From positions 1 to 42,085 of the IMG/VR virus record IMGVR_UViG_3300037421_000080: 42,085 nucleotides of DNA. One strand, given 5' to 3'. Below the pieces are notes generated by a model, which made no database searches, was not told where the DNA came from, and saw nothing but the letters and a program-made list of their open reading frames with translations. Below are positions 1-42,085 of the stretch, piece by piece; the first letter of the stretch is position 1; each line of letters begins with the position of its first letter. Source of the stretch: a virus. Made by a program: the position numbers and the translations under genes.

Positions 1-1
1 C

Positions 2-2149
2 AATCCGATGAGTATAAACGTCCCGCAGGATAAACTAAGCCGGGATCTCCCAGGCATCACCTGGGACCTCCTCCCTTCTCCCTGCAAGTACCGCACCGCC
101 GGCTGGCACTCCTGGACCAACGGCAGTGTCAAGAGCCCCTTCGCCTCTCTCTACACTAGCCTTGGTTGCGAATTCCGGTGTGCGTTCTGTATTTTGGAGG
201 GAACTAAAATAATTGTTAGTAATGGAATCAACAAGAAGATAGAGGACGTAACCAAGGACGACAAACTGGTAGCTTTTGATGTTGAAAAGGATGAATTGGT
301 GGAAACAGAGATCGTTGGATTTAGCTCAAGAAAAGTAGACACGATATATGAAATTGTCTTGGACGATGGGAAAGTGTTGAAACTAACTGGCGAGCACCCT
401 CTTTTTGTTGAAGGTGTGTGGACGGAGGCTAAACGTATTGGAATTGGGCAGAAGATCTTAGTGATGGATCCCAATGATAAAATAGGTCTTCAGAAGAAAT
501 TATACAACCCAATGAAGAATGCCGAAACTGCAAAGAAAGTCGGCAAGGCAATAAAACTTCTGTACAAGAAGGGACTTATGACCAGTCCTCTTTCTGAGCC
601 TGGATTTCAAGCAAAGTATAATTACAGCAAAAATCCAGAAACTAGAGCCAGGATCGTTAAGTTGATATCTGAACGGATGAAAGCCAATAATCCGATGAAA
701 CGCAAACGTGTTAGGGATAAAGTTGCTAAGACCACCAAGGAAAGAATTGCGAATGGGGAAATAGTTCCTTGGATGTGCACAAAAGAAGGGAAACGGGTCA
801 TTTCTGCTATTGCTAGAGAGAAGTGTTTGACTAACAATCCAATGCACAATTTGACTAAGGCCCAGAAGCGAAGATTAGCTCGTCTTCGGTCTGCTCGAAG
901 CCTAGAACTTTGGCAAGATTTGGAATTCTATGGAAAGCAGATGACAAGCGGCAACGCATGGCTATTGCCTAGAGAGAAAAGACATAACTGGTTGGGCGGA
1001 AAGTCGTTTGAGCCCTATTCGATGGAATTCAATAAAAAACTGAAGGCACTCATCAAAAAGAGAGATAAGTATAAATGTCAATTATGTGACAAAAGAAAGT
1101 GTGTTCTACACGTTCATCATATAGACTACGACAAATTTAATTGTGATCCTTGCAATTTGATAACTTTGTGCAACAGTTGTCACACTAAAACTAACTTCAA
1201 ACGGAAGAGTTGGGAAGCATACTTCAAAGGAGTTATGAAGGAGCGTGGTAGTTGTCCTCATTTTGTAGGGATCAAATCCATAAAAAAAATCAGGGGATCC
1301 TTCAAAGTTTACAACTTCCAATGTTCCCCCTACGACAACTTTTTTGCTGGATACATATTGACTCATAACTGTTGTATCTCGGCTCCGTTTGGCGGACCCA
1401 GCTTCCGCTATTGGGAGCCTTCCTTCATCATCAGGCAGTTTGATAAGCTGGCCGAGATGGGCGTCGTCAACGTCAAGATAGCCGACGAGATGTTCGTGCT
1501 CAAGGAAGCCCACTTCATGGAGGTCTGCAAGTTGCTGATCGAACGGAAGCACGGTTTCAACCTCTGGGCCTATTCCCGCGTGGATACTTGCAAGCCCCGC
1601 TATCTGGAGACTCTCAAGAAGGCCGGTGTCAACTGGCTCGGCCTTGGGATCGAGAGCCCTGATCAGATAGTAAGGAAGGACGTGGTGAAGGGGGGATATC
1701 AGGAGGTCAAGATAAGGGATGTGGTAAAGCAGATCCAGGACGCGGGTATCTGCGTGGGAGCTAACTACATCTTTGGGCTCCCGAAGGATACTCATGAGAC
1801 GATGAAGGCGACGCTGGACTTCGCTATGGATCTGAAATCTGAGTACGCCAACTTTTATTGTGTTCAGGGATACCCAGGGAGTGCTCTTTATAAAGAAGCG
1901 AAGGAAAAGGGCTGGAAACTGCCGGATCGCTATGCGGGCTATAGCCAGCACTCTTATTACACACAGAACCTCCCGAGCGAGAAGCTGACCGCCGCCGAGA
2001 TCCTAAAGTTCCGGGACGAGGCGTGGATGAGATACTTCACCGATCCGTCCTATCTGGAGATGCTGGAGAGAAAGTTCGGGAAGGCGACTCGCGAGGATGT
2101 GGAGGGGTCTACGAAGATCAAGCTCAAGAGACGACTGCTGGGAGATTGA
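2..2149 (+). CDS. B12-type radical SAM protein interrupted by an HNH intein; 5' end off the window
   Basis: Radical SAM enzyme. The reading frame is open to the window edge and its first Met (base 8) precedes a stretch (D-x-LPGITWDLLP) that in B12-binding radical SAM proteins follows the cobalamin domain, so an N-terminal domain is probably missing. Counting from that Met, Cys54, Cys58 and the Cys at base 1370 form the CxxxCxxC cluster motif once the 394-residue intein (bases 188-1369) is removed. The rest of the barrel follows: a conserved Glu in GLGIESP and an FGLP turn. The last part is helical and basic. The extein is GC-rich and the intein AT-rich. The substrate is unknown; neighbours suggest glycan or cofactor chemistry. 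The stop codon lies one base before the next start. Family call is secure, function is not. Confidence 0.9.
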   Translation, partial: NPMSINVPQDKLSRDLPGITWDLLPSPCKYRTAGWHSWTNGSVKSPFASLYTSLGCEFRCAFCILEGTKIIVSNGINKKIEDVTKDDKLVAFDVEKDELVETEIVGFSSRKVDTIYEIVLDDGKVLKLTGEHPLFVEGVWTEAKRIGIGQKILVMDPNDKIGLQKKLYNPMKNAETAKKVGKAIKLLYKKGLMTSPLSEPGFQAKYNYSKNPETRARIVKLISERMKANNPMKRKRVRDKVAKTTKERIANGEIVPWMCTKEGKRVISAIAREKCLTNNPMHNLTKAQKRRLARLRSARSLELWQDLEFYGKQMTSGNAWLLPREKRHNWLGGKSFEPYSMEFNKKLKALIKKRDKYKCQLCDKRKCVLHVHHIDYDKFNCDPCNLITLCNSCHTKTNFKRKSWEAYFKGVMKERGSCPHFVGIKSIKKIRGSFKVYNFQCSPYDNFFAGYILTHNCCISAPFGGPSFRYWEPSFIIRQFDKLAEMGVVNVKIADEMFVLKEAHFMEVCKLLIERKHGFNLWAYSRVDTCKPRYLETLKKAGVNWLGLGIESPDQIVRKDVVKGGYQEVKIRDVVKQIQDAGICVGANYIFGLPKDTHETMKATLDFAMDLKSEYANFYCVQGYPGSALYKEAKEKGWKLPDRYAGYSQHSYYTQNLPSEKLTAAEILKFRDEAWMRYFTDPSYLEMLERKFGKATREDVEGSTKIKLKRRLLGD
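188..1369 (+). mobile_element. Intein with NUMOD3-like repeats and HNH endonuclease
   Basis: Intein of 394 residues. Block A starts with Cys (CILEGTKIIV), block B has a T-x-x-HP motif (TGEHPLF), and the C-terminus is THN followed by Cys, so all canonical class 1 splicing residues are visible (Cys1, penultimate His, terminal Asn, +1 Cys). Three NPM-type basic repeats (around bases 508, 691 and 838) look like NUMOD3 DNA-binding motifs. An HNH nuclease with CxxC, HVHHID and LCNSCH lies near bases 1075-1190. The insertion point is directly before the third cluster cysteine of the radical SAM host protein, so that catalytic Cys is also the +1 splicing nucleophile. Confidence 0.92.
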
Positions 2150-2150
2150 A

Positions 2151-2687
2151 ATGAGAGCTGTCATTATCACTGACCAAGGTGTTCAAGACGAGGAGTATAT
2201 TTACCCGTACTATCGTCTGCAAGAGGCGGGGATTCAAACAATCTCAGCAACCAAGAACGGGAAGCCGTGCTGTGGCAAGTACGGCATTCCCGTCAATGTC
2301 GTGGCGTCTACTATGGATCTTAGCGTGGAGGAGTATGATATCGTTATCATTCCCGGCGGGTGGGAAGCCCCGGAGCGGGTGCGACAGGACGAATACGTAA
2401 TGACATTCTTGCGAAGCATGAACTCAATGGGCAAAATCATCGGTGCCATCTGCCACGGCCCCGCCGTCCTCATCTCCGCTGGGATTGTCAAAGGCAAGAC
2501 GATGACCTGTTATAAAGGCATGAAGGATGACCTGATGAATGCGGGGGCGATCTACGTGGATTCAAGCGTGGTGGTACACGGGAACATTGTTACGGCCCCG
2601 CACTATCGGAATTGCCCGGACTTCATGATGGCAGTCCTGGCGACATTCGAGGGTAGGAAGCATCTATCGGAGCTGGTGCTGGCATGA
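2151..2687 (+). CDS. DJ-1/PfpI family protein
   Basis: A 178-residue class I glutamine-amidotransferase-like fold. The nucleophile elbow is seen in GAICHGP (Cys near residue 100), with a preceding IIPGGW strand and the acidic residue near the N-terminus (DEEYIYP) expected for DJ-1/PfpI proteins. Members include stress chaperones, deglycase-like proteins and proteases; which applies is not visible. The start at 2151 lies one base after the radical SAM stop; an upstream in-frame Met at 2097 would overlap that gene and lacks family similarity. The 3' end overlaps the cupin gene by four bases (ATGA), pointing to one transcript with translational coupling. Confidence 0.85.
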   Translation: MRAVIITDQGVQDEEYIYPYYRLQEAGIQTISATKNGKPCCGKYGIPVNVVASTMDLSVEEYDIVIIPGGWEAPERVRQDEYVMTFLRSMNSMGKIIGAICHGPAVLISAGIVKGKTMTCYKGMKDDLMNAGAIYVDSSVVVHGNIVTAPHYRNCPDFMMAVLATFEGRKHLSELVLA

Positions 2688-3316
2688 AATCCGTCACAAT
2701 CCAAAAGCCCTGGGGCTCCGAGTATCTGCTCTACCAGAACGAGCATCTGGGGATATGGCACCTCAAAATCAATCCCGGTGCTCAGACTTCCTTTCATTGC
2801 CACCCCAACAAGAAGACGGGGTTCATGGTGATGGATGGGACGGCTATAGTGTCCTTTATGAATGGGACTCGCGTGTTGCACCCCGGCGAGAAGGTTATGA
2901 TCCATAAAGGGGTGTTTCATTCTACCGCAGCGTACAATGCGGCGAAGCCTGGCGCTGTTGGAGTGGAATTGCTGGAGGTGGAGTCCCCCAACGACAAGGA
3001 CGACATTGTGCGGCTGGAGGATATTTATGGACGTGTGGATAGCCCCTTCATTGACAACAAACAATTGGAAGAACAGCCAAGTTTGGGATTAGTCTCCAAG
3101 ATTGGCAAGTGTACCCTGACCTACTGGCATTACGATAAATACAAACAGGTTCAGAATAGGCATCCGTCCAACCTGCTGATCCTCGAAGGCACGATGAGTT
3201 ACAAGGGCCGGATCATCTCCACGCCGGGCGACGTGCTGGACGACGTATCCTTTGGTCGTTTGGCATCTAGGTTCGACTGCACCCCGATGGAGCTTCTGGA
3301 GATAAGAGTAGGTTAG
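2684..3316 (+). CDS. Cupin-domain protein, sugar-isomerase-like
   Basis: A 210-residue protein with a cupin barrel in its first half. The first metal-binding motif is FHCHPNKKTGFMVMDG (two His plus a downstream acidic or polar residue) and the second is HKGVFHS. The N-terminus (QKPWGSEYL) closely resembles type II mannose-6-phosphate isomerase and related sugar cupins, where the same PWG motif opens the cupin domain. A second weaker barrel is possible (ILEGTMSYKG). The likely role is isomerisation or epimerisation of a phosphorylated or nucleotide sugar, in line with the glycan genes downstream; no direct evidence for substrate. Starts inside the DJ-1 gene stop (4-base overlap). Confidence 0.8.
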   Translation: MKSVTIQKPWGSEYLLYQNEHLGIWHLKINPGAQTSFHCHPNKKTGFMVMDGTAIVSFMNGTRVLHPGEKVMIHKGVFHSTAAYNAAKPGAVGVELLEVESPNDKDDIVRLEDIYGRVDSPFIDNKQLEEQPSLGLVSKIGKCTLTYWHYDKYKQVQNRHPSNLLILEGTMSYKGRIISTPGDVLDDVSFGRLASRFDCTPMELLEIRVG

Positions 3317-3332
3317 ATGTGGAATTAAGCGC

Positions 3333-3662
3333 ATGGGCCTTCAACCAAACTATGAACCGATGACCATTAAAGAGCTCATCAGGCACGATCGGTGCCGTCC
3401 ATTCATACATGGACGAATACTTAGTATTCAAGGCTTACTAGAGCATACGCTTAAAAGCTGGTCGAGCAATGGTCGTCTGTTCAAATGGATTGAATCTGAG
3501 TGCAAGTTCAATGCTTGGCATTGTTGGTCCACCAAGTTGTCTACTGATGTAATGCTTTTGTTTGGACACTCCCCGTTTCAGGATAATGCAGACTTCGGTG
3601 GATGCAACCAATATTTTTGGATTTCCGTGGATGCGTTCAGGAGCATCTTTAGAGAGATATAG
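3333..3662 (+). CDS. Small hypothetical protein
   Basis: A 109-residue protein that I do not recognise. It is rich in Trp, His, Cys and Phe and has no signal peptide or clear motif. The start could be 3333 or the in-frame ATG at 3360; neither has a good ribosome-binding site. Base use is more AT-rich than its neighbours. It fills an otherwise empty gap, and its stop lies one base before a TTG that is the best start for the E1 alpha gene, which is why I keep it. It could also be a decayed fragment. Confidence 0.45.
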   Translation: MGLQPNYEPMTIKELIRHDRCRPFIHGRILSIQGLLEHTLKSWSSNGRLFKWIESECKFNAWHCWSTKLSTDVMLLFGHSPFQDNADFGGCNQYFWISVDAFRSIFREI

Positions 3663-3663
3663 T

Positions 3664-4512
3664 TTGAACGATGACCAACTGAGAAAGGTATTCGAGCTGA
3701 CCTGCCGATGTCGCTACTTCGAGCTGGGGGCAGCCCAGGCCATTCGCGACAAGCGGATCAAGATTCCTACCTACCTCTCTGTGGGGCAGGAGCACATAGC
3801 GGCTACGCTTGCTGTCGCCCTGGAGGGATGGCCTGTATTCGCCCAGCATCGCTGCCATTCCTACTTTCTTTCTTGGGGAGGATCTCCAGAGCTGTTAGCG
3901 AAGGAACTGCTGGGTCGGGGCGATGGGTGCAACGGCGGGATGGGAGGCTCAGCGTCCATCAGCATCCCCGGCCGCATGTTCGGTCACTCCGGCCTTCTGG
4001 GCGACCAAGTGCCTATCGGGGTCGGCTACGCCTTCGCTAGCGGGAAGCCGACTCTGGTCGTATGCGGAGATGCGGCTGTTGAGGAGGACTATGTGCTGGG
4101 GGCTCTGGGGTTCGCAGCGACTCACAAGGCTCCGGTGCTTATCGTGGTGGAGGACAACGGGCTCTCCATCCTGACGGACAAGAAGATGAGGCGGTCGTGG
4201 GACGTAGTTAGCGTGGCCGAGAGTTTTGGGATCGGTGCCGATGATTTGCCGGACGATCCAGAAATGATCTATGATGCAGTCGATTCCTTTAAGGATTACT
4301 TGCCTCAGTTGTTAAACATTTACACCCACCGTCATCTTTGGCATCAGGGGGCGGGGAAGGACAATGAGCCGCCCTACGATCGGCTGGAGGAGATGAGGAA
4401 GCAAACGCCTCCAGGATCTCTTTATTGGATAGAGCAACCTATTCAGGGCAAAATGAACAAACTATGGGGTCACTTGCTAACACAATCCGATCTACAACCC
4501 GCCAGCACTTGA
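3664..4512 (+). CDS. TPP-dependent dehydrogenase E1 alpha subunit-like
   Basis: Alpha subunit of a pyruvate/2-oxo-acid dehydrogenase E1 type enzyme. The start region (NDDQLRKVFELTCRCRYFE) matches the usual opening helix. Then come SVGQEH, an RCHSYFLSWG stretch, GGMGGSASI and the thiamine diphosphate motif, here GDA followed about 25 residues later by EDNG instead of GDG...N. I chose the TTG at 3664 because family similarity begins there and the upstream gene stops one base earlier; ATGs at 3631 and 3562 are alternatives. It overlaps the beta subunit gene by about 48 bases. Such alpha/beta pairs without an E2 occur in sugar and polyketide pathways, which fits this locus. The substrate is unknown. 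Confidence 0.8.
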   Translation: MNDDQLRKVFELTCRCRYFELGAAQAIRDKRIKIPTYLSVGQEHIAATLAVALEGWPVFAQHRCHSYFLSWGGSPELLAKELLGRGDGCNGGMGGSASISIPGRMFGHSGLLGDQVPIGVGYAFASGKPTLVVCGDAAVEEDYVLGALGFAATHKAPVLIVVEDNGLSILTDKKMRRSWDVVSVAESFGIGADDLPDDPEMIYDAVDSFKDYLPQLLNIYTHRHLWHQGAGKDNEPPYDRLEEMRKQTPPGSLYWIEQPIQGKMNKLWGHLLTQSDLQPAST

Positions 4513-5204
4513 TGTCTGGGGGTTCTCTCTACGCCCAGAACGTCACCGCCGTGGGTTGGGTGGGGAACACCGTCCCCAGCGACCTTCCAGGTAACAAAGG
4601 CATCGTGGAGCTGCCTACTTCCGACTGCTCTAACCCTGGCATCGTGGTGGGGGCAGCCCTTGCCGGCCAGCGTCCCATCTACATCATTCGCTACCAAGGC
4701 TTCCTCTGGTACAATCTAGCTACCTTGGTCAACTACGCCGCCAAGAGCAAGGAGATGTGGAAGACGCCATGCCCCATCTTCATCCGTGCTCTGGCGATGG
4801 AGGGCGGGATGGGGCCGGTTGCCGGGAACCTGCACCACTCGATGGCGATGCGGATGCCGGGAATCAAGGTGGCTGCCCCCATGACTCCGGGAGAGTGGAA
4901 GCAAGTGTGGGACGAGTTCATGGTGGGGGACGACCCGGTTCTTTGCAGCGAGAGCCGCCTGAGCTTTGGGATTGACTACGAGATGGGGGGTGAATATGTG
5001 CCAGGGGCCAAGGTGACGATTTTTGCTATTGGGACGGCTAGGTTGAGTACGGAGCGGAATTGCCATCTCGATGTGCCTTGCAACTTATTTGAAGTAGTAT
5101 GGCTAAAGCCCAGCAGGTTTCCGGATGGAGCTATTCGCTCGTTGAAAGGAAGCGAGTTCGGCGTCGTAGTGGATGGCGACTATGAGACCTGCGGGGCGTC
5201 CTGA
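4464..5204 (+). CDS. TPP-dependent dehydrogenase E1 beta subunit-like, ended early by in-frame TGA
   Basis: Transketolase-like beta subunit, partner of the preceding alpha subunit. Visible blocks are VELPTSDC, GAALAGQRPIYIIRYQGF, NYAAKSKEMW, HHSMAMRMPGIKVAAPMTP and PVLCSESRLSFG. The Glu expected near the cofactor in the first block appears replaced (Asp in TSD), so activity is uncertain. The frame stops at the TGA at 5202-5204 in the middle of the C-terminal domain (after ETCGAS), yet the same frame continues with family-like sequence to 5366. Start: ATG 4464 fits the family; a Met at 4425 is further into the alpha gene. Read it as truncated, readthrough, or a sequencing error. Confidence 0.72.
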   Translation: MGSLANTIRSTTRQHLMSGGSLYAQNVTAVGWVGNTVPSDLPGNKGIVELPTSDCSNPGIVVGAALAGQRPIYIIRYQGFLWYNLATLVNYAAKSKEMWKTPCPIFIRALAMEGGMGPVAGNLHHSMAMRMPGIKVAAPMTPGEWKQVWDEFMVGDDPVLCSESRLSFGIDYEMGGEYVPGAKVTIFAIGTARLSTERNCHLDVPCNLFEVVWLKPSRFPDGAIRSLKGSEFGVVVDGDYETCGAS

Positions 5205-5366
5205 TCGTTGGCCTACGAGCTGATGCACCTGTCGGGCAAGCCGGTCTACGCCTTCGGGCTGGGGGGCCGGACGGCGGGGTTCTCGGAGGATATGGATAAC
5301 AAGACACCTTCTGCCAAAAGGATCGTGGAGTTCGTTCGCTCCTGCACGAAGGAAAACCATTTATGA
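5205..5366 (+). pseudogene. C-terminal remainder of the E1 beta gene after the TGA
   Basis: In frame with the E1 beta gene, 53 codons follow the TGA and read as the last part of a transketolase C-terminal domain (SLAYELMHLSGKPVYAFGL, then a short helical tail). The real stop (5364-5366) overlaps the next start codon as ATGA, the same coupling used elsewhere here. So the original gene ran to 5366 and the TGA is either recent or read through. No good ribosome-binding site starts this piece separately. Confidence 0.65.
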
Positions 5367-6121
5367 GTTTGGCAATATTTATTTCCTATTGTGGGGACCA
5401 TCTGAAGGCCGTTGCCCCATACGGATTTGAAGCGGCATCCGGATCAACTCCAGGCAGTGCATATCTGCCAGCTTCTTTGCACGCCAGGATGCTGGAGGAC
5501 ACGGTAAAATATCTGTATACCGATTGCACTTGCACCTCCGTGAATGCCGCGACATTTATTTGTGCATCGAGGTTCCGGGGGTTTGATGTGGAGGATCCAG
5601 GAGAGAGAAAGCGCCTATGGGAAATATCCCGCTTTGCCAGGTTCGTCACGACTTCCAAAATGCTCAATCATACGGATGGGGCTTGCTGGGCAATTGGTAT
5701 GGCTATTGAGGCAGCATCAGAGCTAGGGTTTGAGCGCATGATCTTCACAGCGGAGGATGTCATTCTTCCCAGAGGACTTGTTGCAAAGGTGGCGGAGCAT
5801 TTACTGTCATCTGATTATTGCGGCACTATCTGGGGAAACTCCAAGGAGAATTTGAATGCTCAAGTTTTCGGCTGTCGGGTAGAGCCATTTGCAAAGCTGT
5901 TTCCTGCCTATAAGAATACCAGCCTAGCGCAGGATGACGAAGGGGTTCCTATAATCGACGTGGAAGTGTGCCTGCGAAGACTGGTCAGGGAGAACAGGCT
6001 GCGGGAGAGGCTGATGGATGCTCCGTGCTATATGCACACACACAACCCCCAGGACCACCACAGAATAATACGTCACCAGCTGGGGGCTGGGGCCTGCCAG
6101 TTGCTAAGGATTGAGGAATGA
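5363..6121 (+). CDS. Glycosyltransferase-like hypothetical protein
   Basis: A 252-residue soluble protein. The middle (GACWAIGMAIEAASELGFERMIF followed by TAEDVILPRG) is arranged like a GT-A glycosyltransferase core, where a helix leads to a strand ending in an acidic metal-binding motif; here the acidic pair is ED. This is pattern-level similarity, not a firm family assignment. A late DAPCYMHTHNPQDHH stretch is His-rich and could bind metal. The gene starts on the last base of the E1 beta frame and ends with a 4-base overlap into the methyltransferase gene, so it belongs to the same operon and probably the same glycan pathway. Confidence 0.5.
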   Translation: MSLAIFISYCGDHLKAVAPYGFEAASGSTPGSAYLPASLHARMLEDTVKYLYTDCTCTSVNAATFICASRFRGFDVEDPGERKRLWEISRFARFVTTSKMLNHTDGACWAIGMAIEAASELGFERMIFTAEDVILPRGLVAKVAEHLLSSDYCGTIWGNSKENLNAQVFGCRVEPFAKLFPAYKNTSLAQDDEGVPIIDVEVCLRRLVRENRLRERLMDAPCYMHTHNPQDHHRIIRHQLGAGACQLLRIEE

Positions 6122-6810
6122 CTACCGCTGAGTACGTCGATCTGTTTAGGGATTGCCAGAAGGAGGATCTTCGCGAGCGGGACTATCTGCATCTCCTCCT
6201 CTCTCGCATGAGCTTCAACACATGGAGCAATGCTCATCCATCGGGGCAGGACGATCCCATTATAGAGGAGCATGGTCTATGCATGTCGCAGTACCCTTCC
6301 CAGTTTGCATCATATCTGCTCCATGTGCTTGGACTCGATCTTCCTATCAAGACTTACATCGAGTTGGGTGTGGATAAAGGAGGATCGTTCGTCGCCACGG
6401 TGGAGTTTTTCAGGCATTTTAACGGAGAGATACGAGCGACTGGAGTAGACCCATTAGGGATTCATCCGAACTTGGTGGAATATGGTCATCTACAGAGATT
6501 CACCTATGTTCAGCGATCCTCCACGGATCCAGAGTTCAAGAGATCCCTCTCGAATCAAAAGTTTGACCTATGCTTCATCGACGCTGTCCACGACTATGCG
6601 AGCGTATCCCACGACTTCGGTTTGATGGCCGACTATGCTCGAATCATTGCCTTCCACGATGTATGCGGCCCTGTGACCCCAGGCTCTTGCCAGCTGTGGT
6701 CTGAGATCAAGAGCAAATTCCCGATACGGTGCCATGAATGCGTTGAGCAATACTACTCGCACACCAAACGCTTTGGCATCGGTGTTTTTGTGAACGACTA
6801 TCGGCTGTGA
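6118..6810 (+). CDS. Class I SAM-dependent methyltransferase
   Basis: A 230-residue protein with the Rossmann methyltransferase order: motif I as YIELGVDKGGSF, a second strand ending in GVDPLG, a FDLCFIDAVHDY block (post-motif acidic residue plus His-Asp-Tyr), and IAFHDV. This layout matches the Methyltransf_24 / cephalosporin-hydroxylase-like group common in sugar-modification clusters. The N-terminal ~70 residues are helical and not recognised. The acceptor is unknown. It starts on the stop of the previous gene (ATGA) and is followed by a 13-base gap with AAGGAG before the second radical SAM gene. Confidence 0.75.
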   Translation: MTTAEYVDLFRDCQKEDLRERDYLHLLLSRMSFNTWSNAHPSGQDDPIIEEHGLCMSQYPSQFASYLLHVLGLDLPIKTYIELGVDKGGSFVATVEFFRHFNGEIRATGVDPLGIHPNLVEYGHLQRFTYVQRSSTDPEFKRSLSNQKFDLCFIDAVHDYASVSHDFGLMADYARIIAFHDVCGPVTPGSCQLWSEIKSKFPIRCHECVEQYYSHTKRFGIGVFVNDYRL

Positions 6811-6823
6811 AAGGAGCCTCGGC

Positions 6824-8668
6824 ATGGTTGAGCTAGCCGTAGTCAAATCCCAGAAGCACTACAACCACGTCTACGAGGCGAACGAGGCGACGGACGAGAT
6901 TCTGTCTGCCCTGACCCGCAAGATCGAGAAGGTATTCGGCGGCCGTCCCTGCAAGCGGATCTTGATGGTCCAGTGCCCGCAGATCAAGCAGGAGATATTC
7001 CATTGGGAGAACGCACGCCTCCGCCGCTACCCCTGCTTCCCGCCCTACGGTCCCGGCCTCCTCGTCCGAGTGCTGGAGCAGAACGGATACATTGCCGATC
7101 TAATCAACCTAGACTACGAGGTGATCGACCATGCCCATCGGACCCCCTGCGAGTATTTCCAGTACGATGTCTGGAAGCCGATACTTTCCACCGCTATCCA
7201 AAGCTTCAAGCCGCATCTGATCGGTGTCAGTTGCATGTTCAACAACAGCCACTCCGGGCTCAAGGACGTGGTCTCTTTCGCAAAGACATGCTTCCCCAAC
7301 ATCCCCGTTGTGGCAGGGGGCGTTCACATATCCCTGACCACGGACCAGGTTCTGGAGGACATCCCCCAGCTCGACTTCGCCATGCTTTACGAGAGCGACC
7401 AGAGCTTCATCAACTTTCTCGATGTCGTGAATGGTAAGCGATGCCCCGAGGAGTTGGCTCAGATCGCCACGGTTGATGATGACAGGATTATCAAACTGAC
7501 CAAGCGCCTTCTACCAGAAGATCTCCCCTACTCGCCCGATTACAAGGAACTGCCGATAGCGAAGTACGCCTCCGTGGGCAAGATCGGGGCCTACACCTTC
7601 CTGCGGCCCGAGGGCACTCCTGCCGCTACAGTCCTCTCCGCTCGTGGCTGCCGCGCCAAGTGCAGCTTCTGCTCCGTCCGCAGTGTATACGGGCCGGGTG
7701 TCCGGGTGCGGGACTATGTCGAAGTAGTGGACGAGGTGGAGCGGCTCCACAAGGTCTACGGCATCAAGCACATCATGTGGCTAGACGATGACCTGTTCTA
7801 CAACGCCCGGCGGGCTGTGGAGATGTTCGAGGAGCTAGCCTCCAGGAAGTTGAGGATCACATGGGACGCTTCTAACGGCATCATCGCCGCTGCGTTGACG
7901 GAGAGGCTGCTGAAAGCGTGCGAGGATTCCGGGTGCATCGGATTCAATTTGGGTATCGAGTCGGGCAACCCCCAGATGCTTCTGGAGATGAAGAAGCCGG
8001 GTACGGTTGAGACGTTCCGGCGAGCGGCAAAGTTGCTGGAGAAGGCTCCGTCCATTTTTGTGAAGGGATTCCTCGTTATCGGCTTCCCCAACGAGACCCT
8101 CCAGATGATGCAGGATACGATCAATCTATGCCTGGAGCTGGGATTGGATTGGTATCCAATCCAGATTTTGACCCCCATGCCGGGGACGCCCGTGTTCCAA
8201 TTGATGCAGGACCAAGGCATTCTGGGAGACATCCCCACCACGGTGCTAGGGAAGGCACGTTCGTTCACGGTCGGGGCCACGGGCAGTCTCGGTATGCGGG
8301 AGCGGGCTGAGAAGGAGCAGGCCAGGGACTTCAAGAACATCTTCTCCGGCGACCTGTCCCGCATCCCGGATAGATCCGAAATGGAAGACATCTACTTCGC
8401 GATGGACCATGAGATCAACTACAAGTCGATCCTGACCACGACAGACAAGGCGAGGCTCATCAAGAAGCAGCTGATGCTTGAAGAGATCTGCAACAAGATG
8501 ACAAGAGAGAATGCCCTGGGCACGCTGTACTTGGCGGAGGCCGTGCGGAGGCTGGGACATAATAAAAGAGCGGATGAATTGAATCGCCTGGCGAAGCAGT
8601 ACCGAGATGAGTCCGCCTTCTGGCAGAAGCGGTTCGATGTCCTTGGATTGGATGGGTTGCTGAAATGA
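6824..8668 (+). CDS. Cobalamin-binding radical SAM protein
   Basis: A 614-residue two-domain enzyme. Residues ~40-210 look like a B12-binding Rossmann domain (PPYGPGLLVRVLEQNG, GVSCMFNNSHSGL, VAGGVHIS). Residues ~265-480 are the radical SAM barrel with RGCRAKCSFCSV (CxxxCxxC), a WLDDDLF block and GIESGNPQM. The C-terminal ~100 residues are helical and unassigned. Such enzymes perform methylations or rearrangements at unactivated carbons in lipid, sugar or antibiotic pathways; the substrate cannot be read from sequence. A good AAGGAG site precedes the ATG, and the end overlaps the next gene by four bases. It differs from the first radical SAM gene in lacking an intein. Confidence 0.88.
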   Translation: MVELAVVKSQKHYNHVYEANEATDEILSALTRKIEKVFGGRPCKRILMVQCPQIKQEIFHWENARLRRYPCFPPYGPGLLVRVLEQNGYIADLINLDYEVIDHAHRTPCEYFQYDVWKPILSTAIQSFKPHLIGVSCMFNNSHSGLKDVVSFAKTCFPNIPVVAGGVHISLTTDQVLEDIPQLDFAMLYESDQSFINFLDVVNGKRCPEELAQIATVDDDRIIKLTKRLLPEDLPYSPDYKELPIAKYASVGKIGAYTFLRPEGTPAATVLSARGCRAKCSFCSVRSVYGPGVRVRDYVEVVDEVERLHKVYGIKHIMWLDDDLFYNARRAVEMFEELASRKLRITWDASNGIIAAALTERLLKACEDSGCIGFNLGIESGNPQMLLEMKKPGTVETFRRAAKLLEKAPSIFVKGFLVIGFPNETLQMMQDTINLCLELGLDWYPIQILTPMPGTPVFQLMQDQGILGDIPTTVLGKARSFTVGATGSLGMRERAEKEQARDFKNIFSGDLSRIPDRSEMEDIYFAMDHEINYKSILTTTDKARLIKKQLMLEEICNKMTRENALGTLYLAEAVRRLGHNKRADELNRLAKQYRDESAFWQKRFDVLGLDGLLK

Positions 8669-9084
8669 AAAGACATTGCGACATCTGCGGTGGGGATATG
8701 GAAAGTCCTTGCTCCCATGTAGGTTGCGAGGAAGAACAGACTGTGACGTACTCCGAAGACCTACTCGAAGTTCAGATGCTGAGAGATGCTCTGGAGAAGC
8801 GAGACAAGGAAGCGAATGAGGAAGGGCTCAAGAACGTTGAGCTGATGAAGCAGCTCGCCGCTTTCAACTGGTCCCCGAAGACTCGCGGAGCTGTTGAAGC
8901 TGGCTCCATCGAGAGCGGCTTGATTGGTTGGCGGAATAGATGCCTCTCTGCTGAGGGCAAGCTGAAAGCTGTTCTGGAGGAGCTGGCTCTGGTGCGTGAG
9001 AAGGAGACATCTCACCGCTTGCTAGTGGAAGGTATCTTGGGCAGGAAACCAACGGAACAAGAACTGTTGGAAGGGAAAGTATGA
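8665..9084 (+). CDS. Hypothetical protein with N-terminal Cys cluster and coiled coil
   Basis: A 139-residue protein I do not recognise. The N-terminus has a likely zinc knuckle (CDICGG, then SPCSHVGC), followed by a heptad-like, Glu/Leu-rich segment (residues ~30-70) that should form a coiled coil, a Trp-containing turn, then a second helical part ending in ILGRKPTEQELLEG. It is coupled by ATGA overlaps to both neighbours (radical SAM and PLP enzyme). It may be a small DNA-binding or adaptor protein. Confidence 0.6.
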   Translation: MKRHCDICGGDMESPCSHVGCEEEQTVTYSEDLLEVQMLRDALEKRDKEANEEGLKNVELMKQLAAFNWSPKTRGAVEAGSIESGLIGWRNRCLSAEGKLKAVLEELALVREKETSHRLLVEGILGRKPTEQELLEGKV

Positions 9085-10202
9085 AGAGAATCGAATTCGG
9101 CAGCTGGGTATGTAACGAAGCATCTGAAAGGCACGTGTTGAATTGCCTTCATTGCGGTTGGATCAGCCAGGGATTGATGGTTGCTGGCTTCGAGGAGAAA
9201 TGGCGGGAGACCTTCGGCTACAAGCATGCCAGAGCTATGTCCTCCGGCACAGCAGCACTGACGGCTTGCTGCATGGCCCTCTACGACTTCGCTCCAGACG
9301 ATGACAATGAGATCATCTGTCCTGCCCTCTCCTTCATCGCCACAGCCAACGCTATCCGAGCAGCGGGATACACGCCTAAGTTCGTGGATGTAAAACTGGA
9401 GACCATGAACATCGATGAGGACAAGATTGAAGAAGCGATAGGCCCCCAGACGGCAGGCATTGTGGTCGTCAACCTGATGGGCAAGCCAGCGGAGCTAAAG
9501 AAGATATGGAATCTCGCTGAGAGCCTGGGTCTCTATGTCATTTGCGACAACTGCGAAGGCTACGGCTGCACCCACCACGGGAAGTACAGCCTAGAGTACG
9601 CTGATATGGAGGTCTCAAGCCACTATGCCGCCCACCTTATCTGCTGCGGGGAGGGCGGAGTTGCTAGTACCAACAACGACCTTATCGACGAATCTCTGGA
9701 GTCCATCCGCAACCACGGCAGGGAGGCGGGCTCCGATTACTTCGACCACGCCCGCTGGGGCATGAACTTCAAGATGTCCGACCTGCACGCCGCTGTGGCC
9801 TTGGGGGGTATCGAAGACTTCTGGAAGGTCTTTGAAAGACGTTGTTTGAACGTATTTTATTTGAGGGAATGTATGAGGGGGTTGGAGGACAAGGCTTGGT
9901 TCAAGGAGGAGGAGCCACACGATGTGAACTGCCCACACGCTTTTTCCATTACGCTCAAGCCACCGTACAAGGACAGGATAGGAGACTTCCAAAAGTGGCT
10001 CGATATCGCCTCCATTCACTGGAAGCGGAACTTCGGCTGCATCCCGAAGCATGAGGCGTTCGCCTACCGGGAATGGGGCAGCTTTCCCAATGCGGAGTAC
10101 ATCGGAGACCACGGGATCCACGTTGGTTGCCATCAATATCTAAGCGATGGCGACCTGGAGTATCTGGGCGGAACTATCAAGAAGTTTCTGGAGGAAATAT
10201 GA
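9081..10202 (+). CDS. DegT/DnrJ/EryC1/StrS-family PLP enzyme, sugar 3-dehydratase-like
   Basis: A 373-residue fold type I PLP enzyme. Markers: SSGTAAL for phosphate binding, the Asp that pairs with the PLP ring nitrogen in ICDNCEG (Asp156), and the loop just before GEGG. In aminotransferases of this family that loop carries the PLP-bound Lys; here it reads HYAAHLICCGEGG with His185 at the Lys position. His-for-Lys is the known hallmark of the 3-dehydratases for 4-keto-6-deoxy sugars (ColD and RfbH/E1 types), so deoxygenation at C3 of a nucleotide sugar is the best guess. The C-terminal half (WGMNFKMSDLHAA) is typical. ATGA overlap upstream, 4-base overlap downstream. Confidence 0.85.
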   Translation: MKRIEFGSWVCNEASERHVLNCLHCGWISQGLMVAGFEEKWRETFGYKHARAMSSGTAALTACCMALYDFAPDDDNEIICPALSFIATANAIRAAGYTPKFVDVKLETMNIDEDKIEEAIGPQTAGIVVVNLMGKPAELKKIWNLAESLGLYVICDNCEGYGCTHHGKYSLEYADMEVSSHYAAHLICCGEGGVASTNNDLIDESLESIRNHGREAGSDYFDHARWGMNFKMSDLHAAVALGGIEDFWKVFERRCLNVFYLRECMRGLEDKAWFKEEEPHDVNCPHAFSITLKPPYKDRIGDFQKWLDIASIHWKRNFGCIPKHEAFAYREWGSFPNAEYIGDHGIHVGCHQYLSDGDLEYLGGTIKKFLEEI

Positions 10203-10357
10203 CTAAGAAGGAGCTGCTGGAGAAGTTGGTTGGCTTTCCTGATGATGCCAAGATAGGTATTTACGATGGAGAGTACGACGAAGTGTACGAGTTGACCAAG
10301 GTGTACAAATCCGATGACACTCGAAATGATGACGAGTGTAATGTAGTGTTGAGATAG
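10199..10357 (+). CDS. Small acidic hypothetical protein
   Basis: A 52-residue protein (MTKKELLEKLVGFPDD start) of the small acidic type common in phages; the pattern of helix, then PDDAKIGIYDGEY, resembles short phage proteins of unknown role. A GGAGG lies just before the ATG, inside the end of the PLP gene. Confidence 0.6.
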   Translation: MTKKELLEKLVGFPDDAKIGIYDGEYDEVYELTKVYKSDDTRNDDECNVVLR

Positions 10358-10367
10358 AGGAGACTTG

Positions 10368-10568
10368 ATGTACCTTCTGGTCGCAAAAGAGCACCGAACG
10401 GGAGGAGATCCGGGCTCGAAGTTCAGTCTGTTGACTATAGTTGAGGATTTAGGGGAGGCAAAGAAACAACAGGATTTTTGGGAGAAGTGGGCGAATCCTG
10501 TTTTGTATTACACGGATGTCCGCATTTTGTGGGCTACAGAAGTGGTAGGAATGAAGGAGGCAAAATGA
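10368..10568 (+). CDS. Small hypothetical protein
   Basis: A 66-residue protein starting at an ATG preceded by GAGGAG; the in-frame TTG at 10365 is less likely. The sequence looks like one small alpha/beta unit (YLLVAKE, LTIVEDLGEAKKQQDFWEKW, YTDVRILWATEV). No family recognised. It overlaps the next gene by four bases. Confidence 0.6.
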   Translation: MYLLVAKEHRTGGDPGSKFSLLTIVEDLGEAKKQQDFWEKWANPVLYYTDVRILWATEVVGMKEAK

Positions 10569-11131
10569 GTGAAAAATCAGACTTCCATGCGGAATTGGTT
10601 CAGCTGGTGAGTAAGTATGGACTTGCGATGAAGGAGAGGCGTTCGTCTTTGGAGACCGATCCGATATGGGATAGAACGATGTACGTTCTAAACGAAGTAT
10701 GCAGAGAAAACAAGGAGGATCGCAAATATCTTCCTTCTCTCGGTGATCTGATTGACCGCCTCTCCATCGACCAAATCAAGGAACTGCTAGACCCCGAGCG
10801 GAAGGCCCTTCACGCCCAGCACATCAAGGATTTGATGCACGACATTGACTTGATCTTGGCTGACTACCTTTTCAACAAGAGCACGGTCATTAGTTCCGCT
10901 GCTTTCCTCCGGGCCGTCATTGTCCTGGCTTTAATAAATCGTGAGATCTGGTTGAACGAAGCATCAGTTCGATCTGGCACCAAAGGTGAGTCAAACCTGC
11001 TCTTAACTCATGGATTGAATACAATAAGATGCAAAGCGAAGAACAAGATCAACGAGGCCGTTGGTGGGCCTATCGACCAGAAGGTAGATGTGGTACTTCC
11101 TCCTCCTAATTGGATCCCTGATGGGTATTAA
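10565..11131 (+). CDS. Hypothetical alpha-helical protein in the surface-glycan run
   Basis: A 188-residue, mostly helical protein. The start at 10565 follows GGAGG; a longer in-frame version from 10478 would overlap the previous gene and is rejected. A block GDLIDRLSIDQIK faintly resembles the short DxxDRLTILxxK motif of small proteins found next to glycosyltransferases in bacterial glycan clusters, but I cannot confirm it. No catalytic motif seen. Followed after three bases by a glycosyltransferase gene. Confidence 0.55.
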   Translation: MSEKSDFHAELVQLVSKYGLAMKERRSSLETDPIWDRTMYVLNEVCRENKEDRKYLPSLGDLIDRLSIDQIKELLDPERKALHAQHIKDLMHDIDLILADYLFNKSTVISSAAFLRAVIVLALINREIWLNEASVRSGTKGESNLLLTHGLNTIRCKAKNKINEAVGGPIDQKVDVVLPPPNWIPDGY

Positions 11132-11134
11132 CTG

Positions 11135-12058
11135 GTGACTGTACCCCCTCTGACCTTTTTGTACTACAGTTTTCGGCCCGGCGGGATCGACCTCCTTGTG
11201 AAATCCCTTGCATCCCAGACGATGAACAGCTTCGAGCTGATCGTGGTGGACGACTACCCTGGCCGGGTGGAGCGGGGCCTGGCCCGCAAGTACGCCGAGG
11301 AGGCAGGGATCAAGGTCCGTTGGTGGGGCGTCTCCAAGCCCAAGAGCTACCCAGAGACCAAGTGCGGCGGAGTCAACGCTGTCAACACAGGATTGATCCA
11401 CGCTTGCACACCGATCGTCTGCTTTGTGAATGATTACACCTTCTTGGCTCCAGACGCCGTCCAGATTGTGAAGAACATATTTGTGGTTGAGTGGCTTATG
11501 GGGGCGAGGTTCCTCCTGCATGGGGCATCTATGATATACGACTCTGATAAGCCTCTAACCCAGGACGATGTAGATACGTGGCCCGGTGGTCAGGATCCAA
11601 ACATCCGTCCCATGCGTCCCCATGTGCCCAAGGAGTTCGAGGGCTATTACTTCATGGGGCAGATAGGGTTCTTCGAGTTGATCAACGGATTCGACGAGAG
11701 GTCGGACGACTGCGGCCCCTGGAACCTGACCAGCCTCATCGCCCAGGCAAAGCTGACGGGCTGGGGCCTGAGAGTCTGCGATTCCCTCGTGATCCACATG
11801 ATCGACCACCGGAGATGGGGCGGATGGTCCCCTGGCCTGGCCACCAAGGACTCGATGTGGCGCACTGACGACCATCATACCTCCGGGGAAGCTGCCGAGG
11901 AGCCAGAGTGGCTGGCCCAGTCTCCTAATCCCTACAACCTTGCGGATCTTCGGATGTTGTCCAGGACCAAGGCGGATCTGGCGGAGGGCAGGGATGTGTA
12001 TCCCCATCTGAGGCTAGCGTATGCCGGGCTATCCTCCGAATGCAAGGAGGCTTTGTGA
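11135..12058 (+). CDS. Family 2-like glycosyltransferase
   Basis: A 307-residue GT-A glycosyltransferase. N-terminal signature: LTFLYYSFRPGGIDLLVKSL, then LIVVDDYPG (nucleotide-binding acidic residues), then a middle block CGGVNAVNTGLIHA and CFVNDYTF, where ND takes the place of the DxD metal motif. The later EGYYFMGQIGFFELINGFDE block is a typical acceptor-side element. It probably adds a sugar to a surface glycan or a virion glycan. Start codon GTG at 11135. The stop overlaps the GTG of the broken methyltransferase fragment (GTGA), showing that fragment once followed in the same operon. Confidence 0.78.
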   Translation: MTVPPLTFLYYSFRPGGIDLLVKSLASQTMNSFELIVVDDYPGRVERGLARKYAEEAGIKVRWWGVSKPKSYPETKCGGVNAVNTGLIHACTPIVCFVNDYTFLAPDAVQIVKNIFVVEWLMGARFLLHGASMIYDSDKPLTQDDVDTWPGGQDPNIRPMRPHVPKEFEGYYFMGQIGFFELINGFDERSDDCGPWNLTSLIAQAKLTGWGLRVCDSLVIHMIDHRRWGGWSPGLATKDSMWRTDDHHTSGEAAEEPEWLAQSPNPYNLADLRMLSRTKADLAEGRDVYPHLRLAYAGLSSECKEAL

Positions 12059-12168
12059 AAGGCGCCTGCTGGGCAGCCAACGGCGGAGACATGGAGTTCC
12101 TGACCCTCCAGGAGACCTTCCGCAAGTGCTATGACGGCGATCCGCACTGGAACCGCATCTTCGAGTGA
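12055..12168 (+). pseudogene. Native 5' end of the methyltransferase gene, cut off by the TnpB element
   Basis: A 37-codon fragment (GTG start, TGA stop at 12166) that aligns with the N-terminus of the intact methyltransferase at 13356: 22 of 37 aligned residues are identical, including CYDGDPHW and the final FE. Its GC content is 62% (69 of 111 bases), like the downstream body of that gene (61% over the first 108 bases from 13470) and unlike the 44% replacement N-terminus. The fragment therefore looks like the original gene start, with the insertion point directly after its TTCGAG at 12160-12165. Confidence 0.75.
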
Positions 12169-12300
12169 TTACTCTCTAGCCGAAGCTAGAGCTTTTAGGG
12201 ATTGAACCCACAGCTTGTAATCCCAAGCTGAGTATGTTGCAGGCAGCATTATGGTCCCTGTCATAGCTAAGCTCGCAGCACTCGCAGGTGAAAGTTCTGA
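12169..12300 (-). ncRNA. Candidate reRNA (omega RNA) of TnpB; guide points into the host gene
   Basis: TnpB guide RNAs derive from the 3' end of tnpB and run through the right end, with the guide supplied by flanking DNA. Here the tnpB stop lies inside a perfect 7-bp hairpin with a UUCG loop on the minus strand (12174-12191), as expected for the scaffold's last hairpin. Sequence left of 12168, read on the minus strand, would be the guide and is the complement of the native methyltransferase codons for NRIFE and upstream. The 5' limit of the RNA is a guess. Confidence 0.5.
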
Positions 12301-13303
12301 TGGAAACAGGCATCTTCTGCCTGTATCCACAATTGTGGCAAGTCTGCGAAGTGTAAGCGGGGTTCACTCTCACAATAGTTCTACCAGCTTCTACCGCTTT
12401 GTAGAACAGAAGAGTGAAGAACAGAGACCAAGCTACGTCGTCAATACTTTTCGAGAATTTCCTGACCTTTCTCATTCGGTTGACTTGAAGATCCTCAACG
12501 GCGATGAAACCAAAATCGTTGATGATTCTTCGAGAAGTCTGATGAGCAAAGTTTTGTCTGCGAAAGCGAATTCGTTCATAAATTCGAGAGACTGGTTTTC
12601 TAAGCTTTTTCCTCTCCGGAGTTCCTTTCTTCACTTTTTCAAGCTTTTTCTGGGCTTTGGCAAGTTCTTTTTCGTCCGTTTTAAAAAACCTCTTCCTCTT
12701 AATCTTTTCTCCGTTCGAGAGGGCGGCAAAGCAATTCAGTCCTACGTCAATGCCTACTTGTTCTTTGCTCTTTGGAAGGGGTTTCGGTACGGACAGATCG
12801 CAAGTGAGATTGGCGTACCATTTGCCGGTGGAGGATCGGCGGATAGTACAAGTTTTGAGATCACCTCTCAACTTTCTATGCAGATTTATTTTAACATCTC
12901 CAACATTGTGAAGTTGAAGAACACCCCCTTCGAGATAACAACCCCTTGGAGCTTGTGGGAACGTCATGCTGTCGTAGCGGCTAAACTGTTTGAATCGGGG
13001 ATACCCAGGCTTCTCCCCCGCTTTGGTTCTTCGGAAGAACGCTTTGAATGCAAGATCGACACGAAGACAGACATTCTGGAGACATTGTGCAAAAACTGTT
13101 TTTAGAGAGGGTCGTCGTTCTTTCAAAGAAGGAAGGGTTTTGTCCTGATCGTAGCGATTGATCCCTTTACCTGTAGCTTTGTACGTATCCCTTCGCTCTG
13201 CAAGAAAGTGGTTGTAGAGCCAACGACACTCCTCCAGCTGGGCATCGAGCTTCTTCCTTTGGCTCTTGGTGGGATACAGACGATATTGAAAGGTTTTGAG
13301 CAT
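12176..13303 (-). CDS. tnpB: TnpB RNA-guided nuclease (IS605/OrfB family)
   Basis: A 375-residue TnpB. N-terminal MLKTFQYRLYPTKSQ with the usual helix-turn-helix. RuvC residues are all present: Asp in GIDVGL, Glu in AVEDLQV, and Asp in DRDHNAACNI. The zinc ribbon is intact with CHNCG and CECC. Full length and apparently active. Known members cut DNA next to a transposon-associated motif using an RNA from their own 3' end. It is antisense to the operon, sits between two versions of the same methyltransferase 5' end, and has lower GC than flanking genes. Confidence 0.92.
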   Translation of the reverse strand: MLKTFQYRLYPTKSQRKKLDAQLEECRWLYNHFLAERRDTYKATGKGINRYDQDKTLPSLKERRPSLKTVFAQCLQNVCLRVDLAFKAFFRRTKAGEKPGYPRFKQFSRYDSMTFPQAPRGCYLEGGVLQLHNVGDVKINLHRKLRGDLKTCTIRRSSTGKWYANLTCDLSVPKPLPKSKEQVGIDVGLNCFAALSNGEKIKRKRFFKTDEKELAKAQKKLEKVKKGTPERKKLRKPVSRIYERIRFRRQNFAHQTSRRIINDFGFIAVEDLQVNRMRKVRKFSKSIDDVAWSLFFTLLFYKAVEAGRTIVRVNPAYTSQTCHNCGYRQKMPVSIRTFTCECCELSYDRDHNAACNILSLGLQAVGSIPKSSSFG

Positions 13304-13355
13304 TCTTATATAGTAACTAAATGGATCTGTTAGATAAAGAGCAAAAGTATTAGCT

Positions 13356-13469
13356 ATGAAAAGTTGTTGTTGGGTGAGTGAAGGTGGTGGAGATTCGGAA
13401 TTCGTAAGGCTTCAAAAAGCAATGATGCAGTGTTATGATGGTGACCCACATTGGAGTAGATGCTTCGAG
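13356..13469 (+). other. Recoded 5' segment of the methyltransferase gene
   Basis: GC is 44% (47 of the first 108 bases) against about 61-62% on both native sides. In the CYDGDPHW stretch, six of eight codons differ from the native copy only at the third base (the TAT and TGG codons are the same). Identity at the junction is limited to TTCGAG. This would keep the enzyme working while removing the sequence the TnpB guide should match. Confidence 0.7.
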
Positions 13470-14090
13470 TACCCCTGGATGGTGCGGAACGGGAACTTCC
13501 GATTGACAGATGAGGTACTGGACGCGGGTGGTGGGCAGGCATCGGGCCAGCTGTTTCTCGCGGCCTATGCAGGTAAGGTTGTCAACGTAGACAACGACGT
13601 GGCCAGCCTTGCCAAGACGAAGGAGATGTACGCTGGCTTCAAGAAGTTCCAGAAGGTGGAGCTGGTGGAGGGAGATCTGAAAGATCTGTCCATGTTCCCG
13701 GACGGCAGGTTCGACAAGGTGGTCTGTATCTCGGTGCTGGAACACGATCCGGATTACATGTTGATATTGAAGGAATTGTGGCGGGTATTGAAACCGGGCG
13801 GTAGGCTGCTGGTGACGATGGACGTGGCAACCTTCTCCGCCAGCGATCATTTGATTACCGACAGGGAAGCAGCCAGGATTTTGTGCCTGTTCGGCATGGA
13901 TACATTGCCTCCTATCCCGGAGGATGCCATCGTCTGCCAGGCTCCGTCGGACGCTTCTCCCGAAGGTATCCTTCTTGCCTACGGCATCCCGAACAGGGGA
14001 AAGATGATCCGGAAGATCTTCGAGACAGAAGTCGATGTTGGCTTCTACTGCCTGAAGGTTTTGTGCTTCTTCGCGGACAAGATGGAGTAA
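13356..14090 (+). CDS. Class I SAM methyltransferase with replaced N-terminus
   Basis: A 244-residue methyltransferase: motif I VLDAGGGQASGQ, the acidic end of strand 2 in VVNVDND, then FDKVVCISVLEHDPDY and LWRVLKPGGRLLVTMD. The first 38 codons (to 13469) are AT-rich with codon choice unlike the rest and nearly every wobble base different from the broken copy at 12055, while the protein motif CYDGDPHW is kept. From TACCCC at 13470 the gene returns to local composition. So the gene is a chimera made when the TnpB element arrived. The substrate is unknown; it is part of the glycan operon. Confidence 0.82.
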   Translation: MKSCCWVSEGGGDSEFVRLQKAMMQCYDGDPHWSRCFEYPWMVRNGNFRLTDEVLDAGGGQASGQLFLAAYAGKVVNVDNDVASLAKTKEMYAGFKKFQKVELVEGDLKDLSMFPDGRFDKVVCISVLEHDPDYMLILKELWRVLKPGGRLLVTMDVATFSASDHLITDREAARILCLFGMDTLPPIPEDAIVCQAPSDASPEGILLAYGIPNRGKMIRKIFETEVDVGFYCLKVLCFFADKME

Positions 14091-14094
14091 ATCA

Positions 14095-14289
14095 ATGTCT
14101 GATATCGTGGCAGGGACTGGGGTGTTAGAACAAGGCATCAAAGAAGCACTTGAGATAACAGACAACTTTGTCAACGATCTTATCAAGCGAGGCTACCCGA
14201 TCCACGAGCAGGCATTCCCGATGAGGTGTTTGGAGAATCAGAGGGTAATCCTCGCCGCCCTGTCCCACCTCATCCAGCAAAGGAAGTAA
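14095..14289 (+). CDS. Small hypothetical protein
   Basis: A 64-residue helical protein of unknown role, with IHEQAFPMRCLENQRVIL in the middle. Start four bases after the methyltransferase stop, with GGAG nearby. Phage-like small accessory protein; no family recognised. Confidence 0.55.
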   Translation: MSDIVAGTGVLEQGIKEALEITDNFVNDLIKRGYPIHEQAFPMRCLENQRVILAALSHLIQQRK

Positions 14290-14292
14290 AAT

Positions 14293-14556
14293 ATGACCAA
14301 GGAAGAATCAGCCGCAGGGCTTAGGGAGAAAGCGCGAATACTGGAGGAGTGTGCTTTGCGCGTTCGCATTCGTGCGGAAGAATTAGCTAAGGAGTTTGAA
14401 AAGAGGGCCACTGACTTCAGGTCGATGGCGGCAGCGACATTGCAGACGTACTGCGGACCTCCCGCAGGACACATGCAGGAGTCGGGCACGAACCACTGCT
14501 ACTGCGGAAGTCTACTGTTCGACGGCAACGTGATCTCGCTCAAAAAGAGAGAGTAA
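14293..14556 (+). CDS. Small hypothetical protein with coiled coil and Cys/His tail
   Basis: An 87-residue protein: residues 1-50 form a Lys/Glu/Ala-rich coiled coil, followed by CGPPAGHMQESGTNHCYCG, a Cys/His set that could bind zinc. Three bases from each neighbour. Function unknown. Confidence 0.55.
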   Translation: MTKEESAAGLREKARILEECALRVRIRAEELAKEFEKRATDFRSMAAATLQTYCGPPAGHMQESGTNHCYCGSLLFDGNVISLKKRE

Positions 14557-14557
14557 A

Positions 14558-16387
14558 ATGATCGACATCAACAAGAAGGAAGGCCAGAAGATCCTTGAGC
14601 TGGGCGGCGGTATGAACCGACACCCTGCTTCAGATGTAAACCTCGACTGCCGTGCCGGCCCCGGAGTGGACATCGTTTGCGACCTTAACAAGGGCCCTCT
14701 TCCCTTCCTGGATGCAAGCTTCGATGCGGTGTTATGTGTCTATGCGCTGGAACATTGCTCGTACCGACGTGTGCCCGCGATTCTTCGAGAGACCTGGCGG
14801 GTGTTGAAGCCGGAGGGGAAAGCGATATTCCTCGTCCCCAACACAGAGGCTCAGATTGAATGGATCAAGACCCATCCGGAGGGCTGGGACAAGGAGAGTT
14901 TTTTCGAGTCGGCAAGCAAGGTACTGATGGGGAGCCAGGACTACTCAGAAAATTCGCATCGGATTTACCTAAGTCCTTCTCTGGTCTTCGACCTGTTCAA
15001 AGACGCGGGCTTCCAGTCGATCCAGGTCGCGGCTGCTGGTGAGAGGCAGACTGACCTCTCCATCGTCGCATCCAAGCCGGATTGGGTCAATCCGCCGATC
15101 CCCATCGAGCCTGCCCAGCCGATCAGAGAAGCAGAGCCTCAACCCACGGTGGTGGAGCAGGAATCTGCCATCTCCGGGATTCCCACGGAGCAGATTTTCG
15201 ACCGCCATTACTTCACGGGCGGAGGACGATGCGGCGGGTACGCGAGGGAGGGGATGCGGGATTTCGCCTGCCACGAGACGACGGCTCGATATGTGCTAGT
15301 CCGTAAGCCCGAAAGCGTCCTGGAAATTGGATGCGGGCGTGGTTATATCATGAAGAGACTGCAAGACGCAGGGGTTCGATGCACTGGACTGGAGGTCTCG
15401 AAACATTGCAATTTGACTGCTGCCGCGAGGGGGATAATCCAGCACGATATCCTGAAAACTCCGTGGCCTCTGACCTTCCGGAAGGATGGTGGGGAGGATC
15501 ACCGCTGGGATCTCTGCCTCTCTGTCGCCACTCTAGAACACATCCCCGAATCCGCACTCCCAGCTATCCTCGGCGAGATGAGTCGCTGCACGAAGCGAGG
15601 CCTGCACGGAGTGGATTTCGGCCAGAAAGATGATGGCTTCGACAAGTCACACATCACGCTCAAACCCCAGAAGTGGTGGAGGGCCCTGTTCGATCACTAC
15701 GGTCTCCAGTCCCATGAGATCGTGGACAAGGAGTCCCTGGAGGCTGGCAATCTGCCTCCCGAGGTCCTGGCGGGCGACGGCAAGATCAAGCTGAATTGCG
15801 GCTGCGGGATGAACATGTTCCACCACGGCTGGACCAACGTCGACCTCAACAAGGACCTGGAGCAGTTCTCTGGACCGCAGGGCTACCGCTTCCTCCGTAG
15901 GGACCTGAGACGAGGCATCCCCTATGCCACGGGGACGGTGGACCTGATCTTCGCCAGCCTCTTCCTGGAGCATCTAAGCTATCGGGAGGGAGAGACGTTC
16001 CTCAAGGAGTGCAGGCGGGTGTTGAAGCCGGATGGAGCCTTGCGGATTGTGGTGCCGAACGCGAAGGCACTGATTGATCACTATGTCTACGGTGGTGACT
16101 ACGAGTATGGCACGGAGCCTCCCAGGAACAGGCTCTTTGACTTCGACGAGATGGACGAAGCTTGCTCTAACCATTCTACTCCCGTTGGCAAGCTCCATGC
16201 TCTCCTCTGCGAAGGGCATGCCTCGATCTATGACTACGATCTTCTCGCTGGGATGATTTCGGAAGCGAAGTTGAAGCCAGAAGTGAGATCCTTTCGGGAG
16301 GGGCACTCCCAGATCCTCCACGAGACGGTGGAGTCGTACCAGGGCGGGACATCTCTGTTTGTGGACGCAGTTCCAGTCGTGGGGTAA
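14558..16387 (+). CDS. Fusion of three SAM methyltransferase domains
   Basis: A 609-residue protein with three Rossmann methyltransferase units. Unit 1 (residues ~5-170): KILELGGGMNRHP, FDAVLCVYALEHCSY, WRVLKPEGKAIFLVPN. Unit 2 (~205-385): opens with RHYFTGGGRCGGY, then VLEIGCGRGYIMKRL and LSVATLEHIPES. Unit 3 (~400-609): KLNCGCGMNMFHHGWTNVDL, IFASLFLEHLSYREG, RRVLKPDGALRIVVPN. Units 1 and 3 are of the same predicted-methyltransferase type (motif I plus TNVDL/DVNLD), so the gene may come from duplication with a different unit inserted between. A proline-rich linker (~170-205) separates 1 and 2. It closes the operon; a promoter region follows. Confidence 0.82.
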   Translation: MIDINKKEGQKILELGGGMNRHPASDVNLDCRAGPGVDIVCDLNKGPLPFLDASFDAVLCVYALEHCSYRRVPAILRETWRVLKPEGKAIFLVPNTEAQIEWIKTHPEGWDKESFFESASKVLMGSQDYSENSHRIYLSPSLVFDLFKDAGFQSIQVAAAGERQTDLSIVASKPDWVNPPIPIEPAQPIREAEPQPTVVEQESAISGIPTEQIFDRHYFTGGGRCGGYAREGMRDFACHETTARYVLVRKPESVLEIGCGRGYIMKRLQDAGVRCTGLEVSKHCNLTAAARGIIQHDILKTPWPLTFRKDGGEDHRWDLCLSVATLEHIPESALPAILGEMSRCTKRGLHGVDFGQKDDGFDKSHITLKPQKWWRALFDHYGLQSHEIVDKESLEAGNLPPEVLAGDGKIKLNCGCGMNMFHHGWTNVDLNKDLEQFSGPQGYRFLRRDLRRGIPYATGTVDLIFASLFLEHLSYREGETFLKECRRVLKPDGALRIVVPNAKALIDHYVYGGDYEYGTEPPRNRLFDFDEMDEACSNHSTPVGKLHALLCEGHASIYDYDLLAGMISEAKLKPEVRSFREGHSQILHETVESYQGGTSLFVDAVPVVG

Positions 16388-16637
16388 TCTTGACATTTAC
16401 GCCAGGAAAGGAAAAGGGTATCATTAGACACGGATAATAAGGAAGGAAGAATCGGGTCGCAACTGATTCAACCTTCATTTCCTCTGGGCCAACCGCTAGT
16501 ATCCCTGAACTCGAAGGCAGTGGGTACTAGCGGCGAGGGTCCGCTGGCCCATCCCGAACGCTATTTCAAATCCCTTTGATTTTAATGGCTTTTCTCCGAT
16601 AATAGATAGGGATTCTATCGCCGGGAAGGGAACAACG
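16388..16637 (+). promoter_or_regulatory. Non-coding leader with promoter-like boxes and a structured RNA
   Basis: No gene in these 250 bases. A TTGACA at 16390 and TATCAT at 16419 are 23 bases apart, too far for one promoter; TTTACG at 16397 with TATCAT (16-base gap) is an alternative. At 16485-16551 a strong nested fold is seen: TGGGCCA pairs with TGGCCCA, and CCGCTAGTA (16493) with TACTAGCGG (16525), continued by CCC/GGG across one bulged T. A small hairpin (GATAG/CTATC) lies at 16605-16619 just before the next start. Confidence 0.5.
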
Positions 16638-17291
16638 ATGGCTCTCAAACCAGAAACCGGGATTCCGATAGACGACAATTGGGAGGATATCCTAGCTGAT
16701 TTTGTTGATTTCACCTTGAGGTATCTCAAAAATAAATACCTTGTCGTTGTCTGGATGTACCTATTTACGTGCCATCAAAACGGCAGAAAAGAAGTGAGCT
16801 TAAGTGATATCGCTGAAAAGTGCGGCGACTGTAAAATGAAAGTGGTTGATAAAGCGATTAAGACTTTGGAGGGAATGGGGTTATTGATGACCAATCGAAT
16901 CGGGAGCGTGATCGACAATTACCATTTATATCCCACCAAGCCTAGAGTTGAATCAGAAATCCCCGAAAAAGGAAAAGTCAGGGAATGCCCGGTTGATGCG
17001 AGAAACCGAAAGATACAATCTGGTTGGGTCTATCTATTCCGAGCTGAAAATGGTCTGGTGAAGATAGGGAAAACTGTAAACCATCCGTGTTACCGGCTTA
17101 AAGCAATTAACGCTGCTTCTCCTATTCAATCAGTCCTCATCCACAAAATCAAAACCAATCACATCACTTGGCTGGAGAGTAAACTCCATCGGAGATACGC
17201 GGATAAAAGGGTTCGAGGGGAATGGTTTGCTCTGGAGGATAAGAACATCCGTTATCTAAGCCGATTCGACAATTTGGATGCTAAAGTTTGA
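16638..17291 (+). CDS. Winged-helix protein with GIY-YIG-superfamily (T5orf172/Mug113) domain
   Basis: A 217-residue protein. Residues ~15-95 look like a winged helix (SLSDIAEKCGDCKMKVVDKA then TLEGMGLLM). Residues ~128-217 match the T5orf172/Mug113 domain of the GIY-YIG nuclease superfamily: GWVYLFRAENGLVKIGKT, the SPIQSVLIHKIKT strand, LESKLHRRYADKRVRGEWFAL with the conserved Glu, Arg and Trp-Phe. Related domains are found in phage antirepressors and homing-type nucleases. AT-rich compared with the operons on both sides and placed alone behind its own structured leader, like the HNH genes in this window, so a mobile origin is likely. Confidence 0.75.
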   Translation: MALKPETGIPIDDNWEDILADFVDFTLRYLKNKYLVVVWMYLFTCHQNGRKEVSLSDIAEKCGDCKMKVVDKAIKTLEGMGLLMTNRIGSVIDNYHLYPTKPRVESEIPEKGKVRECPVDARNRKIQSGWVYLFRAENGLVKIGKTVNHPCYRLKAINAASPIQSVLIHKIKTNHITWLESKLHRRYADKRVRGEWFALEDKNIRYLSRFDNLDAKV

Positions 17292-17520
17292 GCGTCAGTA
17301 TCGAGCTTCGCCGAAAATGAACATCAAAAGTACCCGAACTGGAATGAAAGAAGGAATAGTCAATCCTATGCTCCTACGGCCAAATCTCATCTCCCAGATT
17401 GAATTAAATAGAAGGATAGGTTCTTCTACGCTGCGTTAGCAACTACCCACTTCCTCGGATAAATAGAAACATATCCACCCCTCCCGGTTTATCCCTTGAC
17501 CTAACCATCCCGTTCTAAGG
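17292..17520. other. Non-coding spacer
   Basis: AT-rich spacer before the structural-gene promoter. Apart from a 40-codon open frame at 17318-17440 without a ribosome-binding site or recognisable content, I see no feature until the TTGACC box at 17496. Confidence 0.4.
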
Positions 17521-17526
17521 TATCAT
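17496..17526 (+). promoter_or_regulatory. Promoter, TTGACC - 19 - TATCAT
   Basis: A -35 box TTGACC (17496-17501) and a -10 box TATCAT (17521-17526) separated by 19 bases. The same unusual 19-base spacing occurs at 31584 and 34932, in front of other phage genes, which supports a common promoter type. Confidence 0.55.
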
Positions 17527-17534
17527 TGTATCTC

Positions 17535-17635
17535 AGCGGGGACCACCCTCTCTGGACCAGAGAAATCGAGAGCCCTCGGGTCGCGGTGGGGTTGGTCGAG
17601 ACAACCCGGATCGAGCAGGGAGATGTGTCCCCGCT
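17535..17635 (+). promoter_or_regulatory. Structured 5' leader of the structural gene
   Basis: A perfect 9-bp outer stem AGCGGGGAC (17535) with GTCCCCGCT (17627) closes a junction holding at least two hairpins: CTCTG/CAGAG (17550-17562) and GGGTTG/CAACCC (17589-17607). The next start codon is 50 bases downstream. It begins about nine bases after the -10 box, so the RNA would start at this fold. It could stabilise the mRNA or regulate translation. Confidence 0.5.
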
Positions 17636-17684
17636 CGTTCTTTCCTTGACCGAAAATCACAAAGGACGTTTAGGAGAACGAGAA

Positions 17685-18188
17685 ATGTCGATTCCAGTTA
17701 CGAAGCCATGTCAGATCCAGTACAGCCCCCGATCCTCTGGTGACATCCAGACAGGGGAAATCCAGCATGTCCGTGGTGGTGGTCGTCTAGCGTCCATCTA
17801 CTCCGGCATCCTGGCTGGTGCCAGCCTTGCCTCGGCTCCCGGTGCCGTAGCCCTTGGACCTGGCGTCTACTTCTACTCCGGAGCTGGCCGCCTCAACACG
17901 GTCACGACGATGGTGGGCCTGACCTCTGGGGTGGGCATCAACTTCTTCGACTCGGCCACAGTCGCCTCGGGCATGGTGAACGCTAGTGGGCACAAGTTCC
18001 TGTGGCGTCTCCCAGCCATTGGCGAGTTCCCGGGCAACACAACCAACTCAGGAGCCTTGACTCCGGTCGCTGTATACAACGTGGACGCTCCATTCCAAAG
18101 CGGTCTCGCGGTTGGCGCCTGGAGCGGATGTCCAGGGTTTTCTGTTAGCTGGACGCCAGAAGTTAATAGCAATTGGCCAAATAATTGA
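17685..18188 (+). CDS. Probable virion structural (decoration-type) protein
   Basis: A 167-residue protein rich in Gly, Ala, Ser and Val, with no charged clusters: HVRGGGRLASIYSGILAG, LGPGVYFYSGAG, VGLTSGVGINFFDSATVASG, HKFLWRLPAIGEFP. This is the composition of beta-rich phage head-decoration or fibre proteins; some phrases recall the structural protein at 38843, but I cannot name the family. The start at 17685 follows AGGAGAACGAGAA; an upstream in-frame Met at 17526 lies inside the leader and is rejected. Own promoter, structured leader and strong terminator suggest a highly expressed single gene. Confidence 0.6.
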   Translation: MSIPVTKPCQIQYSPRSSGDIQTGEIQHVRGGGRLASIYSGILAGASLASAPGAVALGPGVYFYSGAGRLNTVTTMVGLTSGVGINFFDSATVASGMVNASGHKFLWRLPAIGEFPGNTTNSGALTPVAVYNVDAPFQSGLAVGAWSGCPGFSVSWTPEVNSNWPNN

Positions 18189-18196
18189 CGTGAGAC

Positions 18197-18229
18197 AAGG
18201 GGGAGTGGAATAAACTACCACTCCCCCTT
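18197..18229. terminator. Strong (possibly bidirectional) terminator
   Basis: A perfect 12-bp stem, AAGGGGGAGTGG (18197) with CCACTCCCCCTT (18218), nine-base loop, followed by ATTTT. It separates the structural gene from the convergent HNH gene, whose stop codon it touches. Confidence 0.85.
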
Positions 18230-18857
18230 ATTTTACATGGCTCCAAGCCCCGCCTTTTATAACGTTCCAAGATCCCGTTACTCCCAATTCTTTATCTATG
18301 TGGCTGATGTAATTATATTTACCAGACGCCCACATTCTACGGATTGCGCGGACTTGATCGTCGGTTAATTTAGCGTTTGGGTTTTTTACCCCTTGGACTT
18401 TCTTGGAATTGGTTCGGCCGGTTCTCTTTTTATCGGCCATGTTATCAGCGTTCGTTCCCCATCGCAGATTTAGAACGTCATTGTTTATGGGGTCGTCATC
18501 CCAGTGGAGACCACACGATTCGGGCGTTGGCTTTGGGCCGATGAATGACAATAGTACCACATGATGTATTAAAATTCCTCTTGGCGGGTATTTAGGTCCT
18601 TGTTCCTGATGAGGGTTCAGAGTTAGGTACTTACTTCTCCTTTTGAAAGTCATCTTCTGCCATTTTTCACCAAGATGGTATTTCGTTCCAGCTCCATTAC
18701 CTTTTCCCCTTTTCCCTCTGAACCATTTTGTCCATACAGATCCATCCCAGCCAACACGGTATCCAGGCATGTTGAGAAAACCCAACATTCGGTAGACTAT
18801 GTTGTTTTCGAGATCGTAGCGAAAAGCGAGACAGCCTTTACTATAATAACTGGACAT
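18228..18857 (-). CDS. Free-standing NUMOD4-HNH homing endonuclease
   Basis: A 209-residue HNH_3-type nuclease. A NUMOD4-like N-terminus (YRVGWDGSVWTKW) is followed by the HNH core: IHHVVLLSFIG, then GLHWDDDPINNDVLNLRWGT, where the second His and Asn are the usual positions and NLRWGT is diagnostic. The C-terminal AKLTDDQVRAIRRM plus KELGVTG is the DNA-binding helix set. Minus strand, with its own promoter (18924-18952) and AGGAGG before the ATG. Free-standing nucleases of this type spread by cutting phage DNA that lacks them. AT-rich compared with its neighbours. Confidence 0.88.
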   Translation of the reverse strand: MSSYYSKGCLAFRYDLENNIVYRMLGFLNMPGYRVGWDGSVWTKWFRGKRGKGNGAGTKYHLGEKWQKMTFKRRSKYLTLNPHQEQGPKYPPRGILIHHVVLLSFIGPKPTPESCGLHWDDDPINNDVLNLRWGTNADNMADKKRTGRTNSKKVQGVKNPNAKLTDDQVRAIRRMWASGKYNYISHIDKELGVTGSWNVIKGGAWSHVK

Positions 18858-18879
18858 GACTTTGGTCCTCCTGGAACCA

Positions 18880-18952
18880 AGGTTGTGTAGGGAAGGGGCC
18901 GCGACGAACGGCCTTCTTCCCGTATTGTAGCAACCTCTAGGAATAAAGTAAA
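18880..18952 (-). promoter_or_regulatory. Promoter and hairpin leader of the HNH gene
   Basis: On the minus strand: -35 TTTACT (18947-18952), 17-base gap, -10 TACAAT (18924-18929), then a hairpin made of GGGAAG/CTTCCC and GGCCG/CGGCC with a 7-base loop (18890-18921), then ACAACC and the AGGAGG site. The other HNH gene (start at 32541) has the same layout with different stem sequences. Confidence 0.6.
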
Positions 18953-19000
18953 CTTGAATACGATGAACGATCTAAGGACCGTCGTTGGTTTCCTTTCACC

Positions 19001-19046
19001 AGCCGCATCAGTCCCCTATCGGAACAGTAGATGGGCTGATGCGGTT
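19001..19046 (+). promoter_or_regulatory. Long hairpin before the polyvalent-protein genes
   Basis: AGCCGCATCAG (19001-19011) pairs with CTGATGCGGTT (19036-19046) over 11 bp with one G-U; the loop can pair further (CCCTATC with GATGGG, weak). A U-rich stretch follows (TGTTCTATTTC) and the next gene starts at 19068. It could be a terminator for upstream transcripts or a leader structure. Confidence 0.45.
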
Positions 19047-19067
19047 GTTCTATTTCAGGGATAGCCG

Positions 19068-20981
19068 ATGCCTGAACTGACTCTTGAGAGCCTCCCTTCT
19101 GCTGATCTGATTCGACCGGTCTACGAGAAGTCCCTCCCCTCCGCTGACTCCATTCGCTTTGCTTGCCCGGTCTGCGGTAGTGGCAGAGTGAGATCGGACG
19201 ACAAGTCCATCTGGTGTGGGGAGGGGCCGTGCCAATGGCATTCTGAAAAGTCGTTGTCCTTGGTTGGAACTATTCCCGACCACGTCCTCCGCTCCGAGAT
19301 AGAGCGGGCCGCCACCGAGACGGACACGAACCCATCCCCGGAGCAGAAGGAGAGCGGGAAATATGCCAAGGGGAAGTTCCAGATTCGTAATCTTACAGTC
19401 GCTATTGAAAATCCGAAAGGGAGTACAAGAAGCGGGGTTGACAAGTTCGGAAATCCGTGGTCGATCCAGATGCAGAGCCACTACGGGTACATCATAAAAG
19501 TGGAAGGCCAGAAAAGCCTTCAGTACGAAACTAAGGGTATGAAGGAAGGCACATGCGGAGTTGGGGAGCGAAGCGATCTGACCGGCTGCACTCCGGCTAG
19601 CGGGGAGATCAGCGCTAAGAAGGAAGGGGAACAGGAAGAAGAGGCAGAGCAGAAGGATAAGAAGGGAGAAAGCACTCCTCCAATAAAACAGACCATGTCG
19701 GACGAGGAGGTGATCCATGATTCCTGGATGGACTCCTTCCGGATGAGCGTGACTGCTTACAGCAATGACAAGGACAGGAGGTTGGGTGAAGCTCCTATAG
19801 GCGACTTGCTGAGAGCTTTGGATATGAAAGCTGAAGGCAAGCTCCCAAGCATCAAGTTCACGGACAAGTACAAGAAGGTGGAGGACATTCGATTTGACTC
19901 CCAGGGGAATTCCCTCCCCTATGAAAAATCTGGACTACGGACATTAGGCATCGACTACAAAACAATGTCGAACAAGGAGCTGTACGAAGCACTGCAAAAG
20001 AACGGACTGATAGAAGAGTACCCGAGCGAGGAAGGGTCGTCGTTTCATGTTATTGGAATAGACGCTAATGTGGTCCTGAAGAAGGCTACCCCAGAGGAGA
20101 GGTCGAAACTGATTCCCTACTTCGCAAAGCAATTAGCCAAGTACGATGGTAAGGACGGCGCTAGAAGCTATATCTTATCGCTAGGATCCTACGGTGGCGC
20201 CAGCTTGACGCCCGATGAGAAAAAGGTGTGGGCGGACAGCATTGAGGATGAGGCTGGCGGTGCACCACTAAAGACCAAGTTTGATGAAGATGACGGAAAA
20301 GATGGTATCGACTACGATTCATCCCTAACGGTTGCTAGGATCGGTGCCTGGGCTCACACAAGAAATTACGATGCGTTTCTGAGCGGGATGGCAGGCAGCT
20401 GGTCAACTACTGGTAGCGGAGTCGATGCTCAGAGAGTTATGAATTCAGTAGCATCCGTTGACGTTCCTCAGAACCAGGGCAAGAGCTTTTGGTCCAAGTT
20501 CATAGGGGGCCAGCAGGAGGGGGCGGAAGCCCCCGTAAGCTTCGACAAGGAGAGGGTGAGCCAGCATCTACTGAAGCTAAAAAAGTCCACCGAGGATTTC
20601 TACAAGAAGAAGTTCGGCAAGAAGAAGGCAGACAGTTTTGACTTATCGACTAAGGAGCTAGTAGCTGTCCGGGGGGTCGGTGGCAAGATTGCTGCATATC
20701 TACCCTCTCCAGTCGAGTCGTGGTCAGCGGACAAGTCCACAGCAAATAGGTTTGGGAAGCAGATGGCCAAGAAGGAAGGGGAGTTCTACAGCTCAGGCCC
20801 AAAATACTTCACAGTTCTTCGGACCAAAGTGACTTACGCTGATGTGCTTTTCAGCTACGAAACAATGAAGGATGTCCCCGGCTGGCCCGTCGAGAAGCGA
20901 TTGAAAGGCAAGAAGGAGTTCGTGCTCTTCGGCGGCTCCTTGCAAAATACAGAAGCGGAGGTTTTCCATGTCTCTCGTTAA
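19068..20981 (+). CDS. Polyvalent-type protein: N-terminal half of InPase-like domain plus ADP-ribosyltransferase
   Basis: A 637-residue mosaic protein. Residues ~33-56 form a zinc ribbon (CPVCGSG, CGEGPC). Residues ~102-147 are the first half of the phage inorganic-pyrophosphatase-like domain (IENPKGSTRSGVDKFGNPW, HYGYI); the second half is at the start of the gene at 21180. A KSLQYETK cassette and the C-x2-G-x7-C module (Cys163-Cys174) follow. The C-terminus is an R-S-E type ADP-ribosyltransferase: Arg535 in VRGVGG, Ser551-Trp-Ser553 in ESWSADKST, and Glu629/Glu631 in TEAEVF (ExE, arginine-type). Such domains in phages modify host proteins early in infection. Follows a long hairpin; overlaps the next gene by 14 bases. 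Confidence 0.75.
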   Translation: MPELTLESLPSADLIRPVYEKSLPSADSIRFACPVCGSGRVRSDDKSIWCGEGPCQWHSEKSLSLVGTIPDHVLRSEIERAATETDTNPSPEQKESGKYAKGKFQIRNLTVAIENPKGSTRSGVDKFGNPWSIQMQSHYGYIIKVEGQKSLQYETKGMKEGTCGVGERSDLTGCTPASGEISAKKEGEQEEEAEQKDKKGESTPPIKQTMSDEEVIHDSWMDSFRMSVTAYSNDKDRRLGEAPIGDLLRALDMKAEGKLPSIKFTDKYKKVEDIRFDSQGNSLPYEKSGLRTLGIDYKTMSNKELYEALQKNGLIEEYPSEEGSSFHVIGIDANVVLKKATPEERSKLIPYFAKQLAKYDGKDGARSYILSLGSYGGASLTPDEKKVWADSIEDEAGGAPLKTKFDEDDGKDGIDYDSSLTVARIGAWAHTRNYDAFLSGMAGSWSTTGSGVDAQRVMNSVASVDVPQNQGKSFWSKFIGGQQEGAEAPVSFDKERVSQHLLKLKKSTEDFYKKKFGKKKADSFDLSTKELVAVRGVGGKIAAYLPSPVESWSADKSTANRFGKQMAKKEGEFYSSGPKYFTVLRTKVTYADVLFSYETMKDVPGWPVEKRLKGKKEFVLFGGSLQNTEAEVFHVSR

Positions 20982-21209
20982 GATCATCTATCCCGAGACC
21001 GAAGAAGAGAAAGAAGAGGCGACCCAACTTTACGAGTCAGGTAAGGCAGCTTCTGGGGAGGACATCCAGCAGGGGGAGGAAGATGCTGTTGATGAGGCGC
21101 CGAAGGAGGAGACAGAAGAGCTAAAGCCCACTCCTCCGAAGATCGGCCCCTCCCCCTTTGCCAATCGGAGCAAGCCAGAATGATCGGGCCCAAGTTCAAG
21201 CCTAAAGGC
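19509..21209 (+). other. 1701-bp in-frame insertion splitting an InPase-like domain gene
   Basis: The first half of the InPase-like domain ends at KVEG (base 19508) and the second half resumes at NDGDMVDVFIGP (base 21210). Removing 19509-21209 joins them into one continuous frame, since 1701 is a multiple of three. Both edges carry AAGGC (19504-19508 and 21205-21209), as a short direct repeat. The insert carries the ADP-ribosyltransferase module and the small gene at 20968. This reads as a module acquisition into an existing polyvalent gene. Confidence 0.65.
20968..21183 (+). CDS. Small acidic protein ending in a GPSPF cassette
   Basis: A 71-residue, Glu-rich protein (SLVKIIYPETEEEKEEA) ending in PPKIGPSPFANRSK. 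The same type of acidic leader plus PKIGPSPF is the N-terminus of the protein at 30351, so this is a leader module in its own reading frame. GGAGG seven bases before the ATG; the stop overlaps the next ATG (ATGA). It lies inside the insertion that splits the InPase-like domain. Confidence 0.65.
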   Translation: MSLVKIIYPETEEEKEEATQLYESGKAASGEDIQQGEEDAVDEAPKEETEELKPTPPKIGPSPFANRSKPE

Positions 21210-24200
21210 AATGATGGGGACATGGTAGACGTTTTCATCGGCCCCCACCCCGAGTCCGATCTCGTCTTTATCGTGGACCAGATCGACCCCAACACCAACC
21301 AGTTCGACGAGCACAAAGTCCTCATCGGCTGGGAGAACGAGCAGACCGCCAGGGCCGGCTACCTCGCCAACTATGACATCGACTGGAAGGGCTTCGGTGG
21401 CATCACGGCGATGGGGTGGGACGAGTTCACGGAATGGCTCAAGACGGGGACGGGAGATCCAGCAGTGGAAGAGAAGCCCCCTATCATGCCTTCTGTGGTT
21501 GACTTCCACCCCCCCGATCCGATGACCGGAGAACCACAGGAGAAATCCTTGAAAGGTAAATTCCACAAGCCCGAGAACTACGATAGGATCAGAGACCTTC
21601 CAGATGGCAGAGAGTTCTGGGCAGGGGCGAACGATTGGGAGTGCGGCTGGTCCAGGGCTTGGATTCAGGGCAAGGGCCAGAAGGTCGGGTACGGGCATGC
21701 TCCTCCCGAGAAGTGGATCGAGATAGACCACAGCAAATGTCCCGGATGCAAAGGAGAGAACAGCACAGGGGAAGTGAAGAAAGAAGACGAACAAGCGTGC
21801 ATCAGCTTTGCCAAGGAGCAAGCGGAGCAATGGCTCAAGTCCCAGACCGAGAAAGCCATGTCCGCCCTCTCCGAGACCTCCGGCGGTGCCCTGGTCCCTC
21901 CCGCCCAGCAAGGACCTCTGATCAAGATGAAGAGGAACAGAGGATTCATAGCGGACGCGAAGGGGCTGATGGCGGTGCGGAGGAAGTATCACGTATCTCC
22001 GGAGCATCGGCGTCTGTGTGAGAGCCAAGGGAAGCCGAACGGAACAACTGCTGATGGGACCGGATACGGAGATGGCGGGAGCACGCCCTATAACAAAAGC
22101 ACCTGCACCCCCGGTCACAATCCCGAGCGGGATGGCTGCTCGAAAGAGACGGACGAGGAGTGGAACGCCAGAATGGATCGAGAGGAGAAGGAGCAGAAGA
22201 AAAGAGATGAGCAGGCCCGTCGGGACCAGGGGCCAAGGCGCAGGGTGCAACACGGCACGTGGAGACAGACAGAGCCTCAGCTCGGTGCAATGAATCGGCA
22301 TACTCAGTATGGTGATGAGAAGTCTATCTCCGAGGGTATACAGTCCGTTGCTTCTTTCTTGGCACGCAGATGGGCTGCACTAGAAGAACGTTACGGCCGA
22401 CGTGCTGCACTTACGATGGCGGTCGCCTCCGTCGTCAGCTTCCCCGTGCCGTTCAACATCACGGCCATCGTCGCTGCCGCAGAGGCAATCCGGGGTGTCT
22501 CCGGCTACTTCTCCAAATCTTTCTCGAACTCTTACCTCGGCAGCATCAAGCCTAGGGTGCAGGTGTCGGAGTCACTCCTGTACCGGACGAAGAAGAAGTC
22601 TCTTTCCACCGTCAAGGAGCTATCCACCGGCCCCAAGAGCCACGAGGGGGAGGCGTGCGAGTCTGGGTGGTCCGCCTCCCGGACGGGCTGCATCCCCGCC
22701 AAGCAGGGGTCCTCTGCAAAGCGTCCTAGCGTCCCTCAGAGCCCGTTCAAGGCTAGAAACGGGAATAATCCTCCTAAACAGGTCCAGACGCGTTCTGGCA
22801 CGCCCCAGGAGCCTTCTAAGGACTACGACGATGCCATGGATCGCTGGTTGAAGCCGGAGGAGCGTTCCTCCTGGCAGGAATCCGGCGATACGCCGTTCAA
22901 AGTGACCGATAAGAACGGCAAGGTGGTCGGCTACACGCTGGATGAGAACTTCGCCGAGAAGATGGCGAAGAAGCACAGGGGGAAGTATGATTTCGACGAG
23001 GAGAAGACCCCCAAGACCCCGGAGACCAGGCACGAGCACGCCCAGGAAGGCCCACAAGCCCCTGCGAAGCCGAAAACCGACTACGCTCCTCCCCCCGAGG
23101 GAGAACGTCTCACGGAGCCACCCTGTTGTTTGTATGACCCCGACCCGAACCCCAGGCCGGGCGAGGTAGCGAAGTACAGCCGGGTAGGCGTGCCGGCAGA
23201 CCAAAGTCCGCCCCCTCCGCGTGAAATACCCAGATTGCCCAACTTGACTGAGAAGGAGCGGAAGGCGGAGACGGACTTCGCGGAGGCATATCTGGCGGAC
23301 CCGGACGGGGTGGTGGAAGAATTGAACAAGCGGCGGAACAAGGTGGTAGGCAAGGACGAGAACGGGAATCCAAAGTACCAGATCGGAGATGGGCCGAATG
23401 TCTTCTCGACCGACGATGCCAAGGTGCTGAGCCCTGACTACAACCCACAGGGAGTGAGTGAGGATGAGAACAAGAACGCACGTGGGACGTTCAATACACC
23501 GTTGCACCAGACGGCGAATGCTATAGCCAAGCGAGCCTTCTTGAGTTATCTTGATACTCTCCCGGAGGACAAGAAGACCGTTCTTGTGACTGCCGGTGGT
23601 TGTGCGAGTGGAAAGTCTTTTGCGTGTTCCAAAGTCGCGAAGGTTTCCAATCTGGTGAAGTCCGTCGGGGCCGTCTGGGATGCTGCCGGGGAGGCAAATT
23701 CCACCGAAAATTCCTGGATCCTCGACGAGTGCAAGAAGCGGGATATCGTTCCCACGTTCGTGTTCGTGAACGCCAATCCCAATGAGACGTGGGAGAACCC
23801 GAAGCGTGGCGTTGTACAGCGGGCCAACGTGCAGGGTCGGATGGTTGATCACACTCTTTTTAGCGAAAGTTACAGCCTCGGTGCGAAGAACTTCGACGCC
23901 TTCCACAAGGCCCACAAGGACGATGCTGAGTTCTTCATCCTGGACAACAGCGGGCCGGAGACGAAGATCCTCGACCACGTTCCTGAGAGCGCCTTGAATG
24001 TGGATGGAGATGAATTGAAGCGAAGAACTATCAAAGTGCTTCAAGAGCGTAAGGCTGATCTCCGTCCAGGAGTGGTTCGTGGTGGGTCCGTCGGCGAGAG
24101 AATCTGGGGTAGACCGGGAACGGAAGGCCAAAAGTCGATATTCAGCTATCAGACAAAGGCGATGAAAAAGGGAACTTGCAAGGTAGGCCAGAACCCGAAG

Positions 24201-24764
24201 CGAGACCACTGCTCCAAGGCAGGAGAAGAGTTCATCTCCGAGATGGGCAAGATACAAGAGGCAGTGGACAAGAAGAAGCAGAGTGGTGACGAACCCACTT
24301 CCGACGTCGCCAGTGACATGGACAAGATGTTGAAACAGGGAATCGGCATAGGTGGGGATGTATACAACAATGATCCGAAGGCGAAATACCACACTCCCAT
24401 CGAGTACGTCTTGGCGGAAGGGCAGAAGTTCACAGGATCACCACTCCCTCCTGATATATCGCTGGGGACGGTGAAGGAATGCTTCCGCAACGCGACTTTG
24501 CTAGTGATCGAGAACCCCGGTTGGAAGTATGCCGAAGGCTTTGCTATGCCCCCCAATCTGCTCCCTGTCCTTCATGGATGGTGCGTTACACCGGAAGGGA
24601 AAGTAATAGACAACACCTTTCGAGACCCCGAGAAGTGCGCCTATCACGGCGTGGTATACGACCGGGATAAGTTCATCAAGCACATGTACAAGGCTAAATT
24701 CTACGGGCTGCTCGGCGGCAGAAATAAAGACGCCGTGCAGATCCTGGCAAGAGGTGGGTTATGA
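21180..24764 (+). CDS. Large polyvalent-type protein: InPase half, zeta-like kinase, papain/transglutaminase-like domain
   Basis: A 1194-residue protein. Residues ~10-100 are the second half of an InPase-like domain (GDMVDVFIGPHPES, FDEHKVLIGW, FTEWLK). Residues ~407-444 are hydrophobic (possible membrane segment). A zeta-toxin-like kinase sits at ~690-960 with P-loop GGCASGKS near residue 805; zeta kinases phosphorylate UDP-GlcNAc or related targets. The C-terminus (~1045-1194) has Cys in ECFRNA, His in VLHGWC and Asp in VIDNTF, the triad order of papain/transglutaminase-like folds. Three C-x2-G-x7-C modules (Cys309, Cys493, Cys1000) mark domain borders. Overlaps both neighbours by four bases. 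Confidence 0.72.
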   Translation: MIGPKFKPKGNDGDMVDVFIGPHPESDLVFIVDQIDPNTNQFDEHKVLIGWENEQTARAGYLANYDIDWKGFGGITAMGWDEFTEWLKTGTGDPAVEEKPPIMPSVVDFHPPDPMTGEPQEKSLKGKFHKPENYDRIRDLPDGREFWAGANDWECGWSRAWIQGKGQKVGYGHAPPEKWIEIDHSKCPGCKGENSTGEVKKEDEQACISFAKEQAEQWLKSQTEKAMSALSETSGGALVPPAQQGPLIKMKRNRGFIADAKGLMAVRRKYHVSPEHRRLCESQGKPNGTTADGTGYGDGGSTPYNKSTCTPGHNPERDGCSKETDEEWNARMDREEKEQKKRDEQARRDQGPRRRVQHGTWRQTEPQLGAMNRHTQYGDEKSISEGIQSVASFLARRWAALEERYGRRAALTMAVASVVSFPVPFNITAIVAAAEAIRGVSGYFSKSFSNSYLGSIKPRVQVSESLLYRTKKKSLSTVKELSTGPKSHEGEACESGWSASRTGCIPAKQGSSAKRPSVPQSPFKARNGNNPPKQVQTRSGTPQEPSKDYDDAMDRWLKPEERSSWQESGDTPFKVTDKNGKVVGYTLDENFAEKMAKKHRGKYDFDEEKTPKTPETRHEHAQEGPQAPAKPKTDYAPPPEGERLTEPPCCLYDPDPNPRPGEVAKYSRVGVPADQSPPPPREIPRLPNLTEKERKAETDFAEAYLADPDGVVEELNKRRNKVVGKDENGNPKYQIGDGPNVFSTDDAKVLSPDYNPQGVSEDENKNARGTFNTPLHQTANAIAKRAFLSYLDTLPEDKKTVLVTAGGCASGKSFACSKVAKVSNLVKSVGAVWDAAGEANSTENSWILDECKKRDIVPTFVFVNANPNETWENPKRGVVQRANVQGRMVDHTLFSESYSLGAKNFDAFHKAHKDDAEFFILDNSGPETKILDHVPESALNVDGDELKRRTIKVLQERKADLRPGVVRGGSVGERIWGRPGTEGQKSIFSYQTKAMKKGTCKVGQNPKRDHCSKAGEEFISEMGKIQEAVDKKKQSGDEPTSDVASDMDKMLKQGIGIGGDVYNNDPKAKYHTPIEYVLAEGQKFTGSPLPPDISLGTVKECFRNATLLVIENPGWKYAEGFAMPPNLLPVLHGWCVTPEGKVIDNTFRDPEKCAYHGVVYDRDKFIKHMYKAKFYGLLGGRNKDAVQILARGGL

Positions 24765-25912
24765 AAAGGGAATCTCCTCCGGAACCGATCCTCGGCATGC
24801 CGATAAGCGGCGAAGACGAGGAGCTTATCCGCCATCTGCTGAAAGGCAGTGTCAGTATTCCCCGAGTCGGGCCTTCCCCTTTCGCCAGGGGCAAGTCCTT
24901 GTCGTACCGAACCAAGGATGTCGGAAGCCATCAAGGCGAGCCCTGCCAACCCGGCTGGACGAAGGAGGGCACCGGCTGCATTCCGGCAAAGAAAGAAACC
25001 GGAGAACAAACCGCCCCTGCGGCAAATAATCAGAGGGGAAGAGCGAATAAACCTGTAGGGAACGGGTCCTTCGTTGGAAAGCAGCGGGTCGAGCCGAAGC
25101 CCCCGCAGACAGAGCGGGAGCAGGCGGCGACCCCAGCGGCCAAGGAGCCAAAGGACACGGAGGAGAAGTACAAGATCAACGGCAAGTGGACGGAGGAGCG
25201 GGTGAGGGCGGTGCACAAGCCCCTGCTGGACAAGATGCGGGAGGGGGTGAAGAAGGCCCCCGACGGCAAGCCCGTCCTCTACATGACCGGCGGCGGCTAC
25301 GGCTCCGGCAAGTCCACCCTGCTCGACATGTTCCCGGAGGTCGCCGGCTTCCCGAAGGACAAGGCCGCCGCGATGCGTGCCGACCCGGACGCCCTGAAGC
25401 AGGGAATCCCCGAGTACCTGGAGAAGGGGGAGAAGCTGGACCCGATGGCGGCCACCTACGTCCACGAGGAGTCCAGCGACATCGCCAAGACGGGGGTGAA
25501 CGGGGGCCTGGCGGACGGCTACAACGTGATCTACGACACCTCCGGGGACACGGACCCAGACAAGCTGGCGGACAAGGTGGCGAAGTTCCGCAAGCAGGGG
25601 GCAACCCGCGTCGAGGCGAACTACGCCTTCTCCGGCTCCATCGACGAGTCGCAGCGGCGGGCGGACTACCGAGCGGAGCACAGCAAGGGGGCGCGGCGGT
25701 ACGTCCCGAGGGCGCTGCTGGAGGCGAACGCCAGGGAGGTCTCCAGGTGCTGGCTGAAGTCCGCCGAGCGGGGCATCTTCGACAAGCTGACCCTCTACAG
25801 TACGGCTGGGAAGTTTGGTGATCCCCCTGTGCTGATCGCCTCTGCGGAAAACGGCAAGATCACCGTACACGACCAGAAACAGTTCGATACGTTCAAGCAG
25901 TTAGGAGAGTGA
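24761..25912 (+). CDS. Zeta-toxin-type kinase with GPSPF/KSL/Cys cassette
   Basis: A 383-residue protein. Residues 1-80 hold the full cassette series: acidic leader, PRVGPSPFARGKSLSYRTK, then the C-x2-G-x7-C module (Cys62-Cys73). After a charged linker, residues ~145-345 are a zeta-toxin kinase: MTGGGYGSGKST P-loop (~175-186), RADPDALK (catalytic Asp), HEESSDIAK, YNVIYDTSGD and an Arg-rich late helix. Zeta toxins phosphorylate UDP-N-acetylglucosamine and block cell-wall synthesis. No epsilon-type antitoxin is recognised; the 63-residue gene after it is the only candidate by position. The kinase region is strikingly GC-rich (25150-25800), pointing to separate acquisition. Confidence 0.82.
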   Translation: MKRESPPEPILGMPISGEDEELIRHLLKGSVSIPRVGPSPFARGKSLSYRTKDVGSHQGEPCQPGWTKEGTGCIPAKKETGEQTAPAANNQRGRANKPVGNGSFVGKQRVEPKPPQTEREQAATPAAKEPKDTEEKYKINGKWTEERVRAVHKPLLDKMREGVKKAPDGKPVLYMTGGGYGSGKSTLLDMFPEVAGFPKDKAAAMRADPDALKQGIPEYLEKGEKLDPMAATYVHEESSDIAKTGVNGGLADGYNVIYDTSGDTDPDKLADKVAKFRKQGATRVEANYAFSGSIDESQRRADYRAEHSKGARRYVPRALLEANAREVSRCWLKSAERGIFDKLTLYSTAGKFGDPPVLIASAENGKITVHDQKQFDTFKQLGE

Positions 25913-25915
25913 CAG

Positions 25916-26107
25916 ATGGCGAAGTACGACTCGATCACGGGGGAGATGGCAGTAAAGATCACCTGTGACGTGGGGAACGGAGTGGCCCCGGAGGACAGCA
26001 AGATCGACTACGGGCCTGAGGAGCTGGCCTTCCGCAGGGAGGTGGAGGAGCAGTTCGCCGAGTATCGGAAGAAGGATCCGCAGGCGATTTTGGATGTGAG
26101 GGACTAA
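25916..26107 (+). CDS. Small acidic hypothetical protein
   Basis: A 63-residue acidic protein (MAKYDSITGEMAVKITCDVG, later PEELAFRREVEEQFAEYRKK). Starts three bases after the zeta kinase stop. It might act with the kinase, but nothing in the sequence shows this. The promoter of the following HNH gene begins within its last codons. Confidence 0.5.
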   Translation: MAKYDSITGEMAVKITCDVGNGVAPEDSKIDYGPEELAFRREVEEQFAEYRKKDPQAILDVRD

Positions 26108-26230
26108 AAAGCGATAATAGACTATCTGGAAAATGGGCCAGGCGGAAGTCATGAGCCGCTGGTTTGGTCTGGGTCGATCGTTTTAGTAGTTCTCCTTTCT
26201 TGGGCTATGCGATTGACCTAGCCTGCCCCA
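26090..26230 (+). promoter_or_regulatory. Promoter and structured leader of the HNH gene at 26253
   Basis: TTGGAT (26090) - 17 - GATAAT (26113) is a good promoter. The transcript would carry a fold closed by TGGGCCAGGC (26134) with GCCTGCCCCA (26221), ten positions with one C-C mismatch, enclosing GGTCGATCG (26172) with CGATTGACC (26210), nine positions including one G-U. The fold ends 22 bases before the start codon. Confidence 0.55.
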
Positions 26231-26252
26231 CTAACAAGAAAGGGCCTTCCCC

Positions 26253-26753
26253 ATGATCACGTTAGACTCGTTTTCCGACCAGTCTGATGAAGATGTCGTT
26301 TATCACTTACTATGGCTTCTGAGGAAGCTGACCGCTAGGCTAGTGAAGACCTCAAATTTGAAGAAGGGGACAAAGGAAACCCAAGTTCTTTGGTTGAGGC
26401 AAAGGCTTGGGGTTATGCTGAGGCAAGAAAAGATTGATGCGCAACAAATCCAAGATCAAATCGAGGAATGGCGAGAAAGCCTGTGCAATGCTAAGGAGCA
26501 AGAACGAATTTTGAAATTGAAGGAAAAAGTTAGAGCACGTGATGGCAACAAATGCGTTTGTTGTGGAATGACTGGTGTGGAGCACCAGAAAGCATACGGG
26601 TGCAGATTACACGTTCATCGAATTCTTCCCGGAGCGTGGTATACTATGCGAGGTACGGAAACACGTTGTAGAAAATGCCATTATGGTGTTCATGGGGAGA
26701 TGAGAAGACGAGAACATCTTGCCCGAGTTCGCCACTTTGAGAAAGCTGTTTAA
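26253..26753 (+). CDS. Free-standing HNH endonuclease
   Basis: A 166-residue protein. The N-terminal 90 residues are helical and basic. The C-terminal HNH has zinc Cys pairs (KCVCCG and CRKCH) with HVHRILPG between, a variant of the HVHHI motif in which the second His is Arg. The usual Asn is not obvious, so cleavage activity is uncertain. AT-rich, with its own promoter and leader, and inserted between genes of the polyvalent region. Likely a homing endonuclease or its remnant. Confidence 0.72.
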   Translation: MITLDSFSDQSDEDVVYHLLWLLRKLTARLVKTSNLKKGTKETQVLWLRQRLGVMLRQEKIDAQQIQDQIEEWRESLCNAKEQERILKLKEKVRARDGNKCVCCGMTGVEHQKAYGCRLHVHRILPGAWYTMRGTETRCRKCHYGVHGEMRRREHLARVRHFEKAV

Positions 26754-26767
26754 TCTAGGAGCTAACT

Positions 26768-26968
26768 ATGCCCGACATCCCATTCCGAATGAAAGATCTA
26801 GTGGACGCACTCGCTGAGAATCTGCACCCCTCCGACGAGGAGTTGGACGCTTACGATAGGGACCAGTTCGAGAGGGAAAGCCACTGCCCGCCCCTGGATT
26901 ACGGTAAGAAGCAGAAGAAGCCGGAGCCGAAGGTAGGCCCCTCTCCATTCAAGGATCGGGGGAAGTGA
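26768..26968 (+). CDS. Small acidic protein ending in a GPSPF cassette
   Basis: A 66-residue protein (FRMKDLVDALAENLHPSDEELD) ending PKVGPSPFKDRGK. Like the 71-residue protein at 20968 it is an acidic leader plus GPSPF, here followed directly by the gene at 26970, whose N-terminus repeats SPFLERAKSLRYFIK. A good AGGAG site precedes the start. It may be a leader module that has become a separate reading frame. Confidence 0.6.
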   Translation: MPDIPFRMKDLVDALAENLHPSDEELDAYDRDQFERESHCPPLDYGKKQKKPEPKVGPSPFKDRGK

Positions 26969-26969
26969 A

Positions 26970-29900
26970 ATGATCGCCGCATCACCATTCTTGGAGCGGG
27001 CCAAGTCCCTGCGGTACTTCATCAAGTCCCCCTGCGGCGTGGGCCAGAATCCCGGGCGTGACAAGTGCACAAAAGCGGACGGGGAGGGAGGAGGAGAGAG
27101 GAAGGGACCAGAAAGCTCTATCTCAATAAATGTTTTAACTAACAATTGGCGCGGCAGAGCTATGAGTAGCCTTGTGGAGAGAGAGCACGCTCAACTGAGC
27201 GAACACCGTGGTATTCGGCAGATCCTCGACAAGTATCCTGTTAGGGTTGAGATTGGCAGTGGTGAATTAGCCGATGACGGCGGTGAGTATAATGATGGCG
27301 TTATTTTGTTGAGTACGAAGTTTAGCGAGTCTAAACGATACGGCATTGGCGGCGACGTTCGCGTTACTGACGAGAGCCAGAGCGGGGCGTTTCGTCATGA
27401 ATTTGGCCACCACCTGGCTCAAGCAACCAGAGTTCAGGATGGAGCCTTTCTAAACGCCGTGTCAGAATCAATGAAATCGGAAGGACTTAATTTTAGCAGA
27501 GGGGCGGATCGTAGATCTTGGCTTTCAAAGCACATTTCAAAGTACGCCAGCACTAATATGGAGGAGGCCTTTTGCGAAGCTTTTGCCGGCTATACGCACA
27601 AAGATTATGGCAAGAAAGGAAAGTTGCCGCCTAAAATTGAGAAAGTGATGGAGCAAATCTTGACGGGAGGAGAAAAAACATCTGAACCTGTCGAACCTTC
27701 CCCCTCCCAAAAGCTCGGCTCCCCCGCACCCCGCCCCACCCGCCAGCAGGTCCAGGGCGTTCCCGACGCCGACGTGAAGAAGCTTCTGAAGATGGTCCGG
27801 GACATCGCTGGCCGCTACAACTTCGGCTCCCTCTCCGACCTCCGCAGCAAGCTCCCCTGGCCCCGCGAGACAGCCGACAAGGTGATCGGCAAGGCCCTAT
27901 GGGATGGCTACATCACGCTGCCCCAGTCTGAGGGCCGGTCCGTGGGAGGCAAGCCCGCCCTGTCCGAGGACGAGGAGAAAGCGTCCTTCCGGGACAACCA
28001 GGAGACGGGGGGCCGAGAGCGGACCTACGCCCACATCATCCTGAATCCGGAGGGGGAGAGGAGGATCACGGAGCCAGAGGCGCCTAGGGTGGGACCGACG
28101 CCATTCGAGAACCGAGCTAAGTCACTTCCCTACTTCACCAAAGCGATGTGCGAGGTAGGCCAGACAGCGGCCAGCACGGATTGCACTCCTGCGAGCAAAG
28201 AATCCTCTCACGAAGCTCCCGTCAAGCGTCGTGCCGAGAAGGGCAAGCTGTTCGCCGCCAAGCGGGAGGGCAAGGGCAAGGAAGCCAAAGTGGTGATGGC
28301 GGACGGCTCCCCTGCCCCGCCTCACATCAAGCCCGCCATGATCCCGCCTGCGTGGAGCCGAGTGAAGGTTAGCATGGACCCGGAAGCGGACATCCTGGTA
28401 CAGGGCAAGATGAAGAACAAGAAGGGTCAGTGGGCCAACAAGACGGTCTACAACGAAAAGTACCTCCAGAACAATCAAGCGGCGAAGTTCGGCAAGATCC
28501 ACGAGGCATTGTCCAAGAAGCAGGAGATAGCCGACCAGATTCAGAGAGCGCGGAACGATCCCACCACGAAGGAGGTTGCCGACGTTGTTTGGCTTATCGA
28601 GGAACAGGGCACTCGGCCGGATAGCGGGGGCGAGGAAAAGGGTGTGGAGGAGCTGTACGGGCAGCTGATGACTGCCGACAATATAGTAACCAAAAAAGAT
28701 AAAAAAGGTAAGGTTTCGATGGCCCTCAAATTTGGGGACAGGAAGATCCCCTTGAAGGACGAGGGAGTGAAAGCCGAGCTGTCGAAGCGTATGGAGTCGG
28801 GGGATCTGGAGGACAGCACGTTCTGGCTCAAGAGCTTCGGAGCATCCTCCCTGGAGGGGCGGCACGTTGTGGAATCTCCGGACGGAGTGCGACTGCGGTT
28901 CGTCGGGAAGGAGACGAAATTCCATGATCACTTGATCCATGACTCGGAGATGGCCAAGATGCTTCTGGATAGGAAGAAGGCGGCAGGAGACAAAGGCAAG
29001 CTGTTCAACACTGACTACGGGAAGGTCTTGAAATGGACGAAGTTGTTGGACGGGGGCGGCTATACTCCGAAGGATCTCCGCACTCTTAAGGGCACCAGCA
29101 TGGCGATAGAGGAGATCAAGAACATGGGGGAGTGTTGTGACTCTCCGGAAGAGTACAAGACGGCCGTGACGCTAGTCGCAGAGAAGGTATCGAGCGTGTT
29201 AGGAAACACCCCAGATATGGCCCTTATGACGTATATCAGTCCGGAAGTGTGGAGTGTCTGGAATGGAGCGGAGGAAAACCCCATCGGCGAGAAATCTTTG
29301 GAGTACCAGACTAAAAATCAAGGTCATTGGGTTACTCTAGAGAATAGCGGAACTCATGTGTTCATCGGAGAAGGAGGTCAGATAGAAAAAGGCCCTGAGT
29401 CTCTCGTAAATCAGAGTGTTGATGACATCAAGCCAAAAGTCGGACCTAGTCCGATGAAAGATCGGCCCAAGGTGGAGCCGCCGAGAACTGAATCAAAAGT
29501 GAAGAACAAGGAGAACAATGAAAAGTTGCCTGGAATCAACAGGCCGAGCGTAGCGTTCTATGAGGAGGGGAATATCTCAGTCAAGAAACACTATCAAACT
29601 GAGTTTAGGGCTTTTTTCGGTAAGGACATAGACGAGGGGACCGTAGCCGCGATGGTTAATGCCGTTGATGGGGCTAGTGTTACAGTGGAATTCTTAGGAA
29701 ACCTTAGTTATATGAAGGCCGAGACAAGTAGAACGGGAGTTCATGCCGAAAGAACATTCTATAGAAGAGATGGAAAGGTGTTTGTTAGGAATAATTTGTT
29801 CACGATAAATCCCACTTCTCCACATAAGGGACATGGAGTCCGGCTTTTTGTGAATCAGGTTCAAGCACTACGTAACTCTGGGGTGGACCATATAGAAACG

Positions 29901-30200
29901 TATGCATCTGGAAATGGGCAAATAGAGTCGGAATACAACGGATACTACACTTGGCCTAGAATGGGTTACGATGGCGTCATGGAGGAATTTTGCTACGAGA
30001 GATTGCCCGAGGAATTGCGGCAAAAGTTGGGGAATTCTCGCAGCGTGCTGGATCTGATGGCTTTGCCGGGAGGCAAGGCGGCTTGGAAGGAATACGGAGC
30101 TTCGTTCCAAGCTAAATTCGATCTGCACGAGGGTAGCAGGAGCATGAAAGTCTTGGAAGATTATGTTGAGGAAAGGAGGCAACGTGGAGAAGTCTTTTGA
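26970..30200 (+). CDS. Polyvalent-type protein: zinc metallopeptidase, topoisomerase IB and GNAT-like domains
   Basis: A 1076-residue mosaic. N-terminal SPFLERAKSLRYFIK cassette and Cys22 module. Residues ~55-235: metallopeptidase with HEFGH (His143, Glu144, His147) and a downstream EEAFCEAFAG. Residues ~257-325: winged-helix-like. A second cassette sits at ~373-410 (Cys394). Residues ~415-770: topoisomerase IB, with IPPAWSRVKVS, Arg549 in GTRPDS, YTPKDLRTLKGT (Lys701, Arg704), and NTPDMALMTYISPE with the active-site Tyr755 in the bacterial GNTP form. A WVTLENSGTHVF mini-module and GPSPM follow. Residues ~860-1076: GNAT-like domain with NGYYTWPRMGY. Overlaps the next gene by 17 bases. Confidence 0.75.
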   Translation: MIAASPFLERAKSLRYFIKSPCGVGQNPGRDKCTKADGEGGGERKGPESSISINVLTNNWRGRAMSSLVEREHAQLSEHRGIRQILDKYPVRVEIGSGELADDGGEYNDGVILLSTKFSESKRYGIGGDVRVTDESQSGAFRHEFGHHLAQATRVQDGAFLNAVSESMKSEGLNFSRGADRRSWLSKHISKYASTNMEEAFCEAFAGYTHKDYGKKGKLPPKIEKVMEQILTGGEKTSEPVEPSPSQKLGSPAPRPTRQQVQGVPDADVKKLLKMVRDIAGRYNFGSLSDLRSKLPWPRETADKVIGKALWDGYITLPQSEGRSVGGKPALSEDEEKASFRDNQETGGRERTYAHIILNPEGERRITEPEAPRVGPTPFENRAKSLPYFTKAMCEVGQTAASTDCTPASKESSHEAPVKRRAEKGKLFAAKREGKGKEAKVVMADGSPAPPHIKPAMIPPAWSRVKVSMDPEADILVQGKMKNKKGQWANKTVYNEKYLQNNQAAKFGKIHEALSKKQEIADQIQRARNDPTTKEVADVVWLIEEQGTRPDSGGEEKGVEELYGQLMTADNIVTKKDKKGKVSMALKFGDRKIPLKDEGVKAELSKRMESGDLEDSTFWLKSFGASSLEGRHVVESPDGVRLRFVGKETKFHDHLIHDSEMAKMLLDRKKAAGDKGKLFNTDYGKVLKWTKLLDGGGYTPKDLRTLKGTSMAIEEIKNMGECCDSPEEYKTAVTLVAEKVSSVLGNTPDMALMTYISPEVWSVWNGAEENPIGEKSLEYQTKNQGHWVTLENSGTHVFIGEGGQIEKGPESLVNQSVDDIKPKVGPSPMKDRPKVEPPRTESKVKNKENNEKLPGINRPSVAFYEEGNISVKKHYQTEFRAFFGKDIDEGTVAAMVNAVDGASVTVEFLGNLSYMKAETSRTGVHAERTFYRRDGKVFVRNNLFTINPTSPHKGHGVRLFVNQVQALRNSGVDHIETYASGNGQIESEYNGYYTWPRMGYDGVMEEFCYERLPEELRQKLGNSRSVLDLMALPGGKAAWKEYGASFQAKFDLHEGSRSMKVLEDYVEERRQRGEVF

Positions 30201-30351
30201 TGAACTTGAGATGGTGGTCGAACTCAAGGAGCTTCAAACTCGATTGAGGGGGATAAAGAACCCGGACGAGCGTCAGAGGACGATGGAGAAGATCGAGAAG
30301 CTGATTGAGGAAACTGGCTATGCCGAGGAACTTGGAGAGGATGTGGATTGA
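30184..30351 (+). CDS. Small acidic coiled-coil protein
   Basis: A 55-residue protein, Glu-rich and helical (EMVVELKELQTRLRGI). It uses a GTG start at 30184 with AAGGAGG just upstream, inside the end of the previous gene; an in-frame ATG at 30163 overlaps more. Its stop shares a base with the next ATG (TGATG). Role unknown; similar small acidic genes lie between the other polyvalent genes. Confidence 0.55.
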   Translation: MEKSFDELEMVVELKELQTRLRGIKNPDERQRTMEKIEKLIEETGYAEELGEDVD

Positions 30352-31478
30352 TGGAAATCCCCGGACTCGATGGTGTTGAAGTCTTCTTCGGTGACGCGGA
30401 GCGACCCCTGCCTAACTGGCGGGAGATCCTGCCCGAAGACGACTCAGACGGAGATGAACTCACCCCGGAGGAACGGGAGGCAGTGATCGGCATGATCGGC
30501 TTCGATCCGGCCGAGAAAGAGGAGGAGCCTACTCCGCCGAAGATCGGACCCAGTCCGTTCGCTAGCAGAAAATCTCTCAATTACAGGACTAAGGGTTGGA
30601 TCACTATCGGAGGTGAGCCTGCCCAGCACGGAGGTCGGAGCGAGCAGCACCACGGAGGCACGCCCGTCGAGCTGGACTCCAGCGGCAAGATCAAAAAAGG
30701 CCCCCAGGCTTTGAAAGGTAAGAAGCCAAGCGAGTTGAAGAAGCCAGCAGCGAAAGTCGGACCTAGCCCGATGGTGGAAAGGCCGAAGGTGGAGCCGCCA
30801 AAGACCGATACGAAGGAGGAGAAGAAGCCTGATCCAAGCAAGGCCAAAGCAAGCCTCACCGGGGAGAGAACAGAACGGGTGAAGAGTGTTCTGTCCAAGC
30901 TGTTTGGCAAGCAGAAGGACTATGGCAGCGTAATCGCCTCGATAGTAGCAGCCCCCGATGATGCCAAGGTGGATTATTACAGGGGGGAGGGCGACTCCGT
31001 AGTGATCGACATCGAGAACAAGGATTTCTTCATGTCGTGCCAGATAAACTCTGAGAACAACAAGGATGGACTCTACTTGGATGCCTTTTTTGGCAAGGCA
31101 GGCGCAAAAGGGAAGGGCGTCGGATCCCATGTGTTTGCCAACCAGGTAGAGCAGTGCCGGGCTGCTGGTTTGAAATCCATCAAGTGCTGGGCAGCAGGAA
31201 AGCCCGGCGGTGATATGAACGGCTACTATACCTGGCCTCGTATGGGATTTGACCAGGAGATAGACCCCAATACGGACTATGACTGGAAGGGGGATCCGGT
31301 CGAGAAGTTTCCGAATGCCAAGTCAGTCCAAGACATCATGAAGACGAGAGAAGGTCGGGAGTGGTGGAAGGCGAACGGAGGCAACCTGCACAATGCCAAG
31401 TTCGATCTGTCCGACGGCTCCCGTTCAATGCAAGTGTTCAATGCCTACATGGAAGAGAGGAAGGCGAGAAATGGCTGA
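30351..31478 (+). CDS. GNAT-like domain protein with GPSPF cassettes
   Basis: A 375-residue protein. Acidic leader (to ~60), PPKIGPSPFASRKSLNYRTK, a WITIGG...GGTPVEL...KKGPQAL mini-module (also present at 29320-29400 in the upstream gene), GPSPMVERPK, then from residue ~170 a GNAT-like domain: a GKGVGSHVFANQVEQ acyl-CoA-type loop and the diagnostic NGYYTWPRMGF. The same C-terminal pairing (KFDLSDGSRSMQVF here, KFDLHEGSRSMKVL in the gene before) shows the two domains are paralogs. Possibly an acetyltransferase acting on a host factor; catalysis unproven. Confidence 0.7.
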   Translation: MEIPGLDGVEVFFGDAERPLPNWREILPEDDSDGDELTPEEREAVIGMIGFDPAEKEEEPTPPKIGPSPFASRKSLNYRTKGWITIGGEPAQHGGRSEQHHGGTPVELDSSGKIKKGPQALKGKKPSELKKPAAKVGPSPMVERPKVEPPKTDTKEEKKPDPSKAKASLTGERTERVKSVLSKLFGKQKDYGSVIASIVAAPDDAKVDYYRGEGDSVVIDIENKDFFMSCQINSENNKDGLYLDAFFGKAGAKGKGVGSHVFANQVEQCRAAGLKSIKCWAAGKPGGDMNGYYTWPRMGFDQEIDPNTDYDWKGDPVEKFPNAKSVQDIMKTREGREWWKANGGNLHNAKFDLSDGSRSMQVFNAYMEERKARNG

Positions 31479-31587
31479 GAAGCGACCTTATGAAATCGAA
31501 TTGAGTGAAGAAGACGAACTGGCTCTTGAACGAGCTTGGCAGAAACTGGATGAGCAGGACAAGAAGGAAGAGCCTGAAAAGGATTGA
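31471..31587 (+). CDS. Very small acidic protein
   Basis: 38 residues (MAEKRPYEIELSEEDEL), highly charged. The start at 31471 overlaps the stop of the GNAT gene by eight bases. It ends within the -35 box of the next promoter. Plausible but weak. Confidence 0.45.
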   Translation: MAEKRPYEIELSEEDELALERAWQKLDEQDKKEEPEKD

Positions 31588-31614
31588 CGCAACCTCCCCA
31601 TCTCACGTTACAAT
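31584..31614 (+). promoter_or_regulatory. Promoter, TTGACG - 19 - TACAAT
   Basis: TTGACG (31584-31589) and TACAAT (31609-31614) with a 19-base gap. The sequence after the -35 box (CAACCTCC) is the same as at 34932, showing the two promoters are related. Confidence 0.65.
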
Positions 31615-31633
31615 TCATATCTAGGAGAACCCC

Positions 31634-31876
31634 ATGCCAGAAGCATTGCCGTTTCGTAAGCAGGTCGATCCAGTCCATGCCCCGGCACAGGAGGAGGTCG
31701 AGGCGAGCTTTCGTGATTCCCTCTCCGATTTGCTGGCTCTCCTCAAGGCGCTGGCTCCGAGCTGCCCCTCCACGGCGGACCTGGCGAATGTGGTCAAGAT
31801 AGGAACGGAAGATGATTCGCAGCTCAGATTCCTTCTTGGTCTACTTCAGAATATCCCACAAGATCGAAAACGATGA
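31634..31876 (+). CDS. Small hypothetical protein
   Basis: An 80-residue, mostly helical protein (FRDSLSDLLALLKALAP) with a good AGGAG site ten bases before the start and a dedicated promoter. No family recognised. Its 3' end nearly touches the convergent HNH gene, which seems to have inserted just downstream and may have separated it from the protease gene it once preceded. Confidence 0.6.
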   Translation: MPEALPFRKQVDPVHAPAQEEVEASFRDSLSDLLALLKALAPSCPSTADLANVVKIGTEDDSQLRFLLGLLQNIPQDRKR

Positions 31877-31881
31877 CTTGC

Positions 31882-32541
31882 TCATTTTCTTTTTGTCCAA
31901 AGTTGATTACCCGCTTGGAATCCAGCGGGTCGTATTTTTGCCATTACTTTGGGTTGACAGTGGCGGAAGGTTTTGCCGTTGAGGATCATTTTGACGTTTC
32001 CGCCGGTTATTCCAAAGACCTTGGCCACTTCTTCGCAGGTCATACCGGAATCATACAAGCGATGGATCTTGGGGATGTCAGAATCTTTCAATTTCGCCCA
32101 TCCCATAGTTTCGCCGTGGCACCAAGTACCATGTCGGATTCTGTCATCCGCGTTCTCTTGGTAAGTCCCCCACCGCAAATTCTTCAAGTGATTGTTACTC
32201 GGGTTTCCATCCAAGTGTCGGCATTCCATCCCTTCCGGACAAGGACCAACGAAAGCTTCCAAGACGAGAGTGTGGATTTGACAAACACGGCTCTTCCCGT
32301 GCTTGCTGATTTTGACGGAGAAATAGCCACGTTCGACTTCTCGAAGTTTCATCATTCTTCCCGGAATGAAACGACGATTGGTTCCGATCTTGACCCACTT
32401 GCTGAGAGACTTCAACCTGCCCCAATTCGAGACTCGGTAAAAACCAATGAAGTTGGGAAGATCCCTCCAGTATTCGTTTCTACCGTCGGGATGGGTTTGA
32501 ACTTTTTGTCGGAGAAGGAATCGGGTAGAATTGTCGTACAT
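31882..32541 (-). CDS. Free-standing NUMOD4-HNH homing endonuclease
   Basis: A 219-residue HNH_3-type nuclease. NUMOD4 (YRVSNWGRLKSLSKWVK) precedes the HNH core: QIHTLVLEAFVGPCPEGM, RHLDGNPSNNHLKNLRWGT, then ENADDRIRHGT. The C-terminal WAKLKDSDIPKIHRLYDSG and EVAKVFGITGGNVKMI form the DNA-binding helices. Same family as the gene at 18228, sharing the layout of promoter and leader but with low sequence identity, so they are separate acquisitions. Minus strand, inserted in front of the prohead protease gene. Confidence 0.88.
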   Translation of the reverse strand: MYDNSTRFLLRQKVQTHPDGRNEYWRDLPNFIGFYRVSNWGRLKSLSKWVKIGTNRRFIPGRMMKLREVERGYFSVKISKHGKSRVCQIHTLVLEAFVGPCPEGMECRHLDGNPSNNHLKNLRWGTYQENADDRIRHGTWCHGETMGWAKLKDSDIPKIHRLYDSGMTCEEVAKVFGITGGNVKMILNGKTFRHCQPKVMAKIRPAGFQAGNQLWTKRK

Positions 32542-32573
32542 GGCCTTAGTTCCTTTGCAACTAGGGTTGTGGT

Positions 32574-32639
32574 GACTGAGCAGGGGTCACGAGCCCCTAG
32601 CTCAGTCTTATATTCTACCCGATTCCGGGGGGTTGCGAA
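32574..32639 (-). promoter_or_regulatory. Promoter and hairpin leader of the HNH gene
   Basis: Minus strand: -10 TAGAAT (32612-32617), with a weak -35 TTCGCA 16 bases upstream (32634-32639). Then a hairpin of GACTGAGC/GCTCAGTC and GGGG/CCCC with a 7-base loop (32574-32607), followed by CCACAACC and AGGA before the ATG at 32541. The layout matches 18880-18952: one unpaired base on one side and two on the other between the stems, and ACGA in the loop. Confidence 0.55.
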
Positions 32640-32654
32640 AGGTCGAATTGCAGC

Positions 32655-34922
32655 ATGAACGAAGCTCTAGCAATTCTTGATGCTCGTGCAAAGGATCTAA
32701 ATCCGTCCTGCTATTCTGCCAAGCTCGCTTCAGGCCATGTCGCTAGCTCTATAGTGACATCGGACGGCCCGGCTGATTGCGACGAGAGACAAATGTCTGT
32801 GTGGATCACATTCGCAGACGGGACTTCTAGAGACGGAGTCGGAGACGTGACCGAGGTCACGGGATTGGATCTTAGCAGACATAGGAAGAACAGCATATGC
32901 TTATTTGACCATGGGAAACACGCTCAGGCTGTTCTGCCCATTGGCCTCTCCGAGGATCGAGAAACTAGGTCCTACACTGTTGAGATAGATCCAGTTGCAC
33001 GAATAGCGAAAGGCAACATTTTCTTCTATCAAGGACATGGAGCCAAAGGACTGGATCGGGAGAAGGACAACGAGCACGCCCTTTACTGCGAACAGATTTA
33101 CCATCTGATCTTGAAGGGCCTGATTCGGGGCGGCTCATTTGGATACATGGTGCTAGAAGCCTCTCCAATTTCGGCGGATTATGTTTCGGGAACTCCTCAA
33201 GGGCTTCACCTCAAACGAACATTGTTGCTCGAATTCGGGCCGACGATCATTCCGGCGAACCAGAACACTGTCAGGAAATCCTATGAAGGCGATCCTGCTC
33301 GTGAGATCCTCTGCATGGGCAAAGTCTGCGGCAAATCTCTGAGCCCGGTTCTGGTGAAATCTCTCACTCCGTATGCTGGGGAGGCGAAGGCGATGATGGT
33401 CACTGGAGAAAAATCCGTTGCAGACATGAGCCCCTCCCGTGCAGGCCAGCGCCAGTTGGGAGATGATCCGTTGAAAGAGAATAATCCAATTCCTGAGCTT
33501 CCGGTTGAGAAACGAGGCGACAAATTCGACCGCACCCAGCCCGCCGCCGAGTCCGGCTTCCTCAAAGTCGATCCCAACGATCCAATGCTGACCAGCTATG
33601 CCGACTCCCAACCGGGTGGGACGGTAGTTGATCGCTGGCTCTATTTGAAATCGGTCAGGGCGAAGTACAAGAAGATTCCGCCTGCAAGGTGGCGTCCGGG
33701 GCTGGGGGCTGAGTGCAAATCTCAAGAGTTCGTCGGCGACCTAAATTGGTTGAAACAGGAACAGCTGGAAGCCGAGCACAAGAGGATCAAGTCGCTGCGG
33801 GCAAAGTACAAGGGGGGACCGGGATCAGGGCCACAACCGGACGGCAAGAAAAAAGATCCCGAAGAGCATCTGTCTCCAAAGGTCAAGAAGCCGATCCCTG
33901 GACCCAAGCACAAGGTGGGATCGACAGTAAAGTGGAATGGTCATCCCTACAAAGTCACCAAGACCGACGACTCCAAGTTGTATACGACTTACAACATAGT
34001 TGGGGACAATGGAGATACCCATCACGTTCTGGAGGACGACCTCGAAGGAAAATCCTTCCAGCCCCCCACCCGCTTCGATATGTCCTTCGACGGTGAGCCC
34101 TGCCGTATTGTGCAGGAGAAGCCGGACGGCAACGCGATCATCGAGACCCAGAGCGGCCGGAGGTACGATGTGGCCTGGGAGGACATCGTCAGCCGCAAGA
34201 AGCTGAAGTCGATCCGAGCCAAGTACAAAGCACATCCGTCGTCGCAACTAGACAACAAGATCGCTCTGGATCGGCACATAGCGAAAGTGACCAGCCCCGA
34301 CTTCAAGCCTTCTGGGCGAAGATATGCCACGCTCACTTTATGGAGTGACAATCCGACTGTCTGGGTTCTCATCGACGATGGGAAGAAAGTTTCGGTAGAT
34401 GGGAAGAACCAGTGGAGCAACGAAGCCGAAGCCGAAAGAGCCCAGAAGAAGTACGAGCAGGGCGGGAAGTCCATGTCTAAATCTCTCCCCTGGCGATCCA
34501 GCAAGCCCGACCTCTTCATCGCCTCCGTTCCGGGCCACGACTTCGAGATTCGCAAGGATGGCAGCCGATGTGTCCTCCGGGACAACGATGAGATCATCCG
34601 GGAGGGCAGCTATACGGATTGCCTGATCGGGGCGGAAGTGAGGCTGAGACAGGAACAGAAATCCCTCACCCCCCTCCGCCGCAAGTACCGCCCCGCCAGT
34701 GGCAAGGGCTTCCGCCGTCGCCTCCGCAAGAGCGTCCCAGGATCGAGCCTGATGTACGTCTCCGGCAAGGACCTGGAGGCTGCCAAGGCACTGGCCGAGC
34801 AGAGGGGATTGAAGTTCATGCACCTGGGCTCCGGCGATGGGCACGCCAAGGTCAAATTGATCGGCGGGGACGATGCGATTGACGAGGTTGCCCGTGAGTA
34901 CGGGAAACGGATGAGACGGTGA
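32655..34922 (+). CDS. HK97-type prohead protease with long repeat-bearing C-terminal extension
   Basis: A 755-residue protein. The first ~215 residues are an HK97-family prohead protease: the His in LFDHGKH, GLSEDRETRSYTVEID, the Ser in RGGSFGYMVLEA and the closing LLLEFGPTIIPANQNT. Such proteases cut the scaffold and capsid delta domain during head maturation. The ~540-residue extension is unusual: at least four K-S-[LVI]-R-[AR]-K-Y repeats, a GGPGSGPQPDG motif shared with the next gene, and an SH3-like stretch (HKVGSTVKWNGHPYKV). The extension may be an embedded scaffold or internal protein released by self-cleavage. Confidence 0.8.
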   Translation: MNEALAILDARAKDLNPSCYSAKLASGHVASSIVTSDGPADCDERQMSVWITFADGTSRDGVGDVTEVTGLDLSRHRKNSICLFDHGKHAQAVLPIGLSEDRETRSYTVEIDPVARIAKGNIFFYQGHGAKGLDREKDNEHALYCEQIYHLILKGLIRGGSFGYMVLEASPISADYVSGTPQGLHLKRTLLLEFGPTIIPANQNTVRKSYEGDPAREILCMGKVCGKSLSPVLVKSLTPYAGEAKAMMVTGEKSVADMSPSRAGQRQLGDDPLKENNPIPELPVEKRGDKFDRTQPAAESGFLKVDPNDPMLTSYADSQPGGTVVDRWLYLKSVRAKYKKIPPARWRPGLGAECKSQEFVGDLNWLKQEQLEAEHKRIKSLRAKYKGGPGSGPQPDGKKKDPEEHLSPKVKKPIPGPKHKVGSTVKWNGHPYKVTKTDDSKLYTTYNIVGDNGDTHHVLEDDLEGKSFQPPTRFDMSFDGEPCRIVQEKPDGNAIIETQSGRRYDVAWEDIVSRKKLKSIRAKYKAHPSSQLDNKIALDRHIAKVTSPDFKPSGRRYATLTLWSDNPTVWVLIDDGKKVSVDGKNQWSNEAEAERAQKKYEQGGKSMSKSLPWRSSKPDLFIASVPGHDFEIRKDGSRCVLRDNDEIIREGSYTDCLIGAEVRLRQEQKSLTPLRRKYRPASGKGFRRRLRKSVPGSSLMYVSGKDLEAAKALAEQRGLKFMHLGSGDGHAKVKLIGGDDAIDEVAREYGKRMRR

Positions 34923-34931
34923 AAAACAGTA

Positions 34932-34962
34932 TTGACGCAACCTCCGCACCATAGCGTAAAAT
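34932..34962 (+). promoter_or_regulatory. Promoter, TTGACG - 19 - TAAAAT
   Basis: TTGACG (34932-34937), 19-base gap, TAAAAT (34957-34962). Shares TTGACGCAACCTCC with 31584. It is placed to drive the scaffold-like and capsid genes. Confidence 0.65.
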
Positions 34963-34989
34963 AACGGAAGTGGTTGAAGGAGAGGATTG

Positions 34990-37239
34990 ATGGCAGCGAA
35001 AAGCGATAGAAACGCTAGGGCTTTTGCCGCTGGTAGAAGAGCTGCTGAGGAGGGCAGACCCGCCTCCGACAAGCCAGATGAGTCGTCAAGGTTGGAAGGG
35101 AGAGCTTGGCTTGCTGGCCATCAATCTGTCGAAGACGACGCCAAGAAAAGTGGAGGAGGAACTTGTAAGCAAGGCGAAACAGCTGCCAATACTGGTTGCT
35201 CTCCTGCGAAATCCATCCAAAAGAACTTCGCGAATCCCAGCCGCCTGGACATCCAACAGCGCCTCGACACGCTCAAGCAGACTGGCCTTCCGGAGGCGGA
35301 GGCGCTATTCATTCTGGAGCAGCTTTTCAACATCAGCAAAATCGTGGTGACGCCGACGGGGACGATCACGCAGTTTGAGCGAGTGAGGCCGGTGATGGAG
35401 AAGTCGCTGAAGGGCGAAACAAAGGGCGGTCCTGGATCGGGACCACAACCAGGTGGTGGTGCTGGCAGGTCCAAGGAACAGGATGTGGAAAACAGATATC
35501 CTGGAGCTATTGAAGCACTTCACGAAAATCCAGAAGGTCCCCATGCTGAATTTCACCACGTTGGTGGCGTTTTATTTGCTGAAAGGAGAGGGCAATGGTT
35601 AAAATACGAGAACAATCGATGGGTTAATGCTAAGCACCCTTTCCAAAAATCTACAGGATCCAAAAATATGAAAACGAAAGCCAAGGCCCTCCCCGGAGAG
35701 GAGCACAAGGACGCCGTGGACGACCAGGTCCAGGCAGCTGACGTGGAGACCGAGGGCGAGCCGACCGATGAGGGCGAGACGGAAGAGCCGTTCGCGGCCC
35801 AGGTCCTCCGCCGTATCCACCAGGACCACCTGATCCTGATGGCTGAGTATGACAAATTCATGGACCATTTCGAAGGCATGGAGGGCTCCCCCAAGGACCA
35901 TCTCCAGTCCGTTCTGGAGGGCCTGGAAACGACCCTCACCGATACGGAAGAAACGTTTGAAAAGGAGTTCTCTCACCTGGAGGCCCTGGAGGGATCGGAA
36001 GAAACCAAGGACATGAAGACCGAAGAGGAAGAGCCCGAAGGGGAGACCGAAACCGCCACAAGCGAGCCCGAGGAAGAAGTCCCAGCTGAGGAGGCAGTGG
36101 AAGGTATGAAAAAGAAAGCACTCGAAATGAAGAAATACCCCCACCGCAGGGGCAATAGCAAGAAGGACCTCGGCATCGAGGGTAGTCACGATCCTGGCCA
36201 TGAAGCCGAAGACGAGGAGATGGAAAAGGCCCTCAAGATGTACCGGGCCTACAAATCAATGCAATGCTCTGGCGGCAAGAACTGCAAATGCGCCAAGTGT
36301 GCGAAGTCCCTCAATGGCAAGCAGAAATCGACGGAGCATGAAGGCACCAGAGATCTAGGCATTGAAGGCAGCCATAAGCCCGGCTTTGAGGAGTTCCATG
36401 AGGAAGGCAAGAAGAAGGGTTTGGAGAGTGAGCAGACCGATTCCGGCGAGGAGTTCTCTACTGAGGTAGCGGACGACGAAGTGGATGTTCAGCACCCCGG
36501 TCTCAAGTCGCTGGAAGACCACGAGAAGAAGAAGGTAGGCGAGGCAGCCCACTTCCTCAAGGACCTCTCCGAGAAGGACCAGCTAGGCAAAGAAGACATC
36601 ATGCAGAGCTACCATTTCCACAAGAGCCTGGGCGACATGGCCCAGCCCCCGGAGATGGAGAAGCTGGACGAGAATGCGGATGTTCAGGAAGGGGAAGGCT
36701 ACAGCCCGAGTGGGAATCTTGATCCTGCCAAGTCCTTGAAGGGCAAGCGGAAATCGAATGAAACCGAAGGCACTCGTGATTTAGGCATTGAAGGCAGCCA
36801 CAAGCCCGGCTTTGAGGAGTTTCACGAGGCTGGTAAGAAAAAGAGCGTAGGTGACGAGCCCCATACCGATATGGGCATTGAGGGTGAGCACGAACCTCGC
36901 GAGGAAGCCTTGCGGGAAGAGCAGAGTAAGAGCCTCCATCCGCATCGCCAGGCTTGCAAGGACGCCAGCATGTACTTCAAGGAGCTGACTGAGATCCGCC
37001 CCGATGAGTTCAACAACGACCACCGCGTCAAAGCGCTCTTCCACCACAAGGCCCTGGATCCGATTGCCAAGCAAGACGACCGAGTGGAAGTCCAGGAAGG
37101 CGACGCTACTCCCGTGCCACCCGGTGAGATGGGGGAGAAGAAGCTGGTCGTGAATAGACTCAAAAAGGATTTCGTTGGACAACAGAAAGCCATTCAGGAT
37201 CTTGCTCTCAAGATGAATGGCGTACTGGCTCGAATCTAG
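34990..37239 (+). CDS. Scaffold-like acidic protein with RMF-like N-terminus
   Basis: A 749-residue, very acidic (Glu-rich) protein between the prohead protease and the capsid gene, the usual place of a scaffold. The first ~45 residues (FAAGRRAAEEGRPASDKP, AWLAGHQ) resemble the short ribosome-modulation-factor-like units of phages. A C-x2-G-x7-C module follows (Cys59-Cys70), then GGPGSGPQPGG. The middle is low-complexity acid; residues ~438-618 hold a 39-residue direct repeat (bases 36301-36417 and 36727-36843) plus two shorter DLGIEGSH or DMGIEGEH copies. A Cys-rich knot (CSGGKNCKCAKC) lies near residue 430. Starts at ATG 34990 after AAGGAG. Confidence 0.6.
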   Translation: MAAKSDRNARAFAAGRRAAEEGRPASDKPDESSRLEGRAWLAGHQSVEDDAKKSGGGTCKQGETAANTGCSPAKSIQKNFANPSRLDIQQRLDTLKQTGLPEAEALFILEQLFNISKIVVTPTGTITQFERVRPVMEKSLKGETKGGPGSGPQPGGGAGRSKEQDVENRYPGAIEALHENPEGPHAEFHHVGGVLFAERRGQWLKYENNRWVNAKHPFQKSTGSKNMKTKAKALPGEEHKDAVDDQVQAADVETEGEPTDEGETEEPFAAQVLRRIHQDHLILMAEYDKFMDHFEGMEGSPKDHLQSVLEGLETTLTDTEETFEKEFSHLEALEGSEETKDMKTEEEEPEGETETATSEPEEEVPAEEAVEGMKKKALEMKKYPHRRGNSKKDLGIEGSHDPGHEAEDEEMEKALKMYRAYKSMQCSGGKNCKCAKCAKSLNGKQKSTEHEGTRDLGIEGSHKPGFEEFHEEGKKKGLESEQTDSGEEFSTEVADDEVDVQHPGLKSLEDHEKKKVGEAAHFLKDLSEKDQLGKEDIMQSYHFHKSLGDMAQPPEMEKLDENADVQEGEGYSPSGNLDPAKSLKGKRKSNETEGTRDLGIEGSHKPGFEEFHEAGKKKSVGDEPHTDMGIEGEHEPREEALREEQSKSLHPHRQACKDASMYFKELTEIRPDEFNNDHRVKALFHHKALDPIAKQDDRVEVQEGDATPVPPGEMGEKKLVVNRLKKDFVGQQKAIQDLALKMNGVLARI
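36301..36417 (+). repeat. 39-codon direct repeat, copy 1
   Basis: In-frame repeat in the scaffold-like gene; 34 of 39 residues match copy 2. Core residues are DLGIEGSHKPGFEEFHE. Confidence 0.9.
36727..36843 (+). repeat. 39-codon direct repeat, copy 2
   Basis: Second copy; codon differences at many third positions show the repeat is old and kept at the protein level. Confidence 0.9.
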
Positions 37240-37343
37240 TTCGCCCGTAGTTTGTAAATAGTCATATCCCTCGGGAGTCTCGACCTCACGAGTGGAAAAG
37301 GACATTGGTTCTTTAACCACTTATTTTGGAGGTCTGATTCCCA

Positions 37344-38783
37344 ATGCCAACAGAACTGCAAGAACTTCAATCCGTTGCCAAGCAGAATGGCGATGCGTTG
37401 CAGTCTCTCACCAAGTCCTTCGGGACGCTCATAGACAAACTGAGCAAGACTCCCGCTCCGGGCTTCCCCAGCCAGTCCGATGTGTTCGGGCTGCCCAACG
37501 TCCGCAAGGGGGAGAACACGATGACGAGTCGTGGTTTCTCCTTCATGAAGATGCTGGGCCTCATCACAGGGGCCACCGAGCCAGCCCACGGCACCGTGGA
37601 GTTGGACATCCACGACCGCCTGGCCAACGCCTATGGCGACAAGGCCGGCTTCGCTTACGCTGGGAAGGGGGTCAACCGCGTCAACCGCTTCCTGGCCCCC
37701 CTCTCCACCAGCTTCATGGAGCACGATGTCGTAGATCACGGCTTCCGCACCGAGATGAAGGCTCTGGTGCGGGCAGGTGTCGATGGTGCTGACATCGACA
37801 ATATGAAGTGGATCCGCACCAAGCAGCTGGAGGGTGCTGGCTACGGCAACAAGGCCCTTAGCTGGCTCAACGAGCTGACCGGTGGTGCTCTGGTTGCACC
37901 TCCTGAGATGGGCGAGCTGATTGAACTCCTGCGTAACAAGGAAGCTCTGGTTAATGCCGGAGCTCGCGTGGTCCCGCTCCCTCCGCAGGGCCGCATGAAG
38001 TATCCCCGCCAGACGGCTCCCAGCACTACCTACTGGGTCGGCGAGAACTCCCCGATCACCGAGTCTCTGGTTGGAACTGGTGAGGTCACACTCCAGGCCA
38101 AGAAACTGGCTGTGCTCATCAAGGCTCCGAACGAGCTGATCCGCTTCGCCTCTCCTGCTGCTGAGGCACTGCTCCGTGACGACATGACCAAGAGCCTGGC
38201 CCTTGGCCTGGACCTCGCTGGCCTTGAGGGTCTTGGTTCTGATACTCGTCCTCGTGGCGTTATCAACTTCCAGAACATCAACAAGGTCACTTCCACCATC
38301 ACCGGAGCCAACGGCGACCAGCTGCTTGCCAACGACATCTACCGCATGATCGCGGTGGTCGAGGAAAGTAACGCGGACTTCGAGGGCTTCATCATGAGGC
38401 CCAAGACGCTCTACAAATACTACCAGCTCCGAGCGGATGCGGTGGCTCAGGGTGACAAGCAGGGCGTGTTCATCCTGAACATGATTCGTGAGGCAGGCGA
38501 CGGGATCGCAGCCCTCCTGGGAGGCTTCCCGGTCACCAAGAGCACGCAGGTCAGCCAGGTCCGCAGCAAGGGGACAGCCAGCAACCTGACCTACATCGCT
38601 GGAGGCATGTGGAGCGACTTGCTCATCGGCATGTTCGGGGCCATCGAGTTCGCCGCAACCACGATGGGCGACACGGCATTCGTGAACGATCAGACATGGG
38701 TGCGGGGTATCCTGAGTGCGGATATTGCGGCGAGGCATGAAAGTGCCTTCGTTTGGACAGACAACATCGACACGACACTGTAA
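37344..38783 (+). CDS. HK97-fold major capsid protein
   Basis: A 479-residue major capsid protein of the HK97 (Phage_capsid) family. The first ~70 residues look like a delta/scaffold domain (helical start, then Pro-rich linker). The fold blocks follow: GGALVAPPEMGELIELLRN, MKYPRQTAPSTTYWVGE, a P-domain helix SPAAEALLRDDMTKSLALGL, TRPRGVINF and the C-terminal GDTAFVNDQTWVRGILSADI that is typical of the family. The GGAGG 16 bases upstream and the 104-base leader (37240-37343) suggest strong translation. Position after protease and scaffold fits a head operon. Confidence 0.9.
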   Translation: MPTELQELQSVAKQNGDALQSLTKSFGTLIDKLSKTPAPGFPSQSDVFGLPNVRKGENTMTSRGFSFMKMLGLITGATEPAHGTVELDIHDRLANAYGDKAGFAYAGKGVNRVNRFLAPLSTSFMEHDVVDHGFRTEMKALVRAGVDGADIDNMKWIRTKQLEGAGYGNKALSWLNELTGGALVAPPEMGELIELLRNKEALVNAGARVVPLPPQGRMKYPRQTAPSTTYWVGENSPITESLVGTGEVTLQAKKLAVLIKAPNELIRFASPAAEALLRDDMTKSLALGLDLAGLEGLGSDTRPRGVINFQNINKVTSTITGANGDQLLANDIYRMIAVVEESNADFEGFIMRPKTLYKYYQLRADAVAQGDKQGVFILNMIREAGDGIAALLGGFPVTKSTQVSQVRSKGTASNLTYIAGGMWSDLLIGMFGAIEFAATTMGDTAFVNDQTWVRGILSADIAARHESAFVWTDNIDTTL

Positions 38784-38787
38784 CAGG

Positions 38788-38803
38788 ACCCCTTTGGTGG
38801 GGT
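38788..38803 (+). terminator. Short hairpin after the capsid gene
   Basis: ACCCC (38788-38792) pairs with GGGGT (38799-38803) over a six-base loop, followed by AGTTTTGATCTTT. It may attenuate transcription downstream of the capsid gene. Confidence 0.5.
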
Positions 38804-38842
38804 AGTTTTGATCTTTGTCTTAACCAAAAGGGGATTTCCCAA

Positions 38843-39487
38843 ATGAACGATTTGAACGAAATGTTGATTGGACCAGGGACTCAGGTTCCTCTGGACCTGT
38901 CCCGGAAGGAACGCAAGCGCCTGGCTCGCCTGTGCCGCAGCCGCCGGTTCAGCGCCAACCTGGTGGTGGATATCGGAGGCACATGCCAGTTCCAGCCTTC
39001 CCTCCAGTCCGGTAATGGCATCAGCGGCCAGGTCTGCGGTCTGTCCGGCGTGGTGGTGGGTCTGAGCGTGGACCTTCTGCATGCTGATACCTTCTGCAAT
39101 ATCTGGGTGGCAGGGCAGCCTGTTTTGGGATCAGGCAATCTGGTTATTGGTGTGCAGAACTCGGATACCGATACCTCCGGTAACTATACCGATCCGACCT
39201 CTGGCCTGCCCCAGCTCCCGACCTACTTCGCCTCTGGCGGCAACCTCTGGATCAATAGCGGCAGCACGGGTGGTATCCTCAACTCTGGTGCAGTCTCCGG
39301 GTTCAGCTTCAACTCAGGGTTCATCCAGTTTGCTGCTTTCCAGAGGACTGGCCGCTATGCTCGCCTGCTGTTCAACAGCGGCTTCTACATCGGAAGCCTC
39401 CAAGCTGGCTTCGTCAGTCAGTACAAGACGACCGGTAGTGGCGGTGGATTCTCTCTCAGTCCCACCTCCGGAAGTGTTTCCGTATGA
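38843..39487 (+). CDS. Probable head-decoration or structural protein
   Basis: A 214-residue protein. A short charged start (SRKERKRLARLCRSRRF) is followed by a Gly/Ser-rich beta-type body (NLVVDIGGTCQFQPS, SGQVCGLSGVVVGL, NSGFYIGSLQAGF) of the kind found in head decoration or minor capsid proteins. Not assigned to a named family. It lies between the capsid gene and the connector gene, between a weak and a strong hairpin. The start at 38843 follows AAAGGGG; an upstream in-frame Met at 38753 overlaps the capsid gene and is rejected. Confidence 0.6.
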   Translation: MNDLNEMLIGPGTQVPLDLSRKERKRLARLCRSRRFSANLVVDIGGTCQFQPSLQSGNGISGQVCGLSGVVVGLSVDLLHADTFCNIWVAGQPVLGSGNLVIGVQNSDTDTSGNYTDPTSGLPQLPTYFASGGNLWINSGSTGGILNSGAVSGFSFNSGFIQFAAFQRTGRYARLLFNSGFYIGSLQAGFVSQYKTTGSGGGFSLSPTSGSVSV

Positions 39488-39504
39488 TGAAGGTATTTAA
39501 TATA

Positions 39505-39536
39505 CTAATTGGGGTTTAATTCTAGACCCCAATTAG
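39505..39536. terminator. Perfect 11-bp hairpin
   Basis: CTAATTGGGGT (39505-39515) pairs with ACCCCAATTAG (39526-39536) over a ten-base loop. Only TCTT follows, so the U tract is short. Likely terminator or mRNA processing signal. Confidence 0.65.
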
Positions 39537-39564
39537 TCTTCGGGGGAGGGAAGGCGGGTGATAG

Positions 39565-40281
39565 GTGTTACTGAGCGACCTCAGAGAAGTGAAGACGATG
39601 CTGGAAATCCCGGAGGGGGATACCTCTGAGGACCGCAAGCTTCTCTTGTTGATCGAGCAGTGCTCTAGCTGGATCGAGAGCTACACCAATCGTGACTTCT
39701 TCTATAAGTACCGAACACAATACTATCGCGGAACGAACAGTCAGAAAATCCTCCTCCGCAACCGTCCTGTCTATGCGGATCCGTCTGTTCCTGTCCAGAC
39801 TCCTTCCCTTCCCAATACAGTTCCGCAGGTATTCGTGGACAGCGGAGCTAACTATGGCCAAGCTCCGGGCGCCTTCACTGGATCTGGAGCCCAGCTGACC
39901 TACGGCACAGACTTCTGCCTCCAGATAGACCAGGACGACGGGATCAGCTCTCGCTCTGCCATCCTGCTCCGGGTGAACGATTATTGGAGCAGGCCGGCAG
40001 TGAGGTCGGCGGGCCTGCTGTCGCCCTACTTCGGGCCGGATCTAGGAAGTATTAAGGTTTCTTACTGGGCAGGCTATCAAATAGATAATCTACCCTCCCT
40101 GGTCCGAGCAGCTATGAACCTGCTGGTGTCCAGGTTGAGGTGGGTGATCCCAACAGGACACGAGCTCTCAGGTGAGGGATATGAGGATCGGAGCGTGTCC
40201 CTCATTACTAGCGAAAAGTTGCACCTCATGGCGATCGCGGGTCCCATGATCTCCGCTGGATTCCGTAACTGGAACTTTTGA
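39565..40281 (+). CDS. Head-tail connector protein (gp6-like)
   Basis: A 238-residue protein. The N-terminal LLSDLREVKTMLEIPEGDTSEDRKL plus LLIEQCSSWIESYTNRDF is the classic start of phage head-tail connector (DNA packaging / gp6-type) proteins, which form the ring under the portal. The middle has a long insertion with VPVQTPSLPNTVPQVFVD. The end (YQIDNLPSLVRAAMNLLV) matches the helical part of the family. GTG start after a GGGAGGG stretch; the stop overlaps the next frame by four bases. Confidence 0.78.
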   Translation: MLLSDLREVKTMLEIPEGDTSEDRKLLLLIEQCSSWIESYTNRDFFYKYRTQYYRGTNSQKILLRNRPVYADPSVPVQTPSLPNTVPQVFVDSGANYGQAPGAFTGSGAQLTYGTDFCLQIDQDDGISSRSAILLRVNDYWSRPAVRSAGLLSPYFGPDLGSIKVSYWAGYQIDNLPSLVRAAMNLLVSRLRWVIPTGHELSGEGYEDRSVSLITSEKLHLMAIAGPMISAGFRNWNF

Positions 40282-41666
40282 TTGATATGGTCCTCAATAA
40301 GAACACCACCCGTCTCTTTCATCGCACTCTTTATTGTACTGAGCTTGTCGCCGTCACACTCCTGAAGAGAGGCGACAATCAGGCCCAGGGCCGGATCACG
40401 AACTACACGTTGTATGGGTGTATGCTGCCGGGAACGACGGTCGAAGGGAGAATTTCAGGAGCATCAAAATCATTCTACTCTGGGGAAGCCGTCAAACTTC
40501 GCACAGTATCTAAGAGCATAGATTTGAACTGTACAATCAATCATCCCGTACTTACCCCGCATGGTTTCATCGCGGCGGGCTTGATCAAGCCAGGAACCTA
40601 TCTGCTTTGCCACAGAGGTGTTGAAGGAAGTTCCACAAACATACAGAACAGACCAACCAAGATCGAGGATGTATTTGAGTCGTTTGCGAAAGTGGGGAAT
40701 GGCTTTGCTGCCCGCACTCCTAGTTCTTTCGATTTCCACGGCGATGGGGAATCCATCCAGGGCAAGATCAACATTGTACGGCCCAATTGGGTATTGATGA
40801 AGCATGGAGTACCCCAGATCGTTCAGAAGATTAGCGACTTCGACTTCTTGGGGTTTGATCTTGGCTTGCTTCTCAAAAACTCGTTGGGCAAATCCTACAC
40901 ATTGCTCAAACGTGTTTTTTCTCCCTTTTGTCATCACGTGGGCTTTTCTGACTTGATTAGATCTCTGTTCTGGGGTCATTCGATCCCACTTGAACTTTTC
41001 AGCTTCGCTTCGACTTCTCAAACGGATTCCCCCTTCCTGAAGAATCCGCCGAATAACATCACCTTCAATGAAGAATTCTCTGGCCAAGGAAGCAACCGAT
41101 TCTCCGGAAGTGTAACGACCAATTACTTCCCTGAATGGAACATGGGAGTTGAATCTCTTGAACTTGATTACGCCAGCTTCGGCTCTGGATCGAAGTTTAA
41201 CACCGTTCGTCCGGAGCCTGTGGCGGATAGTTCCGGAGGGGATACCGAATTCTTGAGACAGCTGCTTGGGGGATTTCCCGGCGAGGTATTCGCGGATAAG
41301 GTCGCGAGTATTGATCATTTTCATTACGATGGCCCTGTGTACGACTTGGAGACACCAGTTGGCTATTATACCGCTTCTACAGTAGGAAGCAAGGTCTTCG
41401 TTTCAAACTGCCGGAGAGGCCAGATTGTCAAGACAGGCCAGACTCTCCAGGGCGATATGACCTCCGACCACCGGGCTCCCTGGCACATCCCCCGCAGCGA
41501 ACTGGATCGGGTGGGGGTGCAATGGCTCAATCCGCTAGACCGCATCATCGACCCAGACGGGAACACCTGGCAGCCGGAGGGTAGTACGACGATGACCGAG
41601 AAGCTGTTCAAGAACTATTACGTGGTGGATTGCTATCTGAGGAATCCTCCGAGGATTGTTGTGTGA
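40278..41666 (+). CDS. Head-tail adaptor/joining protein interrupted by an intein
   Basis: A 462-codon frame. Residues 1-47 and 378-462 are the extein. After removal of the intein the join reads TLYGCRRGQIVKTGQ, then DHRAPWHIPRSELDRVG and DGNTWQPEGSTTMT, a recognisable small phage head-tail adaptor protein of ~130 residues. The TTG start at 40278 overlaps the connector stop (TTGA); ATG 40287 is an alternative. The long middle part of the frame, from the intein's block B to block F, is the antisense of a convincing endonuclease gene. Confidence 0.8.
   Translation: MIDMVLNKNTTRLFHRTLYCTELVAVTLLKRGDNQAQGRITNYTLYGCMLPGTTVEGRISGASKSFYSGEAVKLRTVSKSIDLNCTINHPVLTPHGFIAAGLIKPGTYLLCHRGVEGSSTNIQNRPTKIEDVFESFAKVGNGFAARTPSSFDFHGDGESIQGKINIVRPNWVLMKHGVPQIVQKISDFDFLGFDLGLLLKNSLGKSYTLLKRVFSPFCHHVGFSDLIRSLFWGHSIPLELFSFASTSQTDSPFLKNPPNNITFNEEFSGQGSNRFSGSVTTNYFPEWNMGVESLELDYASFGSGSKFNTVRPEPVADSSGGDTEFLRQLLGGFPGEVFADKVASIDHFHYDGPVYDLETPVGYYTASTVGSKVFVSNCRRGQIVKTGQTLQGDMTSDHRAPWHIPRSELDRVGVQWLNPLDRIIDPDGNTWQPEGSTTMTEKLFKNYYVVDCYLRNPPRIVV
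40419..41408 (+). mobile_element. Intein with an antisense endonuclease gene
   Basis: A 330-residue intein. Block A: CMLPGTTVEG with Cys1; block B: NCTINHPVLTPHGF (T-x-x-HP is varied to TINHP); block F: HYDGPVYDLETPVGYYTAS; block G: VFVSN then Cys. The penultimate residue is Ser, not His, and Asn and +1 Cys are present, so splicing is plausible but atypical. Between blocks B and F the + frame has no nuclease motif; instead the minus strand encodes one (40470-41324). The + frame remains stop-free across it. Confidence 0.82.
40470..41324 (-). CDS. Antisense EDxHD/Vsr-like homing endonuclease inside the intein
   Basis: A 284-residue protein on the strand opposite the intein. Two N-terminal helix-turn-helix repeats (EYLAGKSPKQLSQEFGIPSG and RYTSGESVASLAREFFIEG, each ending R-x-R-SRxEA) are followed by a PD-(D/E)XK nuclease of the EDxHD/Vsr type: Glu in QEVEVANLLNDLGY, Asp in GPYNVDLALDG, and AVEIER, then GWSVLYVCG. 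Its codons share the register of the + frame (its third base is the + first base), so any TTA, CTA or TCA codon would stop the intein; none occurs. The start codon complements the His codon at 41322 in block F; the ribosome-binding site is weak. Confidence 0.82.
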   Translation of the reverse strand: MKMINTRDLIREYLAGKSPKQLSQEFGIPSGTIRHRLRTNGVKLRSRAEAGVIKFKRFNSHVPFREVIGRYTSGESVASLAREFFIEGDVIRRILQEGGIRLRSRSEAEKFKWDRMTPEQRSNQVRKAHVMTKGRKNTFEQCVGFAQRVFEKQAKIKPQEVEVANLLNDLGYSMLHQYPIGPYNVDLALDGFPIAVEIERTRSAGSKAIPHFRKRLKYILDLGWSVLYVCGTSFNTSVAKQIGSWLDQARRDETMRGKYGMIDCTVQIYALRYCAKFDGFPRVE

Positions 41667-41669
41667 TAT

Positions 41670-42085
41670 ATGCCGCGAGATTTCTACATCGGTGGCGAGA
41701 CTCTGGCGACTGTGTGGTTTGGCAACCATGTGGATACGTTCGACCTCCAGAATTCCTCCTATGGCAATTTCTACACATCAGGAACCGCACGGCTGGGGGA
41801 TCTGGGCCTGGCAGTAGATCAGATAGATCACGGAGGCCGATTCCGCTACAAATATCTGACTCCAGACGATTATGGGGATACCCCAGCGGAAGTGATTGTG
41901 ATGCCGGCGGAGGCTACGGTTCATACGAGATTGATCCACGTGAACACGGCCGTCCTGAACGCTGTTTTGACGTGCTCCCAAGGAGGAGCTGCCTACCCGA
42001 ACGCCAACGGACAGTACGCCCACGTTCCGCTGCCTGGATATTTGCTGGGGAACAATCTGCCTCTCCTGGCCTCGGGGAACTACTT
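41670..42085 (+). CDS. Phage structural protein, 3' end off the window
   Basis: An open frame without a stop to the window end (138 complete codons plus two bases). It begins MPRDFYIGGETLATVWFGNH three bases after the adaptor stop. Beta-rich with VIVMPAEATVHTRLI and a Gly-rich later part. The position after head-tail joining genes fits a tail-completion or tail-terminator protein, but I do not recognise a family. No ribosome-binding site is obvious; the previous gene's end may couple it. Confidence 0.6.
   Translation, partial: MPRDFYIGGETLATVWFGNHVDTFDLQNSSYGNFYTSGTARLGDLGLAVDQIDHGGRFRYKYLTPDDYGDTPAEVIVMPAEATVHTRLIHVNTAVLNAVLTCSQGGAAYPNANGQYAHVPLPGYLLGNNLPLLASGNY

What the first reader, a model, noticed from the sequence alone, without database searches (positions are those of the whole stretch)
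12055..13469. TnpB element with a recoded copy of its target gene's 5' end: natural cleave-and-rescue
Seen: a native 37-codon gene start (62% GC) ends at TTCGAG (12160); tnpB follows antisense; then a second start for the same gene (44% GC, mostly synonymous changes, 22 of 37 residues identical) joins at TTCGAG (13464) to the native gene body (61% GC). The tnpB 3' end hairpin abuts the native fragment, so the expected guide would be the complement of the native codons. Known: TnpB uses flanking DNA as guide; yeast WHO elements sit beside FBA1 with a duplicated, cleavage-resistant gene part. Inference: TnpB cuts phages with the uninterrupted gene, repair copies the element, and the recoded 5' end preserves the enzyme and resists cutting. 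That would be a TnpB version of a WHO-like or cleave-and-rescue element.
Basis: partly seen in the sequence, partly recalled or inferred. Interest (0 to 1): 0.96.

Follow-up and report, generated by a model that had tools for sequence, protein, structure and literature searches.

The report
Phage TnpB element with built-in rescue
In a phage genome, a TnpB (RNA-guided DNA cutter) element splits a methyltransferase gene exactly where its guide RNA begins and carries its own differently spelled copy of the lost gene start, so its target gene stays whole while intact rival copies of the gene should be cut; seven more phage TnpB elements show related gene-restoring ends.

Summary
The architecture is confirmed and recurs. 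The tnpB (RuvC residues intact) ends in a canonical TnpB guide-RNA scaffold (covariance model built without the window: 84.8 bits, E=4e-19), ending exactly at 12165. The guide is therefore the complement of the native codons from 12164 down. The element runs 12165-13468. Its left end, which in many relatives is a transposon hairpin, is here a second 38-codon start of the target gene, fused at the TAM/guide boundary to the native body. Third-position GC changes at 13460 (p<1/5000), as a graft predicts. The graft has 5 mismatches in the 12 guide positions that ISDra2 TnpB needs. Among 75 phage TnpB loci, eight (window included) repeat the guide's start behind the TAM (1.1 expected; p<1/5000); none of the eight keeps the left-end hairpin, against 35 of 67 others. 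L126 is a near-perfect parallel: VISYRDKWSA* with seven of ten sense codons and the stop changed synonymously. Best reading: TnpB homing elements carrying a cleavage-resistant rescue sequence. Not shown: cleavage, homing, or an uninterrupted relative (none found). Two first-reader numbers were off: body GC is 55%; codon changes are 13 synonymous, 16 non-synonymous.

The parts
12055..12165 (+). stranded native 5' end of the methyltransferase gene (37 codons); its last ~20 bases encode the guide
   Evidence: GC3 32/37, not different from gene body (p=0.14)
12145..12164 (-). predicted guide segment (TCGAAGATGCGGTTCCAGTG), first base 12164
   Evidence: right-end boundary TCAC|guide conserved in the family, covariance match ends at 12165
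12165..12271 (-). right end / guide-RNA (omegaRNA/reRNA) scaffold: three covarying hairpins plus terminal pairing, overlapping the 3' end of tnpB
   Evidence: R1 84.8 bits, E=4e-19, only hit in the 137-kb genome; 15 of 20 pairs covary in 35 relatives
12166..12168 (+). TGA stop that closes the native fragment, supplied by the element's right-end tip (TCAC on the - strand)
12176..13303 (-). tnpB, 375 aa; RuvC D186/E270/D350 and four zinc-ribbon cysteines present
   Evidence: Pfam OrfB_IS605 1e-24, Cas12f1-like_TNB 3e-22; ISDra2 TnpB 8bf8 E=1e-62; A2 invariant columns
13304..13355 (.). 52-bp divergent intergenic stretch (27% GC) between tnpB and the rescue start; no family left-end hairpin
13356..13469 (+). 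rescue segment: second, low-GC start (38 codons) of the methyltransferase gene
   Evidence: GC3 14/38 against 153/206 in the body, p=1.5e-5; indistinguishable from tnpB (p=0.23)
13469..13473 (-). predicted TAM (5'-GGTAC-3' on the - strand), TAY core shared with the family; element boundary 13468/13469
   Evidence: hairpin-bearing relatives sit behind TTTAC/TTTAT
13356..14090 (+). reconstituted SAM-dependent methyltransferase gene (244 aa): rescue start plus native body 13470-14087
   Evidence: Methyltransf_11 1.6e-17

Best explanation
A TnpB-only homing element that is lodged inside a phage methyltransferase gene and carries its own rescue sequence. Transcription through tnpB and its right end makes a guide RNA whose guide is the complement of native codons ~31-37 of the gene. 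In a co-infecting phage with the uninterrupted gene, TnpB would bind the TAM (GGTAC) plus this guide match and cut ~15-20 bp into the gene; recombination with the element-bearing genome then copies the element in. The element-bearing genome is immune for two reasons: the native match is separated from the TAM, and the TAM-adjacent copy is a divergent gene start with 5 of 12 essential guide positions mismatched. Because the element's left end is that alternative gene start rather than a transposon hairpin, insertion does not cost the phage the gene. Shown by sequence: boundaries, guide, scaffold, graft, mismatches, recurrence, absence of TnpA in the genome. Inferred: expression, cutting, homing, benefit.
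For: Right-end scaffold and exact boundary. TnpB family, active site and PDB match. GC3 change-point at the boundary; native = body, graft = tnpB. Guide against graft: 5 mismatches in 1-12 and 6 in 1-16, where double mismatches in 1-12 abolish ISDra2 cleavage (PMC10097598). The graft repeats the first 6 guide bases directly behind a TAY TAM. Across 75 phage loci this arrangement occurs 8 times against 1.07 expected, or 6 against 0.59 with strict TAY (permutation p<1/5000). Parallel cases: L126 VISYRDKWSA* with 7 of 10 sense codons plus the stop re-spelled; L154 re-supplies a terminase start; L171 a start codon; L028 and L044 ribosome-binding sites. No left-end hairpin in 8/8 against 32/67 of the others, p=0.006. 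The label needs at least 5 changes on the TnpB tree, and window, L028 and L029 form one clade targeting three different genes. No Y1 TnpA in the genome. TnpB already drives IS spread in plasmids (PMC11870625).
Against: No uninterrupted relative of the gene was found, so the empty site is a prediction. No expression or cleavage data. The window's TAM is GGTAC, not the family's commoner TTTAY. The graft's amino acids also changed (16 codons), which selection for synonymous recoding alone does not explain. L029 and L055 are individually weak. The left-end hairpin is also undetected in 32 loci without a recognised rescue copy.
Confidence: 0.7

Rival explanations
1. Ordinary insertion next to a tandem paralogue: the phage once had two methyltransferase genes; a TnpB element truncated the first, and the second begins 52 bp after the element by chance.
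For: Phages do carry tandem paralogous methyltransferases, and more methyltransferase domains lie at 14558-16387 in this window. No relative excludes it directly.
Against: The second gene changes codon composition exactly at the position where the first is truncated, which is also the guide start behind a TAM. The same coincidence recurs at other loci, including a 3'-end case that a paralogue next door cannot explain (L126).
Confidence: 0.1
2. Passive chimera: the element moved in from a low-GC phage together with the neighbouring gene start by recombination at the short shared stretch CTTCGAG; TnpB cutting played no part and the rescue is a by-product.
For: Graft and tnpB share composition (p=0.23) and differ from the phage; 7-bp shared stretch at the joint.
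Against: Does not explain why the right end meets the native gene at exactly the homologous position, nor the recurrence behind TAY TAMs with loss of the left-end hairpin. It is compatible with homing as the source of the recombination, so it is partly a rival of the history, not of the function.
Confidence: 0.15
3. Dead remnant: an IS200/IS605 insertion whose left end was deleted, with the gene repaired by chance; TnpB inactive.
For: No TnpA and no left-end hairpin.
Against: tnpB is intact over 375 codons with all RuvC residues; the scaffold is full-length with covarying pairs kept.
Confidence: 0.05

Closest known systems
IS200/IS605-family tnpB-only elements (IS1341 type) and their TnpB gene drive in plasmids (PMC8612924, PMC11870625)
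   Same: TnpB, right-end guide-RNA scaffold, TAM|element|guide geometry, intact allele as target
   Different: left-end hairpin replaced by a divergent copy of the interrupted gene's end; sits inside a gene that stays whole; in a phage; no TnpA in the genome
Yeast WHO elements beside FBA1 (PMC7282813)
   Same: nuclease gene placed between a full-length resistant target gene and a fragment of the target gene; resistance comes from sequence differences in a replaced gene end
   Different: WHO is an intein-derived zinc-finger protein nuclease acting at the 3' end of FBA1 in yeast; here the nuclease is RNA-guided, the guide itself is read from the stranded native fragment, and the gene end sits at the element's own transposon end
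Synthetic Cleave-and-Rescue / home-and-rescue drives (PMC7951863, PMC7968924)
   Same: RNA-guided nuclease plus recoded rescue of its target gene
   Different: natural, prokaryotic virus, guide encoded by the flank rather than a separate cassette; essentiality of the target unknown
Free-standing phage homing endonucleases, intein and intron endonucleases (PMC10448857, PMC11620839)
   Same: proposed spread into element-less co-infecting phages with co-conversion of flanks
   Different: no splicing; specificity from RNA; rescue by a gene copy rather than by splicing or intergenic position

Membership tests
TnpB (OMEGA RNA-guided nuclease) | OrfB/RuvC + zinc ribbon protein with catalytic D-E-D | tested here: met
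TnpB (OMEGA RNA-guided nuclease) | guide-RNA scaffold overlapping the tnpB 3' end and ending at the element's right end | tested here: met
TnpB (OMEGA RNA-guided nuclease) | RNA-guided double-strand cleavage next to a TAM | not testable with these tools
   needs an assay
IS200/IS605 insertion sequence | subterminal palindromes at both ends | tested here: not met
   right-end hairpin present; no left-end hairpin between 13304 and 13468
IS200/IS605 insertion sequence | Y1 transposase TnpA (own or in the same genome) | tested here: not met
   none in the 137-kb record, control genomes positive; a host copy cannot be excluded
WHO homing element | intein-zinc finger WHO protein targeting FBA1 | tested here: not met
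   protein is TnpB; the likeness is of logic only
Cleave-and-rescue logic | nuclease targets the native allele | tested here: inconclusive
   guide equals native codons by sequence; no uninterrupted allele found, no cleavage data
Cleave-and-rescue logic | linked functional copy not recognised by the guide | tested here: met
   5 mismatches in guide positions 1-12, ORF intact; by sequence only
Cleave-and-rescue logic | target loss is costly to the host | not testable with these tools
   methyltransferase in a glycan-type cassette; importance unknown
Intein / self-splicing intron | splicing domain or ribozyme restoring the product | tested here: not met
   no Rfam match, no Hint domain in TnpB; gene restored at DNA level

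The most novel reading that the evidence does not exclude
A class of transposase-independent, RNA-guided homing elements of phages in which the transposon's left end has repeatedly been replaced by a custom, guide-resistant copy of whatever the insertion would break (coding end, start codon, ribosome-binding site or stop): natural cleave-and-rescue drives.
Probability: 0.5. Interest if true: 0.92.

Novelty: new variant of a known kind. Interest (0 to 1): 0.86.

Why it matters
TnpB is one of the commonest prokaryotic genes and the ancestor of Cas12, yet how TnpB-only elements without transposase persist is open. These loci suggest one answer: in phages they live as homing drives that repair the gene they sit in. 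That would be a natural counterpart of engineered cleave-and-rescue drives and an RNA-guided counterpart of WHO elements. It makes exact predictions (TAM, guide, sensitive and resistant allele) at eight loci, and it explains patchwork gene ends in phage genomes.

Tried and rejected
Uninterrupted relatives: IMG/VR scans with the methyltransferase, the upstream glycosyltransferase and motif YDGDPHW in IMG/VR and GTDB (all hits unrelated); GenBank phages; 11 capsid relatives. None has the gene. Relatives of parallel targets: L076 gene, L171 gene and L154 terminase gave only distant or no matches, so no empty site was seen there either. Overall-GC change-point: not significant, replaced by GC3. 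Rfam: no match. TnpB elements of isolated phages and of an archaeal virus (Thermus TSP4, T72, phiLo; vir525): left-end hairpins, no rescue copy. Five other isolate phages (Alicyclobacillus, Pseudomonas, Geobacillus, Microcystis, Enterococcus): no guide-start repeat. L077 and L091 similarities dropped (L077 is a chance ribosome-site match, L091 is not at the guide start). Early automatic results for L057/L073 were an indexing artefact.

Full report
What is there. The window is the first 42 kb of a 136,935-base phage record. A tnpB gene (12176-13303, minus strand) lies inside a methyltransferase gene. On its low side is an intact 37-codon native start (12055-12165), closed by a TGA that the element supplies. 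On its high side is a second 38-codon start (13356-13469) that reads on into the only gene body (to 14090). The two starts match at E=3.8e-12 in the phage's own genome and share 21 residues plus the start codon; of the codons, 8 are identical, 13 differ synonymously and 16 non-synonymously.

Where the element begins and ends. Thirteen TnpB relatives (48-63% identical), then 79 and 80 further hits (partly the same contigs), were fetched from IMG/VR. Two near-identical elements at different sites (L020, L021) fix the right end at ...TCAC|, and almost all relatives share it. An alignment of 35 right ends without the window folds into three covarying hairpins plus an end pairing (15 of 20 pairs with double changes). 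Its covariance model finds one place in the whole phage genome, 12271-12165, at 84.8 bits, E=4e-19. TnpB guides start right after this end (established for ISDra2, PMC8612924), so the guide is TCGAAGATGCGGTTCCAG..., the complement of native codons. The left end is 13468: the minus strand reads GGTAC|TCGAAG there, a TAY motif as in the hairpin-bearing relatives (TTTAC, TTTAT).

The graft. GC3 within the methyltransferase changes at 13460 (5000 shuffles, none as high), about three codons from the boundary. The native start equals the gene body in GC3 (p=0.14), the second start equals tnpB (p=0.23), and the two starts differ (p=1.3e-5). So the second start came with, or evolved with, the element, and the stranded start belongs to the body. 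Overall GC alone does not show this. Against the guide, the second start matches positions 1-6 and then mismatches 5 of the first 12 and 6 of the first 16; double mismatches in positions 1-12 abolish cleavage by ISDra2 TnpB (PMC10097598).

It recurs. Over 75 distinct phage loci with a defined right end, I looked for the guide's first bases repeated directly behind TAY or TTT within 200 bp upstream of tnpB. Eight loci have 5 or more bases against 1.07 expected when guides are swapped between loci; with strict TAY, six against 0.59; with 8 bases, four against 0.05 (0 of 5000 permutations reach these values). Reading them: L126 (=L076) restores the last ten codons and stop of a 381-aa gene as GTG ATA AGC TAT AGG GAC AAG TGG AGT GCA TGA, where the stranded native end reads GTG ATT AGT TAT AGA GAT AAA TGG TCG GCG TAA. 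The peptide is the same, with seven sense codons and the stop changed. L154 re-supplies the start of a large terminase (MAVSIGAQE becomes MSIGAQE). L171 re-supplies an ATG with a diverged copy of its leader, L028 and L044 a ribosome-binding site before the downstream start. L029 (end of a short ORF) and L055 (another N-terminus) are weaker. None of the eight has the family's left-end hairpin, against 35 of 67 others (p=0.006). On the TnpB tree the label needs at least five changes; window, L028 and L029 form one supported clade lying in three unrelated genes.

How it most likely works. TnpB plus guide cuts an incoming phage that carries the whole gene; repair from the element-bearing genome copies the element; the host gene stays functional because the left end is a working, guide-resistant replacement. 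The first part is the known behaviour of TnpB (gene drive in plasmids, PMC11870625); the rescue end is what is new. Homology for repair is available on both sides: the native start plus the upstream gene, and the gene body. I infer but did not show expression, cutting and homing. No TnpA is in the genome and the phage carries several other homing-type genes, so homing is a plausible way of life.

What is not settled. No uninterrupted relative of the gene exists in the collections searched, so the empty site is predicted. How the left end is rebuilt at each new site is unexplained: sister elements L126 and L127 (91% identical TnpB) sit at unrelated places with different left ends. In the window the rescue part differs in amino acids too, so import from a diverged homologue is as likely as recoding under selection; L126 looks more like the latter.

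Comparison. The protein and scaffold are TnpB; the element fails the two-ended definition of an IS200/IS605 insertion sequence (no left palindrome, no TnpA seen). It works like a yeast WHO element, in which the nuclease gene stands between a resistant full gene and a fragment of that gene (PMC7282813), but is not one. Eight literature searches over 5.39 million open papers found no report of TnpB elements with rescue copies; subscription papers were not searched.

Noticed in passing
window 8-2149: Radical SAM protein interrupted by an intein (Pfam Intein_splicing 9e-12, Hint) with an HNH-like insert.
   Followed up: partly
window 40278-41666 (+), 40470-41324 (-): A long ORF with intein-like character contains, on the opposite strand, an ORF with HTH and MTES_1575 (restriction-endonuclease-like) domains: a possible nuclease nested antisense in an intein-like region.
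   Followed up: no
window 16638-17291, 18228-18857, 31882-32541: T5orf172 (GIY-YIG-like) gene and two HNH_3 genes (one with NUMOD4): the phage is rich in homing-type nucleases.
   Followed up: partly
L030/L031 (= L017/L018), codon ~42 of tnpB: An in-frame TAG interrupts tnpB although similarity continues to the end (61% identity over residues 3-375); either a broken gene or a phage that reads TAG as an amino acid.
   Followed up: no
L033 and L034 (= L020, L021): Nearly identical TnpB element at two unrelated sites in different phages; fixes both ends of the element and the TTTAT TAM.
   Followed up: yes
L126 and L127: 91% identical TnpBs at unrelated sites; left ends differ in extent, as if rebuilt at each site.
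   Followed up: partly
L154 near 2966: A TnpB element sits at codon 4 of a large terminase gene, with the guide covering the terminase start.
   Followed up: partly
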